Assembly (NCBI GenBank): GCA_022844045.1
Contig: JALHMM010000011.1
Coordinates: forward strand, 12,105 to 76,104
DNA from: Reyranellaceae bacterium
GTDB lineage: Bacteria; Pseudomonadota; Alphaproteobacteria; Reyranellales; Reyranellaceae
Direction: 5' to 3'
DNA: 64,000 nt
The notes beneath the pieces were generated by a model. The model did not search any database and had not been told where the DNA came from. It worked only from the letters and a program-made list of their open reading frames with translations. The translations under genes and the position numbers were made by a program. Shown here in pieces: positions 1 through 64,000 of the stretch (its first letter is position 1; every line of letters starts with the position of its first letter).

Positions 1-185
1 CCCCACCGGGCCCCCCCCCCCCCGACCCTAAGACAGCTCGCAAACCACATGCGATCGTCCTGGGGCGCCTCAGGATTTGCGTTGGTACAAGGTTCTTCTT
101 GTGTGCCTGCGGGTCGAGCGGCATGCATGGGCCGGTTCGGCGTTCGCCGAAGCGTTGCCGCTCGCGCGGCACCTAGGTTCGCCGC

Positions 186-1634
186 ATGACCGTTCTCACC
201 GCCGCCGCCCCGCTGGTCCTCGTCATCGTCCTGCTCGCCAGCGGCCGCTTTGGCGCCCTGGCGGCGGGTGGCGCCGGGCTGGTCGCCACCGTAGCCGCTG
301 CGCTGGCGCTGCGCGGCACCGAGGGCTTTACCGGCTTCGCCGTCGGCCAGACCCTGGTGGGCTCCTGGCTCTCCTGGCAGGTGATCTCGATCGTCGCCGG
401 TGGCGTGTTCTTCTATCGCTGCGTCGCCGGTCGCGCGCCGCCGATATCCGCTGCGCCAACGCCGGCGGCGACGCCCGATCATCGCCGCCTGTACTTCGTC
501 TGCTTCCTGCTCGGTCCCTTCGCCGAATCGGTCACCGGCTTCGGTGTCGGCTACATCATCGCGCTGGCGGCGGTGACGCGGCTGGGCATCGGCGGCGTGC
601 CGGCGCTGCTGTTCGGCCTCTACAGCCAGTCGATGGTGCCGTGGGGCGCGCTGGCGGCGGGCACCACCGTGGGCGGGCTGCTCACCGGCCTGTCGCCGAC
701 GACACTCGGCGCGCTGTGCGGTCTGCTGCAGATGCCAGTGCATCTCGGCTACCTCGCGCTGTTCTGGTTCTTCTGGCGCGGCGTTGGCCCCGCGCCATCC
801 GCCTCGCAGCGCCTCGACGATCTCGTGTGGACCGTCGCCATCGTCGCCGCGGTGTGGGCATCGCATCGGATCATCGATGTCGAGATCGCCGGCGCGGCAC
901 CGCTGGGCGTGCTGGCGGCGCTGCGCTGGCTACGCGACGAGCGACCCGATGGGGCTGCGCTGCGCCGTGCCGCATTGAGCGCCGCGCCCTATGCGGCGCT
1001 GACCATCGCCCTGGTGCTGACGCGTACCGTCGCCCCGCTGCAGACGATGCTGAGGACGCTATGGGCGTGGCAGCCGCTCGCCGGACAGCCGCCGTTTCCG
1101 CCGTTCTACGCGCCGGGCTTCTGGCTGTTCGCGGTCGGCCTGCTGAGCGCGCTGGCGTTGCGCGCGCCGCTGGCGACCGTCGCGCGCACGAGCGCCCGCG
1201 CGGCATGGCGGCCCTGTGTCGTGACCTTGCTGTTTGTCGTAATGGCCGCGTTCTATGTCGCGGCCGGCATGGCGGCGATCATCGCCGATGCATTGTCCGA
1301 CGCCGTCGGGTCATCGGCCGCGCTGGCGACGCCGTTGTTCGCGGCGATCGGCGGCTTTCTCACTGGCAGCGGCTCGGCGTCGAACGCCATGCTGATGCCG
1401 ATGCAGGCGGCGCTCGCCGCCGAGACGCGCCTGCCGCTCGACTGGGTGGCGGCGGTGCAGAACAGCGTCACCACCAACCTCACCATGCTGTCGCCGATCC
1501 GCGTCTCGATGGGCGCGGCGATCCTGGCGCTGGCCGCCGGCGACGGCGCCGTCTACCGCCGCGCCTGGCCGCTGGCGCTGCCGCCGCTGGTCGTTGGCGT
1601 GGCGACGATCCTGGTGCTGCTGATCAAGAGCTGA
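186..1634 (+). CDS. L-lactate permease (LctP) family transporter
   Basis: This 482-residue protein is almost entirely hydrophobic and should span the inner membrane about a dozen times. A GFG-containing segment (SVTGFGVGYIIA, about residue 115) and a late segment with GSASNAMLMPMQ followed by SPIRVSMGAA resemble the conserved blocks of the LctP lactate/glycolate permease family. It is somewhat shorter than the usual 530-560 residues, mainly in the loops. The family takes up 2-hydroxy-carboxylates with protons; the substrate here is inferred, not shown. The ATG has only a weak ribosome-binding site. The gene ends convergently 17 bp from the subtilase gene, and no lactate dehydrogenase lies nearby. 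Confidence 0.8.
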   Translation: MTVLTAAAPLVLVIVLLASGRFGALAAGGAGLVATVAAALALRGTEGFTGFAVGQTLVGSWLSWQVISIVAGGVFFYRCVAGRAPPISAAPTPAATPDHRRLYFVCFLLGPFAESVTGFGVGYIIALAAVTRLGIGGVPALLFGLYSQSMVPWGALAAGTTVGGLLTGLSPTTLGALCGLLQMPVHLGYLALFWFFWRGVGPAPSASQRLDDLVWTVAIVAAVWASHRIIDVEIAGAAPLGVLAALRWLRDERPDGAALRRAALSAAPYAALTIALVLTRTVAPLQTMLRTLWAWQPLAGQPPFPPFYAPGFWLFAVGLLSALALRAPLATVARTSARAAWRPCVVTLLFVVMAAFYVAAGMAAIIADALSDAVGSSAALATPLFAAIGGFLTGSGSASNAMLMPMQAALAAETRLPLDWVAAVQNSVTTNLTMLSPIRVSMGAAILALAAGDGAVYRRAWPLALPPLVVGVATILVLLIKS

Positions 1635-1651
1635 GCGGCGCTCGCCGGCAC

Positions 1652-2719
1652 TCAGTGGATCTCGTTCTCCGCCAGCGCCTTGCTCTCCTTCAGGGAGGAC
1701 AGTGCGGGAAGCGGCGCCTCGATCAGCGCGAGGCAGTCGAGGATGCCGGTCGCGGCCGGCGGCGGCTTCGTGCGCGCCCTGTTGCCGGCGAGTTTCCGTT
1801 TGGTCGATCGCAGCAGGGAGCGGAAGGCCTCGACACGCTTCCAGCCGAGATAGCCACCTTCCGCGAGCGCCATGCCGTGCACGCGCAGCCACATCGCCGC
1901 CGCCGCCGCCACATGCACCGTGGCATAGGACGTTCCATCGCCGTTCCCCGCGACGTCGGTGAACGGTTCGGGATGGCCCAGGACGGCGTTCGGCCGCCGG
2001 ATATCGTCGGCCGGCGCCCAGACATCGATCGAATCGCGGCCAACCTCATAGTCGAAGCACATCTTCATATCGGCGCTGATGCCGCCGACGCCGATCGCCC
2101 GCGAATACCGCCCCGGGTACACGTCGAAGGGCACCAGCTCGGGCGCGTCCTTGGTCTGGCCGCCGGCGCCGACGATGATCACGCCGGCGCCGTAGGCGCG
2201 ATCGACGGCCCGGCCGAGCGCGCGCATCTGCTTGACGTTGCCGAACACCGACTGCACGCCGAGGCTGATCGAGATGACGTCGGCGGCATTGCGCTCGACG
2301 GCATGATCGATGGCCGCCGCGAGGTTCAGGATCGTGCGCCCCGACAGCGCCACGCTGTTGGTGACGCGATAGGGCACCACGGGAACGCTCGGCGCGAGGC
2401 CGACATAGGTACCGGCGAGGTTACCGCACAAGGCGCCGGCGGTGCGGGTGCCATGGCCCGGCGCGTCACCGAGGCCGCCACCGTAGTTGAGCGGATCCAG
2501 CGCCGTGGCGGCGGCCGGTTCCATGTAGTTGACGCCGAGACCGACCAGCAGCGACGGTCGGGCGGAGGCGAGATTGAAGACGGCGTGATGGGTGTAGCCG
2601 GTATCGCAATGGGCGATCAGGACGCCGTCCCAATCGCCGCCGGGTCCCATCGCCTTCTGGACTTCGATCATCGCTTCACGGGCGCGCACGGCGCCCACGT
2701 GCCAACTCGAGCTCGGCAT
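1652..2719 (-). CDS. S8 family (subtilisin-like) serine peptidase without signal peptide
   Basis: The 355-residue protein carries the three catalytic blocks of subtilases in the right order: Asp39 in CDTGYTHH, His89 in GHGTRTAG and Ser264 in DGTSYATVH. The N-terminus begins directly with soluble sequence. There is no secretion signal, and the propeptide is absent or very short, so the enzyme may act inside the cell. The block that normally holds the oxyanion-hole Asn (A-A-G-N in subtilisins) reads GAGGQ here, so the Asn appears to be replaced by Gly. That may lower activity or reflect a local realignment. It stands alone, between a convergent permease gene and an intergenic palindrome. Confidence 0.85.
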   Translation of the reverse strand: MPSSSWHVGAVRAREAMIEVQKAMGPGGDWDGVLIAHCDTGYTHHAVFNLASARPSLLVGLGVNYMEPAAATALDPLNYGGGLGDAPGHGTRTAGALCGNLAGTYVGLAPSVPVVPYRVTNSVALSGRTILNLAAAIDHAVERNAADVISISLGVQSVFGNVKQMRALGRAVDRAYGAGVIIVGAGGQTKDAPELVPFDVYPGRYSRAIGVGGISADMKMCFDYEVGRDSIDVWAPADDIRRPNAVLGHPEPFTDVAGNGDGTSYATVHVAAAAAMWLRVHGMALAEGGYLGWKRVEAFRSLLRSTKRKLAGNRARTKPPPAATGILDCLALIEAPLPALSSLKESKALAENEIH

Positions 2720-2862
2720 GCGCCTCTCCCCTGAATTTGCACGGGGGTTCGATCCACGTGGCGTCGCAGGATGGCACCAGCCGGTTGCGAATCACAACCG
2801 CATTGGCAACCTCGGACGCGGATGACGCGGGCGCCAGAGCGGAGGTCGTTCAGGCACGTCCG

Positions 2863-2931
2863 CTGTCATTCCGAGCGTAGCGAGGAATCTAGGTGTTTCC
2901 CCCAGATTCCTCGCTACGCTCGGAATGACAG
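2863..2931. repeat. Intergenic palindromic repeat, family A, copy 1
   Basis: A perfect inverted repeat with 28-bp arms (2863-2890 and 2904-2931) and a 13-base loop. Its core is CATTCCGAGCGTAGCGAGGA. It lies in the gap between the start of the subtilase gene and the dehydrogenase gene. A related copy with compensating changes lies at 4532-4594. Elements of this kind are dispersed in many genomes and give spurious peptides such as HSERSEESR. There is no T-tract, so it is not an evident terminator. Confidence 0.9.
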
Positions 2932-2989
2932 AGTGATTCCGTCCATGCGGGATACGCTCTAGGGTGCGGCGCTCTCAATGGAGGTTTCT

Positions 2990-3859
2990 ATGGCGAAGGT
3001 CGCGTTTCTCGGTCTCGGTGTGATGGGCTTCCCGATGGCAGGGCATCTGGCGGCCAAGGGCCATGACGTCACGGTCTACAACCGATCCTTCGCCAAGGCC
3101 GAGCAGTGGACGCAGAAGCACAAGGGCACGGCGAAGAAGACGCCGCGCGAGGCGGCCGAGGGCTGCGACATCGTCTTCTGCTGCGTCGGCAACGACGATG
3201 ATGTGCGCGCGGTCGTGCTCGGCAAGGACGGCGCCTTCGCCGGTATGAAGAAGAACGCGATCCTGTTCGACAACACCACCGCCTCGGCCAATGTCGCGCG
3301 CGAGCTCTATGCCGAAGCCAAGAAGCTCGGCCTGCATTTCGTCGACGCGCCGGTTTCGGGCGGCCAGGCCGGCGCCGAGAACGGCCAGCTCGCGGTGATG
3401 TGCGGCGGCGACCAGGAGCCGTTCGATCGCGCCAAGCCGGTGGCCATGAGCTACGCCAAGGCCTGTGAACTGATCGGCCCCTCGGGCTCGGGCCAGCTGA
3501 CCAAGATGATGAACCAGATCTGCGTCGCCGGCGTGGTGCAGGGACTGTCGGAGGCGATCCATCTCGGCATGAAGGCCGGGCTCGACATCGAGAAGGTGAT
3601 GGGCGTGATCTCCAAGGGCGCGGCGCAGAGCTGGCAGATGGAGAATCGTTGGAAGGCCATGGTCGCCGGCAAGTTCGAGTTCGGCTTCGCCGTCGACTGG
3701 ATGCGCAAGGATCTCGGCATCTCGCTGGACGAGGCCAAGCGTCAGGGCGGACGCCTGCCAACGATCGCGCTGATCGACCAGTTCTATGCTCACGTGCAGC
3801 GCCGCGGTGGCGGCCGCTGGGACACGTCGAGCCTGATCCACCTGCTCAACAACGACTGA
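2990..3859 (+). CDS. NAD(P)-dependent beta-hydroxyacid dehydrogenase (3-hydroxyisobutyrate dehydrogenase family)
   Basis: This 289-residue protein has the N-terminal Rossmann motif GLGVMGFPMAGHL (residues about 7-19), the substrate-binding block DAPVSGGQAGAENG (about 120-134) and the catalytic-lysine block QLTKMMNQ (about 170). These define the 3-hydroxyisobutyrate / tartronate-semialdehyde reductase family of cytosolic oxidoreductases, and the length is typical. I chose the ATG at 2990 because GGAGG at 2980-2984 sits at ideal spacing; an in-frame ATG at 2978 overlaps that site. The GST gene follows 9 bp downstream, so the two are probably co-transcribed. The exact substrate cannot be read from sequence. 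Confidence 0.92.
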   Translation: MAKVAFLGLGVMGFPMAGHLAAKGHDVTVYNRSFAKAEQWTQKHKGTAKKTPREAAEGCDIVFCCVGNDDDVRAVVLGKDGAFAGMKKNAILFDNTTASANVARELYAEAKKLGLHFVDAPVSGGQAGAENGQLAVMCGGDQEPFDRAKPVAMSYAKACELIGPSGSGQLTKMMNQICVAGVVQGLSEAIHLGMKAGLDIEKVMGVISKGAAQSWQMENRWKAMVAGKFEFGFAVDWMRKDLGISLDEAKRQGGRLPTIALIDQFYAHVQRRGGGRWDTSSLIHLLNND

Positions 3860-3868
3860 GGTGGCACG

Positions 3869-4501
3869 ATGTATCGCCTGTTCGGACGCACCGGCTGGGG
3901 CTCGGCGCTGATCGAGGCGCAGCTGGTGTGGTATGGCCGGCCCTTCACGTTCGAGGAGGTCGGCGATCTCTTCAAGTCGGCGGAGGCGCGCGAGAAGCTC
4001 GCGCGCATCAATCCGCTGGCGCAGGTGCCGACATTGGTGCTGCCCGACGGCACGCTGATGACCGAAAGCGCGGCGATCACGATCCTGCTGGCCGACGACG
4101 CGCCCGCCGATCGCACGCTGGCGCCACCGGCGGGAACGACGGAGCGCGCGGTGTTCCTGCGCTGGCTGGTGTTCCTGGTCGCCAACATCTACCCGACCTT
4201 CACCGTCGCCGACGACACGAGTCGCTGGCTCACCGGTGAAGCGCCGCAGAAGGAGCTGCGTGATCGCTTCGGCGATTACCGTCTGCGTCTGTGGCGGCAG
4301 GTGGAGTCGTCGCTGGGCGACGGGCCGTGGTTCCTTGGCGAGCGCTTCAGCGCGCTCGACCTTTACATCGCGGTCATGACCCGCTGGACACCGCGGCGCC
4401 CCTGGTTCGCCGCGGCGACGCCGAAGCTCACCGCCATCGCCACGCGCACCGACGCGGTGCCTGAGCTGGCCGCGGTGCTGAAGCGCAACTTCCCGGGCTA
4501 G
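3869..4501 (+). CDS. Glutathione S-transferase family protein
   Basis: The 210-residue protein has an N-terminal thioredoxin-like domain. It includes the cis-proline region PLAQVPTLVLPDG (about residues 50-62) followed by MTESAAITILLAD, the glutathione-binding Glu/Ser pair of the family. An all-helical C-terminal domain follows, with the typical FSALDLYIAVMTRW segment. This is the usual cytosolic GST layout; the transferase substrate is unknown. It lies 9 bp after the hydroxyacid dehydrogenase gene on the same strand. Its C-terminal segment is repeated as a detached fragment near 5727-5884. Confidence 0.9.
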   Translation: MYRLFGRTGWGSALIEAQLVWYGRPFTFEEVGDLFKSAEAREKLARINPLAQVPTLVLPDGTLMTESAAITILLADDAPADRTLAPPAGTTERAVFLRWLVFLVANIYPTFTVADDTSRWLTGEAPQKELRDRFGDYRLRLWRQVESSLGDGPWFLGERFSALDLYIAVMTRWTPRRPWFAAATPKLTAIATRTDAVPELAAVLKRNFPG

Positions 4502-4531
4502 AGCGGCGAGCTTGAAATCTGCGCCACCCTG

Positions 4532-4594
4532 TCATCCCGAGCAAAGCGAGGGATCTAGGGAAAATGCCTAGATCCCTCGCTTTGCACGGGATGA
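4532..4594. repeat. Intergenic palindromic repeat, family A, copy 2
   Basis: Inverted repeat with 28-base arms (4532-4559 and 4567-4594), one mismatched pair and a 7-base loop. The arms match copy 1 at 2863-2931 in frame of the palindrome, but differ at several positions that change together in both arms (for example GCGTAGC to GCAAAGC with the matching GCTTTGC). It lies just after the GST stop codon and could end its transcript, but it has no T-tract. Confidence 0.88.
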
Positions 4595-4703
4595 TGGGAG
4601 CGTCCGATTGACCGCTCGATGCTCTAACGCGCCGCACGCCCGGCCCGACGACGGTTTGGGATGGGCGTATGCTCGACGAGCGGCCTTCGACGCACTGTCC
4701 CAT

Positions 4704-5639
4704 TTACTGCGCTCCAGGATCGAGAGGCGTGTGCCTCGACGAAAGGGAGGCGACAAATTCGCGCCGCCGCTTCAAGCCCATGACGATGCCAACGCCCATC
4801 CCGCTCGCGATGAGCACGAGGCTCAGGATGGGGACCGCGATCGAGGTGCGCGCGAAAAAGACGTTGAGCAGGGTCCCGACAAAGCAGATCGCGAAGCCAG
4901 GTATCATCCCGCGGCTGAAGGCCAGGGTTGCCTGTTTTCTTTCGTCTTCATTCAGCGCTTTCGCCGGATAGGTTCCCGCCTCCTGTCGCGGGATCGCATC
5001 GACGGAACCTGAGACTTGGCTGGTTCCCTGCGTTGCCTGTCCAGACGCGAAGGCTGTCGGTCTCGCGCTGTCGGACGCAGTGCCGGGCAGCTTAGCCTCG
5101 CGGGCCGAGTTCAGCGTGATGGCGGCCGCCGCTATCGCGGCGATCAGTCCCAAGGCCAGGCTGCCAAGGAAGGACAGCAGGTGCCCCGGCGACCAGGTGA
5201 TCCAGCGCACGAAGGAAGCGGATGGATTGCCGGTCCGCCAGTCCAGCACCTCGAAAGGAATGTCCTTGATGAAGAATCCACAGAGATACCAGGCCGCGAG
5301 CACCAGCAGGCCCAGCGCCGGGTTCAGGACGACGCCTCGCGCGCGTCGTGCGAGGAAGAAGCCGGCGGCCAGCGCGATCAAACCAAGAGCACAAAGCATC
5401 GCCGTATAGAGCCCAGTGCCGCTTCGCAGGTAGTCATCGAGCCGGCGCACACTGAAGTACTGCTCGACCCTGCCGCCATTACCCCAGTCGATGACGACGC
5501 CGTAGAACCACGCCATCCCGGGCAGCAGCGGCCCGATCACCGTGGCACCCGACGCCAACGGTTTGCGTCGGCTCGCCGCCAGCACGACAGAGAGCAAGGC
5601 CGCGGCGCCAAACAGGGCGAGGAACAACAATCCTTTCAT
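4704..5639 (-). CDS. Polytopic membrane protein of unknown function
   Basis: I do not recognise a family. The 311-residue protein starts with a membrane segment (MKGLLFLALFGAAALLSV), a second follows near GPLLPGMAWFYGVVIDW, and two more lie around MLCALGLIALAAGFFLA and LLVLAAWYLCGFF. A fifth follows after residue 150, then a Ser/Thr/Gln-rich soluble linker, then two helices at the C-terminus (IPGFAICFVGTLLNVFF and ILSLVLIASGMGVGIVMG). The ATG at 5639 is preceded by GGGGGAG; a GTG 27 bp upstream is possible. It sits on the opposite strand between an intact GST gene and a detached GST fragment. No function is claimed. Confidence 0.7.
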   Translation of the reverse strand: MKGLLFLALFGAAALLSVVLAASRRKPLASGATVIGPLLPGMAWFYGVVIDWGNGGRVEQYFSVRRLDDYLRSGTGLYTAMLCALGLIALAAGFFLARRARGVVLNPALGLLVLAAWYLCGFFIKDIPFEVLDWRTGNPSASFVRWITWSPGHLLSFLGSLALGLIAAIAAAAITLNSAREAKLPGTASDSARPTAFASGQATQGTSQVSGSVDAIPRQEAGTYPAKALNEDERKQATLAFSRGMIPGFAICFVGTLLNVFFARTSIAVPILSLVLIASGMGVGIVMGLKRRREFVASLSSRHTPLDPGAQ

Positions 5640-5726
5640 GCGCTCCCCCGTCACTTCCTCGGGCACTATGCGATCGTATCAGAGCGGCGGACTTCGATAT
5701 GGTGCGCACCGAATTCGGTCGAGAAT

Positions 5727-5884
5727 CGCTCCGGAGCCTCGATCTCGACATCGCGATCATGAACCGCTCGACACCGCGGCGTCCGTGGTTCGTTGAGACT
5801 ACGCCCAGACTCAGCGCCATCGCCACGCGCACCGACGCGGTGGCCGAACTGGCGGCGGTGCCGAGGCGCAACTTCCCAAAGTAA
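5727..5884 (+). pseudogene. Detached C-terminal fragment of a glutathione S-transferase
   Basis: Translation gives STPRRPWFVETTPRLSAI, then TRTDAV and RRNFP, and a stop. This follows the last 50 or so residues of the intact GST at 3869-4501 (WTPRRPWFAAATPKLTAI, TRTDAV, KRNFP). A 28-nt run is identical between the two (4432-4459 and 5815-5842). There is no N-terminal thioredoxin domain, so this is a remnant and not a working gene. It shows that the GST locus was duplicated or rearranged, with the membrane-protein gene now lying between the two copies. Confidence 0.8.
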
Positions 5885-5890
5885 CCCGAC

Positions 5891-5940
5891 CTCATGCTGA
5901 GGAGGCCGCTTCAGCGGCCGTCTCGAAGCATGGGCAACAA
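5891..5940. repeat. Intergenic palindromic repeat, family B, copy 1
   Basis: The segment has an inner hairpin GGCCGCT-TC-AGCGGCC (5904-5919), flanked by CATGCT and AGCATG (5893-5898 and 5927-5932). Its reverse complement closely matches 15309-15354, and a more diverged copy lies at 15243-15291. It is a dispersed element lying directly after the GST remnant. Confidence 0.8.
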
Positions 5941-5965
5941 GCACCGCGCCAGTGAGCTGACTTCA

Positions 5966-5986
5966 CCTTCCCCTGGAGGGGGAAGG
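5966..5986. repeat. Short GC hairpin downstream of the ACT-domain gene
   Basis: CCTTCCCC and GGGGAAGG form an 8-bp stem around a 5-base loop. It lies about 20 bp beyond the stop of the minus-strand ACT-domain gene and could act as a weak terminator. There is no T-run on either side, so the role is uncertain. Confidence 0.45.
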
Positions 5987-6006
5987 GAGCATGATCCGAT
6001 CTGGCC

Positions 6007-6315
6007 CTACCGCGCCGAGGACGTCACGTCGAAGACGCCGACGAGCTGCGTCAGGCAGCGCGCGACGTGGTCTGCGGTGTCGGCGTCGAGGCCGGCGACC
6101 TGGAGATCGACGGTCATCACCTCGGCGTCGGGCGTGCGCGGTGTGCCTTCGAGCACCGCGTGCACGCGCAACGGTACCAGGCCGCGCTTGGCGATCAGAT
6201 CGAGGACGCGCGGCAGCAGGCCGGGCGAGGGATCGGCGGCGACAGCGAAGCAGTGCACGTCGCTATTGGAACGGAAACTGGAAGGGGACGGCTCAGCGGC
6301 CGTGACGGACAACAT
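6007..6315 (-). CDS. Small ACT-domain protein (IlvM/IlvH-like)
   Basis: This is a 102-residue protein made of one ACT-like fold: a first strand with FAVAADPSPGLLPRVLDLIA, the turn AKRGLVPLRVHAV, then VMTVDLQVAGLD and the helix TADHVARCLTQLVGVFDV. This resembles the regulatory small subunit of acetolactate synthase (IlvM type) and stand-alone ACT amino-acid sensors. I chose the ATG at 6315 because GGGAG lies 8 bases upstream; start codons at 6330 (ATG) and 6336 (TTG) lack such a site. No acetolactate synthase catalytic gene is adjacent, although two TPP enzymes of that superfamily occur elsewhere in the window. A role as a partner or sensor is inference. Confidence 0.68.
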   Translation of the reverse strand: MLSVTAAEPSPSSFRSNSDVHCFAVAADPSPGLLPRVLDLIAKRGLVPLRVHAVLEGTPRTPDAEVMTVDLQVAGLDADTADHVARCLTQLVGVFDVTSSAR

Positions 6316-6470
6316 GGCGGGGACTCCCATCGGCAAAGGCGAACATCAGCGCGGCCCGGCCCTCGACAAGGGCCGGGTGGCTAATTCGCCGCCGAAGGAG
6401 CGTCATCCGAGACATGAAAGAAAATTACCACGCGGGCGCGTGTCTGGCCAGTCCGTCTAACGGGCTCGGT

Positions 6471-6659
6471 CTAACGAGACAGAGCCACGAGCCCGACGCA
6501 GACGGCCAGCATCGCCAGGAACACACCCGTGCCGACGAAGTGGCGCCATGCCCTGCGCGTGCGATCCCACATCGTGCGCCGCCGACGCGGCGCCACCGTC
6601 ATCGTATTGAACAACGCGTCAGCCGGCATCCCATCATGGGCTGTGTCGGGCGCGCTCAT
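6471..6659 (-). CDS. Small single-pass membrane protein
   Basis: The 62-residue protein has a polar N-terminus, an Arg-rich stretch (PRRRRTMWDRTRRAW) and one C-terminal membrane helix (FVGTGVFLAMLAVCVGLVAL). By the positive-inside rule the N-terminus should face the cytoplasm. TGAGG lies upstream of the ATG at a usable distance. No family is recognised. The gene precedes the ACT-domain gene on the same strand with a gap of about 155 bp. Confidence 0.5.
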   Translation of the reverse strand: MSAPDTAHDGMPADALFNTMTVAPRRRRTMWDRTRRAWRHFVGTGVFLAMLAVCVGLVALSR

Positions 6660-7071
6660 GATCGCCTCAGCGGAAGGCCGCGCTCAGTCGCACGCTGATA
6701 TCGCGCAGCGCGCAACGAAGGTCCCAAGCGAGGTCATGCCACAAATCACGAATAGCGTTCATGGATTTTCCAGCCCCCAACCCTACAAATCCAGTGTCGC
6801 GCGTTTCCTCCGTGATGAAATCATGAATAATTTAGCTACTATAATTCAAAGGCTTATAAGATATTTTTAGAGTTTCAATGGGGCCAAGGGGCCAATTATC
6901 AGCAGTGGATTCGCATATAGGTTCAAGTCGTTATGAACCAATTGAAAAGTGCGGACTGATCATCGGTGATTCGGGCTCGCTCCCTACCAGATGTAGCGGT
7001 GCTATCCGCTCGCTTGCGATCGAGACAAGGCGCAGCCATGCTCCGCCGGCGTTCGATACAGGGATGGGGCG
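6660..7071. other. 412-bp intergenic region with an AT-rich core
   Basis: No gene is evident. The stretch from about 6810 to 6960 is strikingly AT-rich compared with its surroundings and includes TATAAT at 6840-6845, but no convincing -35 partner. It probably carries promoter elements for the divergently placed small membrane protein (minus) and creatininase gene (plus). Confidence 0.5.
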
Positions 7072-7815
7072 ATGCGGCTGCAACTGGTGACCTGGCACGA
7101 TGTCGAGGCGTATCTCAAGAAGAGCACCGGCATCATCATCCCGATCGGCTCGACCGAGCAGCACGGGCCCAACGGCCTGGTCGGCACCGACGCGCTGACG
7201 GCGGAATTCGTCGCCCAGGGTGTCGGCGAGAAGCTCGGCGCGCTGGTGGCGCCGACCATCTCGGTCGGCATGGCGCAGCACCACCTCGACTTCCCGGGCT
7301 CGATGACCTTGCGGCCCTCGACCCTGATCGCCGTGGTGCGCGACAACATCCAGTCGCTGGTGCGCCACGGCTTCACCCGCTTCTTCTTCGTCAACGGCCA
7401 TGGCGGCAACATCGCCACGGTGACGGCGGCGTTCTCCGAGATCTACGCCGAGCGCTCGCTGGTGCGCGGCAGCAACGCGCCCTCGGTGAAGTGCAAGCTG
7501 CGCAACTGGTGGGAGGGACCCGGCATCCGCGCGCTGTCGCGGGAGCTGTATGGCAACGCCGAAGGCAGCCACGCGACGCCGAGCGAGGTGTCGATGACAT
7601 TCTACATGTACCCGCAGACCGAGAAGAAGGTGCCGATGTCGCCGGAGGTGGCGCCCAATGGCGGCTTCGCCGACGCCGAGGATTATCGCCGCGCGTTTCC
7701 GGATGGCCGCATCGGCTCGAACCCGAACCTGTCGACGGCGGCGCACGGCAAGCGCATCTACGAGACCGCCGTCGAGGAAGTCGCCAAGGACTATCTCGCC
7801 TTCACCGCGAATTGA
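7072..7815 (+). CDS. Creatininase family protein
   Basis: The 247-residue protein shows the metal-binding signature of creatininase-type amidohydrolases: GSTEQHGPNGLVGTD (about residues 25-39), in which Glu, His and Asp bind metal, and FVNGHGGN (about 106-113). The family includes creatininase, formamide hydrolases of flavin/riboflavin metabolism and the MftE peptidase. Nothing in the sequence picks one, so the substrate is unknown. The start follows GGGATGGGGCG. The SnoaL-like gene begins 18 bp downstream and is probably in the same transcript. Confidence 0.88.
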   Translation: MRLQLVTWHDVEAYLKKSTGIIIPIGSTEQHGPNGLVGTDALTAEFVAQGVGEKLGALVAPTISVGMAQHHLDFPGSMTLRPSTLIAVVRDNIQSLVRHGFTRFFFVNGHGGNIATVTAAFSEIYAERSLVRGSNAPSVKCKLRNWWEGPGIRALSRELYGNAEGSHATPSEVSMTFYMYPQTEKKVPMSPEVAPNGGFADAEDYRRAFPDGRIGSNPNLSTAAHGKRIYETAVEEVAKDYLAFTAN

Positions 7816-7833
7816 GCTCAGGAGGAGACCCGC

Positions 7834-8223
7834 ATGACGCCCAATGCCGAGCAACGCGACGCGATCTTCCGCGCCTTCGGTCGCGCCTTCTTCAAGCAGG
7901 ACATGGAAGCGATGTACGACGTGGTGACGCCGGACTTCACCTGGACATTGCTGGCCAATGGAACCTTGCGCACGCTCGACACGCGCGAGAAGGTCGCGGC
8001 GTTCTTTGTCGAGCGCAAGGGTCAGGTCGAGAACGTGCGTTTCGCCGACGTGGTCTATCACCACGCGCCGGAGGCCTCGTTCATGACCTTCAAGATGACG
8101 GGCACCGACAAGGCCACCGGCCAGCCTTTCGCGTCGGTGGGTGTCGAGCGCTACACCTTCCGCGACGGCAGGCTGGCGGTGAAGGACGTCTATGTCAGGC
8201 CGGCGGACGCCGCCGGCGGCTGA
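7834..8223 (+). CDS. SnoaL / NTF2-like fold protein
   Basis: The 129-residue protein fits the cone-shaped NTF2/SnoaL fold. It has an N-terminal helix pair (AIFRAFGRAFFKQDMEAMYD), then TPDFTWTLLANG, a central LDTREKVAAFF helix, and closing strands (FASVGVERYTFRDGRLAV). Such proteins are small isomerases, hydrolases or ligand-binding proteins; no catalytic set is identifiable. A strong AGGAGGA site precedes the ATG. It follows the creatininase-family gene closely, which suggests a shared substrate. Confidence 0.8.
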   Translation: MTPNAEQRDAIFRAFGRAFFKQDMEAMYDVVTPDFTWTLLANGTLRTLDTREKVAAFFVERKGQVENVRFADVVYHHAPEASFMTFKMTGTDKATGQPFASVGVERYTFRDGRLAVKDVYVRPADAAGG

Positions 8224-8225
8224 CC

Positions 8226-8681
8226 TCAGCGCTTCTTGCCGGACGCGAGCTTGTGCGCCTTGGACGCGGCGCCGACCGCCTTGACCATCTCGAAGATGCG
8301 CTTGCGCACCTTCTCCTCGTCGATCTTGTAGTAGGCGCGCACCAGCTCGAGCGTCTCGCGCTTGGCGAGCGGATCCTTCTCGTCCTCGAACGGCGTGCCT
8401 TCCTCGCCCAGCCCGCCCTTGCGGCCCCGGCCGCGGCCGCCGCGGCCGACCAGCACGTTCACCGGCATCTCGTCGAAGAAGTACGACACCGGCACGTCGA
8501 GCACCTTGCTGAACTCGTAGAGCCGGCTCGAGCCGATGCGGTTGGCACCGCGCTCGTATTTCTGGATCTGCTGGAAGGTGAGCCCGACGGCCTCTCCGAG
8601 CTTTTCCTGGCTCATGCCCAGCAGCGTCCGCCGCTGCCGTACTCGCATGCCGACATGAACGTCGACGGGGTGACCTGCCAT
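8226..8681 (-). CDS. XRE-family helix-turn-helix regulator
   Basis: The 151-residue protein has an N-terminal XRE DNA-binding domain (residues about 10-65). The segments VRQRRTLLGMSQEKLGEAVG and TFQQIQKYERGANRIGSSRL give the helix-turn-helix, and LYEFSKVLDVPVSYFFDE follows. A basic Gly/Arg linker (GRGGRGRGRKGG) leads to a C-terminal helix ending in lysines. This is the conserved alphaproteobacterial regulator commonly found between lnt and metK. The ATG at 8681 has AAGGAG upstream. A CtrA-type box lies about 145 bp upstream, so cell-cycle control is plausible. Confidence 0.9.
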   Translation of the reverse strand: MAGHPVDVHVGMRVRQRRTLLGMSQEKLGEAVGLTFQQIQKYERGANRIGSSRLYEFSKVLDVPVSYFFDEMPVNVLVGRGGRGRGRKGGLGEEGTPFEDEKDPLAKRETLELVRAYYKIDEEKVRKRIFEMVKAVGAASKAHKLASGKKR

Positions 8682-8824
8682 GGTCGCTTCGCTCCTTGTT
8701 GCGGGACGCCGCGCGCTCAAAGCCAGCCAGCGCTCGACGCCAAACCCGTACACGGCATAACGCCACGTACGCCCCCGATTCCCGGTTGAATGCTCGGAAT
8801 TCCGGCCCAGACCGTGAATCGTGC

Positions 8825-8840
8825 GTTAATATACCGTTAA
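8825..8840 (-). promoter_or_regulatory. Candidate CtrA-binding box upstream of the XRE gene
   Basis: Read on the minus strand, the site is TTAAC-GGTATA-TTAAC, an exact match to the CtrA consensus TTAA-N7-TTAAC. It sits in the 242-bp gap between the lnt stop and the XRE start, in an AT-rich patch, and is oriented toward the XRE gene. CtrA is the essential cell-cycle response regulator of alphaproteobacteria. Binding here is inference from the motif alone. Confidence 0.6.
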
Positions 8841-8923
8841 TTGGTTCTAAAGGTAAGACCTCATTTATACGGTTGGTTGTCGCAATCCGAAGCCAGTCGC
8901 GCCTAAAGCGAAAGCGATCACCA

Positions 8924-10549
8924 TCACCGCGTGTGTTCTGAAATTCGGAATTGTCGCAAAAAAGCAGACAGCGCGACCGCGATCATCAACGCCAGCAATG
9001 CTACGTCGCCGACACGGCTGTAGATCGTCGGCGACAGGGCCGGCGGCAATCGTTCGTCGATCACGCCCTCAATATTCATGCCAAGCTGGCGCAGCACGCG
9101 GCCGCCGCCATCGATCACCGCGCTGATGCCGGTGTTGGCGACGCGGATCATCGGCAGGCCCTCTTCGACCGATCGCAGGCGGGCGCTGACCATGTGCTGG
9201 TAGGGCCCGCTCGACGTGCCGAACCACGAATCGTTGGTGACGTTGAGGATCCAGGCCGGTCGTGGGCTGGGCACGATCACGTCGGGGAAGATCGCCTCGT
9301 AGCAGATCGCCACCGCGAAGGACGGCAGGCCGGGCAGGGTCATCGCCTGGCGCACCTCGCCGAACTCGAAGGAGCCGCGGCCGATCGTGTCGCTGAGCGG
9401 GATGATGTCGCGCAACGGCAGGTACTCGCCCAGCGGCACGAGATGGATTTTGTCGTAGGTGGCGCGGATGACGCCGTGTTCGTCGATGGCGTGCAAGCTG
9501 TTCCATACCGGCATGCCGCCGGTCAGCGCTCCGGCGCGGCGCTCCTCCTCCGGCGTCATCGGCCCGCGCGGCGCGCCGGCCAGCAGGTAGCCGCCCTTCG
9601 GCACCAGCGGCCGGAAGGCCTCGAGATAGGTTGGCGACTGCGCCAGCAGGAAGGCCGTCGCGGTCTCCGGCCAGATGACATGCGCGACGTCGGCAGGCCG
9701 CGCCGCCGTGCTCAGCCGCACCAGTTTGCCGACATGCTCGGCGCGCCGCTCGGGGCGCCATTTCTCGCCCTGCGGGATGTTGGGCTGTACCAGGCGCAGC
9801 AGCGGTCGCGCCTCGACCGGCGTGGTGCGGGCATTGGCAGCGGCCAGCCGGGCTTCCAGCGACAGGCCGCCGATCACCCCGATGGCCAGCGCCAGCATCG
9901 CGACCACGGCGCTGGGCACCCAGCGTCGCGCGCCGGCATCGGCCAGGGTCGCCGGCATCGCCAGGATCAGGATGGTCAGCAGCGACAGGCCATAGACACC
10001 GACCCAGGCGGCGGGCTGCAGCGCCGGCGCGCTGAAGGCCCAGACGTGCCCGGCGGGATTCCACGGAAAGCCGGTCATGACATGGCCGCGCGCCCATTCG
10101 GCCGCCACCCACAAGAGCGCGAACAGCGCCACGCGCCGCCAGCCCGACCAGCGGCCCGGCATCTTCTGCTGGATCATGACGTAGAGCACCGAGGCGGCGC
10201 CGATGAACAACGACAGCAGCGCCGCGAGGCCCAGCACGATCGGCGGCCCCAGCGGCGCGAAAATCGCGGGCGGCACGAAGAACGCTTCGATGATCCAGTA
10301 GCAGCCGACCGAGAAATGACCGAGCGCCCAGAAGAAGCCGTCGAAAAACGCGCGCCGCCGCCGCGGCGCGGCCATCAGGCTGCTGTCGAGCAGCCAGACC
10401 AGGGCGATCAGGCCCAGCGGCATCAGCGGCAGCACGTGCCAGGGCGGCATGGCGAAGCCGGCACCCGCGCCCAGAGCCATGGCGACGGCGATTCGCCGCC
10501 AGCCGGTCAGGCCGCCCAGCCATCGGGCCCATGACGAAACTCGGTTCAT
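8924..10549 (-). CDS. lnt: Apolipoprotein N-acyltransferase
   Basis: This inner-membrane enzyme adds the third acyl chain to the N-terminal cysteine of lipoproteins. The N-terminal half contains a run of membrane helices, and the C-terminal half is a nitrilase-like periplasmic domain. The catalytic triad is visible: Glu in IWPETATAFLL, Lys in YDKIHLVPLGEYLP and Cys in VAICYEAIFPD. NVTNDSWFGTSSGPYQH follows as in the family. I chose the ATG at 10549 (541 residues, with a weak GGATGG upstream); an ATG at 10588 is also possible but lacks a ribosome-binding site. In relatives it lies directly between corC and this XRE gene; here corC is far away. Confidence 0.95.
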   Translation of the reverse strand: MNRVSSWARWLGGLTGWRRIAVAMALGAGAGFAMPPWHVLPLMPLGLIALVWLLDSSLMAAPRRRRAFFDGFFWALGHFSVGCYWIIEAFFVPPAIFAPLGPPIVLGLAALLSLFIGAASVLYVMIQQKMPGRWSGWRRVALFALLWVAAEWARGHVMTGFPWNPAGHVWAFSAPALQPAAWVGVYGLSLLTILILAMPATLADAGARRWVPSAVVAMLALAIGVIGGLSLEARLAAANARTTPVEARPLLRLVQPNIPQGEKWRPERRAEHVGKLVRLSTAARPADVAHVIWPETATAFLLAQSPTYLEAFRPLVPKGGYLLAGAPRGPMTPEEERRAGALTGGMPVWNSLHAIDEHGVIRATYDKIHLVPLGEYLPLRDIIPLSDTIGRGSFEFGEVRQAMTLPGLPSFAVAICYEAIFPDVIVPSPRPAWILNVTNDSWFGTSSGPYQHMVSARLRSVEEGLPMIRVANTGISAVIDGGGRVLRQLGMNIEGVIDERLPPALSPTIYSRVGDVALLALMIAVALSAFLRQFRISEHTR

Positions 10550-10676
10550 CGATCCATCCGCCGGCAAACTTTGTTTATGTTCAACCATTTACGCCGCTTT
10601 TGTTGCGAACGAGAGGAAGTTTGCTATAGTACGCAATATATTTGGCCCCTGATGGCCCGGGTGGAGTCTCGATGCG

Positions 10677-10826
10677 ATGATTCTGATCAGGGAATGGTTC
10701 GCGGAATGGGCGCAGGCCTATTTCATCCGCCACGGCTATGATCCGGTCAACCGCGCCATCAATATCTTGGGCTGCCTGGTAATTGTCGGCGTCCTGGGCA
10801 TCGTCGCGGAGCACGCTTTCGGCTGA
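10677..10826 (+). CDS. Small hypothetical protein with one membrane helix
   Basis: An open frame of 49 codons between lnt (divergent) and trmB. It encodes MILIREWFAEWAQAYFIR, then HGYDPVNRAINILG and a hydrophobic C-terminal helix (CLVIVGVLGIVAEHAFG). GGAG lies about 11 bases upstream, and trmB starts 18 bp downstream on the same strand. Its amphipathic start and clean hydrophobic end look protein-like, but I recognise no family. It could be a small membrane peptide or chance. Confidence 0.4.
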   Translation: MILIREWFAEWAQAYFIRHGYDPVNRAINILGCLVIVGVLGIVAEHAFG

Positions 10827-10844
10827 TTCCTGATCGCGCTTGTG

Positions 10845-11594
10845 ATGGGCGACGGCGCGGCCTATGTCGCGCCGGCCATGGATGTCGATCCCGCACCGCA
10901 TATCCGCACGCTCTACGGCCGCCGCCAGGGCAAGAAGCTGCGCGCCCACCAGCAGGCGCTGCTTGACGATCTTCTGCCGCGCCTGCGCGTGCCGGTGACC
11001 CACAGCCTCGATCCCGCCGATCACAAGAGCCCGCTCGACCTCGCCGCCCTGTTCGGCCGCGTCATGCCCGGCGGCATCTGGCTCGAGGTCGGCTTCGGCG
11101 CCGGCGAGCATCTGGCATGGCAGGCCGAGCAGCGTCGCGACGTCGGGTTGATCGGCTGTGAGCCCTACATCAACGGCGTCGCCAAGGCGCTGGCGCATCT
11201 CGAGCGGCTGGCCGTCGACAACGTGCGCATCCACGACAACGACGCGCGCTTCGTCATGGCCGCGCTGCCGCCCCGGTCGCTGACGCGCGCTTTCGTCCTG
11301 TTCCCCGATCCCTGGCCCAAGGCGCGGCATCACAAGCGTCGTTTCGTCTGCCGCGAGAACCTCGACCGCCTGGCGACGTTGATGGTCGGCGGCGCCGAAC
11401 TGCGGCTGGCGACCGACGATCCGAGCTACCTGCCGTGGATGGTCGAGCACGCCTGCCTGCATCCGGCTTTCGAGTGGCTCGCCGAACGGCCCGGCGATTG
11501 GCGCACGCGACCTGAGGATTGGCCGCCGACGCGCTACGAACGCAAGATGCTGGCTGGCCACACGCCGACGTTTCTGCGACTGCGACGGCGTTAG
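10845..11594 (+). CDS. trmB: tRNA (guanine-N7-)-methyltransferase
   Basis: TrmB methylates G46 in the variable loop of tRNAs using SAM. The 249-residue protein shows the family start RTLYGRRQGKKLRAHQQALL, SAM motif I EVGFGAGEHLAWQAEQ, GCEPYINGVAKALAHL, the acidic NVRIHDNDARFVM and the hallmark LFPDPWPKARHHKRRFV. The family region begins after residue 12, so an ATG at 10878 is an alternative start. It overlaps the convergent methyltransferase-fusion gene by 4 bp at its end. Confidence 0.93.
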   Translation: MGDGAAYVAPAMDVDPAPHIRTLYGRRQGKKLRAHQQALLDDLLPRLRVPVTHSLDPADHKSPLDLAALFGRVMPGGIWLEVGFGAGEHLAWQAEQRRDVGLIGCEPYINGVAKALAHLERLAVDNVRIHDNDARFVMAALPPRSLTRAFVLFPDPWPKARHHKRRFVCRENLDRLATLMVGGAELRLATDDPSYLPWMVEHACLHPAFEWLAERPGDWRTRPEDWPPTRYERKMLAGHTPTFLRLRRR

Positions 11595-13204
11595 CCGCCC
11601 TTGCGCAGCGTCGCCATGTAATGCGCGCTCCAGATGCGCAAATGTGATCCCTCCAGCCGCCGTTCCAAGGGCAGTAGCGGCCGCATCACCACGCCGGGCA
11701 CGAAGTCGGGCAGGAAGGTGATGTAGTCGACGTCCTCGCCCCAGCGCGCGCCTGCGACCTCGGGGAGATGGTGGGGCAGCAGCCATTTCTCGGTGCCGTC
11801 GTCGATGCGGTTGAGCAGCGGGAAGAGATAGCTCATGTATAGCCGGAACAGCGGGTTGCGCGTGTTCATCTCGTGCAGCAGAAACACGCCGCCGGGCTTC
11901 AGCACACGTACGATCTCCTGCCAGGCCCTGGCGCGCACCACCTCGTCGGTGACGTGGTGCAGCACGTTGACGCTGTAGACGAAGTCGAAGCTGCCGTCGG
12001 CATAGGGCAGGCCATCGACGCTGGCGACGGCGAAGCCCAGCGTGCGGCCCTGTCGCGCCGCGTTGTCGCGCGCGGCGGCGACCTGCCCCGGCGTCAGGTC
12101 GCAACCGTCCATGCGCCAGCCGCGCGCCGCCATGTCCAGCGCGTACCAGCCATGGCCGCAGCCCAGATCGAGGCCGCGCCCACCGCCGGCGATCGACAGC
12201 GACGCCAGCCGCTTCTCCATCAGCGCGATCTTGCGACCCAGCAGCCGCTCGCGCACGTGCGGCGGGATTTCCTCGGCGTATTGCGGCGCCAGCTCGTCGA
12301 AATGCGTCTGCGCGCCCGATGCGCGGCCCAGGAACATGTCGATGCCGTCGCGCCAGCGCGCCGCCCACCACGCCGCGCCGACACAAGCCGAGAAGATCGT
12401 CGTGCCGACGCGCACCGCCAGCGTCGTGCCAGCGGCGATCGCCGTCGCGACGCCCAACGACTCGAGCTGGCCGATCATGATCGCGCCGGTGGTCGCCATG
12501 CCGCCGGGCGAGCCGGTGACGCCGCCCAGCAGGGTGGCGCTGGCGAAGGCGCGCATCGCCGCCAGCGGATCGATCAGCGCGCCGCTCAGCGCGGAGACGA
12601 CCGCGATCGACAGCGCAGCCGGCACCCAGCCGGCGATGCTCAGGCCGATATAGACGGTCAGGGTCGTCGGCCACGACGCCTGCGCATCGCGCACGGAGGT
12701 ATGCACGATGATCGCCGCGGCGATCACGGTTAGCAGCACCAGTAGCGCCAGCGCGCCCCATAGATCGCCCAGCACGATCAGCAGCGCCAGCGCGCCGACG
12801 TCTCCGCCGCGCGCCAGCAACCAGGCGACCACGCCGGCGCGCGCCGGCCGAGCGGTCCAGCGCCGCAGCGCCGCGATCTGCGCCAGCTCACCCAGGGTGA
12901 AGGGCGTCAGGATCGCCGGCAGCAGAAAGACGAAGAGCTGTGCGCTCTCGCGCGCCGGCGGCCGCACGCCCAGCGCGCGCAGCAGGAAGTGCCAACGCAG
13001 CCAACGCAACGCCAGGTTCACGACCGTCAGCGCGGCGGTGACGATGACGCCGGCGACCAGCGTGACCAGCCCGACCTCGCGCGCCTTGCCGGCCTGCTCG
13101 CCGCCGAGCCACAGCGCCGTCGACACGCCGCCGATCAGCAGCGCCGCGGCAGCCGAGATCGCCAGCAGGCGCAACAGCCGCCTGGGGCGGCCCGTTCCGG
13201 CCAT
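11591..13204 (-). CDS. Membrane flippase-like domain fused to a SAM-dependent methyltransferase
   Basis: This 537-residue protein has two parts. Residues 1 to about 285 form 7-8 membrane helices resembling the lysylphosphatidylglycerol-synthase-type transmembrane (UPF0104/AglD-like) domain, with the conserved-looking LLPAILTPFTLGELAQI and GGVTGSPGGMATTGA segments. Residues from about 300 form a class I methyltransferase: motif I GLDLGCGHGWYALDMAA (344-360), CDLTPGQVAAARDNAA, then FDFVYSVNVLHHVTDE and LKPGGVFLLHEMNTRNP. The C-terminus resembles ubiquinone/lipid-type methyltransferases. It likely acts on a membrane lipid or polyprenyl-linked substrate, which is inference. It converges on trmB with a 4-bp overlap. 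Confidence 0.8.
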   Translation of the reverse strand: MAGTGRPRRLLRLLAISAAAALLIGGVSTALWLGGEQAGKAREVGLVTLVAGVIVTAALTVVNLALRWLRWHFLLRALGVRPPARESAQLFVFLLPAILTPFTLGELAQIAALRRWTARPARAGVVAWLLARGGDVGALALLIVLGDLWGALALLVLLTVIAAAIIVHTSVRDAQASWPTTLTVYIGLSIAGWVPAALSIAVVSALSGALIDPLAAMRAFASATLLGGVTGSPGGMATTGAIMIGQLESLGVATAIAAGTTLAVRVGTTIFSACVGAAWWAARWRDGIDMFLGRASGAQTHFDELAPQYAEEIPPHVRERLLGRKIALMEKRLASLSIAGGGRGLDLGCGHGWYALDMAARGWRMDGCDLTPGQVAAARDNAARQGRTLGFAVASVDGLPYADGSFDFVYSVNVLHHVTDEVVRARAWQEIVRVLKPGGVFLLHEMNTRNPLFRLYMSYLFPLLNRIDDGTEKWLLPHHLPEVAGARWGEDVDYITFLPDFVPGVVMRPLLPLERRLEGSHLRIWSAHYMATLRKGG

Positions 13205-13485
13205 GCGGATCGTCCTTTCGGCGCCGAGGGAGCGCTCTTTGGGTCACGTGGCCCGGGGTTTCTCGATCCGGGTCGGTCATGCCATGGAATCGCGCGCGCG
13301 AGCGGGCGTCAAGCGCGGCAACAACCACCGTGAACCTTCCGACACGTCGCGTGCTTGCGCTTGGACTCGCGCGCCGCATCCGGGATGACAACCGCGTGCC
13401 TTGCGACAACGCTGGGCAAGAGCTACTGGCGTGTTGCGGATGGATGGGCCACCCTCCGTTCCCAAGAACCATCGGGAGGTTCGCC

Positions 13486-14757
13486 ATGGACATCCGCCAC
13501 GATGTGATCGGGCAGGAGGAGCGGCCGCTGCCGCACGGGCCGTGGCCGGAGGACTCGCTCGCGCGCGTGCCGTACTGGGTCTACCAGGACGAGGCCAACT
13601 ACCAGCGCGAGCTGCGGAGCATCTTCGAAGGGCCGACCTGGAACTTTGTCTGCCTTGAAGCCGACATCCCGAAGCCCGGCGACTACCGTACCAACCATGT
13701 CGGCAGCATGCCGGTGATCGTCGTGCGCACGCCCGACGGCGGGGTCAACTGCTTCGAGAATCGCTGCGCGCATCGCGGCGCGCTGATCGCCTTCGACGAT
13801 GGCGGCAACGTCGAGCACAATTTCAAGTGCATCTACCATTCCTGGAGCTACGACCTCGCCGGCAATCTTAAGGGTATCGCCTTCGAGCGTGGCATCGCCG
13901 GTGTCGGCGGCATGCCGCGCGACTTCCAGCGCGAGACACACAGCCCGCGCAAGCTGCGCGTGGCGCGGCTCTGCGGCCTGGTCTTCGCGACCGTGTCGGC
14001 CGATACGCCGCCGATCGAGGACTATCTCGGCGCCGATGTGCTGGGGCGCGTGCGCCGCGTGCTCAAGGGGCCCTTGCGGGTGATGGGCCGCTTCAACCAG
14101 CCGCTGCCCAACAACTGGAAGCTCTATGTCGAGAACGTCAAGGACACCTACCACGCCAGCCTGTTGCACACGTTCTTCGCCACCTTCCGCATCACGCGCC
14201 TGACGCAGGGCGGCGGCGTGCTGGTGAGCCCGGATGGCGGGCACCACGCCAGCTACACCATCGGCGGTGACGACGTGGCCGATGGCGGCGCCTATCGCGC
14301 GCAGGGCATCCGCACGGAGCGCGACGACTACACGCTCGCCGATCCGTCGCTGCTCGATCCCGTGGCGGAGTTCGGCGACAACATCCAGCTGCAGATCCTC
14401 TCGGTCTTCCCCGCGCTGATCCTGCAACAGGTGCACAACTGCCTCGCCGTGCGCCAAGTCGTGCCGCGTGGCACCGGCGGCATGGACCTGCTGTGGACGT
14501 ATTTCGGCTTCGAAGACGATATCCCTGAAATGAACCGGCGTCGTCTGAAGCAGCAGAATCTCGTCGGCCCTGCTGGCTATGTGTCGATGGAAGACGGCTG
14601 CGTCGGCGGCTTCGTGCAGCGCGGCATCGCCGCGGCGGGCGAGAAGGTTTCCGTGGTCGAGATGGGCGGGCGCGAGGCGGAGAGCCAGGCGACGCGCGCC
14701 ACCGAGGCCTCGGTGCGCGGCTTCTGGAAAGCCTATCGCCGCGCCATGGGCTACTGA
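13486..14757 (+). CDS. Rieske aromatic-ring-hydroxylating dioxygenase, alpha subunit
   Basis: The 423-residue protein has the Rieske [2Fe-2S] ligands Cys94/His96 (ENRCAHRGALI) and Cys115/His118 (KCIYHSWSYD). The catalytic iron ligands are visible as Asp220, His223 and His228 in ENVKDTYHASLLHTFF. The DTYHASLLH-FF form resembles terephthalate- and anthranilate-type oxygenases. It dihydroxylates an aromatic ring with electrons from a reductase, which is not encoded here. The ATG at 13486 has GGGAGG at good spacing. The beta subunit follows 4 bp later. The PdxA/TphB-family gene downstream supports a TphA2-like role on an aromatic carboxylate, but the substrate is inference. Confidence 0.92.
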   Translation: MDIRHDVIGQEERPLPHGPWPEDSLARVPYWVYQDEANYQRELRSIFEGPTWNFVCLEADIPKPGDYRTNHVGSMPVIVVRTPDGGVNCFENRCAHRGALIAFDDGGNVEHNFKCIYHSWSYDLAGNLKGIAFERGIAGVGGMPRDFQRETHSPRKLRVARLCGLVFATVSADTPPIEDYLGADVLGRVRRVLKGPLRVMGRFNQPLPNNWKLYVENVKDTYHASLLHTFFATFRITRLTQGGGVLVSPDGGHHASYTIGGDDVADGGAYRAQGIRTERDDYTLADPSLLDPVAEFGDNIQLQILSVFPALILQQVHNCLAVRQVVPRGTGGMDLLWTYFGFEDDIPEMNRRRLKQQNLVGPAGYVSMEDGCVGGFVQRGIAAAGEKVSVVEMGGREAESQATRATEASVRGFWKAYRRAMGY

Positions 14758-14761
14758 GGCG

Positions 14762-15229
14762 ATGGAGCTGACGGCACGTCTCGTCGAGCTCAACGCGGCG
14801 TACGCGCGCGCGCTCGACAACGAGGAGTTCGAGCGCTGGCCGACGATGTTCGCCGAATCCTGCCTGTACAAGGTGACCACCGCCGAGAACGTCGCGCGTG
14901 GCCTCGAGGCTGGCATCATGTATGCCGACTCGCGGGCCATGCTCGAGGACCGCGTCTCGGCGCTGCGCCGGGTCAACATCTACGAGCGGCAGCGCTATCG
15001 CCACATCGTCGGCCTGCCGCATGTGATGGGTGCCGAGGGCAGTGCGCATCGCGTCGAGACGCCGTTCCTGATCGTGCGCATCATGCGCGACGGCACGATG
15101 AGCGTCTTCGCCACCGGCTGCTACCGCGATCTTGTCGCCGCCGACGGCGCGGGAGCGCTCTGCTTCCGGGAGCGCGTCGTTGTCTGCGATGGCGGCCGCT
15201 TCGATACGCTGGTGGCGATTCCATTCTGA
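14762..15229 (+). CDS. Aromatic-ring-hydroxylating dioxygenase, beta subunit
   Basis: The 155-residue protein is the NTF2-fold structural subunit that packs with the Rieske alpha subunit in an alpha3beta3 complex. Typical features are LNAAYARALDNEEFERWPTM at the start, ESCLYKVTTAENVARG, the block LRRVNIYERQRYRHIVG near the middle and the closing FRERVVVCDGGRFDTLVAIP. The gene begins 4 bp after the alpha subunit stop, so translation is probably coupled. A large palindromic element follows its stop codon. Confidence 0.9.
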   Translation: MELTARLVELNAAYARALDNEEFERWPTMFAESCLYKVTTAENVARGLEAGIMYADSRAMLEDRVSALRRVNIYERQRYRHIVGLPHVMGAEGSAHRVETPFLIVRIMRDGTMSVFATGCYRDLVAADGAGALCFRERVVVCDGGRFDTLVAIPF

Positions 15230-15242
15230 TGCGCGCGCCCCG

Positions 15243-15354
15243 CCCTCACCCTGAGGAGCGCGCCGCCGACGCGAGTCTCGAAGAGTGGGCAATCCGCTCG
15301 GAGTCTGTTGCCCATGCTTCGAGACGGCCGTTTCACGGCCTCCTCAGCATGAGG
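15243..15354. repeat. Compound inverted repeat made of two family-B elements
   Basis: The right half (15309-15354) is near-identical to the reverse complement of 5891-5940. The left half (15243-15291) is a diverged copy in the opposite orientation, sharing CTGAGGAG, TCTCGAAG and TGGGCAA. Together they form an imperfect palindrome of about 112 bp. It fills the gap between the dioxygenase beta gene and the PdxA-family gene, and ends 6 bp before the latter's conserved reading frame begins. Confidence 0.8.
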
Positions 15355-15360
15355 GTGTGA

Positions 15361-16287
15361 GAGCGCATCGGCATCACGCTGGGCGATCCCAACGGCATCG
15401 GGCCGGAGATCGCGATCAAGGCGGCGGCGCGTTTTGCCGGTGCGACGCTGATCGGTGACGGCTTCGTTATTCGCGATACGGCGGCGCGGCTGGGCGTCGA
15501 GGTCCCGCCGCTCATCGACACACCCGGACTCGAGCCGGCGGGATACGCGCCCGGCCGGCTCGATCCACGCGCCGGCAAGGCGACCGTCGCCTATGCCGAG
15601 GCGGCCGTGAAGCTCGCGCAGACCGGCCGCATCGACGCCATTGTTGGCTGTCCGCATTCCGAGACGGCGGTGGACCGCGCGGGCATCGCCTTCAACGGCT
15701 ACCCCGGACTGATCGCCGATCTCACCGGCACGCCGCGCGACCGTTCCTTCATGATGCTCACGGCCCAGGGGCTACGCATCGCGCACGTGACCTTGCACGA
15801 ATCCGTGGGCGCGGCGCTGGCGCGCATGACGCCGGATCTGGTCGTCCTCGCCGCCGAGGCGACGCTGGCGACGGCGCGGCGGCTCGGCATCGCCTCACCC
15901 AGCATTGGCGTGTTCGGCATCAATCCGCATGCCGGCGAGGATGGTCTGCTCGGCGATGACGACGAGCGCGTGACCAAGCCGGCTGTGGCGCGGCTGAAGG
16001 CGCGCGGACTGGCGGTCGATGGGCCGATCGGCGCCGACCTGCTGCTGAGCCAGCGTCGGCACGACGTCTACCTGGCGATGTTCCACGACCAGGGCCACAT
16101 CCCGATCAAGCTGATTTCACCGATGCGCGCCTCGGCGCTGACCATCGGCGTGCCGGTGCTGTTCGCCTCGGTGGCGCACGGCTGCGCCTTCGACATCGCC
16201 GGCAAGAACGCCGCCGACGCGACCGGCGTGATCGAGACTCTGGAGCTGCTGGCCGGCGCGCGGCTTATGGCTGCAGCACGCCCTTGA
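15361..16287 (+). CDS. PdxA/TphB-family dehydrogenase, apparent loss of start codon
   Basis: The frame reads RIGITLGDPNGIGPEIAIK from its first codons, the true family N-terminus. It continues with TLHESV, FGINPHAGEDG, the metal/substrate block MFHDQGHIPIKL and VAHGCAFDIAGKNAADATG. It is about 308 residues, close to PdxA (about 330). An in-frame TGA lies at 15358-15360, and no ATG, GTG or TTG occurs until 15607, which would remove a quarter of the protein. A GTG at 15357 is out of frame, and a one- or two-base indel would join it. PdxA relatives such as TphB oxidise carboxylated cis-dihydrodiols, which fits the dioxygenase next door. It may be a recent pseudogene or carry a sequencing error. 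Confidence 0.75.
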   Translation, partial: ERIGITLGDPNGIGPEIAIKAAARFAGATLIGDGFVIRDTAARLGVEVPPLIDTPGLEPAGYAPGRLDPRAGKATVAYAEAAVKLAQTGRIDAIVGCPHSETAVDRAGIAFNGYPGLIADLTGTPRDRSFMMLTAQGLRIAHVTLHESVGAALARMTPDLVVLAAEATLATARRLGIASPSIGVFGINPHAGEDGLLGDDDERVTKPAVARLKARGLAVDGPIGADLLLSQRRHDVYLAMFHDQGHIPIKLISPMRASALTIGVPVLFASVAHGCAFDIAGKNAADATGVIETLELLAGARLMAAARP

Positions 16288-16693
16288 TGTAGGCACGCAC
16301 GATCGTCTCGTCGCCCGGGTAATGCTCGGGCGCCACCGCGGTGATCTGCGCCTGGATGCACTTCCACTCGCCGTTCTCACGCAGGTAGGTGTCGGTATAG
16401 GTCGACATGTTGGTGCTCTCGGCGCCGTCCCGTCGGATCGTGGCCTTGTTGGTCGAACGCACGAGAGCGACGTTGTCGAAGACCGTGATCAACTCGTCGC
16501 GGTAGTCCCAGTAGACATAGACCTCCGGATCGAACCCGGTCGCCCAGCGCTTGAGGTACTCCGCCCGACTGACGCGCGCACCGCGCGAGGTCATGCTGAT
16601 GAACCCCGGATGCAGCAGGGCATCATGCGATTTGACGTCGTTGGTGACGAAATTGTGGATGAAGCGGGCATTCAGCGCCTTGAGTTCGTTCAT
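16265..16693 (-). CDS. SnoaL / DUF4440-like NTF2-fold protein
   Basis: The 142-residue protein starts MNELKALNARFIHNFVTND. It shows LLHPGFISMTSRGARVSR, the central AEYLKRWATGF helix and the late YTDTYLRENGEWKCIQAQIT strands typical of the SnoaL/calcium-calmodulin-kinase-association-domain-like NTF2 fold. AAGGAT precedes the ATG. Its 3' end overlaps the end of the PdxA-family gene by 23 bp on the opposite strand. Function is unknown; it may act on intermediates of the neighbouring aromatic pathway. Confidence 0.82.
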   Translation of the reverse strand: MNELKALNARFIHNFVTNDVKSHDALLHPGFISMTSRGARVSRAEYLKRWATGFDPEVYVYWDYRDELITVFDNVALVRSTNKATIRRDGAESTNMSTYTDTYLRENGEWKCIQAQITAVAPEHYPGDETIVRAYIKGVLQP

Positions 16694-16864
16694 GTCATAT
16701 CCTTCGCGCGACAGGCCTTGAGCATAGGCGCCGATGCGGCATGGACAATTACCTGGGATGTAAGCGGCGAGTGTCGGTTCCTGACGGCGCTTACGTTTCA
16801 CGTAATTGCCGACTAGCGATACGAACGGCATCCTGCCCGGCCACCACGAAACCATGCGGGTCCC

Positions 16865-17317
16865 ATGCTGCACGCCGAGCCGCTGATGCGACTGAGTGCC
16901 GAGCTCGATGCGCCGCAGATCATCGGGCAGACGCCATTCGGCACGCGATCGATCATGTATATGAAGAGCGGCGCGTTTTGCGGCGCGAAGCTGCGCGGCG
17001 AGGTCTTGCCTGGCGGCGGCGACTGGATCCTGGCCCGGCAGGACGGCGTGTTCCAGCTCGACATCCGCCTGACCTTGCGCACCGACGACGACGCGTTGAT
17101 CTACGTCGTGTCCCGAGGAATGCTCGACATCGCGCCCGAGGTGCGACAGCGAATCCGCGATGGCGAGAACCTCGACGCATCGCAGTATTATTTCCGCACC
17201 ATGCTGACCTTCGAGACCGGGATCGAGAGGTACCTCTGGCTGAACCGGCTGATCGCGGCGGGTGTCGGCACGCGCACGCCCACTGGCATGTCGACCGAGG
17301 TCTTCGCGCTCACATAG
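16865..17317 (+). CDS. DUF3237 domain protein
   Basis: The 150-residue protein matches the small beta-barrel DUF3237 family. The blocks are IGQTPFGTRSIMYMKSG, GEVLPGGGDWILARQDGVFQ, LDIRLTLRTDDDALIYVVSRG, YYFRTMLTFETG and the closing YLWLNRLIAAGVGTR. The family's function is unknown, and it often sits in aromatic-degradation or xenobiotic clusters, as here. The start could also be the Met at 16886. The XRE regulator follows 14 bp downstream, so the two form a small operon. Confidence 0.88.
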   Translation: MLHAEPLMRLSAELDAPQIIGQTPFGTRSIMYMKSGAFCGAKLRGEVLPGGGDWILARQDGVFQLDIRLTLRTDDDALIYVVSRGMLDIAPEVRQRIRDGENLDASQYYFRTMLTFETGIERYLWLNRLIAAGVGTRTPTGMSTEVFALT

Positions 17318-17331
17318 GAGTGGATCACTCG

Positions 17332-18177
17332 ATGAACACGCCGAACCGGCAACAGGCGGCGCCGGGATTCCGGCACCTGCTGCGGCACTGGCGCTCGGTG
17401 CGCCGGCTGAGCCAGCTCGCGCTCGCCACGGAAGCGCGGATCTCGGCGCGTCATCTGTGCTTTCTCGAGACCGGTCGAGGCCAGCCGAGCCGCGAGATGG
17501 TCCGGCTGCTGGGCCACGCGCTCGATGTCCCGTTCGCCGATCAGAACGCCATGCTGATGGCGGCCGGGTATGCGCCGCTGTACGGCGAGCGCGATCTCGA
17601 CGCGCCGGAGCTGCGGCACGTCCGGCGCGCGCTGGAGTTCATGCTGGCGCAGCAGGAGCCGTTTCCCGCCATCGTCATCGACGGCCATTGGAACGTCCGC
17701 ATGCGCAATGCGGCGTCCCGGCATATCTTCCGCGCGTTTCGCGCGTTGTACGAGCTGAGCGACGCGCACGCCGACAACGCCATGCACGTCGTCTGTCATC
17801 CCAAGGGATTGCGTCCCTTCATCCGCAACTGGGAACAGTTCACCGGGTCGTTGCTGCAGGTGCTGCATCGCGAGGCGCTGCAGGGCACCAACGCCGCCGC
17901 GGCAGGACTGCTCGACGAGTTGCTGCGCTATCCCGACATGCCCAAGGACTGGCGTGTGCCCGACGGCGTCAGCGGGGAATCACCGTTGCTGACCATGCAG
18001 CTCAGGCGCGGCGACAGCGATCTGTCATTCTTCACGACCTTGACGACCTTCGCCATGCCACGCGACGTGACCTTGCAGCAGCTCAAGGTCGAATTCTTCT
18101 TCCCGGCCGACGCCGCCACCGCCGAGGCGGTCCGGCAACTCGCCGCCAGCCGCCCTCCTGAGCGCAATATCGGCTGA
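17332..18177 (+). CDS. XRE-family regulator with MmyB-like ligand-binding domain
   Basis: The 281-residue protein has an N-terminal XRE helix-turn-helix: FRHLLRHWRSVRRLSQLALA, then ARHLCFLETGRGQPSREMV. A linker (LMAAGYAPLYGERDLD) joins it to a PAS-like MmyB domain of about 170 residues, with FPAIVIDGHWNVRMRNAA and HPKGLRPFIRNWEQF. Such regulators bind small fatty-acid-like ligands and usually control neighbouring catabolic genes. The ATG at 17332 has GGAG about 10 bases upstream. It probably regulates the DUF3237 gene and perhaps the dioxygenase cluster (inference). Confidence 0.9.
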   Translation: MNTPNRQQAAPGFRHLLRHWRSVRRLSQLALATEARISARHLCFLETGRGQPSREMVRLLGHALDVPFADQNAMLMAAGYAPLYGERDLDAPELRHVRRALEFMLAQQEPFPAIVIDGHWNVRMRNAASRHIFRAFRALYELSDAHADNAMHVVCHPKGLRPFIRNWEQFTGSLLQVLHREALQGTNAAAAGLLDELLRYPDMPKDWRVPDGVSGESPLLTMQLRRGDSDLSFFTTLTTFAMPRDVTLQQLKVEFFFPADAATAEAVRQLAASRPPERNIG

Positions 18178-18178
18178 G

Positions 18179-18583
18179 CTACTTGTACGAGGAGACCTCG
18201 ATCAGGTTGCCGTCGGGATCACGGCAATAGACCGAGACGATGACGCCCATGGCGCCCAGCTTCTCGCCGGGTCCTTCCTCGATGGCCACACCGCAGCTCT
18301 TGAAGTGATCGGCCACCTGTTGCGGTGTCGACTTCGTGAGAAAGCATAGATCGTCGCTACCGGGCGCGATCGCGTTGCCGGTGAACCATTGCGCCTGGGT
18401 CGCCCAGTGCGGCCGCAGGTTGATCTTCTGCCGCCCGAAATGCATCGAGATGACCTTGCGGCCGGGCCTGGGTTCGCTGACCACGCGCTTCATACCCAGC
18501 ACGCGCTCGTACCAGGATGCCGCGACTTCGACGTCCTTCACGTTGATCACGAGATGATCGAGGGCTTCGACGGATACGCTCAT
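18179..18583 (-). CDS. VOC (glyoxalase/dioxygenase) superfamily protein
   Basis: The 134-residue protein starts with LDHLVINVKDVEVAASWYER. Paired beta-alpha-beta modules follow, and it ends CRDPDGNLIEVSSYK, the usual vicinal-oxygen-chelate signature with a metal-binding His near the start and Glu near the end. GAGGAC precedes the ATG. It starts 8 bp after the stop of the TPP-dependent enzyme, so it is the last gene of a tight operon. A role on the product of that enzyme is inference. Confidence 0.87.
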   Translation of the reverse strand: MSVSVEALDHLVINVKDVEVAASWYERVLGMKRVVSEPRPGRKVISMHFGRQKINLRPHWATQAQWFTGNAIAPGSDDLCFLTKSTPQQVADHFKSCGVAIEEGPGEKLGAMGVIVSVYCRDPDGNLIEVSSYK

Positions 18584-18591
18584 GACTGTCC

Positions 18592-20322
18592 TCAGATTTT
18601 GGTCACTTTGGCGTGCAGCAGCGCGGAGCGACCGCCGCGCACGGCGTCGAGGCAGCGGGCGATCGCCGCCTCGACCATGGCTGGATCGGACACCAGCTCG
18701 CCATATGCCCCGCTGGCCTCCGCGACCTTGGCGAAATTCATGTGCGGCGAGAGTGTCGCGCCGAACTCGCCCTCGGTCTTGGCTTCGCCCTCGGGATAGA
18801 CGCGCAAGGTCGCGGCTTTCACAGCGCCCCAACCGGTGTTGTCGAGCACGACGGTGAGCACCGGCAAGCCGTACTGACTGGAGACCGACGCCGTCGATTG
18901 CGGGTTGGAGAAGTAGAACGTGCCGTCGCCGACGAACTGCACGATGGTGCGCCCGGGCATGGCGAGTTTCAGGCCCAGCGCCATGCCGCCGGAGAATCCC
19001 AGCCCGCCACCAGCGAGACCCACCAGCGTGCCCGGTCGCGTGCGGGGCACCTGCTGGAAGACGACAGGGCCGTTGCGGATCGCCTCGTTGAGGATGATGT
19101 CCTCGGGCTTCAATGCCCGCGCCACGGCGGCGCAGAGATAGTGCGGGTTGATCTGTCCCGCCGCGCCGGGCTCGGCGGCGAGCGTCGCGGCCTGCTTGCG
19201 GCGCGTGGCCTGTTCCTCGGCCATCGCCGCGACGCGCTTGGCGGCGCGTTGCAAGAAGCTGGCATCGGCGCGCTTCTCCAGCGCCGCCAGCAGGTCGGAG
19301 AGCACGCGATGGCTGTCACCCTGGATGCGCAGATTGCCGGGGAAGGTCCACATCGGCATGGCGCGCTTCTCGGCGTCGATGTCGATATGCGCCCACCAGG
19401 TACGGGGATCATCAGGTGTGTCCTGCGGGATCCACGGCACGTCGACATCGACCAGCAGGCCGACATCGGCTTCGGCGACATGCTTGCCGGCGGCGAAGCC
19501 GCCATGGCAGGGCGAGTCCTGGGGCATGTTCATGTGCAGCGGGCTGAACTCGACGACGCGGATGCCGGCGAGGCGCGCCAGGCGATCGAGGATGGCGGGC
19601 GTGGCGTGATTGCGGCCGGCGTAGGCGGTGATCAGCAGCGGCCGTTCCGCCGCCAGCAGGCGGGTCGCCAGCGTGTCGATCGTGGCGGCATCGACGCCGC
19701 TCGCCGCCACCGGCCCGAACCGCTCGCCGGGATAGGAGCGGATGGCGCCTTCCGACCACATCTCCGTCAAGGTCTCGCGCGGGAAGGTCAGGTAGACCGG
19801 CCCGCGCGGATCGCTCGACATCATCGTATGGGCGCGGCGCAGCGCCTCTTTCACGATCACGCCCGAGGGCAAATTGTATTCCCACTTGGTGTAGGGCCGC
19901 ACCACGCTCGCCTGGTCGAACGGCTCCTGAACGAAATGCACGTAGGTGTCGCGCGAGCCCAGGAGCTCACCGCGCGTGGTGAACGGCGCCTTGCCGGCCA
20001 TCAGCATCACGGGGATGCGCGCGCGGCAGAGATTGTGCAGGGCCATCGCCGCATTGGCGGTGCCGGCGTCGACATGGACCATCACGCCCTGGCCGCGCCC
20101 CGTCGCCAGCGCGTAGCCCGCGGCCATATGCACGGCGGTGTTCTCGTGCGGGCAGAGCACGATGCCCGGCAGCTTGCGCCCGGCGCGCCGCGCCGCCGCC
20201 ATCTCCTCGATCAGCGGCGCGTGGTCGGTGCCGAAATTGCAGAACAGGTAATCGATGCCGATCTCGTTGAGGCCCTCGAGGAAGAAATGGGCGGTCGATC
20301 GCCGCGCCTCATTGCCATCCAT
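18592..20322 (-). CDS. Thiamine-diphosphate-dependent enzyme, acetolactate-synthase-like
   Basis: The 576-residue protein has the N-terminal pyrimidine-binding domain, with the activating Glu in CPHENTAVHMAAGYALATGR (about residue 60). A central domain follows, then the C-terminal TPP-binding motif VGDGTFYFSNPQ ending in VVLDNTGW (GDG-X about 26-N). It belongs to the AHAS/benzoylformate-decarboxylase superfamily. The exact 2-keto acid is unknown. I prefer the ATG at 20322, which has GAGG upstream; a TTG lies at 20334. It sits 8 bp after a Bug receptor gene and 8 bp before a VOC gene, which suggests a catabolic operon for one imported acid. Confidence 0.9.
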   Translation of the reverse strand: MDGNEARRSTAHFFLEGLNEIGIDYLFCNFGTDHAPLIEEMAAARRAGRKLPGIVLCPHENTAVHMAAGYALATGRGQGVMVHVDAGTANAAMALHNLCRARIPVMLMAGKAPFTTRGELLGSRDTYVHFVQEPFDQASVVRPYTKWEYNLPSGVIVKEALRRAHTMMSSDPRGPVYLTFPRETLTEMWSEGAIRSYPGERFGPVAASGVDAATIDTLATRLLAAERPLLITAYAGRNHATPAILDRLARLAGIRVVEFSPLHMNMPQDSPCHGGFAAGKHVAEADVGLLVDVDVPWIPQDTPDDPRTWWAHIDIDAEKRAMPMWTFPGNLRIQGDSHRVLSDLLAALEKRADASFLQRAAKRVAAMAEEQATRRKQAATLAAEPGAAGQINPHYLCAAVARALKPEDIILNEAIRNGPVVFQQVPRTRPGTLVGLAGGGLGFSGGMALGLKLAMPGRTIVQFVGDGTFYFSNPQSTASVSSQYGLPVLTVVLDNTGWGAVKAATLRVYPEGEAKTEGEFGATLSPHMNFAKVAEASGAYGELVSDPAMVEAAIARCLDAVRGGRSALLHAKVTKI

Positions 20323-20330
20323 GGCCGGCC

Positions 20331-21299
20331 TCAATCGAGCTTGATGTTGGCGGTGTCGGCCACCGCCTTCCAGCGCGTGATGTCACTGGCGATCAGCGCG
20401 CGGTACGCGTCCGACGTGGTGCTGCGCGGATCGACGGCGATCTGTTCAAAGCGTTCCTTGACATCAGGCAGCGCGACAATGGCGGCGATCTCCGCCTGAA
20501 GCTTGGCGACGATATCCGCCGGCGTGCCCGTGGGCGCGACAAGCCCGGTCCACAGCGTGATGTCCATGCCCGCGATGCCTGCCTCGGCAATGGTCGGCAC
20601 GTCGGGAAAGGCGCGATGGCGCTTGCTCGCGGTGATCGCCAGCGCGCGCAGCAGGCCGCCCTTTAGCGGCCCGGACATCGGGCCGGAATCGGCGATGGTC
20701 ATCAGCACCGTTCCTGACACGACGGCATTCACCGACTCGCCGCTGCCGCGATAGGGGATGTGCTGGAAGGCGCTGCCGGTCTTCTGGTTGAACAGCTCGG
20801 CGGCGAGCTGGAATGGCGTGGCGCTCGAGGCGTAGTTCGCCATCTTCGGATCGGCTTTGGCCTTGGCGACCAGCTCGGCGACGCTCTTGAGCGGCTGCTG
20901 CGCGCCCACCGCCAGCATCAGCGGAAACTCGGCCATCAGCGAGATCGGCGCGAAGTCCTTATCGGGCGCGTAGGGCAGCTTGCGGAAGACGGCGGGGTTG
21001 ATGGTCATCGGCCCGCTGGGCGCTACCAGCAGCGTGTAGCCGTCGGCCGGCGCGCGCGCGACCAGCTCGGCGGCGATGATCGACTGCGCACCGGCCTTGT
21101 TCTCGACGATCACCGGCTGGCCCAGCCGCTCCTGCAGCTTGGCCGCGACGATGCGCGCGATCAGGTCGTTGCCGCCACCGGGCGAATAGCCCACCACCAG
21201 CCGGATCGGCCTGGACGGAAAGGATTGCGCCAGGGACGCGCGGCTTGCGCCGGCGGCCGTCGCCAGCGCGAGGCCGGCCAAGACCGATCTGCGTTTCAT
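20331..21299 (-). CDS. Bug-family tripartite tricarboxylate transporter receptor
   Basis: The 322-residue protein starts MKRRSVLAGLALATAAGASR, an export signal with a positively charged start and a hydrophobic core ending near SLAQS. The mature start FPSRPIRLVVGYSPGGGNDL and GQPVIVENKAGAQ are the Bug/TctC signatures. These periplasmic proteins bind carboxylates for TctAB-type permeases. No TctA or TctB gene is in the window, so it must use a permease elsewhere or act as a sensor. The TPP-enzyme gene follows 8 bp downstream and the DUF6134-like gene ends 20 bp upstream. Confidence 0.92.
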   Translation of the reverse strand: MKRRSVLAGLALATAAGASRASLAQSFPSRPIRLVVGYSPGGGNDLIARIVAAKLQERLGQPVIVENKAGAQSIIAAELVARAPADGYTLLVAPSGPMTINPAVFRKLPYAPDKDFAPISLMAEFPLMLAVGAQQPLKSVAELVAKAKADPKMANYASSATPFQLAAELFNQKTGSAFQHIPYRGSGESVNAVVSGTVLMTIADSGPMSGPLKGGLLRALAITASKRHRAFPDVPTIAEAGIAGMDITLWTGLVAPTGTPADIVAKLQAEIAAIVALPDVKERFEQIAVDPRSTTSDAYRALIASDITRWKAVADTANIKLD

Positions 21300-21319
21300 G
21301 CCCTGGAGTATAGCACCGC

Positions 21320-21979
21320 CTAGGCGATGCGCTCGTAGGTCAGCGTCTCGCCCTTGATGTTGAAGACAGCGTGCACCCAGTCGCCGGCCGCGTCGTACCA
21401 AAGCTCGCCACTGGCGTAGGACACGGTCATGCGATGGCCTGACGCGACGCGCGGCGCGCCCATCACGGTCAGGGTGCGCTGGCCCAGCGCCTCGACGCGC
21501 GGCAGCTCGTAGCGCGCGCGCTCAGTGTCGACCACCGGCTCCCGCGGTCGGACGAATCCCGGATGCCACACGCAATTCGAACTCAGGCTGCGCGGTGAGA
21601 TGCTGCGGTTGTTGTCGGGCCCTTCGAGCTTGAGCCCATCCGTCGCCGGCGTGACGCTGACCTTGTAGGTCGGCCCGTTGTCGTAGGTCTCGGCCTGCAG
21701 CGCGAGCAACTCCTCGCCGCGGCGGGCCTCGGTCGATTCGTGCGAATAGCGGAACACGCGCAAGCCGGCGATGCGGACCTCCAGCGCCACCGAGGTGCGC
21801 GCGATGAGCCGGTCGCCCTGATACTGGAACCGCGTCGCGAAGGTGCCCATCGGGCTGCCCTTGCGCATGACGCGAAAGGTCAGGTCGCGCGGCTGAAAGG
21901 CGGGTTGCGCCAGCGCCGGGGTTGCGAGCCCCGCGCCCAGGCCAACGATCATATGCCGTCGTATCAGATGGGGTTTCAT
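21320..21979 (-). CDS. DUF6134-like exported protein
   Basis: The 219-residue protein begins with a twin-arginine-like export signal (KPHLIRRHMIVGLGAGLATP, then ALAQ). The mature part is beta-rich: LTFRVMRKGSPMGTFATRFQ, LEVRIAGLRVFRYSHESTEA and the closing SGELWYDAAGDWVHAVFNIK. I take it to be the DUF6134 family of unknown function, with moderate certainty. It probably resides in the periplasm. It lies 48 bp downstream of purH on the same strand. Confidence 0.7.
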   Translation of the reverse strand: MKPHLIRRHMIVGLGAGLATPALAQPAFQPRDLTFRVMRKGSPMGTFATRFQYQGDRLIARTSVALEVRIAGLRVFRYSHESTEARRGEELLALQAETYDNGPTYKVSVTPATDGLKLEGPDNNRSISPRSLSSNCVWHPGFVRPREPVVDTERARYELPRVEALGQRTLTVMGAPRVASGHRMTVSYASGELWYDAAGDWVHAVFNIKGETLTYERIA

Positions 21980-22027
21980 CGTACCGCTCTGATCTTTCGC
22001 CAGATATCGGTGCGCCCATGGCGCGGA

Positions 22028-23641
22028 TCAATGCCTGAAATGGCGCATCCCTGTGAACACCATCGCCAGGCCCTTCTCGTCGGCCGCCTCGATCACCTCC
22101 TTGTCGCGCATCGAGCCGCCGGGCTGGATGATCGCGGTGGCGCCGGCTTCGGCGGCGGCCAGCAGGCCGTCGGCGAAGGGGAAGAAGGCGTCGGACGCGA
22201 CGACACTGCCGATCGCCGGGCTTTGCGCCAGCTTGGCGATCTCGCCCGACTCGGCGGCGCGGATGGCGGCGATGCGCGAGGAATCGCGGCGGTTCATCTG
22301 GCCGGCGCCGACGCCCACCGTGGCGCCGTCCTTGGCGTACACGATGGCGTTGGACTTCACGTGTTTGCACACCGTGAAGGCGAAGAGCAGATCGTCGAGT
22401 TCTTTCACCGTTGGTGCGCGCTTGGTGACAACCTTGAGATCGGCGCGGCCGACCTTGCCGTTGTCGCGGGTCTGGAACAGGTAGCCGCCGGCGACGCTCT
22501 TCAAGGTCATGCCCGCCGTGGTCGGATCGGGCAGCGATCCGGCCAACAGCACGCGCACGTTCTTGCGTTTGGCCAGGATCTCCAGCGCCTCCGGCGTCGC
22601 GTCGGGCGCGATCACGACCTCGAGGAAGAGCTTGGAGAGATCTTCCGCCGTGCGCGCCTCCAGCGTGGTGTTGACCGCGACGATGCCGCCGAAGATCGAC
22701 ACCGGATCGCAGGCATAGGCCTTGAGGTACGCGTTGTACTGGTCGGGGCCGATCGCCACACCGCAGGGATTGGCGTGCTTGATGACGACGACCGCCGGCT
22801 TCTTGAACTCGGCGACGCATTCATAGGCCGCCTCGGTGTCGCCGATGTTGTTGTAGGACAGCTCCTTGCCCTGAACCATGCGCGCGGTGGCGACGCCGGG
22901 ACGGTTGCTGCCGTCGCTGTAGAAGGCCGCCTGCTGGTGCGGGTTCTCGCCGTAGCGCAAGGTCTGCACGCGCGTCGCGGCCACGGTCAGGCGCTCGGGA
23001 AAGGTCTCGCCCTGCTGGCCGGCGAACCAGTTGGCGATCGCCGAGTCATACGAGGCCGTGCGCGCATAGGCCTTGGCGGCGAGCTTGCGCCGCAATGCGA
23101 GAGTCGTCGCGCCGCCGTTGGCTTCCATCTCGGCCTGGATCGCGGCGTAGTCCTGCGGGTCGACGGCGATGGTGACGAAATCGTGGTTCTTGGCCGAGGC
23201 GCGGATCAGCGCCGGACCGCCGATGTCGATGTTCTCGACGCAGGTCGCGTAGTCGGCGCCGCGCGCCACCGTGGCCTCGAACGGATAGAGGTTGACCACG
23301 ACCAGATCGATCGGCGCGATCCGGTGATCGACCATCGCCTTCTGGTGCACCGCGTCGGTGCGCCGTCCCAGGATGCCGCCGTGGATCGAGGGCTGCAGCG
23401 TCTTGACCCGGCCGTCCATGATCTCCGGGAAACCGGTGTGGTCGGAGACCTCGACCACCTTGATGCCGGCGTCGCGCAGGGCCTTGGCCGAGCCGCCGGT
23501 CGACAGAATCTCGACGCCTCGGGCAGCGAGGAAGCGGCCGAACTCGACCAGCCCCTCCTTGTCGGACACCGAGACCAGGGCGCGGCCGATGCGCGCCAGG
23601 TCGGGGGTGGGCGAGGGCTGGGCCTGGGCGAGGGCGGACAT
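22028..23641 (-). CDS. purH: Bifunctional AICAR formyltransferase / IMP cyclohydrolase
   Basis: PurH performs the last two steps of purine synthesis. The 537-residue protein has the N-terminal MGS-like IMP cyclohydrolase domain ([20 protein letters not shown], then [16 protein letters not shown] and [15 protein letters not shown]). The C-terminal transformylase has [17 protein letters not shown] and the catalytic [16 protein letters not shown] block. The length is typical. In relatives it neighbours the heparinase-like gene; here about 2.6 kb of transporter, VapBC and hydrolase genes separate them. Confidence 0.97.
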
Positions 23642-23786
23642 GGCGGCTTCCGGCTGCGGAGGAGGTGTCGGCGCGCTCTATAGCAAACGACCACGCCCAG
23701 GGGATGCGACGGATTGTGGATGGTCCGGCGGATATCACGTACCTTCGTCGCCAATTGCCGAGACAGGCGGGACAGGGAGGGCTGAC

Positions 23787-24773
23787 ATGACGACTAACCG
23801 ACGGTTCGGGCGGCGTACGCTGGCGCGTGGCGGTCTGGCGCTGGCGGGCCTGCTGGCGGCGCCGACGCTGCTGCGGGCACAGGACTTCCCGAACAAGACC
23901 GTGCGCGTGGTGGTGCCGTATCCAGCGGGCGGCGGCACCGACCTTGTGGCGCGGTTGATCGTGCCCAAGCTGGCCGAGCGCTGGAAGCAGTCCGTGGTGA
24001 TCGACAACAAGGGTGGTGCCAGCGGCATCCTCGGCAGCGAGATCGTCGCCAAGTCCCCGCCCGATGGCTACACGCTGCTGGTCATGACCAGCGCGCATGT
24101 CATCAACCCGTTCACCACCAAGGTGCTGCCCTACAACACTGAGAAGGATTTCACGCCGATCACCCCGCTGGTGCTGGGCGGCATCACCCTGGTCGGCTCG
24201 CCCAAGCGCGGCATGGACTCGATGGACAAGTTCATGAAGGAGGCGAAGGCCAATCCCGGCAAGATCCAGTGGGGCAGCACCGAGAACACCACGCGCCTGA
24301 CCGGCGAGCTGTTCCGGGTGAAGAGCGGTCTGCAGATCGAGAACGTCCAGTACAAGGGCGCCGGGCCGATGATGCAGGAGCTGATCGGCGGCCATATCCC
24401 CGCCGGCATGACCAGCCCGCTGACGGCGATGGCCAATCACCGCAGCGGTCTCTTGCGCATGCTGGCGGTGACCACCGAGAAGCGCCTGGCGGTCATCCCC
24501 GACGTGCCGACCATGGCCGAGCTCGGTATTCCCGACATGGTGCGGCCGGCCTGGTTCTCGCTGTTCGGGCCGGGCGGCATGGCGCCGGCCCTCGTCGGCA
24601 AGATCCACGCCGATTGCGCCGCCGTGCTGGCCGAGCCCGAGATGAAGGCCAAGATCGCCGATCTGGCCAGCGAGCCCGGCGGCGAACCGCCCGACGTCTT
24701 CGCCGCGCGCGTCATGGCCGAACTGAAGGTCTGGGGCGACGTGGCCAAGCTCGCCGGCATCCAGCCCGAGTAA
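23787..24773 (+). CDS. Bug-family tripartite tricarboxylate transporter receptor, second copy
   Basis: The 328-residue protein has a twin-arginine-like signal (RRFGRRTLARGGLALAGLLA) and the mature start DFPNKTVRVVVPYPAGGGTD. WKQSVVIDNKGGASGILGSE follows, the Bug signature. It is a periplasmic carboxylate-binding protein paralogous to the one at 20331-21299 but clearly diverged. GGGAGG at 23775-23780 precedes the ATG. No permease genes are nearby. TphC, the terephthalate receptor, belongs to this family, so it may serve the aromatic cluster at 13.5-16.3 kb (inference). Confidence 0.92.
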   Translation: MTTNRRFGRRTLARGGLALAGLLAAPTLLRAQDFPNKTVRVVVPYPAGGGTDLVARLIVPKLAERWKQSVVIDNKGGASGILGSEIVAKSPPDGYTLLVMTSAHVINPFTTKVLPYNTEKDFTPITPLVLGGITLVGSPKRGMDSMDKFMKEAKANPGKIQWGSTENTTRLTGELFRVKSGLQIENVQYKGAGPMMQELIGGHIPAGMTSPLTAMANHRSGLLRMLAVTTEKRLAVIPDVPTMAELGIPDMVRPAWFSLFGPGGMAPALVGKIHADCAAVLAEPEMKAKIADLASEPGGEPPDVFAARVMAELKVWGDVAKLAGIQPE

Positions 24774-24807
24774 GCCCGGGCCCTTGCTTCAGTGGGGCAG
24801 CGTGGCC

Positions 24808-24840
24808 ATTTCTAGAAACGTCGTCTAGAATTCTAGAAAT
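24808..24840. promoter_or_regulatory. Repeated TCTAGA operator of the VapBC module
   Basis: Three TCTAGA sites occur at 24811-24816, 24824-24829 and 24832-24837. The outer arms ATTTCTAGAA and TTCTAGAAAT form a perfect inverted repeat (24808-24817 and 24831-24840), and TCTAGAATTCTAGA (24824-24837) is itself palindromic. It ends 15 bp before the antitoxin start, where VapB or the VapBC complex normally binds to repress its own operon. Confidence 0.75.
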
Positions 24841-24855
24841 GACCGGGAGCCCGCC

Positions 24856-25113
24856 ATGGGCATCAGCATCAAGAACCCCAAGCTGGAACAGGACATCCGT
24901 ACCTTGGCCGCCCGCACCGGCCAGAGCCTGACGGATGCCCTGGCGGCGGCCGTGCGAGAGAAGCTGTCGAAAACCAGCCCGACGGAAGAAGAAGATCGTC
25001 GCTTCAGCAAGGCGCTGCGAAAGATCCAGGCAGACCTCGCCAAGGAGCCGCGCAACGACGATCTGACGGAAGATGAGATCCTGGGCTACAACGAGCACGG
25101 GCATTTCGACTGA
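24856..25113 (+). CDS. vapB: VapB-type antitoxin
   Basis: The 85-residue protein has a short N-terminal DNA-binding region (ISIKNPKLEQDIRTLAARTG, then SLTDALAAAVREKL), as in the Rv0623/PSK-type VapB antitoxins. An acidic tail (NDDLTEDEILGYNEHGHFD) would wrap around the toxin. The stop codon overlaps the vapC start by one base (TGATG), so the two are translationally coupled. Three TCTAGA sites just upstream suggest autoregulation. Confidence 0.88.
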   Translation: MGISIKNPKLEQDIRTLAARTGQSLTDALAAAVREKLSKTSPTEEEDRRFSKALRKIQADLAKEPRNDDLTEDEILGYNEHGHFD

Positions 25114-25505
25114 TGGTGCTGGACTCATCGGCCGTCGTCGCGCTCATGCTTCGTGAACCTTCAGCAGCGACTCTTGAAGCGGCGATGCGCGGCAAGTCCG
25201 CGTTCTTCATGGGCACGCCAGCGATACTTGAAACCGCGATGGTCATCGGCTCGAGGCATCCGAACCGTGGTGCGGATAATCTCGATGCGTTCTTGGCGGC
25301 GCGGCGGATCGAGATCATCCCATTCGACGTCGAGCAGCTCGACGTGGCGCGCGAGGCTTTCCGACGCTTCGGGCGTGGTAGTGGATCGAAGGCGCGATTG
25401 AACTTCGGCGATTGCTGTACGTACGCCCTGGCGAAGGTGCGCGGAGAGCCGCTGCTCTTCGTCGGCGAGGATTTCAGCCACACCGACATCGTATCGGCTG
25501 TTTAG
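25113..25505 (+). CDS. vapC: VapC-type PIN-domain ribonuclease toxin
   Basis: The 130-residue PIN domain has the acidic metal-binding residues in place: Asp4 in VLDSSAVVALML, Glu in GTPAILETAMVIG, Asp in RLNFGDCCTYALAK and Asp in FVGEDFSHTDI. The family cleaves tRNA or rRNA when freed from VapB. It starts inside the vapB stop codon. Its end overlaps the convergent hydrolase gene by 4 bp. All core residues are intact, so it should be active. Confidence 0.93.
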   Translation: MVLDSSAVVALMLREPSAATLEAAMRGKSAFFMGTPAILETAMVIGSRHPNRGADNLDAFLAARRIEIIPFDVEQLDVAREAFRRFGRGSGSKARLNFGDCCTYALAKVRGEPLLFVGEDFSHTDIVSAV

Positions 25506-26197
25506 AGGCCGTTGTCGGCGATCCACTGTGTCAGTAGCGCCGACACCTCACGCGGGCGTTCCAGCGGCGCCATGTGGCCGCAGTCCTCGACGACGGCGAA
25601 GCGGCTGTTGGGCAGGTGATTCGCCATGCGCTCCGTCTCCTCGAAGCGGCGCAGGCGATCCTGGCGCGCGGCGATCACCAGCGACGGGCAGGCGATGCGC
25701 TCGAGATCGGCGTAGCCGTCGGCGCGCGCTGGCGTGAGCTGGCGGATCATCACCTCCTTGCCCAGCCGGCGCGTCATGCCGCGCAGGCGCTCGACCATGA
25801 CAGGGTCGCGCTCGCGATCGGGATGCAGCGCCTGCGAGAAGGTGCGCGCCGAACCGCCGCGCGCGCCGGGCGTACTGAGGGCTGCGATGCGCGTCTTCTT
25901 GTGCGTGTCCTCGTTGGCCGATTGCGCGCGCGCCGAGCTGCAGATGAAGGCCACGCCGGCGACGCGCTCGGGCGCCATCAGGGTGGCGATTCGCGCGACG
26001 AATCCACCCATCGAGAAGCCGACCAGCACGAAGCGCTGGGGCGATTCGGCAAGCACGCGCCGGGCCATGGCGTCGAGCGAATCGTCCTCGTAGACATTGC
26101 CGAAATGCGGACGGCCCAGCGCCGCCAGCGCCGGCATCATGTCGCTCCACAGATCAACGTCGCACATGAAGCCGGGCAGCAGGACCAACTCGCGCAT
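25502..26197 (-). CDS. Alpha/beta hydrolase
   Basis: The 231-residue protein has the alpha/beta-hydrolase triad: nucleophile Ser in VLVGFSMGGFVARI, Asp in AARQDRLRRFEE and His in VEDCGHMAPLERP. LLPGFMCDVDLW holds the oxyanion segment. It resembles small serine esterases/lactonases of the 3-oxoadipate-enol-lactonase type, but substrate assignment is not possible. The heparinase-like gene ends 12 bp upstream on the same strand, so they are probably co-transcribed. Confidence 0.9.
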   Translation of the reverse strand: MRELVLLPGFMCDVDLWSDMMPALAALGRPHFGNVYEDDSLDAMARRVLAESPQRFVLVGFSMGGFVARIATLMAPERVAGVAFICSSARAQSANEDTHKKTRIAALSTPGARGGSARTFSQALHPDRERDPVMVERLRGMTRRLGKEVMIRQLTPARADGYADLERIACPSLVIAARQDRLRRFEETERMANHLPNSRFAVVEDCGHMAPLERPREVSALLTQWIADNGL

Positions 26198-26209
26198 GTC
26201 GAACGCCGC

Positions 26210-27889
26210 TCAGCCCTCGACCCGCGTGAAGGCCCACTTGATCTTGGCCCCATCGGGGCCCAGCGCGCCGGTCAGCACGAGCTGCGCGGCGCGGCGGATG
26301 CGTAGGCCGTCACCGAGATAGACGCTCTCCGCCAAACCGATCGTGCCGCCGCTGGCGCGCAGCCGCCAGCCCTGGCCCGAGGGCAGGCGCACGAGCGCGC
26401 TGGCGCCGGACTGCGCCAGCGACGCCTTGACGTCGGGATGCAGATGGAAGCGCACGGTGAACTTTCGGCCCGACGCGGTCTTCTTCATCCGCTTGCCGTC
26501 GGGCCCCGACAGCGTGTCCTCGCCGCGCAGATCGGCGCCATCGGGCGCCAACCATAGGCGGCGCTTGTGCACGATGCCGAACAGCGAGCGCCAGCCGTCA
26601 TGGCTGAGCTCGAGCCACAACGCGCCGTCGCGTTCGAAGCGCTTGGCAGCGACGTTGGATGGCGGGTGCTCGAGCGGGCCGTCGGGCATGACTTCCGACG
26701 AATTCGTGTCGTCGACCACCGCCGTCGAATGGGCGGCCGTGTAGCGCATGGTCGAGCGCCACTCCGCCGCCAGCCCGGCATAGGCGCCGCAATTGACGAT
26801 CATGCGCTCGCTGCCGAGCGAAAACTCGAAGGACAGCGTGCCGGCATGCGCCTCGAGATCGAGGCCGCGCCCGGGCGGCACGCCGGTATCGGCGATGATC
26901 TGGGCCGCGCCTGATGCGAGGCGCTGGAAGCCGCCCCGCGGCGCCTCCTTGGGCGGCTTGGCGGTCGTGCCGGTCCGCGCCAGCGCGAGATCGATCAGCG
27001 CCGCATCGCCTTCGTCCGAGCCGTTGAAACAGGCCAGCCCACCATCGCCATGACGGAAGAAGCGCAGCATGCCGGCGGCGCGCTCGATCGCCGCCTGCAG
27101 GGTCGGCGGCCCGGTGCGGTCGGCCGATAGCAGGGAGGCGCGCAGATCGACCAGATCGCGCAGTGCGGTGAACTGCCGGCGCGGGCTGCGCTCGGCGATG
27201 GTGCCGTCATCCAGCACGATGCGCGCCAGCGCGCGCGAGAGGCGTGCCAGCGAGCGTTCCAGGGCGCGCTCATGGGCGGGCCCGGCCTTGATGAAGGCGA
27301 GATCGACGATCACCGCGGCCTTCATCGCCGCCAGCAGGCGCGCGCCGGCCAACCCGCCGGGGATCAGCCGCTCGAGATGACGGCGCTGTTGCGCCAGGCT
27401 CGCCACTAGCCGCGCGGCGAAGCCCTCGGTAGCCCCGGATGCGAGGAAGTCGTAGTGGCGGATCCACATCACGACCCGGGCCGACAGCACGTCGACGCGC
27501 CAGGCGATCGGCGACCATCTGGGATTGGCGGCGATCCACTCGTCGACCTTGGCGGCGGCCATGTTGGCGGCCAGCGGCTGGCCGGCGTCGCGCAGATCGC
27601 GCAGCCATTCGAACTTGTTGAGCTCGGCCAGCCACAGCGGGTCGGCGTCGGCGCACTGCCAAGGATCGCCCTCGATCGGGCCACTGCGGCCATGGGTGTT
27701 GAACTGGCCGGCGAGCAGGCTGTCGGCGCGCGCCGGATCGCCCGGCCAGGGGTCGGGCGCCACGGCGAAGAAGGCGCCGGGCGGCCGTGTGCGCAGGAAC
27801 AGCGGATAGAACGCGGAGCCGAACCAGACGCGGCGAAGCGCGTCGCGCAGATCGGGCGCGGCGGGGGGCGCTGTCAGCGCAGTGGCCAT
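26210..27889 (-). CDS. Heparinase II/III family protein
   Basis: The 559-residue protein has an N-terminal all-alpha toroid, with FEWLRDLRDAGQPLA and RWSPIAWRVDVLSARVVMWI. The C-terminal beta-sandwich of heparinase II/III proteins includes DLEAHAGTLSFEFSLGSERM, IVNCGAYAG, YTAAHSTAVVDDTNSSEV and HDGWRSLFGIVHKRRLWL. These are polysaccharide lyases or related envelope enzymes; in alphaproteobacteria the gene is usually next to purH and its substrate is unknown. I chose the ATG at 27889 since the protein-like sequence begins there. Confidence 0.88.
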   Translation of the reverse strand: MATALTAPPAAPDLRDALRRVWFGSAFYPLFLRTRPPGAFFAVAPDPWPGDPARADSLLAGQFNTHGRSGPIEGDPWQCADADPLWLAELNKFEWLRDLRDAGQPLAANMAAAKVDEWIAANPRWSPIAWRVDVLSARVVMWIRHYDFLASGATEGFAARLVASLAQQRRHLERLIPGGLAGARLLAAMKAAVIVDLAFIKAGPAHERALERSLARLSRALARIVLDDGTIAERSPRRQFTALRDLVDLRASLLSADRTGPPTLQAAIERAAGMLRFFRHGDGGLACFNGSDEGDAALIDLALARTGTTAKPPKEAPRGGFQRLASGAAQIIADTGVPPGRGLDLEAHAGTLSFEFSLGSERMIVNCGAYAGLAAEWRSTMRYTAAHSTAVVDDTNSSEVMPDGPLEHPPSNVAAKRFERDGALWLELSHDGWRSLFGIVHKRRLWLAPDGADLRGEDTLSGPDGKRMKKTASGRKFTVRFHLHPDVKASLAQSGASALVRLPSGQGWRLRASGGTIGLAESVYLGDGLRIRRAAQLVLTGALGPDGAKIKWAFTRVEG

Positions 27890-28002
27890 GAGCGGCCGTC
27901 TGGCGCGGCGGAAAGGGCAAGCCGCATCATCGCCACGTAACATCGCGATTCGACCGCCGCAAGCTTCTGGCCGGTGGATGGTCGGGACGGGTACAAGACG
28001 GG

Positions 28003-29010
28003 ATGGACGGACGGACCATCTCCCGTATCGGCGTTGTCGGCGGCGGCGCCTGGGGTACGGCGCTGGCGATGACCGCGCGCCGGGCCGGCCGCGCCGTGAC
28101 CCTGTGGGCGCGCGAGGCCGAGGTCGTGGCCGACATCAATGGTGCGCACCGCAATTCCGCGTTCCTGCCCGGCCACGCTCTCGACGCCGCGATCCGCGCG
28201 TCGGGCGCGCTGGCCGATCTTGCCGCGTCCGATGCGATCCTGCTGGTGACGCCGGCCCAGGCGACGCGCGCGGTGGCGGCGCAGCTGCAGGGTCACCTGC
28301 CACCCGACGTGCCGGTGATCATCTGCGCCAAGGGCATCGAAACCGATACCGGCGCTTTGATGCCGGCGGCGGTACGGGCGGCGATGCCCGGCCGCGTCGT
28401 CGCCATGCTTTCCGGCCCGACCTTCGCCGAGGAGGTCGCCCGCGGCCAGCCGACGGCGGTGACGCTCGCCTGCGCCGACGCGATGCTGGGCCGGGCGATG
28501 GCGGCCGCGCTGGCGACGGCGACCTTCCGGCCCTACTGGAGCGACGACCTGACGGGCGCGGCATTGGCCGGCGCGGTGAAGAACGTGCTGGCGATCGCCT
28601 GCGGCATCGCCGATGGCCGCAAGCTGGGCGACAACGCGCGCGCCGCCGTGCTGACGCGCGGCTTCGCCGAGATGGCGCGGTTGGGCATCGCGATGGGCGC
28701 GAAGATCGAGACCATGGCTGGCCTTGCCGGCCTGGGCGACCTGACGCTCACCTGCAACGGGCCGCTGTCGCGCAACCGCTCGCTGGGCATCGCTGTGGGC
28801 GAGGGCGCCAGCGCCAAGGAATTTCTCGCGACGCGCAGCTCCGTCGCCGAGGGCTTCTACACCGCGCCGGTGGTCGCCGAGGTCGCGCGCCGGCATGGCG
28901 TGGAGATGCCGATCTGTACGGGTGTCGCGCAGGTGTTGCATCATGGCGCCGACGTCGAGGCGACGATCCGCGCGCTGCTGGCCCGTCCGCTGCGCGGCGA
29001 GGGGGAGTGA
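28003..29010 (+). CDS. gpsA: NAD(P)H-dependent glycerol-3-phosphate dehydrogenase
   Basis: GpsA makes sn-glycerol-3-phosphate for phospholipid synthesis. The 335-residue protein has the Rossmann motif IGVVGGGAWGTALAMTARRA, VIICAKGIETDTG, SGPTFAEEVARGQPTAVTLA, the catalytic-lysine block GAVKNVLAIACGIADG and TMAGLAGLGDLTLTCNG. All are diagnostic. It is followed at 1 bp spacing by the EVE-domain gene, a common pairing in alphaproteobacteria. Confidence 0.96.
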   Translation: MDGRTISRIGVVGGGAWGTALAMTARRAGRAVTLWAREAEVVADINGAHRNSAFLPGHALDAAIRASGALADLAASDAILLVTPAQATRAVAAQLQGHLPPDVPVIICAKGIETDTGALMPAAVRAAMPGRVVAMLSGPTFAEEVARGQPTAVTLACADAMLGRAMAAALATATFRPYWSDDLTGAALAGAVKNVLAIACGIADGRKLGDNARAAVLTRGFAEMARLGIAMGAKIETMAGLAGLGDLTLTCNGPLSRNRSLGIAVGEGASAKEFLATRSSVAEGFYTAPVVAEVARRHGVEMPICTGVAQVLHHGADVEATIRALLARPLRGEGE

Positions 29011-29011
29011 G

Positions 29012-29425
29012 ATGGCCCATTGGCTCGTGAAGTCCGAACCGTCGGTCTACAGCTGGGACCAGATGGTCAAGGACAAGCGCACCTTCTGGAGCGGCGTGCG
29101 CAACCACCAGGCCGCCGCCAACTTGAAGGCGATGAAGAAGGGCGAGCTGGCCCTCTTCTATCATTCCAACGAGGGCAAGGAGATCGTCGGTATCGTACGC
29201 GTGGCGAAGGAGTACTATCCCGACCACACCGACGAGACCGGCAAGTTCGGCATGGTCGATCTCGAGGCGGTGAGGCCGCTGAAGTCGCCGATCACGCTGA
29301 CGGCGATCAAGGAAGACGCCAAGCTCAAGGATTTCGGCCTCGTGCGCCAGGGCCGGCTGTCGGTGGTCGCCGTGAGCGATCCGCACTGGGCGCTGTTGAT
29401 GAAAATGGCGGGAGAGAAGGCATGA
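29012..29425 (+). CDS. EVE-domain protein
   Basis: The 137-residue protein is a single EVE (PUA-like) domain: MAHWLVKSEPSVYSWDQM, then TFWSGVRNHQAAANLKAM, GELALFYHSNEGKEIVGIVR and FGMVDLEAVRPL. EVE domains bind modified bases in DNA or RNA. The gene starts just after gpsA, and its last four bases (ATGA) overlap the start of the next gene, so the three genes form an operon. Confidence 0.95.
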   Translation: MAHWLVKSEPSVYSWDQMVKDKRTFWSGVRNHQAAANLKAMKKGELALFYHSNEGKEIVGIVRVAKEYYPDHTDETGKFGMVDLEAVRPLKSPITLTAIKEDAKLKDFGLVRQGRLSVVAVSDPHWALLMKMAGEKA

Positions 29426-30060
29426 GCAGCACCGACGCGCAGGAGCCTTCACCCGAGGAGGTGCTGGCCGCCGTCACGCACCAGGTCGAGCAGGATCGTG
29501 GCCGTGCCGCGAGCGATCCCACGGCGCGGCCCGAGCTCGCTGCCTCGCTCAACGCGCTCGCCACCATGCTCAACGCGGTGGGCCAGGTGAACGAGGCGGT
29601 GAAGCCGGCCGAGGAGGCCGTCGAGCTGCGCCGGGCGCTGGCCAGCGAGACGCCCGACCTCGTGCCCGATCTCGCGTTGTCGCTGAACACGCTCGCGACC
29701 ATGCTGGGCGCGGCCGAGCGCTTCGACGAGGCGCTGATGGCGGCGCAGGAAGGCACCATCGTCTATCGCGGCCTCGCCCGCGCCACGCCCGAGCAGTTCA
29801 TCCCCGATCTCGCGCTGTCGCTGGGCGCCGAGGGCCGCCTGCTCGCGGGCGCGCAACGCATGCGTGACGCCTTCACGGCGGCGGGCGAAGGCGTGTCCAA
29901 GCTCAAGCCGTTCTTCGAGCACGCGCCGGAGCCCTTCGCGCCGCTGATGCGCATGCTGTGCGCCGACTACGTGCGCTACGCCCAGGGCAGCCGCCAGCAG
30001 CCCGACGCGGCGCTGCTCGAGCCGATCGTCGAGGTCTTCAAGAAGCTGCCGCCGGGCTAA
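29422..30060 (+). CDS. TPR-like helical repeat protein
   Basis: The 212-residue protein consists of repeated helix pairs of the tetratricopeptide type: LAASLNALATMLNAVGQVNE, AVKPAEEAVELRRAL, LALSLNTLATMLGAAERFDE and ALMAAQEGTIVYRGLA. It lacks a signal peptide or membrane helix and probably acts as a protein-interaction scaffold in the cytosol. It overlaps the EVE gene by 4 bp. No specific partner can be named. Confidence 0.8.
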   Translation: MSSTDAQEPSPEEVLAAVTHQVEQDRGRAASDPTARPELAASLNALATMLNAVGQVNEAVKPAEEAVELRRALASETPDLVPDLALSLNTLATMLGAAERFDEALMAAQEGTIVYRGLARATPEQFIPDLALSLGAEGRLLAGAQRMRDAFTAAGEGVSKLKPFFEHAPEPFAPLMRMLCADYVRYAQGSRQQPDAALLEPIVEVFKKLPPG

Positions 30061-30070
30061 GGCGCGGCCG

Positions 30071-30982
30071 ATGTCCGCGACGACGGGCGATACCGCCGGC
30101 GTGCTGGCGGCCAATCGGCGCGGCATCATCGCCATGTCGGCCGGCATGTCGGTGTTCATCGTCAACGACATGCTGATCAAGATCGCCGGCGAGACCATGC
30201 CGGCGAGCCAGGTGATCGGCATCCGCGGCATCATGGCGTCGATCCTGATCGGCATGGTGCTGCTGGCGAGCACGCCGGCGCGCGAGTTGCGCTGGCTGGG
30301 TGAGCCCAGCGTGCTCGGCCGCTGCGTGCTCGATATCGTGGGCACCTTCACTTACATCTGGGCGCTGTTCGCCCTGCCGATCGCCACGGCCACGGCGATC
30401 AACATGTCGACGCCGATCTTCATCACCGTGATGGCGGTGCTGTGGCTGCGCGAAAGCGTCGGCTGGCGGCGCTGGAGCGCGGTGGCCGCCGGCTTCCTCG
30501 GCGTGCTGCTGATCGTGCGGCCCTCGCCCGAGGGGCTGAACTGGTGGGCCCTGCTGGCCTTCGGCGCCACCGGCCTGCACGCCTTCCGCGACATCTACAC
30601 CAGGCGCATCAGTGGAGACGTGCCCTCGATCGTCATCACCTTCGCCAACGCCTTGTCGGTCGGCCTGTTTGGCTGCGCCATGGCGGCGATCGACGATTGG
30701 CGACCGATGGGCTGGCGCGAATGGGGTCTGCTGGGTGGCGCCTCGCTGTTCCTCGCCATCGGCTACCACCTGGTGGTGATGGCGATGCGCGCTGGCGAAG
30801 CTTCGGTGATCGGTGCCTTCCGCTACAGCGGCCTGGTCTGGGCGGTGATTATCGGCTGGGCGGTCTGGGGCCATATCCCCGACGCGCTGACCTGGGCCGG
30901 GATGGTGCTGCTGGTGGGCGCCGGCCTCTACATCGTGCACCGCGAGCGCTTGCGGGCACGCGAGGCGGCCGCGGCCCGCTAG
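30071..30982 (+). CDS. EamA/DMT-family transporter
   Basis: The 303-residue protein has ten predicted membrane helices in two EamA repeats. The first begins IIAMSAGMSVFIVNDMLIKI and contains ALPIATATAINMSTPIFIT. The second spans WWALLAFGATGLHAFRDIYT to WAGMVLLVGAGLYIVHRE, followed by a basic C-terminus. The drug/metabolite transporter superfamily exports or imports small molecules; the substrate is unknown. It lies 10 bp after the TPR-like gene. A CCCGGC-TTGAC-GCCGGG hairpin at 31012-31028 lies downstream. Confidence 0.9.
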   Translation: MSATTGDTAGVLAANRRGIIAMSAGMSVFIVNDMLIKIAGETMPASQVIGIRGIMASILIGMVLLASTPARELRWLGEPSVLGRCVLDIVGTFTYIWALFALPIATATAINMSTPIFITVMAVLWLRESVGWRRWSAVAAGFLGVLLIVRPSPEGLNWWALLAFGATGLHAFRDIYTRRISGDVPSIVITFANALSVGLFGCAMAAIDDWRPMGWREWGLLGGASLFLAIGYHLVVMAMRAGEASVIGAFRYSGLVWAVIIGWAVWGHIPDALTWAGMVLLVGAGLYIVHRERLRAREAAAAR

Positions 30983-31108
30983 ACCGAATACTCGCGCGCC
31001 ATGCAGAGAGTCCCGGCTTGACGCCGGGGGCTTGCTTGTCGGCCTGCCGCGTTGGGCCTAGTGTCGACGGCTGCGCGATTGTGCGTCGCTCGTACGGACG
31101 GTGCTTCG

Positions 31109-31909
31109 ATGTCTTTGCCCATCGATGACCTCTACCTCGGCGGTGGCAAGCAGATCTTCGACGGCATGCCGGACACCGTCGAGACGACGACGATTCCGCG
31201 CTGGCGCGCGCAAGTCGTCGCGGTGCACCCGCACGACATATGGGCCTTTTGCGAGGGCCTCGTGCTGCACGGTGGCCAGCTCTACGAGAGCACCGGGCCG
31301 GAGGGCTTCTCGTCGCTCCGCCGGGTTCACCTGCGGACCGGGCTGGTGCTCCAGGCAGTTCGCTTCGACCGGCCGGATTTCTGCGAGGGCATCGCGCTGC
31401 GCGGCGACCAGATCGTGCAGCTGACCTTTCGCCAGCAACGCGCGCGGGTCCATGCGCTCCCGTCATTCGAGCGCGTGGGCGAATTCAGCTACGAGGGCGA
31501 GGGCTGGGGGCTCGCTTTCGATGGCCGCCGCTTCGTCATGAGCAACGGCGGCAGCGAGTTGACGCTACGCGATTCCCAAACGTTCGAGGTGCTGTCGACC
31601 GTACGCGTCAGCGTGGAAGGTCGGCCCCAACCCAGGCTCAACGAGTTGGAGTGCGTCGGCGAGCTGGTCTACGCCAATGTCTTCGGCACCAGCTGCATCC
31701 TGGAGATCGGTCCCGACGGCGTGGTGCGCAAGGTCATCGATCTGGCCAACCTGCTGTCACCGCTGGAGCAGGGTTGCCTCGGCCTGGGCGATCCCCTCCA
31801 TCGGCGAGCCGCGGTGCTGAACGGCATCGCCTACGATGCGACCAACGACACGTTCCTGATAACCGGCAAGCTCTGGCCGAAGGTCTTTCGCGTTCGCTTC
31901 GTGCCCTAG
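31109..31909 (+). CDS. Glutaminyl-peptide cyclotransferase-like (plant-type QC) protein
   Basis: The 266-residue protein follows the five-bladed beta-propeller of plant-type glutaminyl cyclases (Glu_cyclase_2 family): FCEGLVLHGGQLYESTG near the start, FSYEGEGWGLAFDGRRFVMS, the metal-site region LNELECVGELVYANVF and VLNGIAYDATNDTFLITGKL, ending WPKVFRVRF. These enzymes form N-terminal pyroglutamate. There is no obvious signal peptide, although bacterial members are often exported. The ATG at 31109 lacks a strong ribosome-binding site. Confidence 0.8.
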   Translation: MSLPIDDLYLGGGKQIFDGMPDTVETTTIPRWRAQVVAVHPHDIWAFCEGLVLHGGQLYESTGPEGFSSLRRVHLRTGLVLQAVRFDRPDFCEGIALRGDQIVQLTFRQQRARVHALPSFERVGEFSYEGEGWGLAFDGRRFVMSNGGSELTLRDSQTFEVLSTVRVSVEGRPQPRLNELECVGELVYANVFGTSCILEIGPDGVVRKVIDLANLLSPLEQGCLGLGDPLHRRAAVLNGIAYDATNDTFLITGKLWPKVFRVRFVP

Positions 31910-31926
31910 CGAGAATGGAGGGGGAG

Positions 31927-32223
31927 ATGGATACCTACGTCGTGCTGATGCGGTACACGAGTGAAGGCCGCAAATTCGCCACGCCCGATCACGCGCGCAA
32001 GCGCTGGGCGACGATCGAGGCCTCGCTCAAGAACACGCTACAAGGCGAGGTGTTGTCGCATTACGTCACCATGGGTGCCTACGACTCGGTGGTGACCTTC
32101 AGGATTCCGCCGGGCCGCGACTTCCAGCTCTTCCAGTGCCTCATCTACCTGCAGGTGCCGGGCGACGTGGAGATCACCATGTTGCGGGCCTGGGAGTTCA
32201 ACCAGTTCGCGCCGGCGAGCTAG
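31927..32223 (+). CDS. GYD-domain protein
   Basis: The 98-residue protein matches the small ferredoxin-like GYD family: MDTYVVLMRYTSEGRKFATP, a central helix, and VTMGAYDSVVTFRIPPGRDF, where GAYD corresponds to the name-giving GxYD motif. Function is unknown. A purine-rich GGAGGGGGAG site precedes the ATG at 31927. It lies 17 bp after the cyclase-like propeller gene and 49 bp before the large regulator gene. Confidence 0.85.
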   Translation: MDTYVVLMRYTSEGRKFATPDHARKRWATIEASLKNTLQGEVLSHYVTMGAYDSVVTFRIPPGRDFQLFQCLIYLQVPGDVEITMLRAWEFNQFAPAS

Positions 32224-32272
32224 AACCGGGCGAGAGACGAGCGGCTGGTCGGCGCAAGGAGAGGTGCCGGGC

Positions 32273-35200
32273 ATGCAGTGCACGCAATGTGGCAGCGACA
32301 ACCGTGGCGAACGGCGCTTCTGTAACGCCTGCGGTGCCGCGTTGACCATGGCGTGCCAGGCCTGCGGTTTCGTCAACAACGCTGGCGACAAATTCTGCGG
32401 CGGCTGCGGTATCGATCTCGCGGCGCCGGCGGCACGGCCGGCGCCGGTGCTGGAGACCGAGCGCAAATACGTCACCGTGGTCTTCGCCGACATTCGCGGC
32501 TCGCTCGAGCTGATCGCCGATCGCGATCCGGAGGAAGCGCGAGCCGTCATCGATCCCGTCCTCGAGCGCCTGGTGCGGTCGGTCAACGCCTTCGGCGGCA
32601 CCGTCAACCACACCATCGGCGACGGCATCATGGCGCTGTTCGGCGCGCCGGTCGCCTACGAGGACCACGCCCTGCGCGCCGCCTCGGCCTCGATCGCCAT
32701 GCTGCAGGCGGTGCGCGAGCTTACGCGCGAACCGGGCTGGAAGTCCGATGCCCACGTGATGTTGCGCATCGGCATCAACTCCGGCGAGGTGGTGATGCGT
32801 TCCGGCATCAGCGGCCTGCAGAGCGACTACTCCGCGGTCGGCGAGACGGCGCACATCGCCTCGCGCGTCGAGAACCTGGCGCAGCCCGGCACGATCGCCC
32901 TGACGGCGCAAACCTTGAAGTTGCTGGCCGGCCGGGTCGACGTGGTGCCGCTGGGTCCGTTCGAAATCAAGGGCCTGGCGCATCCGATCGAGCTCTATCG
33001 GCTGCTCGGCATCCGCCATGCGGGCCATCGTATCCACGGGCCGCAGGATCGTCCGCTGTCGCGCTTCGTGGGCCGCGGGCTGGAGATAGGCGTGCTGGCC
33101 GACGCGTTGCGCAAGGCGCGCGCCGGCCACGGTCAGCTGGTGGCCGTGGTCGGCGAGCCCGGTATCGGCAAGTCGCGGCTGTTCCTGGAGTTCACCCGTT
33201 CCGCCGAGGTCGAGGGCTGCCTGGTGCTGGAATGCGGCTCGGAGGCCTTCGGCCCGACGAGCCCGATGGTGCCGGTGATCGAGCTGGCGCGGGCCTATCT
33301 GAACGTCGAGCGGAACGGCGATGCCGCGTCCATCGCCGACAAGCTGCGGGAGAGGCTGGCCGACGTCGACGGCGAGGAGCGCGGCGAGATCGCCATGGCG
33401 TTCGAGGCGCTGCTTGATCCCGATCACGAAACGCCGGCGAGGCCCGTCGGCGGCGGCGCGGAGCGCCAGTACCGGATCCTGAACGGTATCGCCAAGGCGC
33501 TGCTGGGCGAGAGCCTTCGTCAGCCTTTGCTGATCGTCGTCGAGGACCTGCACTGGATCGACGCCGCCAGCCGGTCCTTCGTTGACTTGATGGTCGACAG
33601 GCTGCGCGATCAGCGGATCGTCGTGCTGGTGTCGTATCGGCCGGACTACCAGCCGGACTGGGGCCATCGCAGCTATGCGCAGCTGCGCCTCGAGCGCTTG
33701 TCGTCCGCCGAGGTCGACCTGCTCCTCGATGGCCTGCTGGGGCTCGACGCCAGCCTCGCGGCGCTCAAGCGCGATCTTGAGCTGCAGACCGACGGCAACG
33801 CGCTGTTTCTGGAGGAAAGCGTGCAGGCGCTGGCCGAGGCGCAGATCCTGGTCGGTGAGCCTGGCGCCTATCGGCTGGCGGCGCGGTCGCCGGAGATCCG
33901 CGTGCCGGCCTCGATCCAGGCCGTGCTCGCCGCCCGCATCGACCGCCTGCCGCCGGACGAGAAGCGCATCCTGAACTGCGCCGCGGTGATCGGCCGTCGC
34001 GTGCCCCACGAGCTTCTGGCGATGATCGCCGAGACGCAGCCGCAGGCGCTGGAGCATGTCGCCGATCGGCTGCGCGTGGCGGAGTTCCTGTACGAGACGC
34101 GCCGCTACCCGACACGCGAGTACGTCTTCAAGCATGCGCTGACGCACGAAGTCGCCTACACCACGCTGCCGCAGGAACGCCGCCGCCGCTTGCACGCGCG
34201 GATCTTTGAGGCATTGGCGGCCACGGGCGCCGCCCGTCCCGAGCAACTGGCCTATCACGCCTTGCGCGCCGAGCTGTGGGACAAGGCGATCGCCCCGCTG
34301 CGCCGGGCGGCCGCCATCGCCATCGCCAACTCCGCCGATACCGGCGCGATCCAGTACCTCGAACAGGCGCTGACCGCGCTGCCGCATCTGCCGGAGGAGC
34401 CGGTGACGCTGCGGCTGGCGATCGATGTGCGGCTCGAGCTGCGCAACGCGCTGATGCCGCTGGGCGACCGCGCCCGCATCTTCCGCACCCTGGTCGAGGC
34501 CGAGGCGCTGGCGCGGCGGCTGGGCGATCATGGCCGCCTGGGCTGGGTCTGCGGCTACCTGACGCCGTATCTGTGGGGCCTCGGCGAATACAGCCGCGCG
34601 CTGGCGACCGGCCGCCAGGCGCTCGACACCGCCGAGCGGCAGGGCGATGCCGCGCTCAAGGTCATCGCCAACCGCTATCTCGGCCACGTGCATTTCGCCG
34701 TCGGCGACTATCGCCAGGCCGTGCAGCAGATCCAGGCCAGCCTGAGTTCGCTGCAGGACGGCGTCATCGAGCAGCATTTCCACCTGCCCTACAAATCCTC
34801 GATCGCCACCAGCGCCTGGCTTGCCAACTCGCTGGCCGAGCTGGGCCGCTTCGACGAGGCGATCGAGCTTGGCCGCCGCGGCGTCGCCGATGCCGAGGCG
34901 GCGGGACACGCCTACAGCATCACCGCCGCGTCCTGTGGCCTGGGCATCGCCCTGCTGCGCCGGGGCGAGATGGCGCAGGCGATCCCGGTCGTGGAGCGCG
35001 CGGCGGCGCTGACGCGCAGCGGCGACTTCGCCGCGCTCACGGCCTGGATCACCGCCATGCTCGGCTCGGCCTATACGCTGGCCGGCAAGCTCGACGAGGC
35101 GCTGCTGCTGCTCGAGGAAGGCGCGGCGCGGATGGCGGCCATGCAGGTCAAGATCAGTGAGGCCTCGGTGATCGCCGCGCTGGGAGAGACCTGCCTGCTG

Positions 35201-35572
35201 TCGGGGCGACGCGCCCAGGCGGTGACGCATGCCGAGCACGCGCTCAGGATCGCGCGCGCGCGCCAGGAGCGCGGCTTCGAAGGATGGGCCTTGCGGCTGG
35301 CGGGCGAGATCGCCGCCGCCGGCAGCCAGGACGAGACGGCGGCGGCGATCGCGGCCTTCGGCGACGCCATCGCCATCGCCGAGGCCCTGGGCATGCGGCC
35401 GCTGCAGGCCCATTGCAGCTTCGGCCTGGGCCGGGTCCATCGCCGCGCCGGCGCGCTCGAGGCGGCGCGCACGCATATGGCGACGGCGCTTCGTTTGTAC
35501 CGCGACATGGAGATGCGCCACTGGCTGGTGCAGGCCGAGGCGGCTGCCGAAGGGCTGGTCGAAACCGCCTAG
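32273..35572 (+). CDS. Class III nucleotide cyclase fused to AAA/NACHT-like ATPase and TPR repeats, with double zinc ribbon
   Basis: This is a 1,099-residue cytosolic signalling protein. Two zinc ribbons open it (Cys3/6/17/20 and Cys28/31/42/45). A class III cyclase domain follows (about 63-245), with the metal-binding Asp residues in VVFADIRGSLELI and HTIGDGIMALFG, and GETAHIASRVEN. An ATPase domain has Walker A VVGEPGIGKSRLF (about 290-302) and Walker B LLIVVEDLHWID (about 420). The rest is TPR-like helices. It would make cAMP or cGMP in response to a signal read by the TPR part, which is inference. The ATG at 32273 has AAGGAG 11 bases upstream; GTG at 32264 is too close to it. Confidence 0.92.
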   Translation: MQCTQCGSDNRGERRFCNACGAALTMACQACGFVNNAGDKFCGGCGIDLAAPAARPAPVLETERKYVTVVFADIRGSLELIADRDPEEARAVIDPVLERLVRSVNAFGGTVNHTIGDGIMALFGAPVAYEDHALRAASASIAMLQAVRELTREPGWKSDAHVMLRIGINSGEVVMRSGISGLQSDYSAVGETAHIASRVENLAQPGTIALTAQTLKLLAGRVDVVPLGPFEIKGLAHPIELYRLLGIRHAGHRIHGPQDRPLSRFVGRGLEIGVLADALRKARAGHGQLVAVVGEPGIGKSRLFLEFTRSAEVEGCLVLECGSEAFGPTSPMVPVIELARAYLNVERNGDAASIADKLRERLADVDGEERGEIAMAFEALLDPDHETPARPVGGGAERQYRILNGIAKALLGESLRQPLLIVVEDLHWIDAASRSFVDLMVDRLRDQRIVVLVSYRPDYQPDWGHRSYAQLRLERLSSAEVDLLLDGLLGLDASLAALKRDLELQTDGNALFLEESVQALAEAQILVGEPGAYRLAARSPEIRVPASIQAVLAARIDRLPPDEKRILNCAAVIGRRVPHELLAMIAETQPQALEHVADRLRVAEFLYETRRYPTREYVFKHALTHEVAYTTLPQERRRRLHARIFEALAATGAARPEQLAYHALRAELWDKAIAPLRRAAAIAIANSADTGAIQYLEQALTALPHLPEEPVTLRLAIDVRLELRNALMPLGDRARIFRTLVEAEALARRLGDHGRLGWVCGYLTPYLWGLGEYSRALATGRQALDTAERQGDAALKVIANRYLGHVHFAVGDYRQAVQQIQASLSSLQDGVIEQHFHLPYKSSIATSAWLANSLAELGRFDEAIELGRRGVADAEAAGHAYSITAASCGLGIALLRRGEMAQAIPVVERAAALTRSGDFAALTAWITAMLGSAYTLAGKLDEALLLLEEGAARMAAMQVKISEASVIAALGETCLLSGRRAQAVTHAEHALRIARARQERGFEGWALRLAGEIAAAGSQDETAAAIAAFGDAIAIAEALGMRPLQAHCSFGLGRVHRRAGALEAARTHMATALRLYRDMEMRHWLVQAEAAAEGLVETA

Positions 35573-35792
35573 AGAGGGCGGTTGCGTCACAGGCAAACCG
35601 CTTGATTTCCGACCTTCTCTCCGTCTTTGTATGGCCGTCGACCGCCTGTCGGAAGGGCGGATCGGCCGTGGATGGATTTCGGGCCCCTTGCCACCACGAT
35701 AAAAATGGCTAAGCGGTCGACGGCGCGCCCCGCGTCCCCCACGGGTCCGGCTCGATCCCGGTCCAGAACGAAGAAGCAAGGAGAGCCAAGCC
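35573..35792 (+). promoter_or_regulatory. metK leader with long-range complementary arms
   Basis: The 220-bp gap before metK contains 12-base arms GCCGTCGACCGC (35634-35645) and GCGGTCGACGGC (35713-35724) that pair perfectly, enclosing 67 bases. A smaller stem GCGGTT/AACCGC lies at 35579-35604. An AAGGAGAG ribosome-binding site lies just before the GTG start. metK is often controlled by SAM-sensing riboswitches in this group, but I cannot match this leader to a named class by eye. Confidence 0.45.
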
Positions 35793-37079
35793 GTGGCGCT
35801 TCAGGACTACATTTTCACCAGCGAATCCGTCTCCGAGGGACATCCCGACAAGGTCTGCGACCAGATCTCCGACGCCATCCTTGATGCCTTCATCACCAAC
35901 GACGTCAGGCTGGGCATCGCCGACGACAGCCACGCCAATACCCGCCTGGGCTGCGAGACCCTGGCGACCACCAACAAGATCGTCATCGCCGGCGAAGGCC
36001 GCGCGGCGGCGCCGTTCATGCGCAAGTATGGCGGCCACACGGTGGTCAACCGCGAGGCGCTGACCGAGATCGCGCGCGGCGTGGTGCGCGACATCGGTTA
36101 CGACCAGGACGGCTTCTCCTTCCATGGCGCCGACGTCGAGGTGCTGCTGCACGGCCAGTCGCCCGATATCGCCATGGGCGTCGACGCCAAGAAGAAGGGC
36201 GGCAATCTCGGCGAGCAGGAAGGCGCGGGCGACCAGGGCCTGATGTTCGGTTTCGCCTGCCGCGACAGCGAGGCCTACGAGAAGGGCTCGTTCATGCCCG
36301 CGCCGATCTACTTCTCGCACAAGATCCTGCAGGTGCTGAGCGAGGCGCGCCGCTCGGGCGAGCTGCCCGACCTGCAGCCCGACGCCAAGAGCCAGGTCAC
36401 CGTGCGCTATGCCGGCGGCAAGGCGGTGGGTGCCACCAAGGTCGTGGTCTCGACCCAGCACCGCGAGGCCAACGCCAAGGGAAAGAAGTACAACTCGGGC
36501 ATGATCAAGGAGATGATCCGCGCCCACGTGGCGAAGTCGCTGCCCGAGGGCTGGATGCCCAAGAAGGACGCCGACTTCTTCGTCAACCCGACCGGCAATT
36601 TCGTCGTCGGCGGCCCCGACGGCGATTGCGGCCTGACGGGCCGCAAGATCATCGTCGACACGTACGGTGGCTATGCGCCCCACGGAGGCGGCGCCTTCTC
36701 GGGCAAGGACCCGACCAAGGTCGACCGTTCGGCCGCCTATGCGGCGCGCTATCTCGCCAAGAACGTGGTCGCCGCCGGGCTGGCCGATCGCTGCCTGATC
36801 CAGGTCGCCTACGCCATCGGCGTCGCCGATCCGATGTCGCTCTATGTCGACACCCAGGGCACCGGCAAGGTCGACGAGCGTCGGCTGGAGAAGGTGCTGG
36901 CCGACGTCTTCCCGCTGCGCCCGACCAACATCCGCCGCGGCCTGCAGCTCAACAAGCCGATCTACCAGCGCACCGCCGCCTACGGCCATTTCGGCCGCAA
37001 GCCGGAGAAGGATGGCGGCTTCTCGTGGGAGCGCACCGATCTGGTGAAGGAACTGAAAGGCGCGTTCGGCGACAAGTAG
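35793..37079 (+). CDS. metK: S-adenosylmethionine synthetase
   Basis: MetK makes SAM from methionine and ATP. The 428-residue protein has the N-terminal [20 protein letters not shown], the ATP motif [16 protein letters not shown] and the phosphate loop [20 protein letters not shown]. It is a little longer than E. coli MetK (384), as in several alphaproteobacterial forms. The start is GTG with AAGGAGAG upstream. In relatives it sits between an XRE gene and trmB; here those are 25 kb away. A hairpin follows the stop. Confidence 0.97.
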
Positions 37080-37105
37080 TCGTCCGACACGCGAGGATCA
37101 CGAGC

Positions 37106-37137
37106 GGCGGCGTGGCGACACGCCGCCACTTTCGTTT
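37106..37137 (+). terminator. Probable terminator after metK
   Basis: GGCGGCGTG and CACGCCGCC (37106-37114 and 37119-37127) form a perfect 9-bp stem around a GCGA tetraloop. ACTTTCGTTT follows. It lies 27 bp after the metK stop, between convergent metK and cbpM. The T-run is interrupted, so termination may be partial. Confidence 0.65.
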
Positions 37138-37142
37138 GGGCT

Positions 37143-37463
37143 TCAGCGCTCGTTCAGCGCCGCCGCGATCGCCCGCCGTACATCTTCGGGCTGGCGCGCG
37201 ATGGCGTCGGCCAGCCGGGCCAGCCGGTGCCTCAGCGTGTGCACCTGGTCGAGCAGCGGCAAGACCGTCTCCAACGCCTGATCGTCGATCGCCAGATCCT
37301 CGCGCAGCTCGATCAGCAGCCGCACGCGCGCCACGTCGATGGCGGCGAAGCGCGGCGGCTCGTCGTCGCCCTCGGGCCGCAGCAGGCCGATGGCGATCCA
37401 GCGCTCGACGCGCGCCGGCGTCAGCGCGGCGTGCAGGCGCAGGAGCTCCTCGAGCGTCGTCAT
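37143..37463 (-). CDS. cbpM: Chaperone modulator CbpM
   Basis: The 106-residue protein has a MerR-like start (LTPARVERWIAIGLLRPEGD) and the helical body VARVRLLIELREDLAIDDQA, then HTLRHRLARLADAIARQPED, as in CbpM, which binds the J-domain of CbpA and inhibits it. It directly follows cbpA with a 4-bp overlap, the normal operon order. Confidence 0.9.
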   Translation of the reverse strand: MTTLEELLRLHAALTPARVERWIAIGLLRPEGDDEPPRFAAIDVARVRLLIELREDLAIDDQALETVLPLLDQVHTLRHRLARLADAIARQPEDVRRAIAAALNER

Positions 37464-38383
37464 GTCAGCGCCTCCAGGTGGCGGCGCGGGTCATGGCTCT
37501 TGCCCGCCTCCCAGTCCTGCAGGAACGCCTTGAGCTTCTCGTCGGGCTGGTCCGGCAACGTCACCTGCAAGGTGACGAACTGATCGCCGCGCCGGCCAGT
37601 GCGGCGATCGAGCAGCCCGCGGCCGCGCAGGCGCATCACCTTGCCGCTGTTTGAGCCCGGCGTGACCTTCAGCATCACCGGCCCGCCGATCGTCGGCGTG
37701 CGCACCGAGCCACCGAGCACGGACTCGGTGAGCGTGACCGGCAGGTCGACGCGGATGTCGTGGCCATCGCGCTTGAAGACGTCGTGCGGCTGCACGTCGA
37801 GCTCGACGATGGCGTCGCCGGCGGGCGCGCCTTGCGGCCCCGGCATGCCCTGGCCCTTCAGCAACAGGGTCTCGCCGTCCTCGGCGCCTTCGGGAATCGT
37901 CAGCTCCAGCGTGCGGCCATCGGGTAGCCGGATGCTCTGCTTGCCGCCGCGCGCCGCGACCAGGAACGGGACGGAGAGTGTGAAGATCACCGTGCCGGCG
38001 CGACCGCCCATCCCGCCGGTGCCGGGGCCGAAGCCGCCGCGGCCGAACAGGTCGGAGAACACGTCGCCGAAGCCCTGCAGGTCTTCGGGGTTGAAGCCGC
38101 GATCGTATTTGCGGCCGCCGGCCTGGCCGGCATGGTCGCGGTAGAAGCCGCGCGGCTTCTCCTGGCCGCTGGCGTCGATCTCGCCAGCGTCGTAGCGCTT
38201 GCGCTGCTCGGCATCCGACAGCAGCGCATGCGCCGCCGAGATCTCCTTGAAGCGCGCCTCCGCATCCTTGTCGCCGGGATGCAGGTCGGGGTGGTTCTGC
38301 TTGGCCAGCCGTCGGTACGCCTTGCGGATCTCCTCCGCCGACGCCGTCTTGGCCACGCCCAGCACGGAATACGGGTCTTTCAT
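37460..38383 (-). CDS. cbpA: DnaJ-class co-chaperone (CbpA-like)
   Basis: The 307-residue protein has an N-terminal J-domain (MKDPYSVLGVAKTASAEEIR, the catalytic HPD in KQNHPDLHPGD), then a Gly/Phe-rich linker (GFGDVFSDLFGRGGFGPGTG). Two DnaJ C-terminal beta domains follow, with GMPGPQGAPAGDAIVELDVQ and GGPVMLKVTPGSNSGKVMRL. It has no zinc-finger cysteines, which separates it from DnaJ. It stimulates DnaK and binds nucleoid DNA in some species. It is translationally coupled to cbpM. Confidence 0.93.
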   Translation of the reverse strand: MKDPYSVLGVAKTASAEEIRKAYRRLAKQNHPDLHPGDKDAEARFKEISAAHALLSDAEQRKRYDAGEIDASGQEKPRGFYRDHAGQAGGRKYDRGFNPEDLQGFGDVFSDLFGRGGFGPGTGGMGGRAGTVIFTLSVPFLVAARGGKQSIRLPDGRTLELTIPEGAEDGETLLLKGQGMPGPQGAPAGDAIVELDVQPHDVFKRDGHDIRVDLPVTLTESVLGGSVRTPTIGGPVMLKVTPGSNSGKVMRLRGRGLLDRRTGRRGDQFVTLQVTLPDQPDEKLKAFLQDWEAGKSHDPRRHLEALT

Positions 38384-38441
38384 TGCAACGAATATGTGTC
38401 CCCAACACGCCCGTGCAATGGGCGCTCAGACGCAGGGCTGG

Positions 38442-39374
38442 TCAGCCGGATTCGTTGCCCCGGTCCGTGGTTGGCGGGCCATCGGGTGGGGTCCAGCGCC
38501 GCACGCGCAGGCGGCGGATGCGCCTTGGGTCGACGTCGAGGATCTCGAATTCCAGCCCGTTGGGATGGCGCACCACCTCGCCGCGCAGCGGGATGCGGCC
38601 GGCGAGGCTGAAGATCAGGCCGCCCAAGGTGTCGACCTCGCCGCGCTCCTCGTCGTCGAGAACCGGGCCCAGCGCCTCCTCGAAGGACTCGATGGTGGTG
38701 CGGCCGGTCGCCTCGAACACGCCATCGCCCTTCGGCACCGGCTTGTCCATGGTCTGGACGTCGTGCTCGTCCTCGATCTCGCCGACGATCTCCTCGACCA
38801 GATCCTCGATGGTCACCAGCCCGTCGGTGCCGCCGAACTCGTCGACCACCAGCGCCATGTGGACACGCTGGCGGCGCATGTCGAGCAGCAGGTCGAGCAC
38901 CGGCAGGGTCGGTGCCGCGAAGATCACGCGGCGCAGCACGTCGCGCAGGTGGAACTTCCGGCCGGAGTTCCAGTACGGCATGACGTCCTTCATGTGGACC
39001 ATGCCGATCGTGTCGTCGAGCGACTCGCGGTAGACGGGATAGCGCGAATGCGCCTCGCGCTGCATCAGCCGGACGGTGTCCTCCAGCGACGTATCGACCG
39101 GCACGGCGAGGATATCGGCGCGCGGTACCATGACATCGGACACGGTGCGGCCGCGCAGACGCAGGATGTTGACGAACAGCGCGCGCTCTTCCTCGCCCAG
39201 CGCCGGCTCGTTGGCCGAGCCGTCGCGCAGCTCGGGCGTCTCCTCGATGATCTCCTGGATGGCTTCGCGGATTTCCTCGCCACGGCCGCGGCGGCGCAGC
39301 CGGCGCCAGACACGGCGCAACGGCCCGCCATCGCCGACCGTGCCGGGACTTCGATCAGACGGTGATTCGGACAT
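38442..39374 (-). CDS. corC: CorC/HlyC-type protein with CBS pair
   Basis: The 310-residue protein lacks a membrane domain. It has the CorC start EEIREAIQEIIEETPEL, then VSDVMVPRADILAVPVDTSL opening a CBS pair, the segment VVDEFGGTDGLVTIEDLVEE, and a C-terminal CorC_HlyC domain (DTLGGLIFSLAGRIPLRGEV, then FEILDVDPRRIRRLRV). It is linked to divalent-metal homeostasis. In relatives it lies directly upstream of lnt, but lnt is 28 kb away here. Confidence 0.92.
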   Translation of the reverse strand: MSESPSDRSPGTVGDGGPLRRVWRRLRRRGRGEEIREAIQEIIEETPELRDGSANEPALGEEERALFVNILRLRGRTVSDVMVPRADILAVPVDTSLEDTVRLMQREAHSRYPVYRESLDDTIGMVHMKDVMPYWNSGRKFHLRDVLRRVIFAAPTLPVLDLLLDMRRQRVHMALVVDEFGGTDGLVTIEDLVEEIVGEIEDEHDVQTMDKPVPKGDGVFEATGRTTIESFEEALGPVLDDEERGEVDTLGGLIFSLAGRIPLRGEVVRHPNGLEFEILDVDPRRIRRLRVRRWTPPDGPPTTDRGNESG

Positions 39375-39464
39375 GCCCCACTATACGAAGCGCCGACCGG
39401 CTGTGAAAGGCCGCTCATAGGGTGAGCGGCTAGTCCTCCAGATCAACTCATTGAAAATACGAGG

Positions 39465-39487
39465 AAAAAAGCCGACAAGATGCCGGC
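39465..39487 (-). terminator. Intrinsic terminator downstream of the TPP-enzyme gene
   Basis: On the minus strand, GCCGGCA-TCT-TGTCGGC forms a 7-bp stem with one G-U pair, followed by six T residues. It lies about 7 bp after the stop codon of the minus-strand gene ending at 39495. This is the clearest rho-independent terminator I see in the window. Confidence 0.8.
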
Positions 39488-39494
39488 GCTCCCA

Positions 39495-41060
39495 TCACAT
39501 GACGACTTCGATCAGGTACGGACCCTTGGTGCTCATGGCGTACTGGAGCTGCTTGTTGAGCCCCTCCAGGTCGTGCGCCTGGGCTCCCTCGACGCCCATA
39601 CCCTTGGCCAGCTCGACGAACTTCAGGGTCGGGCGGTCCAGGGTCAGCATGTCGATGGCGCGCGGCCCCGGGTTGGGCGCGCCGACATCGGAGAGCTGGC
39701 TGTAGAGGATCTGGTAGGAGCGGTTGGCGAAGATGATGACGCAGACGTCGAGGTTGTCGCGCGCCATCGTCCACAGCGCCTGGATCGTGTACATCGCGCT
39801 GCCGTCGCCGATCATGCAGACGACCTTGCGGTCGGGGCAGGCGACCGCCGCGCCGACAGCCACTGGTGCGCCGAAGCCGATCGAGCCGCCCATGTTGTTC
39901 AGCCAGTCATGCGGCGGCGCACCCGCGCTGAACGGGAAGAAGCCGCGGCCGGTGGTCACCGACTCGTCGATGACGATGGCGCCCTCGGGCAGCACGGCGC
40001 CCAGCGCCTGGCCCAGCCCGTCCAGCGTGAACTTGCCGCTGGGCTTCTCCGGCCGCTTGGGCTGTGCCACGCCCAGCGGCTGCAGGCCGGTGGCGCCGAG
40101 CTCGGCGGCGAGCGCCTCCAGCGCCGCCTCGCAATCGTCCTCGACGGCGCAGAGCTTGGTCAGCGTGCAGCCCTCTGGCGTGAGGATGCTGGGCTTGCCG
40201 GGATAGGCGAAGAACGCCGCCGGCTCCTTGGCGCCCACCAGCACCATCTGCTTCATGCCCTTGAGCATGGCCTGCGCCTGCTCGACGACGAAATGCAGGC
40301 GGGTGATCTGCACCCGGCCGGCCCCGCGCGACAGTCGCGCCGTGCCGCCCGAGCCCTGCACCTTGCAGCCGGTCTTGGCGGCGATCTTGCCGGCCAGTTC
40401 CAGGCCCCGGGCGCGCAGCGCCCGGCCGCCCAGCAGCAGCATCGCCGACTCGCCCGAGCTCAGCGCCTTGGCGGCGGCCTTCACCGTGTCGGCGTTGGGC
40501 TTGCTCTGGGCCGGCACGGGAAGCGACTCGGCGACTTCGCCACCCGGCGTCCAGGCGCAATCGGCTGGCAGGATCAGGGTGGCGATCTGGCCGCAGCCCT
40601 GGCGGGCGGCCTGCACGGCGGCGGCGCCGTCCTTGCCCACTGTGCCCGGGTTGGGTGAGGTCTTGACCCAGTGCGAGAACGGCTTGGCGATGCCCTCGAT
40701 GTCGGCGGTCAGCGGCGTGTCGTACTTGATGTGATGCGTGGCGTGCTCGCCGACGATGTTGACGATGCCCGAGCCGGCCTTCTTGGCGTTGTGCAGGTTG
40801 GCCGCCGAGTTGGCGAGGCCCGGCCCGAGATGCAGCAGGGTCGCGGCCGGCTTGTCGGTCATGCGGTAATAGCCGTCGGCGGCGCCGGAGCAGACGCCTT
40901 CGAACAGGCCGAGCACGCAGCGCATGCCCTCGACGCGGTCGAGCGCCGCGACGTAGTGCATCTCCGATGTGCCGGGATTGCTGAACGAGACGTTCACGCC
41001 GCTCTTCACCAGCGTGCGTACGAGGCTTTCCGCGCCTGTCATCTGGTCGTTGCCGTCCAT
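39495..41060 (-). CDS. Thiamine-diphosphate-dependent enzyme, acetolactate-synthase large-subunit homologue
   Basis: The 521-residue protein has the pyrimidine domain with FSNPGTSEMHYVAAL and the catalytic Glu in GLFEGVCSGAADGYYR (about residue 54), a short central domain, and the TPP motif MIGDGSAMYTIQALWT ending in VCVIIFANRSY. It is shorter than true acetolactate synthases and resembles benzoylformate-decarboxylase-type homologues. The substrate is unknown. It differs clearly from the TPP enzyme at 18592-20322. A strong terminator follows the stop codon. Confidence 0.9.
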   Translation of the reverse strand: MDGNDQMTGAESLVRTLVKSGVNVSFSNPGTSEMHYVAALDRVEGMRCVLGLFEGVCSGAADGYYRMTDKPAATLLHLGPGLANSAANLHNAKKAGSGIVNIVGEHATHHIKYDTPLTADIEGIAKPFSHWVKTSPNPGTVGKDGAAAVQAARQGCGQIATLILPADCAWTPGGEVAESLPVPAQSKPNADTVKAAAKALSSGESAMLLLGGRALRARGLELAGKIAAKTGCKVQGSGGTARLSRGAGRVQITRLHFVVEQAQAMLKGMKQMVLVGAKEPAAFFAYPGKPSILTPEGCTLTKLCAVEDDCEAALEALAAELGATGLQPLGVAQPKRPEKPSGKFTLDGLGQALGAVLPEGAIVIDESVTTGRGFFPFSAGAPPHDWLNNMGGSIGFGAPVAVGAAVACPDRKVVCMIGDGSAMYTIQALWTMARDNLDVCVIIFANRSYQILYSQLSDVGAPNPGPRAIDMLTLDRPTLKFVELAKGMGVEGAQAHDLEGLNKQLQYAMSTKGPYLIEVVM

Positions 41061-41180
41061 CGTCGCTCTCCCTGGGTCTCGCTGCGTCGTGGCGGGAGAT
41101 TAGCGGGCGGCGAGGCCGCTGGGGAAGCGCCAGGCGGCGCAGGGCTTCCTTGCGTCGATCGCTTCGTGTCTAGTGCCGGC

Positions 41181-41987
41181 ATGCGTTTTTCCGGCCTACC
41201 GGGCGCGATCCTGCTGGTTCTCACGCTGGCCGCCTGTGCCGAGCAGAGGCCCGGACCGCCGCCCGCCTGTGAACCCGCCAAGCAGTATCGCGACCCGCAA
41301 ACGGCGCTGTCCGGCGGCGACTACGCCGGCAACATCGCGACCTTGCTGTATGGCGAATGGGATCGCTTCGGCCGCCAGACCTGGCGCTATCCGGCCGGCG
41401 ACGCCAAGGGCCGGGAGTTGCGATCAGGCCTGCGCGAGACCGAGCGGCCGGAATGGGTGCAGGCCTATTGGCGCTCGGTCAGCCGGACGGTGCCGGTCGA
41501 ACAGATCCCGGTGCAGCCGTGGTCCGCTGTGTTCGTGTCTTGGGTGATGATTCAGGCCGGCGTGCCGACGGTAGCGTTTTGCGGCCATCCGGCCCATTCG
41601 GCCTATCTGGAGACGATCTGGAAGCGCCAGCAGCGCGACGCGGGCGCGCCCTTCGCGCTGCGCCACTATCTCGAGGCTGTGCCGCGGCCCGGCGATCTGA
41701 TCTGCGCGGCGCGCCGGCCGTCGGACCGCGCGCCGGTCTCGGAGATCTCGATCGGCCACTTCCGACGGCCTGATGGCAACTTCCTCGCCTCGCATTGCGA
41801 TGTCGTCGTGCGCGTCGATCCGGCGCGCGGGCAGCTCGAAGCGATCGGCGGCAACGTCGCCGATTCGGTGACGATGAGCGTCTTCGATATCGACGAATCG
41901 GGCCGGCTGGTCGCGCCCACCGATCGCGACGGCGCGCGGCCATGGTTCGCCGTGGTCGAGAATCGCTACGCGCGCGAACGGCGCTGA
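41181..41987 (+). CDS. DUF2272 lipoprotein
   Basis: The 268-residue protein begins with a lipoprotein signal (MRFSGLPGAILLVLTLAAC, lipobox LAAC). Its body follows the DUF2272 family: ERPEWVQAYWRSVSRTVPV, then QPWSAVFVSWVMIQAGVP, YLEAVPRPGDLICAARRPSD and SHCDVVVRVDPARGQLEAIG. Conserved Trp/Ser/His/Cys positions suggest an NlpC/P60-like fold. It should be anchored in a membrane facing the periplasm; function is unknown. It ends 26 bp before the convergent RTX gene. Confidence 0.85.
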   Translation: MRFSGLPGAILLVLTLAACAEQRPGPPPACEPAKQYRDPQTALSGGDYAGNIATLLYGEWDRFGRQTWRYPAGDAKGRELRSGLRETERPEWVQAYWRSVSRTVPVEQIPVQPWSAVFVSWVMIQAGVPTVAFCGHPAHSAYLETIWKRQQRDAGAPFALRHYLEAVPRPGDLICAARRPSDRAPVSEISIGHFRRPDGNFLASHCDVVVRVDPARGQLEAIGGNVADSVTMSVFDIDESGRLVAPTDRDGARPWFAVVENRYARERR

Positions 41988-42013
41988 TTCCAGCGATCGG
42001 CTCCGGCGATCAG

Positions 42014-44932
42014 CTAGATATAGGTGACGAACTCGAAGCCACCGAGGCCGCCGCGGGCGGTCGGGTCCCAGGTGTAGAACTCCTGGAACTGGCCGATCGG
42101 GGCGTCGTGGTTCCACAGCGTGATGTCGGCGAACAGCAGCGGGTTGAAGGTGACCGTGCCGCCGCCGGTGACGCCGACGGTGACGCTGGTGGCGGAGTTG
42201 TAGGTGACGTTGACGTTGCCGGTCTGCGCGGCTGGGTTGCTGTGGTCGCCCAGCACGTGGCCGACGTTGAGCACCTCGCCGGCATCGGTTTCGCGGACGC
42301 CGCTGCCGATGGTGAACATCTGCGGCGGTGTCGAGTTGTCCGTTGTTTCCCAGTAGGTGCCGAAGATCACCAGGTGATTGACGGAGCCCTCGCCGCTGAT
42401 CTCGTTGACTGTCGCCGTGCCGTCGCTGCGGCTGAAATAGTACCAATCGGCGCCGTTGCCGCCGGCCAGCACATCGATGCCAGGCCCGCCGTAGATGTAA
42501 TCGTCGCCGTCACCGCCGGTGACGGTGTCGTTTCCCGAACCACCCCAGATCGCGTCGGCGCCGCCGCCGCCGTCGATGACGTCGTTGCCGGCGTAGACCG
42601 AGATCACGTCGTCGCCCAGGCCGCCAAAGACCACGTCGTTGCTGGTCGTGACGTTGAGCGAGTTACGGCCTCCGAGGTCGAGGATGTAGTCGTCGCCGTC
42701 GCCGCCATAGATCGTGTCGTTGCCCATAACGGGCGAGGTCGTCAGGCCCCAATCGCTCTGGTCGGACCAGATCTCGTCGTTGCCAAGACCGCCATAGGTG
42801 AGGTCGGACCCGCCCTGCGAATACACGATGTCGTCGCCATCGGCGCCGTACAGCGTGTCGTTGCCGCCCTCGCCGCCGGTGCCGGTGATCGAGTCGTTGA
42901 AGTCGTCGCCCCAGATCTGGTCGTTGCCGTCGCCGCCCCAGATCGTATCGGCCGTGCCGCTCGCCGCGGCGGCCGCGGTCATGCTGCCGCCGACCAGCAG
43001 GTCGTTGCCGGCGCCGGAGACGATCACATCGCCGCCTCCCAGGCCGGTGACGGTGACGTTGTCGGTGATCGCGACGGTCGTGGTGCCGGTGCTGTTGGCG
43101 AAGCTCAGATTGACGATATCGGCGTTGTTGGAGGCGATGAAGTATTCCGCCGCCAGGATCCAGTCGAGATTGGCGTCCTTGCCGGAGCGGATGTACTGCG
43201 ATGTCGTGTTGGCGGGGTCACGCGAGGCATCGACCGTGTCGAAGCCGCTGCCGCCATAGAGGCGGTCCGACGTGTCCTGGTAGTTCGCGAAGTTCAGCGT
43301 GATCAGGCCGCCCGATGCCTCGCCGGTCCAGCCATAAAAGGGGCCGCTGACCTGAGCGGCGCTGCCCCCGTTGCTGAACACCATGGTGTCGTCGCCGGCC
43401 TCGCCGTAGAGCCTGTCGGCCGTCGCGCCGCCGCCACCGGCGATGCTGGTAAAACCGCTCAGGAAGTCGTTGCCATCGCCGCCATAGAACAACTCAAAGC
43501 CACCACCGCCCACAAACCAGTCGTCGCCCAGGCCGCCATACGCGGTGTCATCGGAGTCCGCGCCGACAAACGAGTCGTTGAAGGTCGAGCCGATATAGCC
43601 GGTGATGTTGGTGTAGCTGTCACCGGCGGCGTCGCCAGTGTTGTTGGCGGTGTCGTCCAGATCGATGATGACGCCGGCGGTCGCCGAAGTATAGGCGGCG
43701 AAGTTGATGCCGGTGCCGCCGTCGAGGGCATCCGCGCCGGCGCCCCCTTCGAGCGTGTCGTCGCCGGCATCGCCGAACAAGCTGTCGTTGCCTGCGTCAC
43801 CCCATATGGTGTCGTTGCCATCGCCGCCACCGGCGGTATCGGCATCGGCGCCGCCGTAAACGGTGTCGTTGCCGGCGTCGCCGGTCAAACTGTCGGTGCC
43901 TGCGTCACCCCACACGACGTCGTTGCCATCACCGCCAGACAGGCCGTCGGCGTCGGCGCCGCCGTAGATTGTGTCGGCGCCGCCCGTGGCGAAGATCAGA
44001 TCGTTGCCGGCATTGCCGTAGAGGATGTCGAGGTTGTCGGTAGTGGTGCTGGTTGTGCTTGCCGACGAGTCGTCGCCCAGCAGCGCATCGTTGCCGTCGC
44101 CGCCATAGAGCGTGTCGATGTCGCCTAAACCGACGCCGCCAGAGAGGATGTCGTTGCCGCCGGCACCGTACAGGGTGTCGCTGCCGGCGTCGCCTAAGAG
44201 GAAGTCGGCGCCGTCGCTGGCGCCGCTGGTCGTCGTGCTGGCGGAATCGTCGCCGACGACGAGGTCGGCGCCGTCACCGCCATAGACGGTGTCGACACCT
44301 GTACCGCCGAACAGCGAGTCCACCGCTCCGGCGCCATAGATCGTATCGGCGCCGCTGCCGCCGTAGAGGAAATCGGCGCCATCGCTGGCGCCGCTCGTGG
44401 TGCGGCTGAGGCTGGAATCGCCGGCCAGCACGTCGCTGCCGGCGGCGCCGTAGACGGTGTCGGAATCGGCGTCGCCGAACACCGTGTCATTGCCCGAATC
44501 CTCCCACACCACGTCGTTGCCGGTGCCGCCGTAAATCGTGGTGGCGCGGGCCAGCGCGGTGCCGCCGGAGATACTGGTGAAGCTGAAGATGTCGTTGCCG
44601 GCGCCGCCGAACCAGTCCTCGATATGGGCGTTGTTGCTGCCGCGATTCCAGCCGTAGCGAGAGGCGCCGTTGGCGGTGGCGCGCGCGCCGGCGTCGAGGG
44701 CGAAGTCGTCCCAGATGAACAGATCGTTCGCGGCGGAGCCTACGACCGAGTCGTTGGCGCCTGTGCCGTTGGGGATGGTGACGTTGTTGACCTCGTAGCC
44801 GGCGACGTTGACCGTGTCGGCCGTTGCCACGCCCGCTTCGTTATAGCGCGTCAGAACAACGGTGCCGCTGCCCAGCGTCGCTGTGGACACGCTGCTGCTG
44901 GTTCCACCGTTGTTGACGAACGTATAGGGCAT
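42014..44932 (-). CDS. Large RTX-type calcium-binding repeat protein (copy 1)
   Basis: The 972-residue protein is dominated by glycine/aspartate nonapeptides of the GGxGxDxLx type (YGGDGNDALLGDD, WGGDGNDQIWGDD, many others), which fold into calcium-bound beta-rolls. N-terminally there is a repeat-free cap of about 130 residues (MPYTFVNNGG..., then DLFIWDDFALDAG). A central non-repeat block contains GKDANLDWILAAEYFIAS. The C-terminus (NPLLFADITLWNH, FYTWDPTARGGLGGF) has no repeats and may hold the type I secretion signal. I see one lysine and no cysteine. No signal peptide and no secretion genes are nearby. It is paralogous to the gene at 45484-48309. Confidence 0.92.
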   Translation of the reverse strand: MPYTFVNNGGTSSSVSTATLGSGTVVLTRYNEAGVATADTVNVAGYEVNNVTIPNGTGANDSVVGSAANDLFIWDDFALDAGARATANGASRYGWNRGSNNAHIEDWFGGAGNDIFSFTSISGGTALARATTIYGGTGNDVVWEDSGNDTVFGDADSDTVYGAAGSDVLAGDSSLSRTTSGASDGADFLYGGSGADTIYGAGAVDSLFGGTGVDTVYGGDGADLVVGDDSASTTTSGASDGADFLLGDAGSDTLYGAGGNDILSGGVGLGDIDTLYGGDGNDALLGDDSSASTTSTTTDNLDILYGNAGNDLIFATGGADTIYGGADADGLSGGDGNDVVWGDAGTDSLTGDAGNDTVYGGADADTAGGGDGNDTIWGDAGNDSLFGDAGDDTLEGGAGADALDGGTGINFAAYTSATAGVIIDLDDTANNTGDAAGDSYTNITGYIGSTFNDSFVGADSDDTAYGGLGDDWFVGGGGFELFYGGDGNDFLSGFTSIAGGGGATADRLYGEAGDDTMVFSNGGSAAQVSGPFYGWTGEASGGLITLNFANYQDTSDRLYGGSGFDTVDASRDPANTTSQYIRSGKDANLDWILAAEYFIASNNADIVNLSFANSTGTTTVAITDNVTVTGLGGGDVIVSGAGNDLLVGGSMTAAAAASGTADTIWGGDGNDQIWGDDFNDSITGTGGEGGNDTLYGADGDDIVYSQGGSDLTYGGLGNDEIWSDQSDWGLTTSPVMGNDTIYGGDGDDYILDLGGRNSLNVTTSNDVVFGGLGDDVISVYAGNDVIDGGGGADAIWGGSGNDTVTGGDGDDYIYGGPGIDVLAGGNGADWYYFSRSDGTATVNEISGEGSVNHLVIFGTYWETTDNSTPPQMFTIGSGVRETDAGEVLNVGHVLGDHSNPAAQTGNVNVTYNSATSVTVGVTGGGTVTFNPLLFADITLWNHDAPIGQFQEFYTWDPTARGGLGGFEFVTYI

Positions 44933-45151
44933 GGTCGGCGTCCCTCACCCATCAGCCTGTCGAAATCACCGGCAGCCCGCAGGAAATACTGTACCCACGA
45001 CACGCGAGGGGCGTGGACAGCGAGACACCCATTCAGGGTATTAGTGGAGTCCACTACCCTCTATCAAAAGATATATGCGTGATATCAACGTCATCATGAA
45101 ATCTACTGATGTAGTGCTAAAGTTTGATTTCAATCTCGCTGAAACAATGAT
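44933..45151 (-). promoter_or_regulatory. AT-rich leader of RTX copy 1, with a palindrome
   Basis: This 219-bp gap before RTX copy 1 is much more AT-rich than the genes around it and is related to the leader of copy 2 (48310-48545). It contains the palindrome TAGTGGA-G-TCCACTA at 45042-45056, extended outward by AGGGT and ACCCT with a two-base bulge. This is a candidate operator or RNA hairpin; copy 2 has only one TAGTGGA half-site. Confidence 0.45.
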
Positions 45152-45425
45152 TTTGCCCGGGCTCTTGCGGCTGACGCTGGCGTCATCGAGGAGCGCGATG
45201 CCGTCGAGACAAGCGCATCCAGCGTTCAGGAGCAAGACAGCGAGAGCGGCGGCCTAGGCTTTGCCCAGCCGCACGCAACAGTCCAGGAGTGGTGATTCTT
45301 GCAGTCGCCGCGCACAGCGCCCCGTGCGTCACATGGACGGCGGGTAATGATTCGAAGCCTTCGGAACGAGTCGGCGTATCACGGCGGCGGCGGCCGTGCC
45401 GGCGTAGCCGCCCAGCGGCGCACGG
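45152..45425 (-). pseudogene. cobT: Decayed 3' fragment of cobT
   Basis: On the minus strand, LLNAGCACLDGIALLDDASV matches the C-terminus of the intact CobT (LLKAACACLDGMASFDDAGV). DNA similarity extends from the stop codon region upstream to about 45425, including CTTCAGGAG and ACGGCGGCGGCGGCCGTG blocks; in one 55-base stretch I count 9 differences. Frames are broken by indels, and the 5' three-quarters of the gene is missing. It lies in front of RTX copy 1 exactly as the intact cobT lies in front of RTX copy 2. Confidence 0.8.
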
Positions 45426-45483
45426 CCTCCACGCGGCTCCGGGGATCAGCTTGGAGCCGCCGGATGGTCAGCGTCGCGGCCGA

Positions 45484-48309
45484 TCAACCGATATAGTCGA
45501 CGAACTCGAAGCCGCCCAAGCCGGCGCCGCGGGCGTTCGGATCCCAGGTGTAGAACTCCTGGATCTGGTGTCCGATCGTGGCGTCGTGGTTCCACAGCGT
45601 GATGTCGGCGAACAGCAGCGGGTTGAAGGTGATCGCGGCGCCGCTGCCGGCAACGCTGACGGTGATGCTGGTGGCCGAGTTGTAGGTGACGTTGACGTTG
45701 CCGGTCTGCGCGGCGGTGTCGCTGTGGTTGCCCAGCACATGGCCGACACTGAGGAGCTCGCCGACATCGGTTTCGCGCACGCCGCTGCCGATGGTGAGCA
45801 TCTGCGGCGGCGTCGAATTGTCGGACGTCTCCCAGAAGGTTCCGAAGATCACCAGGTGGTTGACGGCGCCTTCGCCCAAGACCTCGTTGACGATCGTCGT
45901 GCCGTCGCTGCGGCTGAAATAGTACCAGTCGGCGCCGGCGCCGCCCTCCAGCGTGTCGCCCGTGCCGGCGCCGCCATAGATGTAATCGTCGCCGGTGCCG
46001 CCGTAGACCGTATCGGTGCCCGGGCCGCTCCAGATCGCATCGTTGCCGCTGCCGCTGTCGATCACGTCGTTGCCGGCGAAGACCGAGATCACGTCGTTGC
46101 CGATGCCGCCATAGACCAGGTCGTTGCTGGTCGTGACACTGAGCGAGTTGCGGCCGCCGAGGTCGAGGATGAAGTCGTCGCCGTCGCCGCCATAAATCGT
46201 GTCGTTGCCCATCACGGACGAGGTCGTCAGACCCCAGTCACCCTGGTCGGACCAGACCACATCGTTGCCGAGACCGCCGTAGGAGATGTCCGAGCCGCCT
46301 TGCGACAGCACCGTGTCGTCGCCATCGGCGCCATACAGCGTGTCGTTGCCACCTTCGCCGCCGGTGCCGGTGATCGAGTCGTTGAAGTCGTCGCCCCAGA
46401 TCTGGTCGTTGCCGTCGCCGCCCCAGATCGTGTCGGCCGTGCCGCCCGTCGCCGCGGCCGCGGTCAAGCCGCCGCCGACCAGCACGTCGTTGCCGGCGCC
46501 GGAGATGATGATATCGTTGCCTTCGAGGCCGGTCACCGTGACGCTGTCGGTGATCGCCGCCTGGCCGATCGTGGTGCCAGCGCTGAAGCTCAAGTTGACG
46601 ATGTCGGCGGCATTGGAGGCGATGAAGAGCTCCGCCGACAGGATCCAGTCGAGGTTGGCGTCCTTGCCGGCGCGAATGAACTGCTGCTGCGTGCTCGCCG
46701 GCACCAGCGAGGCGTCCACCGTGTCGAAGCCGCTGCCGCCATAGAGGCGGTCCGTCGTGTCCTGGTGGCCGCTCAGCGTCAGCGTGATGACGCTCGAGGC
46801 ACCGGTCTCGCCCGTCCAGCCGTAGAATGTGCCGGTGACCGGGGCGCCGCTGCCTTCGTTGCTGAACAGCATCCTGTCATCGCCGGCGCCGCCGTACAGC
46901 GTGTCGGGCAAGCCGCCACCGGCGACACCCGTCATGCCGCTCATGAAGTCATTGCCGTCGCCGCCGTAGAGCGTGTCGGCGCCGCCATTGCCGCCCTGGA
47001 GCCAGTCGTCGCCCAGGCCGCCATACTCGATGTCGCCGCCGCCCGAGCCGAACATCGTGTCGTTGAAGGTCGAGCCGATATAGCCCGTGATGTTGGTGTA
47101 GCTGTCGCCGGCGGCGTCGCCGGTATTGTTGGCGACGTTGTCCAGGTCGAGCGTGACGCCGGCGGTCGCGGAGGTATAGACGGCGTAGTTGATGCCGGTG
47201 CCGCCATCGAGCGCGTCCGCGCCCGCGCCGCCATCGAGCAGGTCGTCGCCGGCGTCGCCGAACAGCAGGTCGTCGGCCGCGTCGCCCTGCAGGGCATCGT
47301 CGCCGTCACCACCATAAACCGTGTCGGCGTCGGCCCCGCCGTATCCGGTGTCGGCCCCACCGCCGCCATACATCGTATCGGTGCCGGCATTGCCAAATAG
47401 GACATCGGCGCCGTCGGTGGTGCTGCTGGTCGTGATCGACGCCGAGTTGTCGCCGATAACCAGATCGCTACCGTCGCCGCCGTAGAGTGTGTCGACGTCG
47501 CCAGAACCGGCGCCGCCAAAGAGCGTGTCGCCGCCGCCGGCGCCGAACATGGCGTCGCTGCCGGCGTCGCCGAACAGGATGTCGGCGCCGTCGCTGGCGC
47601 CACTGGTTGTCGTGCTCGCCGAATCGTCGCCGGCGACGAAATCGGCGCCGTCACCGCCATAGACGGTGTCGACACCCGTGCCGCCGAACAGCGAGTCGAC
47701 CGCACCGGCGCCGTAAAGAATGTCGGTGCCGCTGCCGCCGTAGAGGAAATCGGCGCCATCGCTGGCACCGCTCGTGGTGCGGCTGAGGCTGGAATCGCCG
47801 GCCAGGACGTCGCTGCCGGCGGCGCCGTAGACGGTGTCGGAATCGGCGTCGCCGAACACCGTGTCGGCGCCGGAATCGGTCCAGGCAATGTCGTTGCCGA
47901 TGCCGCCGTAGATCGTGACGGCGCGGGCCAGCGCGGTGCCGCCGGAAATGCTGGTGAAGGCGAAGACGTCGTTGCCGGCGCCGCCGAACCAGTCCTCGAT
48001 ATGCGCGTTGGTGCTGCCGCGGTTCCAGCCGGTGCGAGAGGCGCCGTTGGCGGTGGCTTGTGCGCTGGCTTGGAGGGCGAAGTCGTCCCAGATGAACAGG
48101 TCGTTGCCGGTAGAGCCGACGACGGAGTCGTTGGCGCCCGTACCGTTGGGGATGGTGACGTTGTTGACGTTGTAGCCGGCGACGTTGACCGTGTTGGTCG
48201 TGGCCGCGCCCGCTTCGTCGTAGCGTGTCAGGACGACGGTGCCGCTGGCCAGCGTTGCCGTGGTCACGCCGCTGCTGCCACCACCGTTGTTGACGAACGT
48301 ATACGGCAT
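45484..48309 (-). CDS. Large RTX-type calcium-binding repeat protein (copy 2)
   Basis: The 941-residue protein is a close paralogue of copy 1. It shares the N-terminal cap (MPYTFVNNGGGSSGVTTATL, then NGTGANDSVVGS), the central GKDANLDWILSAELFIAS block, the spacers TTSGASDGADFL between nonapeptide runs, and the C-terminus (FNPLLFADITLWNH, FYTWDPNARGAGLGGFEF). Differences are mostly in the number of nonapeptides and in surface residues. I see one lysine, in the same position as in copy 1, and no cysteine. It should be a secreted or surface protein using calcium to fold. No type I exporter is encoded nearby. Confidence 0.92.
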   Translation of the reverse strand: MPYTFVNNGGGSSGVTTATLASGTVVLTRYDEAGAATTNTVNVAGYNVNNVTIPNGTGANDSVVGSTGNDLFIWDDFALQASAQATANGASRTGWNRGSTNAHIEDWFGGAGNDVFAFTSISGGTALARAVTIYGGIGNDIAWTDSGADTVFGDADSDTVYGAAGSDVLAGDSSLSRTTSGASDGADFLYGGSGTDILYGAGAVDSLFGGTGVDTVYGGDGADFVAGDDSASTTTSGASDGADILFGDAGSDAMFGAGGGDTLFGGAGSGDVDTLYGGDGSDLVIGDNSASITTSSTTDGADVLFGNAGTDTMYGGGGADTGYGGADADTVYGGDGDDALQGDAADDLLFGDAGDDLLDGGAGADALDGGTGINYAVYTSATAGVTLDLDNVANNTGDAAGDSYTNITGYIGSTFNDTMFGSGGGDIEYGGLGDDWLQGGNGGADTLYGGDGNDFMSGMTGVAGGGLPDTLYGGAGDDRMLFSNEGSGAPVTGTFYGWTGETGASSVITLTLSGHQDTTDRLYGGSGFDTVDASLVPASTQQQFIRAGKDANLDWILSAELFIASNAADIVNLSFSAGTTIGQAAITDSVTVTGLEGNDIIISGAGNDVLVGGGLTAAAATGGTADTIWGGDGNDQIWGDDFNDSITGTGGEGGNDTLYGADGDDTVLSQGGSDISYGGLGNDVVWSDQGDWGLTTSSVMGNDTIYGGDGDDFILDLGGRNSLSVTTSNDLVYGGIGNDVISVFAGNDVIDSGSGNDAIWSGPGTDTVYGGTGDDYIYGGAGTGDTLEGGAGADWYYFSRSDGTTIVNEVLGEGAVNHLVIFGTFWETSDNSTPPQMLTIGSGVRETDVGELLSVGHVLGNHSDTAAQTGNVNVTYNSATSITVSVAGSGAAITFNPLLFADITLWNHDATIGHQIQEFYTWDPNARGAGLGGFEFVDYIG

Positions 48310-48545
48310 GGTCGCCGTCCCTCACCAAATCACTTGCCAAAATCGACGGCGGCCCGCGGCAATGAAGACGTCCGCGACAAAGAAAGTCGCAAACGGCGAG
48401 CTACCAATCCGGCGTATTTATCGAATCTCACGATTTTTTTCAACGAGTATTTACGCTAAATCAATGCTGTAGTGGATTTTTCTGACTATTTGATGGAATA
48501 TCGATTTTGCAGAAAATATCGCTTCAAGTCAGGTGAATCAATGAC
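48310..48545 (-). promoter_or_regulatory. AT-rich leader between cobT and RTX copy 2
   Basis: The 236-bp spacer contains long A/T tracts (for example GAAAAAAATCG on the minus strand) in an otherwise GC-rich region. Its two ends match the ends of the copy-1 leader at 44933-45151. It most likely holds the RTX promoter; no gene is seen in it. Confidence 0.5.
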
Positions 48546-49574
48546 TTAGCCCGCGCTCCGGCGGTCGACGCCAGCGTCGTCGAAGCTCGCCATGCCGTCG
48601 AGGCAGGCGCAGGCAGCCTTCAGGAGCGAGACGGCGAGGGCGGCGCCGGAGGCTTCACCCAGCCGCATGCCGAGATCGAGGAGGGGCTGTTTTCCTAACC
48701 GCTGACACAGCGCCCCATGCGCCGGTTCGGCCGAGCGATGGGCGACGAGGCAATGGTCCAGAGCGGTTGGATTGATGCAGTGCAGCACGGCGGCGGCGGC
48801 CGTGCAGGCATAGCCGTCGAGCAGCACGGGAATGTGGCCCATGCGCGCCGCCAGAATGGCACCGACGATCGCCGCCAGCTCCTCGCCGCCCAACGCGGCG
48901 AGCACCGCCAGCGGATCGCCAGAGGCGGCGCGGTGGCGTTCGACGCCCAGCCGTACCGTCTCCACCTTGCGCGCCAGCGCCGCGCCGGCCACGCCGGTAC
49001 CCGGTCCGACCCAGTCCGCCGCCTCGCCGCCGAACAGCGCCAGGCAGAGCGCCGCGGCCGAGGTCGTGTTGCCGATGCCCATCTCGCCCAGGCACAGCAC
49101 GTCAATGCCGGTCTCGGCGGCCATCATGCCGTAAGCCATGGCGCGCGCGCAGCGCGCCTCGTCCATCGCCGGGCCTTGTGTGAAATCGGCCACGGGATTG
49201 GCGAGGTCCATCTCATAGACCCTGAGGTCGCCATCGATCGCCGCGGTCAGCTGGTTCACCGCCGCACCACCGGCGACGAAGTTGCGCACCATCTGCTGGG
49301 TGACGCTCGCCGGATAGGCCGACACGCCGCGCGCCGCCACCCCATGCGCGCCGGCGAAGACGCAAACCCTCGGGCGCTCGCAGCGCGGCCGCTCGCGGCC
49401 CTGCCATGCCGCCAGCCATTCGGCGATCTCCTCCAACCGGCCGAGCGAACCCGGCGGCTTGGTGAGGTCGGCTTGGCGCAGTCGTACCCTGGTCTGCGCC
49501 GCGACATCCGGCCCTGGCATCTGCGCGATCACGGCGCGCATCTCGGCGAAAGTCGCGGCTGGCGGGGCGGTCAT
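48546..49574 (-). CDS. cobT: Nicotinate-nucleotide-dimethylbenzimidazole phosphoribosyltransferase
   Basis: CobT activates the lower ligand of cobalamin. The 342-residue protein has the family blocks LTKPPGSLGRLEEIAEWLAA, FAGAHGVAARGVSAYPASVT, MVRNFVAGGAAVNQL, LCLGEMGIGNTTSAAALCLA and DGYACTAAAAVLHCINPTAL, with C-terminal LLDLGMRLGEASGAALAVSL. I chose the ATG at 49574; a GTG at 49589 is the alternative. It is divergent from cobS, 58 bp away. A decayed copy of its 3' end lies at 45152-45425. Confidence 0.96.
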   Translation of the reverse strand: MTAPPAATFAEMRAVIAQMPGPDVAAQTRVRLRQADLTKPPGSLGRLEEIAEWLAAWQGRERPRCERPRVCVFAGAHGVAARGVSAYPASVTQQMVRNFVAGGAAVNQLTAAIDGDLRVYEMDLANPVADFTQGPAMDEARCARAMAYGMMAAETGIDVLCLGEMGIGNTTSAAALCLALFGGEAADWVGPGTGVAGAALARKVETVRLGVERHRAASGDPLAVLAALGGEELAAIVGAILAARMGHIPVLLDGYACTAAAAVLHCINPTALDHCLVAHRSAEPAHGALCQRLGKQPLLDLGMRLGEASGAALAVSLLKAACACLDGMASFDDAGVDRRSAG

Positions 49575-49632
49575 ACGGAAACTTGGCACGGACGTGTCGG
49601 AGGGGCGCGGACTGTCCTACAATCATCCTGTC

Positions 49633-50442
49633 ATGACCAGCGAAAACCCGGAGCGGCCGGGCACTGTCGAGGAGTGGTTGGCGGCGCTCGGCGAGACCGC
49701 GACCTTCTTCACGCGCCTGCCGTTCAACTTCAGTGGTGCGCCGCGTTTCCGGCTGGCGCAGCGCCTGCCGACCCTGCCGGTGCTGGGCCTCGGCGTCGGG
49801 CTGGCGGCCGGCATCGATCTCGCCATCGCCCAATGGCTGGGTGCCGGGCCGATCCTCGCCGCCTTTGTCGGCCTGCTGACGGCGCTGGTGATCACCGGCG
49901 CGTTGCACGAGGACGGGCTGGCCGATACCGCCGATGCGCTGGGACCTGTCGGCGCTTCGGTCGAACGCCGCCTCGAGATTCTGCGCGACAGCCGCATCGG
50001 CGCGTTCGGCGCGCTGGCGCTGATCTTCTCGGTGGGTGTGCGTGTCGCGGCGCTGGCCCAGCTCGCCGCGCGTGATGCCGGCCTGGCGCTGCTGGCGCTG
50101 GTCGCCGCCCATGTGCTCTCGCGCGCGGCGATCGCCTGGCCTTTGGGCGCGCTCGAGCCGGCGCGCGGCGACGGGCTGGGCGCCGGCGCCGGCCAACCGA
50201 CGACCAGCGATGTCGGCATCACCCTGGCGGTCGGCGGCGGCCTATCCGTGCTCATGCTGGTGGGCGTGTCGCCGATATCGGCGGTGATGGCGCCTGCCGC
50301 CGCCTTCGCCGTCGCCTGGAGCATGGTGAAGCTGGCGCGCGAGCGCTTCGGCGGCTACACGGGCGACGTTCTGGGCGCGACGCAACAGATGGCGGAGATC
50401 GCCGCCTTGGTCGTCGTGGCGATGTGCGTGGGTTGGAGGTAG
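49633..50442 (+). CDS. cobS: Adenosylcobinamide-GDP ribazoletransferase
   Basis: CobS joins alpha-ribazole to adenosylcobinamide-GDP in the inner membrane, the last step of cobalamin synthesis. The 269-residue protein is hydrophobic, with the signature HEDGLADTADALG (DGxxDxxDA), RLEILRDSRIGAFGALALIF and ERFGGYTGDVLGATQQM. It diverges from cobT and is followed 4 bp later by the histidine phosphatase gene and then cobP, forming one operon. Confidence 0.95.
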   Translation: MTSENPERPGTVEEWLAALGETATFFTRLPFNFSGAPRFRLAQRLPTLPVLGLGVGLAAGIDLAIAQWLGAGPILAAFVGLLTALVITGALHEDGLADTADALGPVGASVERRLEILRDSRIGAFGALALIFSVGVRVAALAQLAARDAGLALLALVAAHVLSRAAIAWPLGALEPARGDGLGAGAGQPTTSDVGITLAVGGGLSVLMLVGVSPISAVMAPAAAFAVAWSMVKLARERFGGYTGDVLGATQQMAEIAALVVVAMCVGWR

Positions 50443-50446
50443 GCGT

Positions 50447-51100
50447 ATGGCGACGGCGGCGAACATCAAGGCACCGGTGACGCGCTGGTGGTGGGTGCGC
50501 CACGCCGTGGTGCCCAATCCTGAGGGGCGCTGCTACGGCCAGAGCGACATGGATTGCGACGTCAGCGACCAGGCGCTGTTCCGCCACCAGGCGGCGCTGC
50601 TGCCGCGCGGCGCGGTATGGGTGACCAGCGGCCTGCTGCGCGCGATCAAGACCGCCGACACGCTGCGCGCGCATGGCGCCGACGGGCACGAGCCGGTACG
50701 CGAGCCGCGCTTCAACGAGCAGCATTTCGGGCACTGGCAGGGAAAGACCTACGCCGACATCGCCGCCAATCACGGCGACAACCATCTCTTCTGGCTTGGG
50801 CCGCCGACCAACCGTCCGCCCGGCGGCGAGAGCTTCGTCGATCTGATGGAGCGCGCCAGCTCGGCGATCCTCGAGATCAACGAGACCCACAAGGGCCGCG
50901 ATATCGTGGCCGTCACGCATGGCGGCACGATCCGCGCCGCGTTGGCGCTGGCGATGGGTCTGGGCGCCGACGCCGCCGTGCGCTTCGAGGCCGAGAACGT
51001 CTCGCTGACCCTGATCGAGCATTACGAGCAGGCCGATCCCGATCACGCCTGGCGCATCGTTTTCACCAACCTGCTGCCGCGGCTCGTCGCCGCCGCCTGA
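50447..51100 (+). CDS. Histidine phosphatase family protein, probably alpha-ribazole phosphatase
   Basis: The 217-residue protein belongs to the phosphoglycerate-mutase-like histidine phosphatases. The catalytic His is in WWWVRHAVVPNPEGRCYGQS, with RHA in place of the usual RHG. Other family blocks are SGLLRAIKTADTL, FNEQHFGHWQGKTY and the second His in VAVTHGGTIRAALAL. Its place between cobS and cobP makes it the likely CobC-type alpha-ribazole-5'-phosphate phosphatase (inference from context). Confidence 0.87.
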   Translation: MATAANIKAPVTRWWWVRHAVVPNPEGRCYGQSDMDCDVSDQALFRHQAALLPRGAVWVTSGLLRAIKTADTLRAHGADGHEPVREPRFNEQHFGHWQGKTYADIAANHGDNHLFWLGPPTNRPPGGESFVDLMERASSAILEINETHKGRDIVAVTHGGTIRAALALAMGLGADAAVRFEAENVSLTLIEHYEQADPDHAWRIVFTNLLPRLVAAA

Positions 51101-51102
51101 CG

Positions 51103-51609
51103 ATGGCCGCGCGCGTCACGCTCGTGCTCGGCGGCGCGCGCGCCGGCAAGAGCGGCTATGCGTTGGCGCTGCTGGGCGGCGGACTCTTCGTCGCCACCGC
51201 CGAGGCGGGCGATGCCGAGATGGCCGAGCGCATCGCCGCCCATCGCGCCGAACGCGGCGCCGGCTGGACGACGATCGAGGAACCCTTCGATCTGTCCGGC
51301 GTGCTGCGACACCACGCCGAGGATTCGCGGCCGATACTCATCGACTGCCTGACGCTCTGGCTGAGCAACCTCATGCATCGCGACCGCGACGTGGGCGATG
51401 CGACGGCCACGCTGCTGGCCGCGCTCGACGAACGCAGGGGCGAGACTGTGCTGGTCACCAACGAGGTTGGCCTGGGCATCGTGCCCGACAACGCGCTGGC
51501 CCGGCGTTTTCGCGATGCGCAAGGCACGCTCAATCGCAGGATCGCCGCGCGCGCCGACCGCGTGGTCTTCATGGCCGCCGGCCTGCCGCTAGCGCTGAAG
51601 GGCGCATAG
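51103..51609 (+). CDS. cobP: Bifunctional adenosylcobinamide kinase / guanylyltransferase
   Basis: The 168-residue protein has the P-loop LVLGGARAGKSGYA, FVATAEAGDAEMAERIAAHR, LIDCLTLWLSNLM and VTNEVGLGIVPDNALARRFR, all diagnostic of CobU/CobP. It phosphorylates adenosylcobinamide and transfers GMP to give the CobS substrate. It starts 2 bp after the phosphatase gene. With cobT, cobS and the phosphatase it completes the nucleotide-loop pathway; no corrin-ring genes are in the window. Confidence 0.95.
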   Translation: MAARVTLVLGGARAGKSGYALALLGGGLFVATAEAGDAEMAERIAAHRAERGAGWTTIEEPFDLSGVLRHHAEDSRPILIDCLTLWLSNLMHRDRDVGDATATLLAALDERRGETVLVTNEVGLGIVPDNALARRFRDAQGTLNRRIAARADRVVFMAAGLPLALKGA

Positions 51610-51686
51610 CAATTGACCGCCGCCTGCCGGATGGCGGGCCGTGCGCGCGCCATGTCACGTCGTCGCCCGGCGAGCAAGGAGCGACG

Positions 51687-52598
51687 ATGAATGCTGCGCG
51701 TCTGACCATGGGACCGGTCGAATGGCTGCTGCTCGTGGCGTTGTCGGTGCTGTGGGGCGGTTCCTTCCTGTTCGGCAAGATCGCGCTCGCCGAGTTGCCG
51801 CCCTTCACCGTCGTGCTGGTGCGTGTTGGACTTGCGGCGGTGGCGCTGTTGCTCGCGGTGGCCGCCACGCGTCAGTCGGTGCCCCGCGCGCGCGCCGTGT
51901 GGCTGGCGTTCTTCTCCATGGGATTGATCAACAACTTCATTCCCTTCAGCCTGATCATGTGGGGCCAGGTGCGCATCGGCAGCGGACTGGCCTCGATCCT
52001 CAACGCCACGACGCCGCTCTGGACAGTGGTGGTCGCGCACTGGCTGACCACCGATGAGAAGATGGATGCGCGCAAGCTCGCGGGCGTGCTGATCGGTGTC
52101 GCGGGCGTCGCCGTGATGATCGGTCCGGTAGCGCTTGCCGGGCTGGGCGGCGATATCGCGGCACAGCTCGCCGTGGTCGCCGCGACGCTCTCCTACGCCT
52201 TCGCCGGCCTGTATGGGCGGCGCTTCGCGCGCATGGGCGTGGCGCCGATCGTGGTGGCGGGCGGACAAGTCGGCGCGACCACCATCATGCTGCTGCCCGT
52301 GGCCCTGCTGGTCGATATGCCCTGGACGCTGCCGATGCCGGGGCCGCGCACCTGGGCGGCGTTGGTTGGCCTGGCGCTGCTCAGCACGGCCCTGGCCTAT
52401 GTGCTCTACTTCCGCATTCTCGCCAAGGCGGGCGTCACCAACCTGTTGCTGGTGACCTTCCTGATCCCGGTCAGTGGCGTGCTGATGGGGGTGCTGGTGC
52501 TCGATGAGATCCTGGAGTGGCGCCAGGTCGCCGGCATGGCGCTGATCGGGCTGGGGCTCGCGGCGATCGATGGACGTCTCTTGCGGGGCGCGGCCTAG
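51687..52598 (+). CDS. EamA/DMT-family transporter, second copy
   Basis: The 303-residue protein has ten hydrophobic helices in two EamA units, with VLWGGSFLFGKIALAELPPF at the start, NATTPLWTVVVAHWLTTDEK closing the first, and LLSTALAYVLYFRILAKAGV with PVSGVLMGVLVLDEILEW in the second. These are strong DMT features. AAGGAG precedes the ATG. The substrate is unknown. It differs from the one at 30071-30982. Confidence 0.92.
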   Translation: MNAARLTMGPVEWLLLVALSVLWGGSFLFGKIALAELPPFTVVLVRVGLAAVALLLAVAATRQSVPRARAVWLAFFSMGLINNFIPFSLIMWGQVRIGSGLASILNATTPLWTVVVAHWLTTDEKMDARKLAGVLIGVAGVAVMIGPVALAGLGGDIAAQLAVVAATLSYAFAGLYGRRFARMGVAPIVVAGGQVGATTIMLLPVALLVDMPWTLPMPGPRTWAALVGLALLSTALAYVLYFRILAKAGVTNLLLVTFLIPVSGVLMGVLVLDEILEWRQVAGMALIGLGLAAIDGRLLRGAA

Positions 52599-52613
52599 CT
52601 ATACTCGGCCGCG

Positions 52614-53105
52614 ATGAACCTCCTTGCCAGTGAAACCTTCGTTGTCGTGACGGACCGTCCGATTGTCGAACGTGCCTTCAACGCGTTCTCGGCGGTGGCC
52701 GGCGGTTTCACCGCCTGGTTCTGCCTGCGTGTCTATGTGCCGGGCGGTGGTTGGAGCGATCTGGCGCTGGCGCTTTTCGCGCCGTTCCTCATGGTCTTCG
52801 CGGCGGCAGGACTGTGGCGCACGTTTACCCTGCCGACCACCACCTGCACCGTCGATGGGGCGCGTCGGGTCGTCGAGTTTACGCAGCGTGCGCCGCTCCT
52901 GCGGCGACAGGGGCTCTGGCGGTTCGACGACATCGCCGAGATCCATGCCGACGCGCGGTCGGGTCACGAGTCGTCATGGGGGGCCGTGGCGAGCCTGAGG
53001 GACGGTCGACGTGTCGTTCTGATGCCGCATGCCGGCGCTGATCGCGAAACTGTCGACCGATTCGTGCTCGAAGCCCAACGACTTATGACGTCAGACGGAT
53101 CTTGA
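52614..53105 (+). CDS. Membrane protein of unknown function with two helices and a soluble tail
   Basis: The 163-residue protein has two membrane segments (about residues 22-40 and 48-68; LALALFAPFLMVFAAAGLW is the second). A cytosolic beta-rich domain follows, with TCTVDGARRVVEFTQRAPLL, WRFDDIAEIHADARSG and SLRDGRRVVLMPHAG. The layout resembles small bacterial PH-like membrane proteins, but I recognise no named family. It starts 15 bp after the DMT transporter gene. Confidence 0.65.
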   Translation: MNLLASETFVVVTDRPIVERAFNAFSAVAGGFTAWFCLRVYVPGGGWSDLALALFAPFLMVFAAAGLWRTFTLPTTTCTVDGARRVVEFTQRAPLLRRQGLWRFDDIAEIHADARSGHESSWGAVASLRDGRRVVLMPHAGADRETVDRFVLEAQRLMTSDGS

Positions 53106-53249
53106 CGACTGCGTGAAGCTGGCCGGCCGCCGTCACAATTCCGCCCTGCACCCTCGGCATGCTCCGGGCCGCCATTGGTGGTATTGTGGACTTGTCGCGC
53201 ATAGAGGCGTTCCCCGCGCCCGCGCGACCAAACCTTAAGGAGCGCGACC

Positions 53250-53945
53250 ATGACGATCCGCACCAATCCCCTGTCACGCCGTGGCGTGATCGCCGGCGGC
53301 ACGGCCCTGCTGGGCATCGGCGCCAGCGCCCCGGCACTGGCCGACGCCAAGCGACAGGCTCTGGTCAACGACTCGCTGCGCACGGCGCAGAAGATCATCG
53401 AAAGCAAGGAGATGCCCGACGCGCGCAAGAACATGCCGCAGGCGCGCGCGGTGATGATCATGCCGGCCTTCGCCCAGGCCGCTTTCATCATCGGCGGGGC
53501 CGGTGGCCGCGCGGTCATGCTGGCACGCGCCGGCCGCGCCGATTGGTCGTCCCCGGCCTTCTATTCGCTGGGCTCGGGCAGCGTCGGCCTGCAGATCGGC
53601 GGCCGGGTGCAGGAGATCGTGCTGATCATCCTGACCGACAAGGGTCTGAACGCCCTGATGAACGACAAGTTCAAGTTCGGCGCGGAGGCGGGGCTGACCT
53701 TCGCCCGCGAAGGCGCCGGCGTCGCCGGCGCCACGACCACCGCGGCGGGTGCCGACATCGTGTCGTTCTCGACCGCGTCCGGCCTGTTCGCCGGCGGCGC
53801 GCTGGAGGGCTCGTTCATCGAGCCCGATAGCGACTGGAACGCGCTGTATTATGGCCAAGGTGCGTCGCCGCGCGCCATTCTGCTCGACCGGACCTATACC
53901 AATCCGGGCGCGAACGCCCTCCGCCAATATCTTGGCAGCGTGTGA
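53250..53945 (+). CDS. SYLF-domain lipid-binding protein (YSC84-like)
   Basis: The 231-residue protein has a twin-arginine-like signal (LSRRGVIAGGTALLGIGASA, cleaved near ALADA). A SYLF domain follows, with ARAVMIMPAFAQAAFIIGGA, SPAFYSLGSGSVGLQIGGRV, ILTDKGLNALMNDKFKFG and FSTASGLFAGGALEGSFIEP. SYLF proteins bind phosphoinositide-like or other lipids; bacterial members are periplasmic with unclear roles. AAGGAG precedes the ATG. Confidence 0.92.
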   Translation: MTIRTNPLSRRGVIAGGTALLGIGASAPALADAKRQALVNDSLRTAQKIIESKEMPDARKNMPQARAVMIMPAFAQAAFIIGGAGGRAVMLARAGRADWSSPAFYSLGSGSVGLQIGGRVQEIVLIILTDKGLNALMNDKFKFGAEAGLTFAREGAGVAGATTTAAGADIVSFSTASGLFAGGALEGSFIEPDSDWNALYYGQGASPRAILLDRTYTNPGANALRQYLGSV

Positions 53946-54032
53946 CAGCTGACGGAAATATTTGGTTACCCACGCGGCGTTGCCCGCGATGCCCGTTGGA
54001 GGAGAGTGGAGTCATAGTCCGAGGGCAGGTCG

Positions 54033-54389
54033 ATGACGGTGATCAAGACTCCCTCCGGCCCTCTCGTCGTCGAGCCTGTCGACGAGGGCTGGGGGTCCAT
54101 TGAATGGCTGATGGGCGAGCGGGTGTTCCCCGGCGTGCGCCACAGCGTGGCGCGCATCCTGGTGCGGCCCGGCGCCGAATCGCCGTGCGAGCGCCACGCC
54201 GGGACGACCGAGACGGCGGTGCTGCTGTCCGGCGAGATCACCTGCGTCATCGAGGGCAAGCCGCTCGAGCTATGGCCGGGCGACGTGGCGCTGATCCCGG
54301 CCGGTGCGCACCACTACCTGCGCAATGATTCGCGCCAGGCGGCCACTGTGCTGCTGAGCTTCTCGGCCGGCTCCGTCGCCGCCGAGTAG
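54033..54389 (+). CDS. Cupin-domain protein
   Basis: The 118-residue protein is one cupin barrel. Motif 1 is SPCERHAGTTETAVLLSGEI, with His and Glu metal ligands. Motif 2 is WPGDVALIPAGAHHYLRNDS, with the later His. It may bind a metal and act as a small dioxygenase, isomerase or sensor; nothing specific can be said. It converges with the ankyrin gene, the two stops lying 2 bp apart. Confidence 0.88.
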   Translation: MTVIKTPSGPLVVEPVDEGWGSIEWLMGERVFPGVRHSVARILVRPGAESPCERHAGTTETAVLLSGEITCVIEGKPLELWPGDVALIPAGAHHYLRNDSRQAATVLLSFSAGSVAAE

Positions 54390-54391
54390 CC

Positions 54392-54961
54392 TCACTCCCT
54401 GCCGCCGGCGGCGCGCAGCATGCTGGCGATCGCTTGGCGGTTGCCGCGCATGGCATGGGACAGCGCCGTGCGGCCGGTGAAATCGGCGATGTTCGGGTCG
54501 GCCTTGCGCGCCAGCAGCGCGCGGACGATCTCGGCCGCGCCGCGCCGCGCGGCGGCGATCAGGGCGGTTACGCCCTGGCGATCCTGCAGGTTGACGCGTG
54601 GATTGCGCGCCAGCAGCAACTGAGCCACGTCGATGTCGTCGCGCTCGGCCGCCCACATCAGGGCGGTGCGCTGATCGGCATCGACCCCGTCGACCGCCGC
54701 CCCGGCCTTCAGCAGCATGTCGACGATCGCGAGATGCCCCCTGGACGCGGCGGTGATCAGCAGGGGCGTTCGCCGTTCGTCGACCTGGTTGGGGTTCTCG
54801 CCCTTCAGAAGGTCGCGCCGTACGGCTTCGACCTCGCCGCGCGCGACGTTGAAGATGATCCGCTTGTCGAACAGGCCTTGGGCCCGCGCGGTCGCGGTCA
54901 GCCCCAAGGCGCCGACGACCGCACCCAACAAGCCTCGCCGAGGCACCTGCCGCATTGTCAT
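54392..54961 (-). CDS. Exported ankyrin-repeat protein
   Basis: The 189-residue protein has an export signal (RQVPRRGLLGAVVGALGLTA, then TARAQ). About five ankyrin repeats follow, for example RTPLLITAASRGHLAIVDML, RTALMWAAERDDIDVAQLLL, VTALIAAARRGAAEIVRALL and RTALSHAMRGNRQAIASMLR. The likely location is the periplasm, as a protein-binding scaffold. I chose the Met at 54961; one at 54955 is also possible. It lies 81 bp downstream of gshB. Confidence 0.87.
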   Translation of the reverse strand: MTMRQVPRRGLLGAVVGALGLTATARAQGLFDKRIIFNVARGEVEAVRRDLLKGENPNQVDERRTPLLITAASRGHLAIVDMLLKAGAAVDGVDADQRTALMWAAERDDIDVAQLLLARNPRVNLQDRQGVTALIAAARRGAAEIVRALLARKADPNIADFTGRTALSHAMRGNRQAIASMLRAAGGRE

Positions 54962-55042
54962 TTCCACACCATCCGGGCGTCTTGTGGCGCCTCGGCCGCG
55001 GTAGATTGCCCGGGATCGCGGCGATATCAAGGCCTATGCGGC

Positions 55043-55990
55043 TCAGCCGCGCCGCCGCCGGGCCTCGACCGCGTCCCAGATCCGCGCCTCCAGGCAGACC
55101 CCGTCGAAGCGGTTGATCTGCTGAAGGCCGGTCGGCGAGGTCACGTTGATCTCGGTCAGGAAGTCGCCGATCACGTCGATGCCGACGAACACCATGCCGC
55201 GGTCGCGCAGCGCCGGACCGATCGTGTCGCAGATCTGCTGGTCGCGCGCCGTCATGGTCGACTTGGTCGCCGTGCCGCCGACATGCATGTTGGAGCGCGC
55301 CTCGCCCTCGGCCGGCACGCGGTTGATCACGCCCACCGCCTCGCCGTCGATCAGGATGATGCGCTTGTCGCCCTTGCGGACCTCCGGCACGTAGCGCTGC
55401 GCGATGATCGGCTCGCGCGACATCTTGGTGAACATCTCGAGCAGCGAGGCAAGGTTCTCGTCGTCCGGCCGAACACGGAACACCCCGGCGCCGCCATTGC
55501 CGTAGAGCGGCTTGATGATGATGTCCTTGTGCACCTCGCGGAAGGCGCGGATCTGCGCCATGTCGCTGGAGATCAAGGTCGGCGGCATCACGCCCTCGAA
55601 GGTCGTGACGAACAATTTCTCCGGCGCGTTGCGCACCTCGCGCGGGTCGTTGACCACCAGGGTCGCCGGATGGATGCGCTCCAGCAGGTGCGTGGTGGTG
55701 ATGTAAGCCATGTCGAAGGGCGGATCCTGGCGCAGCCACACCACGTCGAAGCTCGCGAGGTCGATGATCTCGTGCGGCCCCAGCGTGTGGTGATTGCCCT
55801 TCTCGCGGCGCACCGACATGGTCTGCGCCCGCGCCTTGACCCTGCCGTCGAGGAAGAACAGATCGGCCGGCGTGTAGTGATAGACGACATGGCCGCGCTT
55901 CTGCGCCTCGAGCGCCAGCACGAAGGTCGAGTCGCCGTCGATGTCGACGCTCGACACATGGTCCATCTGGAACGCGACACGCAGAGCCAT
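55043..55990 (-). CDS. gshB: Glutathione synthase
   Basis: GshB joins gamma-glutamylcysteine and glycine with ATP. The 315-residue ATP-grasp protein has [40 protein letters not shown], the ATP-binding [37 protein letters not shown] and the late [20 protein letters not shown]. These are diagnostic of the prokaryotic type. It is the last housekeeping gene of the cluster rsmI-yraN-SirB1-gshB on this strand. Confidence 0.97.
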
Positions 55991-56023
55991 TGGGCTTCCC
56001 CCCTCATCCGCCCTTCGGGCACC

Positions 56024-56072
56024 TTCTCCCTCGGGGCCGTCCGCGGCCCCTGACCTTCGTGGGGAGAAGGAA
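56024..56072. repeat. Intergenic hairpin upstream of gshB
   Basis: CCTTCTCCC (56024-56032) and GGGAGAAGG (56064-56072) pair perfectly around a GC-rich inner region (GGGGCCG/CGGCCCC). It fills most of the 84-bp gap between the SirB1-like gene and gshB and looks like another dispersed palindrome. Confidence 0.6.
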
Positions 56073-56074
56073 AG

Positions 56075-56929
56075 TCAGTTAAGGCGCCGGCGCAAGTCCC
56101 GCAAGTGATCGCTGGCTTGCCGCCGCGCCCGTTCATGCAGGGCGGCGCGTTCGGGGTCGGGATGCGGCGTGTTGGTGAGCGCGAGGAAACGGTCGTAGGC
56201 GCGGATCGCCGCGCCGACGCTCTCGGCGCGTTCGGCGATGGCGCCCATCTCGTACCAGAGCTCGGCGCGATCCGGCGCGATCGCCGTCATGCGCTCCATC
56301 ACCGCCAGCGCGCCCGCGACATCGGCGGCGCGCAGCAGACGGCCCTTGCTGTTGTTCTCCAGGCGCAGCAGCACGTCGCGATCGTCGACGTCGGCGACGT
56401 GGTCGGGCGTTAGCTCGGCGTCCTGGCCGGCGGCCGATTTCAGCAGCGTGCGCAGCTCCGCCGGCGTGCGCGCGACGCCCTGGTCGAAAGGATCGACGAT
56501 CTCCGCGCCGTGGCCGGCGTCGATGCGCAGCAGGAAATGGCCGGGGAAGGACAGGCCGGCGGCACGCCAGCCCTGGGCCCGCGCGACATGCATCCAGATC
56601 ACGCTCAGCGCCACCGGCAGGCCCTTGCGCCGGTCGATGACGCGCGCAAGGTCGGCGTTCTGCAGGTCGTCGTAGGTCTCGCGATCGCCGCGATAGCCAT
56701 AGCTGACGGCGAGAACCTGGCGCATCGCCTCGAGTGGCGGGCGGCGGCGGCGCACGAGATCGGCGACCTCCGCGACCAGCGTCGCGAGGTGCTGGCGGTA
56801 GGGATCGAGATCGAGGCCGGGTTGGCGCGCCGCCGAGAGCAGCAACGCCGCCTCGGCGATATCGACGGGGGAGTCCCGGGCGCAGAGCGCGCGCAAGCGG
56901 TCGAGCGTCTGCGTGCGGGCTTCAGTCAT
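56075..56929 (-). CDS. SirB1-family protein (transglutaminase-like fold with TPR tail)
   Basis: The 284-residue protein has the SirB1 signature: YDDLQNADLARVIDRRKGLP, then VALSVIWMHVARAQGWRAAG and SFPGHFLLRIDAG, followed by a tetratricopeptide-like tail (AVMERMTAIAPDRAELWYEM, AIRAYDRFLALT). The family is related to transglutaminases but has no proven activity. It starts 4 bp after the yraN stop on the same strand. Confidence 0.9.
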   Translation of the reverse strand: MTEARTQTLDRLRALCARDSPVDIAEAALLLSAARQPGLDLDPYRQHLATLVAEVADLVRRRRPPLEAMRQVLAVSYGYRGDRETYDDLQNADLARVIDRRKGLPVALSVIWMHVARAQGWRAAGLSFPGHFLLRIDAGHGAEIVDPFDQGVARTPAELRTLLKSAAGQDAELTPDHVADVDDRDVLLRLENNSKGRLLRAADVAGALAVMERMTAIAPDRAELWYEMGAIAERAESVGAAIRAYDRFLALTNTPHPDPERAALHERARRQASDHLRDLRRRLN

Positions 56930-56933
56930 TCCC

Positions 56934-57314
56934 TCATCCGTTCGTCGGCCGCCAGACGTCGGTCATGTGCCTGGGCCAGCCGCTCGGCGTGACCAGCATG
57001 GCGTCGAAACGCCAGGCGCAGTCGAGCAGCGCGGGATGGCGCGCGGCGAACGCCTCGGCCGCGCGAGCGATGCGCCGAAGCTGGGATTCTGTCAAGGCGA
57101 AGGCCGCCTGGTCGTGCGTCGCGCGCGCCTTGACCTCGACGAAGGCGACGACGCCGCCACGGCGCGCGACGATGTCGATCTCGCCCGCCGGCGAGCGGAA
57201 GCGCCGCGCCAGCACGCGATAGCCGGTGAGCCGCAACCGCCACACGCAGCGCATCTCGGCCCAGCGGCCGAATCGATCGGCGGCGACGCGCTGTGATTGC
57301 GGCGGCGGCTTCAT
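56934..57314 (-). CDS. yraN: YraN / UPF0102 family protein
   Basis: The 126-residue protein has the nuclease-like fold of the UPF0102 family: AEMRCVWRLRLTGYRVLARR, GEIDIVARRGGVVAFVEVKA (the restriction-endonuclease-like acidic core), and ALTESQLRRIARAAEAFAAR. It is a suspected Holliday-junction-type nuclease with no proven role. It lies 19 bp after rsmI, the conserved order. Confidence 0.92.
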   Translation of the reverse strand: MKPPPQSQRVAADRFGRWAEMRCVWRLRLTGYRVLARRFRSPAGEIDIVARRGGVVAFVEVKARATHDQAAFALTESQLRRIARAAEAFAARHPALLDCAWRFDAMLVTPSGWPRHMTDVWRPTNG

Positions 57315-57333
57315 GGACTGCAGGTCGCGCCGC

Positions 57334-58230
57334 TCATGGTCCGGCTTCTGTCCGCTTCAGCTCGAGCGCCCGCGCATAAACCTCGCGGCGCGGCCGACCG
57401 AAACGCGCGGCGACTTCGGCCGCCGCTTCCTTGACGCTGGCGCCGGCCATCGCGGTGCGCAGCGCCGTGTCGATGTCCTCGCCGCTGATCGCGGCGGCGT
57501 TGGCGTCGGGCGGCCCGACCACGATCACGATCTCGCCGCGCGGCGGGCCCTCGGCGCGGTAGTGCGCGGCGAGCTGGTCGAGCGGGCCGCGGCGCGCTTC
57601 CTCGAAGCGCTTGGTGAGCTCGCGCGTGACGGCGGTCGGTCGGGCGCCCAGCAGCGCGGCGAGGTCCTCGAGGGACTCGACGAGGCGATGCGGGGCTTCA
57701 AAGAGCAACAGCGTCGCGTCAACTGCGGCCAACGACGAGATTGCGCGCCGGCGTTCGGTCGCCTTGGCGGGCAGGAAGCCGGCGAACAAGAAACGGTCAC
57801 TGGGCAGGCCGGACAGCGCCAGGGCCGCCAGCGGCGCCGACGGGCCGGGCACGATCGTGACGGGATGGCCGGCATCGATGGTCGCGCGCACGACGCGGTA
57901 GCCGGGATCGGAAACCGTCGGCATGCCGGCGTCGGAGATCAGCGCCACAACCTTGCCGTCTTCCAGCGCCGCAATGATGGTGCGCGCCGCCTCGGCCTCG
58001 TTGTGGTCGTGGCAGGCCAGCAGCGGGGCGGCGATGCCGAATCCCCGCAGGAACGGGCGCGACACGCGGGTGTCCTCGCAGGCGATCAGGTCGGCGCCGC
58101 GCAGCGTATCGAGCGCGCGCAACGTTATGTCGCGGACATTGCCGATCGGCGTGCCGACGACGTACAGACCGGGCTGCGGTTTACTTGGCGGGGCCGCGTC
58201 GGTAGCGTCTGGTACCGTCGTCGGCTGCAT
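57334..58230 (-). CDS. rsmI: 16S rRNA (cytidine-1402-2'-O)-methyltransferase
   Basis: RsmI methylates C1402 of 16S rRNA. The 298-residue protein has GLYVVGTPIGNVRDITLRAL, LIACEDTRVSRPFL, VALISDAGMPTVSDPGYRVV, VTIVPGPSAPLAALALSGLP and RFLFAGFLPAKATERRRAIS, all diagnostic. Its start codon is only 14 bp from the start of the divergent LpoA-like gene. Confidence 0.96.
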   Translation of the reverse strand: MQPTTVPDATDAAPPSKPQPGLYVVGTPIGNVRDITLRALDTLRGADLIACEDTRVSRPFLRGFGIAAPLLACHDHNEAEAARTIIAALEDGKVVALISDAGMPTVSDPGYRVVRATIDAGHPVTIVPGPSAPLAALALSGLPSDRFLFAGFLPAKATERRRAISSLAAVDATLLLFEAPHRLVESLEDLAALLGARPTAVTRELTKRFEEARRGPLDQLAAHYRAEGPPRGEIVIVVGPPDANAAAISGEDIDTALRTAMAGASVKEAAAEVAARFGRPRREVYARALELKRTEAGP

Positions 58231-58244
58231 CGAGGAGGCCTTTC

Positions 58245-59474
58245 ATGTCGCATTCGGTCGGGGCGGCGCCACGCCGACGAGTCCTTACCCTGTTGACGGG
58301 CGCGGCGATGGCGATGATCGCCTTGGCCGGCTGCGAGACCAAGCCGAAACCGACCACCCAGGCACCGCCGTCGGTCGCGGTGGCGCCGCCGCCGTCGCCC
58401 ATTCCGCCCACCCCGATCGCGCCCTCGGTGACGCCTAGCGGCAAACCCAAGATCGCCTTGCTGCTGCCGCTGACCGGTCGCTCGCGCGAGATCGGCCAGG
58501 CGTTGCAGGACGCCGCCGAGCTGGCGCTCTTCGATGGCGCCGGCAAGGATATCGCGCTGGTGCCGATCGATACCGGCGACACGCCGGACGGCGCCGTGGC
58601 GGCCACCGAGCGCGCCATTCGCGAAGGCGCCAATCTGATCCTCGGGCCGCTGTTCAGTGCATCCGCCGCCGTCGCCGGCCCGGTCGCCAAGCAGGCCAAT
58701 CTGGAGATGATCAGCTTCTCCAATGACGAAGGCACGGCGCAGCCTGGGCTCTATGTCATGGGGCTGGCGGTCGATTCGCAGGTGCGGCGTGTCGTCGACT
58801 ATGCACAGCGCAAGGGCGTGAAGCGCGTCGTGGCGCTGGCGCCGGGTACCGCCTATGGCGGGCAGGCGATGCAAGCGCTGCGCGACGCGGCCCAGCGCGC
58901 GAATATCAGTGTCGGTGCCAGCGAGACCGTCCCGGCGACCGGCGACTCCGATGCGCCGGTCAAGCGCGTGCTGGCGGCGGTTGGTACCGATGGCTCGACC
59001 ACCGCGCTGTTCGTTCCCATCGGCGCGCCGCGCGTGAGCGCGGTGGCCGCGTCGCTGGCCGAAGCCGACGTCGCGTCGCGCAAGGTGCAGCTGATCGGCA
59101 CCGGCGTATGGGATGTGGCCGGCATCGGCAGCGACAAGGCGCTGGTCGGCGCCTGGTTCGCCGGCCCCGATCCGGCGCGCCGCGCCGCCTTCGAGCGCAA
59201 GTTCCAGGGCGTGCACGGCAAGGCGCCGCCGCGCATCGCTACCCTGGCCTACGATGCGGTGATGCTGGCGGCGCAGCTGGCGAGGTTGAGGGCGGGCGGC
59301 GATTTCTCGGCCGGCGCGATCACCGACGGTGGCGGCTACAACGGCCTCGACGGCCGCTACCGCTTCCGTACCGATGGCCGCGTCGAGCGTTCGCTGCCGA
59401 TCCTCGAGATCGAGGGTGACCGCCTGAAAGTGATCGATCCGGCGCCCGGCGTCTTCACGTCGGTGGTCAACTGA
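58245..59474 (+). CDS. Penicillin-binding-protein activator LpoA-like lipoprotein
   Basis: The 409-residue protein has a lipoprotein signal (LLTGAAMAMIALAGCETK, lipobox LAGC), a proline-rich linker (PPPSPIPPTPIAPSV) and a periplasmic ligand-binding domain of the LivJ/LpoA type: IALLLPLTGRSREIGQALQD, then ANLILGPLFSASAAVAGPVA and LAYDAVMLAAQLARL. It probably sits in the outer membrane and regulates peptidoglycan synthases. A GGAGG site precedes the ATG. It is divergent from rsmI, as in related genomes. Confidence 0.88.
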   Translation: MSHSVGAAPRRRVLTLLTGAAMAMIALAGCETKPKPTTQAPPSVAVAPPPSPIPPTPIAPSVTPSGKPKIALLLPLTGRSREIGQALQDAAELALFDGAGKDIALVPIDTGDTPDGAVAATERAIREGANLILGPLFSASAAVAGPVAKQANLEMISFSNDEGTAQPGLYVMGLAVDSQVRRVVDYAQRKGVKRVVALAPGTAYGGQAMQALRDAAQRANISVGASETVPATGDSDAPVKRVLAAVGTDGSTTALFVPIGAPRVSAVAASLAEADVASRKVQLIGTGVWDVAGIGSDKALVGAWFAGPDPARRAAFERKFQGVHGKAPPRIATLAYDAVMLAAQLARLRAGGDFSAGAITDGGGYNGLDGRYRFRTDGRVERSLPILEIEGDRLKVIDPAPGVFTSVVN

Positions 59475-59481
59475 GGCGGCG

Positions 59482-60129
59482 ATGTTCGATCCGCAACTGC
59501 TCTGGCTCTACGCCGGCGCCGCCGCGCTGCTGATCCTGACGCCCGGCCCCGACACCTTCCTGGTCGCCGCCACCAGCGCCGCCGACGGGGCGAGGGCCGG
59601 CGTGTTGGCATCGCTGGGCGTCTTCGTCGGTTGCCTGATCCACATCCTGCTGGTGGCGGTCGGCGTGTCGGCGCTGATCGCTGCGACGCCCTGGGCGTTC
59701 GACGCCATCAAGATCGCCGGCGCGATCTATCTCGTGTGGATCGGCCTGCAAGCGCTGCGATCAGCCTGGCGCGGCTATGGCGGTGAGGCGTCGCAGACCG
59801 TGGCACGCGACCGCAGCAGCGCCTGGGCGTTGTTCCTGCGCGGGGCGCTGACCAACGCGCTCAACCCCAAGGTGGCGGTGTTTTTCATCGCCTTCCTGCC
59901 GCAGTTCGTCGACCCCTCGCGCGGTCACGTCGTGGCGCAATTCATTGTGCTGGGGCTGATCTTCAATGTGCCGGGCACACTCTACCTGATGGCGTTGGCG
60001 CTGATCAGCGGCCGGGCCACCTCGGCGCTGCGCCGCCAACCGTGGGTGCGCCGTGCCCTGGATGCGCTTACCGGCCTGTTCTTCATCGGCCTCGCCGCCC
60101 ACCTTGCTCGCACTCAGGCCAAAGGTTAG
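59482..60129 (+). CDS. LysE-family amino-acid exporter
   Basis: The 215-residue protein has six hydrophobic helices and the LysE/RhtB signatures ALLILTPGPDTFLVAATSAA, then IKIAGAIYLVWIGLQALRSA and RGALTNALNPKVAVFFIAFL. The substrate is unknown, possibly homoserine or threonine-type amino acids. It starts 7 bp after the LpoA-like gene. Confidence 0.93.
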   Translation: MFDPQLLWLYAGAAALLILTPGPDTFLVAATSAADGARAGVLASLGVFVGCLIHILLVAVGVSALIAATPWAFDAIKIAGAIYLVWIGLQALRSAWRGYGGEASQTVARDRSSAWALFLRGALTNALNPKVAVFFIAFLPQFVDPSRGHVVAQFIVLGLIFNVPGTLYLMALALISGRATSALRRQPWVRRALDALTGLFFIGLAAHLARTQAKG

Positions 60130-60546
60130 GCGTGATTCCAATGGATTAAGACATTTTCCTCACTTGCCACGTCGTGCGGCCTTTGATACCGTCGAGTCAC
60201 TGCGGTTTCGCACGTCCGGCGGCCGTTTCTCCTCCGTCCGCCGGTCGATTCGCCGGCCGATATCCCCCGATCGGCCGGACGGGGCCAAAAGCCGCCAAGA
60301 ACGAGCCTTAATGAAGGCCGATGCATGGGCGCACAGCGGCGCGGCGTGGAAGTAGTCTTCGTATCGCGACGAACACTTCCACGTTTATTTTCTCCCGCGA
60401 CGCTGTCGCCCATCATCGGCAAGCATGGCGCGCTGCCTCTATCGCGCCGGCCAAGTCCGTATCGTCGTCGACAACGCGCGCGGGATCGGTATCGTGCCGC
60501 CCGAGCAGCCGGTCCGCCGGGCGCGCGGCGCTGCCGGAGGCCGGCG
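60130..60546. other. 417-bp gap before the HIT gene, possible short ORF
   Basis: There is no confident gene. An open frame of 41 codons (60425-60550, starting MARCLYRAGQVRIVVDNARG) ends by overlapping the HIT start by 4 bp (ATGA), which would allow coupled translation, but its composition is not distinctive. The rest is GC-rich with inverted GGCCG/CGGCC segments. Confidence 0.35.
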
Positions 60547-60927
60547 ATGACCTATGATCGCAACAACATCTTCGCGCGCATCCTGCGCGGCGAATTGCCG
60601 TGCCGGAAGGTCTACGAGGACGAATTCGCGCTCGCCTTCCACGACATCAACCCGCTGGCACCGGTGCACGTGCTCGTGATCCCCAAGGGCGAGTATGTGT
60701 CGAACGTCGACTTCGCCGCCTCGGCGCCGGATGAGATGGTGGTCGGCTTCTGGCGCGCCGTCGGCGCCACGGCCCGGGAACTGGGGCTCGATCCGCTCGG
60801 CTATCGCATTGTCGCCAATCATGGCCCCAATGGCGGCCAAATCGTCTTCCACTTTCACGTCCACATTTTCGGCGGTCGCCAGATGAGCCACCGTATGGGC
60901 AACATGCCGCGACCGAACGAGAGCTAG
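60547..60927 (+). CDS. HIT-family nucleotide hydrolase (HINT-like)
   Basis: The 126-residue protein has the HINT layout: NNIFARILRGELPCRKVYED, then LAFHDINPLAPVHVLVIPKG and the histidine triad FHFHVHIFGG. Such enzymes hydrolyse AMP-lysine and related phosphoramidates in the cytosol. The ATG lies at 60547; a longer upstream frame is not protein-like. Confidence 0.95.
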   Translation: MTYDRNNIFARILRGELPCRKVYEDEFALAFHDINPLAPVHVLVIPKGEYVSNVDFAASAPDEMVVGFWRAVGATARELGLDPLGYRIVANHGPNGGQIVFHFHVHIFGGRQMSHRMGNMPRPNES

Positions 60928-60967
60928 CGTCTTCCGAGCCAACCTCTTCACGCCTGCGGAGCTTTCC

Positions 60968-61585
60968 ATGCGCCTTTTCGCCCGCCTCGCTTCGGCCGCC
61001 GCCCTCGCGCTCGTCGCCTCGACGGCCTCGGCGCAGGTGCCGCTGCCATTCCCGACCGTCGACTTCCTGCTCGAAGGCCGCATCATGACCGCGCAGGCCG
61101 GCCCGGCGCAGGGCCTGACCACGGTCATGCGTCACAAGGACGGCAAGCTGCGTATGGATGTCGACAATATGGGCATGAAGGGCTTCATGCTGTTCGCGCG
61201 CGACGGCAAGACCGCGACAATGGTGATGGAGCCGTCACCGGGCATGAAGGTCGCCATGGAGATCGATCTTGCCCAGGCCACCGCCAGCGCCACGAATGCC
61301 GGCCCGATCGACATATGGAACATGAAGGGTATGCGCGTCGGCACCGACCGCATCCTGGGCGAGTCCTGCGACTGGTGGCAGGCCGAGCACAACGGCCAGA
61401 AGTCCAAGGTTTGCGCCACGCCCGACGGCATCCCGCTGAAGGCCGTCGACCCCCAGACCAATCAGACTGTTTGGGAGGGCGTGCGTGTGGAACGGCGCAC
61501 CCAGGACGCGGCGCTGTTCGTCGTGCCGCCCGATGCCCAGCGCATGCAGATGCCGAACATGCCGGGCATGCCGCGCCGGCAGTGA
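60968..61585 (+). CDS. DUF4412-like exported protein
   Basis: The 205-residue protein has an export signal (MRLFARLASAAALALVASTA, cut after SAQ). A beta-rich domain follows, with MRHKDGKLRMDVDNMGMKGF, GKTATMVMEPSPGMKVAMEI and ILGESCDWWQAEHNGQK, ending in a Met/Pro-rich tail. The pattern fits the DUF4412 family; function is unknown. The tail (MQMPNMPGMPRRQ) is low complexity. It lies 40 bp after the HIT gene. Confidence 0.78.
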   Translation: MRLFARLASAAALALVASTASAQVPLPFPTVDFLLEGRIMTAQAGPAQGLTTVMRHKDGKLRMDVDNMGMKGFMLFARDGKTATMVMEPSPGMKVAMEIDLAQATASATNAGPIDIWNMKGMRVGTDRILGESCDWWQAEHNGQKSKVCATPDGIPLKAVDPQTNQTVWEGVRVERRTQDAALFVVPPDAQRMQMPNMPGMPRRQ

Positions 61586-61643
61586 TCGATATCGCCGCAA
61601 GGTGCGGATAGCGGCGCTGGCGGCGGTGTCCTAATTCTGGAGC

Positions 61644-62801
61644 ATGAGCGACACCGTCCCCATGGCCCAGGCCATCACCACCGCGCGCCCGTCGACCGTT
61701 TCGGTGCTGGCGTTCCCCGACACCAAGCGCGGCATGCCCGACGCCGAGGCGGCGTGGCGCGCCGTGCAGGCGCGCGATCGCGCCTTCAATGGCCGCTTCT
61801 TCTTTTCAGTGAAGTCGACCGGCGTGTATTGCCTGCCGTCCTGCGCCGCGCGTCCGCCGCTGCGCAAGAACGTCGACTTCCACGCGAGCTGCGAGGCCGC
61901 CGAGGCCGCCGGCTTCCGTGCTTGCAAGCGGTGCCGGCCACGCGACTGGCAACAGGAAGCGGGGCTGAGCCGCGCCGTCGCCCAGGCCTGCAAGCTGCTC
62001 GACGCCGAGACCGAGGACCGGCCGTCGCTGGAGCGTATCGCGCGCCAGGTCGGGCTGACCGGCTCGACCTTGACGCGGCGCTTCCAGCGCGAGCTGGGCG
62101 TGGCGCCGCGCGACTGGCTGGCGGCGCGCAAGACCAGCCGCTTCAAGGCGGCGCTCAAGGCGGGCGACAACGTCACCTCGGCGCTCTATGGCGCGGGCTA
62201 TGGCTCCTCCAGCCGGGTCTACGAAAAGTCCGATCAGGTGCTGGGCATGACACCCGCGACCTATCGCAAGGGTGGCGCCGGCGCGCGTATCGCCTGGACG
62301 ACGATCGACAGCGACTATGGCCGCGTGCTGGTCGCCGCGACCGCCAAGGGCATCGCTGGGGTGCACCTGGGCGACGATGACGCGGCGCTGCTCGCCGATC
62401 TGCGCGAGGACTTTCCAGCGGCCGAGATCGTGCCCGACACCGGCGCGCTGACGCCCCGGGTCAAGGCCGTGCTGGCGCGTCTCGAGGGCCGCAAGCCGAC
62501 CGCGATCGACGCGCCCGACGTGCCGCTCGACATCGTTGGCACGGCGTTCCAGTGGCGCGTGTGGAAGGCGCTGACCGAGATCCCCTCAGGCGAGACCGCG
62601 ACCTATGGCGAGATCGCCCGGCGCATCGGCGAGCCCGGTGCGGCGCGCGCGGTGGGCCGCGCCTGCGCCACCAACCCGGTGGCGCTGGTGGTGCCCTGCC
62701 ATCGCGCCGTGGGATCGAGCGGCGCGCTGACCGGCTATCGCTGGGGCGTCGAGCGCAAGAAGCGCATCCTGGCGAGCGAGAAACAGCGCGCCGTCGGCTG
62801 A
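61644..62801 (+). CDS. ada: Bifunctional DNA-repair protein / activator Ada
   Basis: The 385-residue protein has the N-terminal zinc domain (VYCLPSCAARPPLRKNV and ACKRCRPRDW; the first Cys accepts methyl groups from phosphotriesters). A central AraC-type helix-turn-helix follows (LERIARQVGLTGSTLTRRFQ). The C-terminal O6-alkylguanine transferase has the active site VVPCHRAVGSSGALTGYRWG. The full Ada architecture is intact, so it should repair alkylated DNA and activate its own expression. Confidence 0.96.
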   Translation: MSDTVPMAQAITTARPSTVSVLAFPDTKRGMPDAEAAWRAVQARDRAFNGRFFFSVKSTGVYCLPSCAARPPLRKNVDFHASCEAAEAAGFRACKRCRPRDWQQEAGLSRAVAQACKLLDAETEDRPSLERIARQVGLTGSTLTRRFQRELGVAPRDWLAARKTSRFKAALKAGDNVTSALYGAGYGSSSRVYEKSDQVLGMTPATYRKGGAGARIAWTTIDSDYGRVLVAATAKGIAGVHLGDDDAALLADLREDFPAAEIVPDTGALTPRVKAVLARLEGRKPTAIDAPDVPLDIVGTAFQWRVWKALTEIPSGETATYGEIARRIGEPGAARAVGRACATNPVALVVPCHRAVGSSGALTGYRWGVERKKRILASEKQRAVG

Positions 62802-62803
62802 CC

Positions 62804-63325
62804 TTAACGCGGCTTGCGCAGCATCACGTAGAACGCGCCGCCGCCGCCATGCCGCGGACTGGCGGGCCGCACGCCGACCACGCGGCCGCGATTCTCCGAC
62901 CGATTCAGCCAGTGCGGGAACTCGGCATGGATACGGCCGCCGACGGGGCGGTTGCCGTCGTCCTGCCGCGCCGGCTTGCCGGTGACCACCAGCGCCACGC
63001 GCGCGCCGCTCGCCTGGGCTCGCTCAAGGAACCGCGCCAGCGCCCGCTCGGCCTCGGCCAGGGTGTGGCCGTGCAGGTCGATCGAGGCGTCGGGGCTGAG
63101 CTTGCCGCGCCGCAGGCTCTCCTCCGTGGCGCGGTCCAGACCGGTGGCGGTCCGCGGGTCGAGATCCGGCAGGGGCGATGACGACGGTGCCGGCGCGGCT
63201 GCGCGGGGAACGGCGGCTGGCGCCTTCGGCGCCGGCTGAGCCGGCGGCGGCGGCGTGACGGCTCGGCGACCGCGCAAGGGCCGCGCGTCCTTCATCGCGC
63301 GATGGAAAAGATCGTCGTCGGGCAT
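62804..63325 (-). CDS. Smr-domain protein
   Basis: The 173-residue protein has a proline/alanine-rich N-terminal half (TPPPPAQPAPKAPAAVP) and a C-terminal Smr domain: SIDLHGHTLAEAERALARFL, then ALVVTGKPARQ and WLNRSENRGRVVGVRPASPR, ending GGGGAFYVMLRK. Smr domains bind or nick nucleic acids; this alphaproteobacterial form has no assigned role. It converges with ada, the stops lying 2 bp apart. Confidence 0.93.
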   Translation of the reverse strand: MPDDDLFHRAMKDARPLRGRRAVTPPPPAQPAPKAPAAVPRAAAPAPSSSPLPDLDPRTATGLDRATEESLRRGKLSPDASIDLHGHTLAEAERALARFLERAQASGARVALVVTGKPARQDDGNRPVGGRIHAEFPHWLNRSENRGRVVGVRPASPRHGGGGAFYVMLRKPR

Positions 63326-63619
63326 GAAGATGAAGATATCACAGGGTGCAAGTCGGTCGCCGGAACGCCTGAGTTGCCTGGCTCGGCCGAAATGCCGAAA
63401 ATCGCCGAACGGCGCATTACACGGAGGGTTATAAGTATTTGTAATATATAGTATTTATTCATGCTCTCAAGTCGCCGTCCCGCCGCCAAGACAACGTGGC
63501 GGACCTTCTCAAACCATCTCATTTTCGCCGTCGCCGCGACGGACCGGCCGGTGCGTTGCCGCTACGGTCCCTGTGGGCTACAACCCGCGCGCATTCGCTC
63601 CACCAGACACGAGTCCGCA
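63326..63619. other. Divergent intergenic region with an AT-rich centre
   Basis: The 294-bp gap separates divergent smr and TPR genes. The stretch near 63415-63470 is strongly AT-rich (for example GTAATATATAGTATTTATTC) and probably carries promoters in one or both directions. No gene or clear operator is seen. Confidence 0.5.
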
Positions 63620-64000
63620 ATGGCCGCGCCGCCAGTGCCTGCCCGCGATCCCGCCGCCGAAACCGCTTTGCGTCAGGGCATCGATCTTCTGCAGCTGGGC
63701 CGCGCCAGCGAGGCGGAGGCGCCGCTGCGCACGGCTTACGCGACCATCGGCGACCGGCCCGACATGCTGCACTTCCTCGCGGTCTCGGCCATGCAGCGCA
63801 ACGATGCGCGCGAGGCCGAGCAACTGTGGAAGCGCGCCATCGGCCGCGATCCGAAGGAGCCGATGCTGCGCTACAACTACGGCATCGCGCTGCAGGGCCT
63901 GGGCCGTCTCGACGACGCGATCCGCGAATGGCGCCAAGCGCTGCGTCTGCATCCCGACAACATCGATGCGCGGCTGCGCGTCGCGGCGGCGCTCAGCGAG
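63620..64000 (+). CDS. TPR protein, cut by the right edge of the window
   Basis: The first 127 codons are present and the frame stays open at the window edge. The sequence is tetratricopeptide-like: ALRQGIDLLQLGRASEAEAP, AEQLWKRAIGRDPKEPMLRY and LGRLDDAIREWRQALRLHPD are successive repeats. There is no signal peptide. Larger relatives often continue into glycosyltransferase or sulfotransferase domains, which cannot be judged here. Confidence 0.8.
   Translation, partial: MAAPPVPARDPAAETALRQGIDLLQLGRASEAEAPLRTAYATIGDRPDMLHFLAVSAMQRNDAREAEQLWKRAIGRDPKEPMLRYNYGIALQGLGRLDDAIREWRQALRLHPDNIDARLRVAAALSE

Follow-up and report, generated by a model that had tools for sequence, protein, structure and literature searches.

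A rare protein joining an MprF-type membrane domain to a class I methyltransferase, with a possible role in the metabolism of lipid-linked sugars

The window analyzed here, a stretch of 64,000 nucleotides from a Reyranellaceae bacterium, carries on its minus strand a gene whose product joins a membrane domain to a methyltransferase. The frame at 11591-13204 is open over all 537 codons without interruption, and its ATG is preceded by an AAAGGA-like ribosome-binding site. The gene lies between lnt/trmB and a Rieske oxygenase gene, and no glycosyltransferase gene adjoins it. The features of the gene are as follows:

11591..13204, minus strand: gene of the fusion protein (537 aa), an intact reading frame with PF03706 and PF08241 above cut-off and orthologous fusions elsewhere
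12350..13189, minus strand: membrane domain, residues 6-285, from AlphaFold2 models and Foldseek matches to MprF
12485..12487, minus strand: Gly240 codon, at the position of the gating acid Glu280 of RtMprF in a profile alignment to 7f47
12410..12412, minus strand: Arg265 codon, at the position of MprF Arg304, invariant in the fusions
12263..12349, minus strand: linker, residues 286-314, with low AlphaFold2 confidence at 298-309
11594..12304, minus strand: class I methyltransferase domain, residues 301-537, from Pfam and PDB matches
12140..12178, minus strand: SAM-binding motif I, residues 343-355 (RGLDLGCGHGWYA), conserved in every fusion sequence that includes it
11954..11959, minus strand: His416-His417 pair, aligned with the His-His of RebM (3bus) and invariant in the fusions
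11735..11866, minus strand: C-terminal cap N.xNPLFR.Y..Y.FP....ID.GTE.W, residues 447-490, conserved in the fusions

The Pfam model LPG_synthase_TM (PF03706) matches residues 32-276 at 35.3 bits (cut-off 33.4) and Methyltransf_11 (PF08241) matches residues 345-442 at 87.2 bits (cut-off 21.2); a PF13649 match in the C-terminal half, at 81.5 bits, is likewise above its Pfam cut-off. The two orthologs tested score 46.9 and 33.7 bits with PF03706, and each exceeds both Pfam cut-offs. None of the NCBIfam models listed for the window protein reaches its cut-off, the specific matches falling far below; therefore no existing curated name fits the protein. The initial annotation had read this frame as a fusion of an LPG-synthase-type transmembrane half and a class I SAM methyltransferase half. 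The reading frame is single and intact, both Pfam cut-offs are passed and the same domain order recurs in frame in other genomes, so that the fusion is real; the PF03706 score together with a fold search bears out the first half, and the motifs DLGCGHGW (residues 346-353) and LKPGGVFLLHE (435-445) bear out the second. Single-frame orthologs in several genomes rule out a frameshift or assembly artefact.

Full fusions in one frame occur at loci L027 (548 aa analyzed), L040 (536), L054 (531), L055 (555) and L056 (550), and at L028, from an Anaerolineaceae MAG, the 5' part of the fusion is lost in an assembly gap (a run of N). The L027 protein, from a Verrucomicrobiia MAG, is 43% identical to the window protein over almost its entire length. 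L027 and L028 came from a scan in which each species was represented by one genome and the search patterns derived from a single sequence. Profile searches added genomes G398 (L040) and G814, both in one order, G1194 (L054) and G1129 (L055), from the same order as G324, and G1365 (L056), from the same order as G323. In all, nine carriers were found among roughly 1,500 genomes, a sample enriched around known carriers; besides the window genome these are a few Verrucomicrobiota and Chloroflexota and one relative. Within the window's bacterial family the fusion is otherwise found only in that relative, G004, as N- and C-terminal pieces at two contig ends, the C-terminal piece being 67% identical to the window protein. 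No further match at E 1e-25 was found in 299 genomes of the window's phylum, the plasmids searched hold no full-length match, and the fusion was not found in the viral contigs searched. The fusion is thus a rare, scattered protein family.

Between orthologs, identity is 23-40% in the membrane half and 41-53% in the methyltransferase half (means among the fusions, 34% versus 47%), and the two domains are conserved together across three phyla at 31-45% identity. In a tree of the TM domain the fusions form one clade (support 96/96), in which the window protein clusters with those of G398 and G814 (98/97), a grouping that suggests spread of the fusion gene by horizontal transfer. The tree of the methyltransferase half, poorly resolved, is compatible with a single origin and was left out of functional inference. 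The fusion is the sole PF03706 protein found in G398 and in G1129. In G814 (L046:5745-7341) the gene is split across two frames within the methyltransferase part, either by a real frameshift or by a sequencing error. The two pieces in G004 (L044:3196-3724 and L047:1-400) lose their match to the family nearest both contig ends, perhaps through an insertion or an assembly fault.

AlphaFold2 models the entire protein with a mean pLDDT of 85 and the membrane half alone with 87. The membrane half was modelled apart because the top Foldseek list of the whole protein, headed by a UbiE-related protein, held methyltransferases only. Its predicted helix order is TM1, TM2, half-helices 3a/3b, TM4, TM5, TM6, half-helices 7a/7b and TM8, the order published for subdomain 1 of RtMprF (PMC8131360). 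Against the PDB the model matches six MprF structures at probability 1.00, with query TM-scores of 0.54-0.63, all other matches lying at probability 0.54 or less. A sequence profile of the membrane half finds only MprF 7f47 (E = 0.02); weak by itself, this match is to the same protein family as those of the fold search. The membrane half is thus predicted to have the fold of MprF subdomain 1, and structure prediction confirms the MprF-type homology at the level of fold. The fusions also share the core motifs of that subdomain, RxxRW, TPxxxGE, RxxD and PxG. As in MprF, an enzyme acting in the cytoplasm follows the membrane part, but in MprF it is a C-terminal DUF2156/GNAT aminoacyltransferase, which the fusion replaces by a methyltransferase, and MprF has a subdomain 2 (TM9-14) that the fusion lacks. 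The stretch from TM4 to TM6 measures 52-60 residues in the fusions versus 84-108 in full-length stand-alone PF03706 proteins.

The gate of RtMprF, located between its two cavities, is a pair of Glu280 and Arg304 (PMC8131360). Residue numbers in the 7f47 chain differ by 2 from those in that paper; the PAG loop and the YRXXY motif served to match the positions. Each of the eight fusions that cover the site has Gly at the Glu280 position and keeps the equivalent of Arg304, whereas the 13 stand-alone PF03706 proteins sampled all have a charged or polar residue at the Glu280 position. The Glu-Arg pair is present in one stand-alone subfamily, and in another both residues are replaced (by Gln/Gln or Asp/His, for example); therefore loss of the acid by itself is not special. 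Glycine with the arginine retained, by contrast, is absent from all stand-alone relatives sampled and, in the sampled sequences, is special to the fusions. The 7f47 alignment yields no equivalent in the fusions of Asp234, which binds the lysyl group in MprF, and the YRXXY motif is likewise missing from them. Lacking both the aminoacyltransferase and the gate acid, the fusion is not MprF itself.

By its Rossmann-type fold, motif I and PDB structure matches, the C-terminal half belongs to the class I SAM methyltransferases; its best PDB sequence matches include the sugar-acting enzymes RebM and AtmM. In WbdD, the site corresponding to His416-His417 has two histidines that help bind the phosphate undergoing methylation; in RebM and NodS a pair of His or of Tyr residues occupies it (PMC3482155). 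WbdD and RebM thus share with the fusion a fold and a His-His pair near the methyl donor. Their overall identity to its methyltransferase is low, they act on a sugar phosphate and a sugar hydroxyl, respectively, and neither has a flippase-like membrane domain. An assignment as UbiE or UbiG at the equivalog level was rejected on profile scores below cut-off: UbiG reaches 44.3 bits (cut-off 102.95), Ubie_methyltran 34.4 bits, and the UbiE models stay far under their cut-offs. The C-terminal cap is a sequence signature of the family; by analogy with an insertion in UbiG (PMC4796655) we would guess that it faces the membrane.

Genes for GT-C enzymes (GT87 or PMT_2) adjoin the fusion in four of seven loci, the window not being among them. 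In G323 and G1365 the adjoining gene, convergent with the fusion, is the sole GT87 found in each genome. Two of the five GT87 genes of G1194 lie divergent from the fusion, and in G1129 a divergent PMT_2 gene is next to it. The chance of GT87 adjoining in at least two of six lineages is about 2e-5, and that of GT87 or PMT_2 adjoining in at least three of six about 1e-5, both values standing without correction for the post hoc choice of family. The GT87 genes of the Verrucomicrobiota and Chloroflexota loci show no similarity by BLAST. The fusions of G398 and G814 are flanked by genes for a secretin-domain protein and a PF03458 protein and by no GT-C gene, that of G324 has no GT-C neighbour, no GT2 gene was identified adjoining any fusion, and no neighbour is constant in all fusion-carrying genomes. 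A GT87 locus on contig C5 of the window genome has no identified partner gene. The nearest stand-alone methyltransferases in the window's bacterial family (~33% identity over ~220 aa) sit in a cluster of order PMT_2 - GT2 - methyltransferase (G005, G017). Neither genome has a PF03706 protein, which rules out the cluster as a split version of the fusion. Two further observations concern gene neighbours. In G1365 a gene for a CAP12/Pycsar effector TIR domain (PF10137; L056:6236-7150) lies just upstream of the fusion. On contig C55 of the window genome (G000; L050:2904-7011) a stand-alone PF03706 gene stands beside UbiA-like prenyltransferase and DprE1/DprE2-like genes, a set resembling the decaprenylphosphoryl-arabinose pathway as assigned by eye from sequence.

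What, then, does the fusion protein do? Our favoured, still tentative reading, to which we give a probability of about 0.4, is that the protein, a SAM-dependent methyltransferase of the membrane, modifies a lipid-linked sugar or the phosphate of that sugar in a pathway that supplies extracytoplasmic glycosyltransferases. We infer the substrate, the methylation site and any flipping by the protein, the substrate being most likely a polyprenyl-phosphate-linked sugar or a glycolipid that accepts that sugar. In this scheme a lipid of the inner leaflet would insert its head group into the cytoplasmic cavity of the MprF-like half, where Arg265, buried, invariant and without its acidic partner, would hold the phosphate of the lipid. 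Methylation by the cytoplasmic half would follow, either at a sugar hydroxyl or at the phosphate, with His416-His417 at the active site; the product would then be let go or handed to the outer leaflet, where a GT-C enzyme such as GT87 would use it. GT87 includes PimE. The donor of this GT-C enzyme is polyprenyl-phosphate-mannose (PMC12041525), and three-component glycosylation systems need a flippase for polyprenyl-phosphate-sugar donors (PMC11127046, PMC7389260). Such systems, GtrB/GtrA/Gtr and CsbB/GtcA/YfhO (lipid-sugar synthase, flippase and GT-C enzyme), would share with the fusion the supply of lipid-linked sugar to a GT-C enzyme on the outside, but their proposed flippases are of the GtrA or MATE type and they have no methyltransferase.

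The lipid-linked-sugar reading is supported by the GT87 and PMT_2 genes beside the fusion in several genomes, by the PMT_2 - GT2 - methyltransferase cluster, by a His pair that matches both the sugar O-methyltransferase RebM and the phosphate-methylating WbdD, by the joint conservation of both domains in three phyla and one TM clade, and by a membrane model that has the order of MprF subdomain 1 and matches MprF structures only. The initial annotation had proposed a lipid- or polyprenyl-linked substrate, moved or held by the membrane part. The neighbours elsewhere and the stand-alone cluster favour such a substrate indirectly; since the gate acid is gone in every fusion, the substrate is about as likely to be held as moved. 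Counting against the reading are the loci of the window, G398/G814 and G324, where no glycosyltransferase adjoins, the lack of PF03706 proteins in the two cluster genomes, the absence of both the gate acid and Asp234 of MprF, and the dissimilarity between Verrucomicrobiota and Chloroflexota GT87 genes. His-His pairs, moreover, are common to many class I methyltransferases.

Alternatively, the membrane half may have ceased to move lipids and now serve as a lipid-binding anchor that presents an inner-leaflet lipid to the methyltransferase, which would explain why the gate acid is gone but the cavity arginine is kept. The invariant Gly, the shortened TM4-TM6 stretch and the lower mean identity of the TM half would all suit an anchor, as would the lack of a counterpart to MprF subdomain 2, part of the lining of the periplasmic cavity (PMC8131360). 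Yet the Glu-Arg pair is missing from other PF03706 subfamilies too, lipid flipping is predicted for the entire family (PMC5898192) and the core motifs are retained; we regard an anchor as possible but on the whole unlikely. More doubtful is a coupled scheme in which a single polypeptide methylates a polyprenyl-phosphate-linked sugar, or its phosphate, on the inner leaflet and lets only the methylated form cross, the lipid phosphate on the invariant arginine taking the place of the gate acid.

The weak Ubie_methyltran and UbiG scores and the UbiE-related protein heading the Foldseek list would fit an enzyme unconnected with glycosylation, methylating the head group of a phospholipid or aminolipid or, like UbiE and UbiG, a quinone, and the window gene does lack an adjoining glycosyltransferase; but with every specific NCBIfam match far under its cut-off and GT-C neighbours in four of seven loci, this seems improbable. 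Least credible is a chance fusion in which two unrelated, uncoupled functions were kept together. Rarity, scatter and the want of a constant neighbour are what such an event would leave behind, but the fusions form one clade over three phyla, both domains are intact, and the linker region is conserved, including the start of the methyltransferase part (HFDELA..Y.E).

The open-licence literature searched holds no paper on a PF03706-methyltransferase architecture, in keeping with the initial annotation, which named no characterized counterpart. The architecture is real, rare and undescribed in that literature, and a variant of the enzyme-plus-PF03706 theme of MprF and AglD. Archaeal proteins of the AglD type also combine a cytoplasmic enzyme with a UPF0104/PF03706 domain in lipid-linked sugar metabolism (PMC5898192), but there the enzyme is an N-terminal glycosyltransferase, whereas in the window fusion it is a C-terminal methyltransferase. 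PF03706 proteins are widespread predicted flippases with mostly unknown substrates; a natural methyltransferase fusion links one of them to an assayable chemical step and offers a gate in which nature has replaced the Glu of MprF by Gly and retained the arginine. Were methylation and translocation coupled, a checkpoint on lipid-linked sugars with WbdD-like logic would be contained in one membrane protein. Elsewhere in the window, at 42017-48309, two adjoining minus-strand reading frames of 972 and 941 aa with near-identical starts (MPYTFVNNGG) form an apparent tandem duplication.
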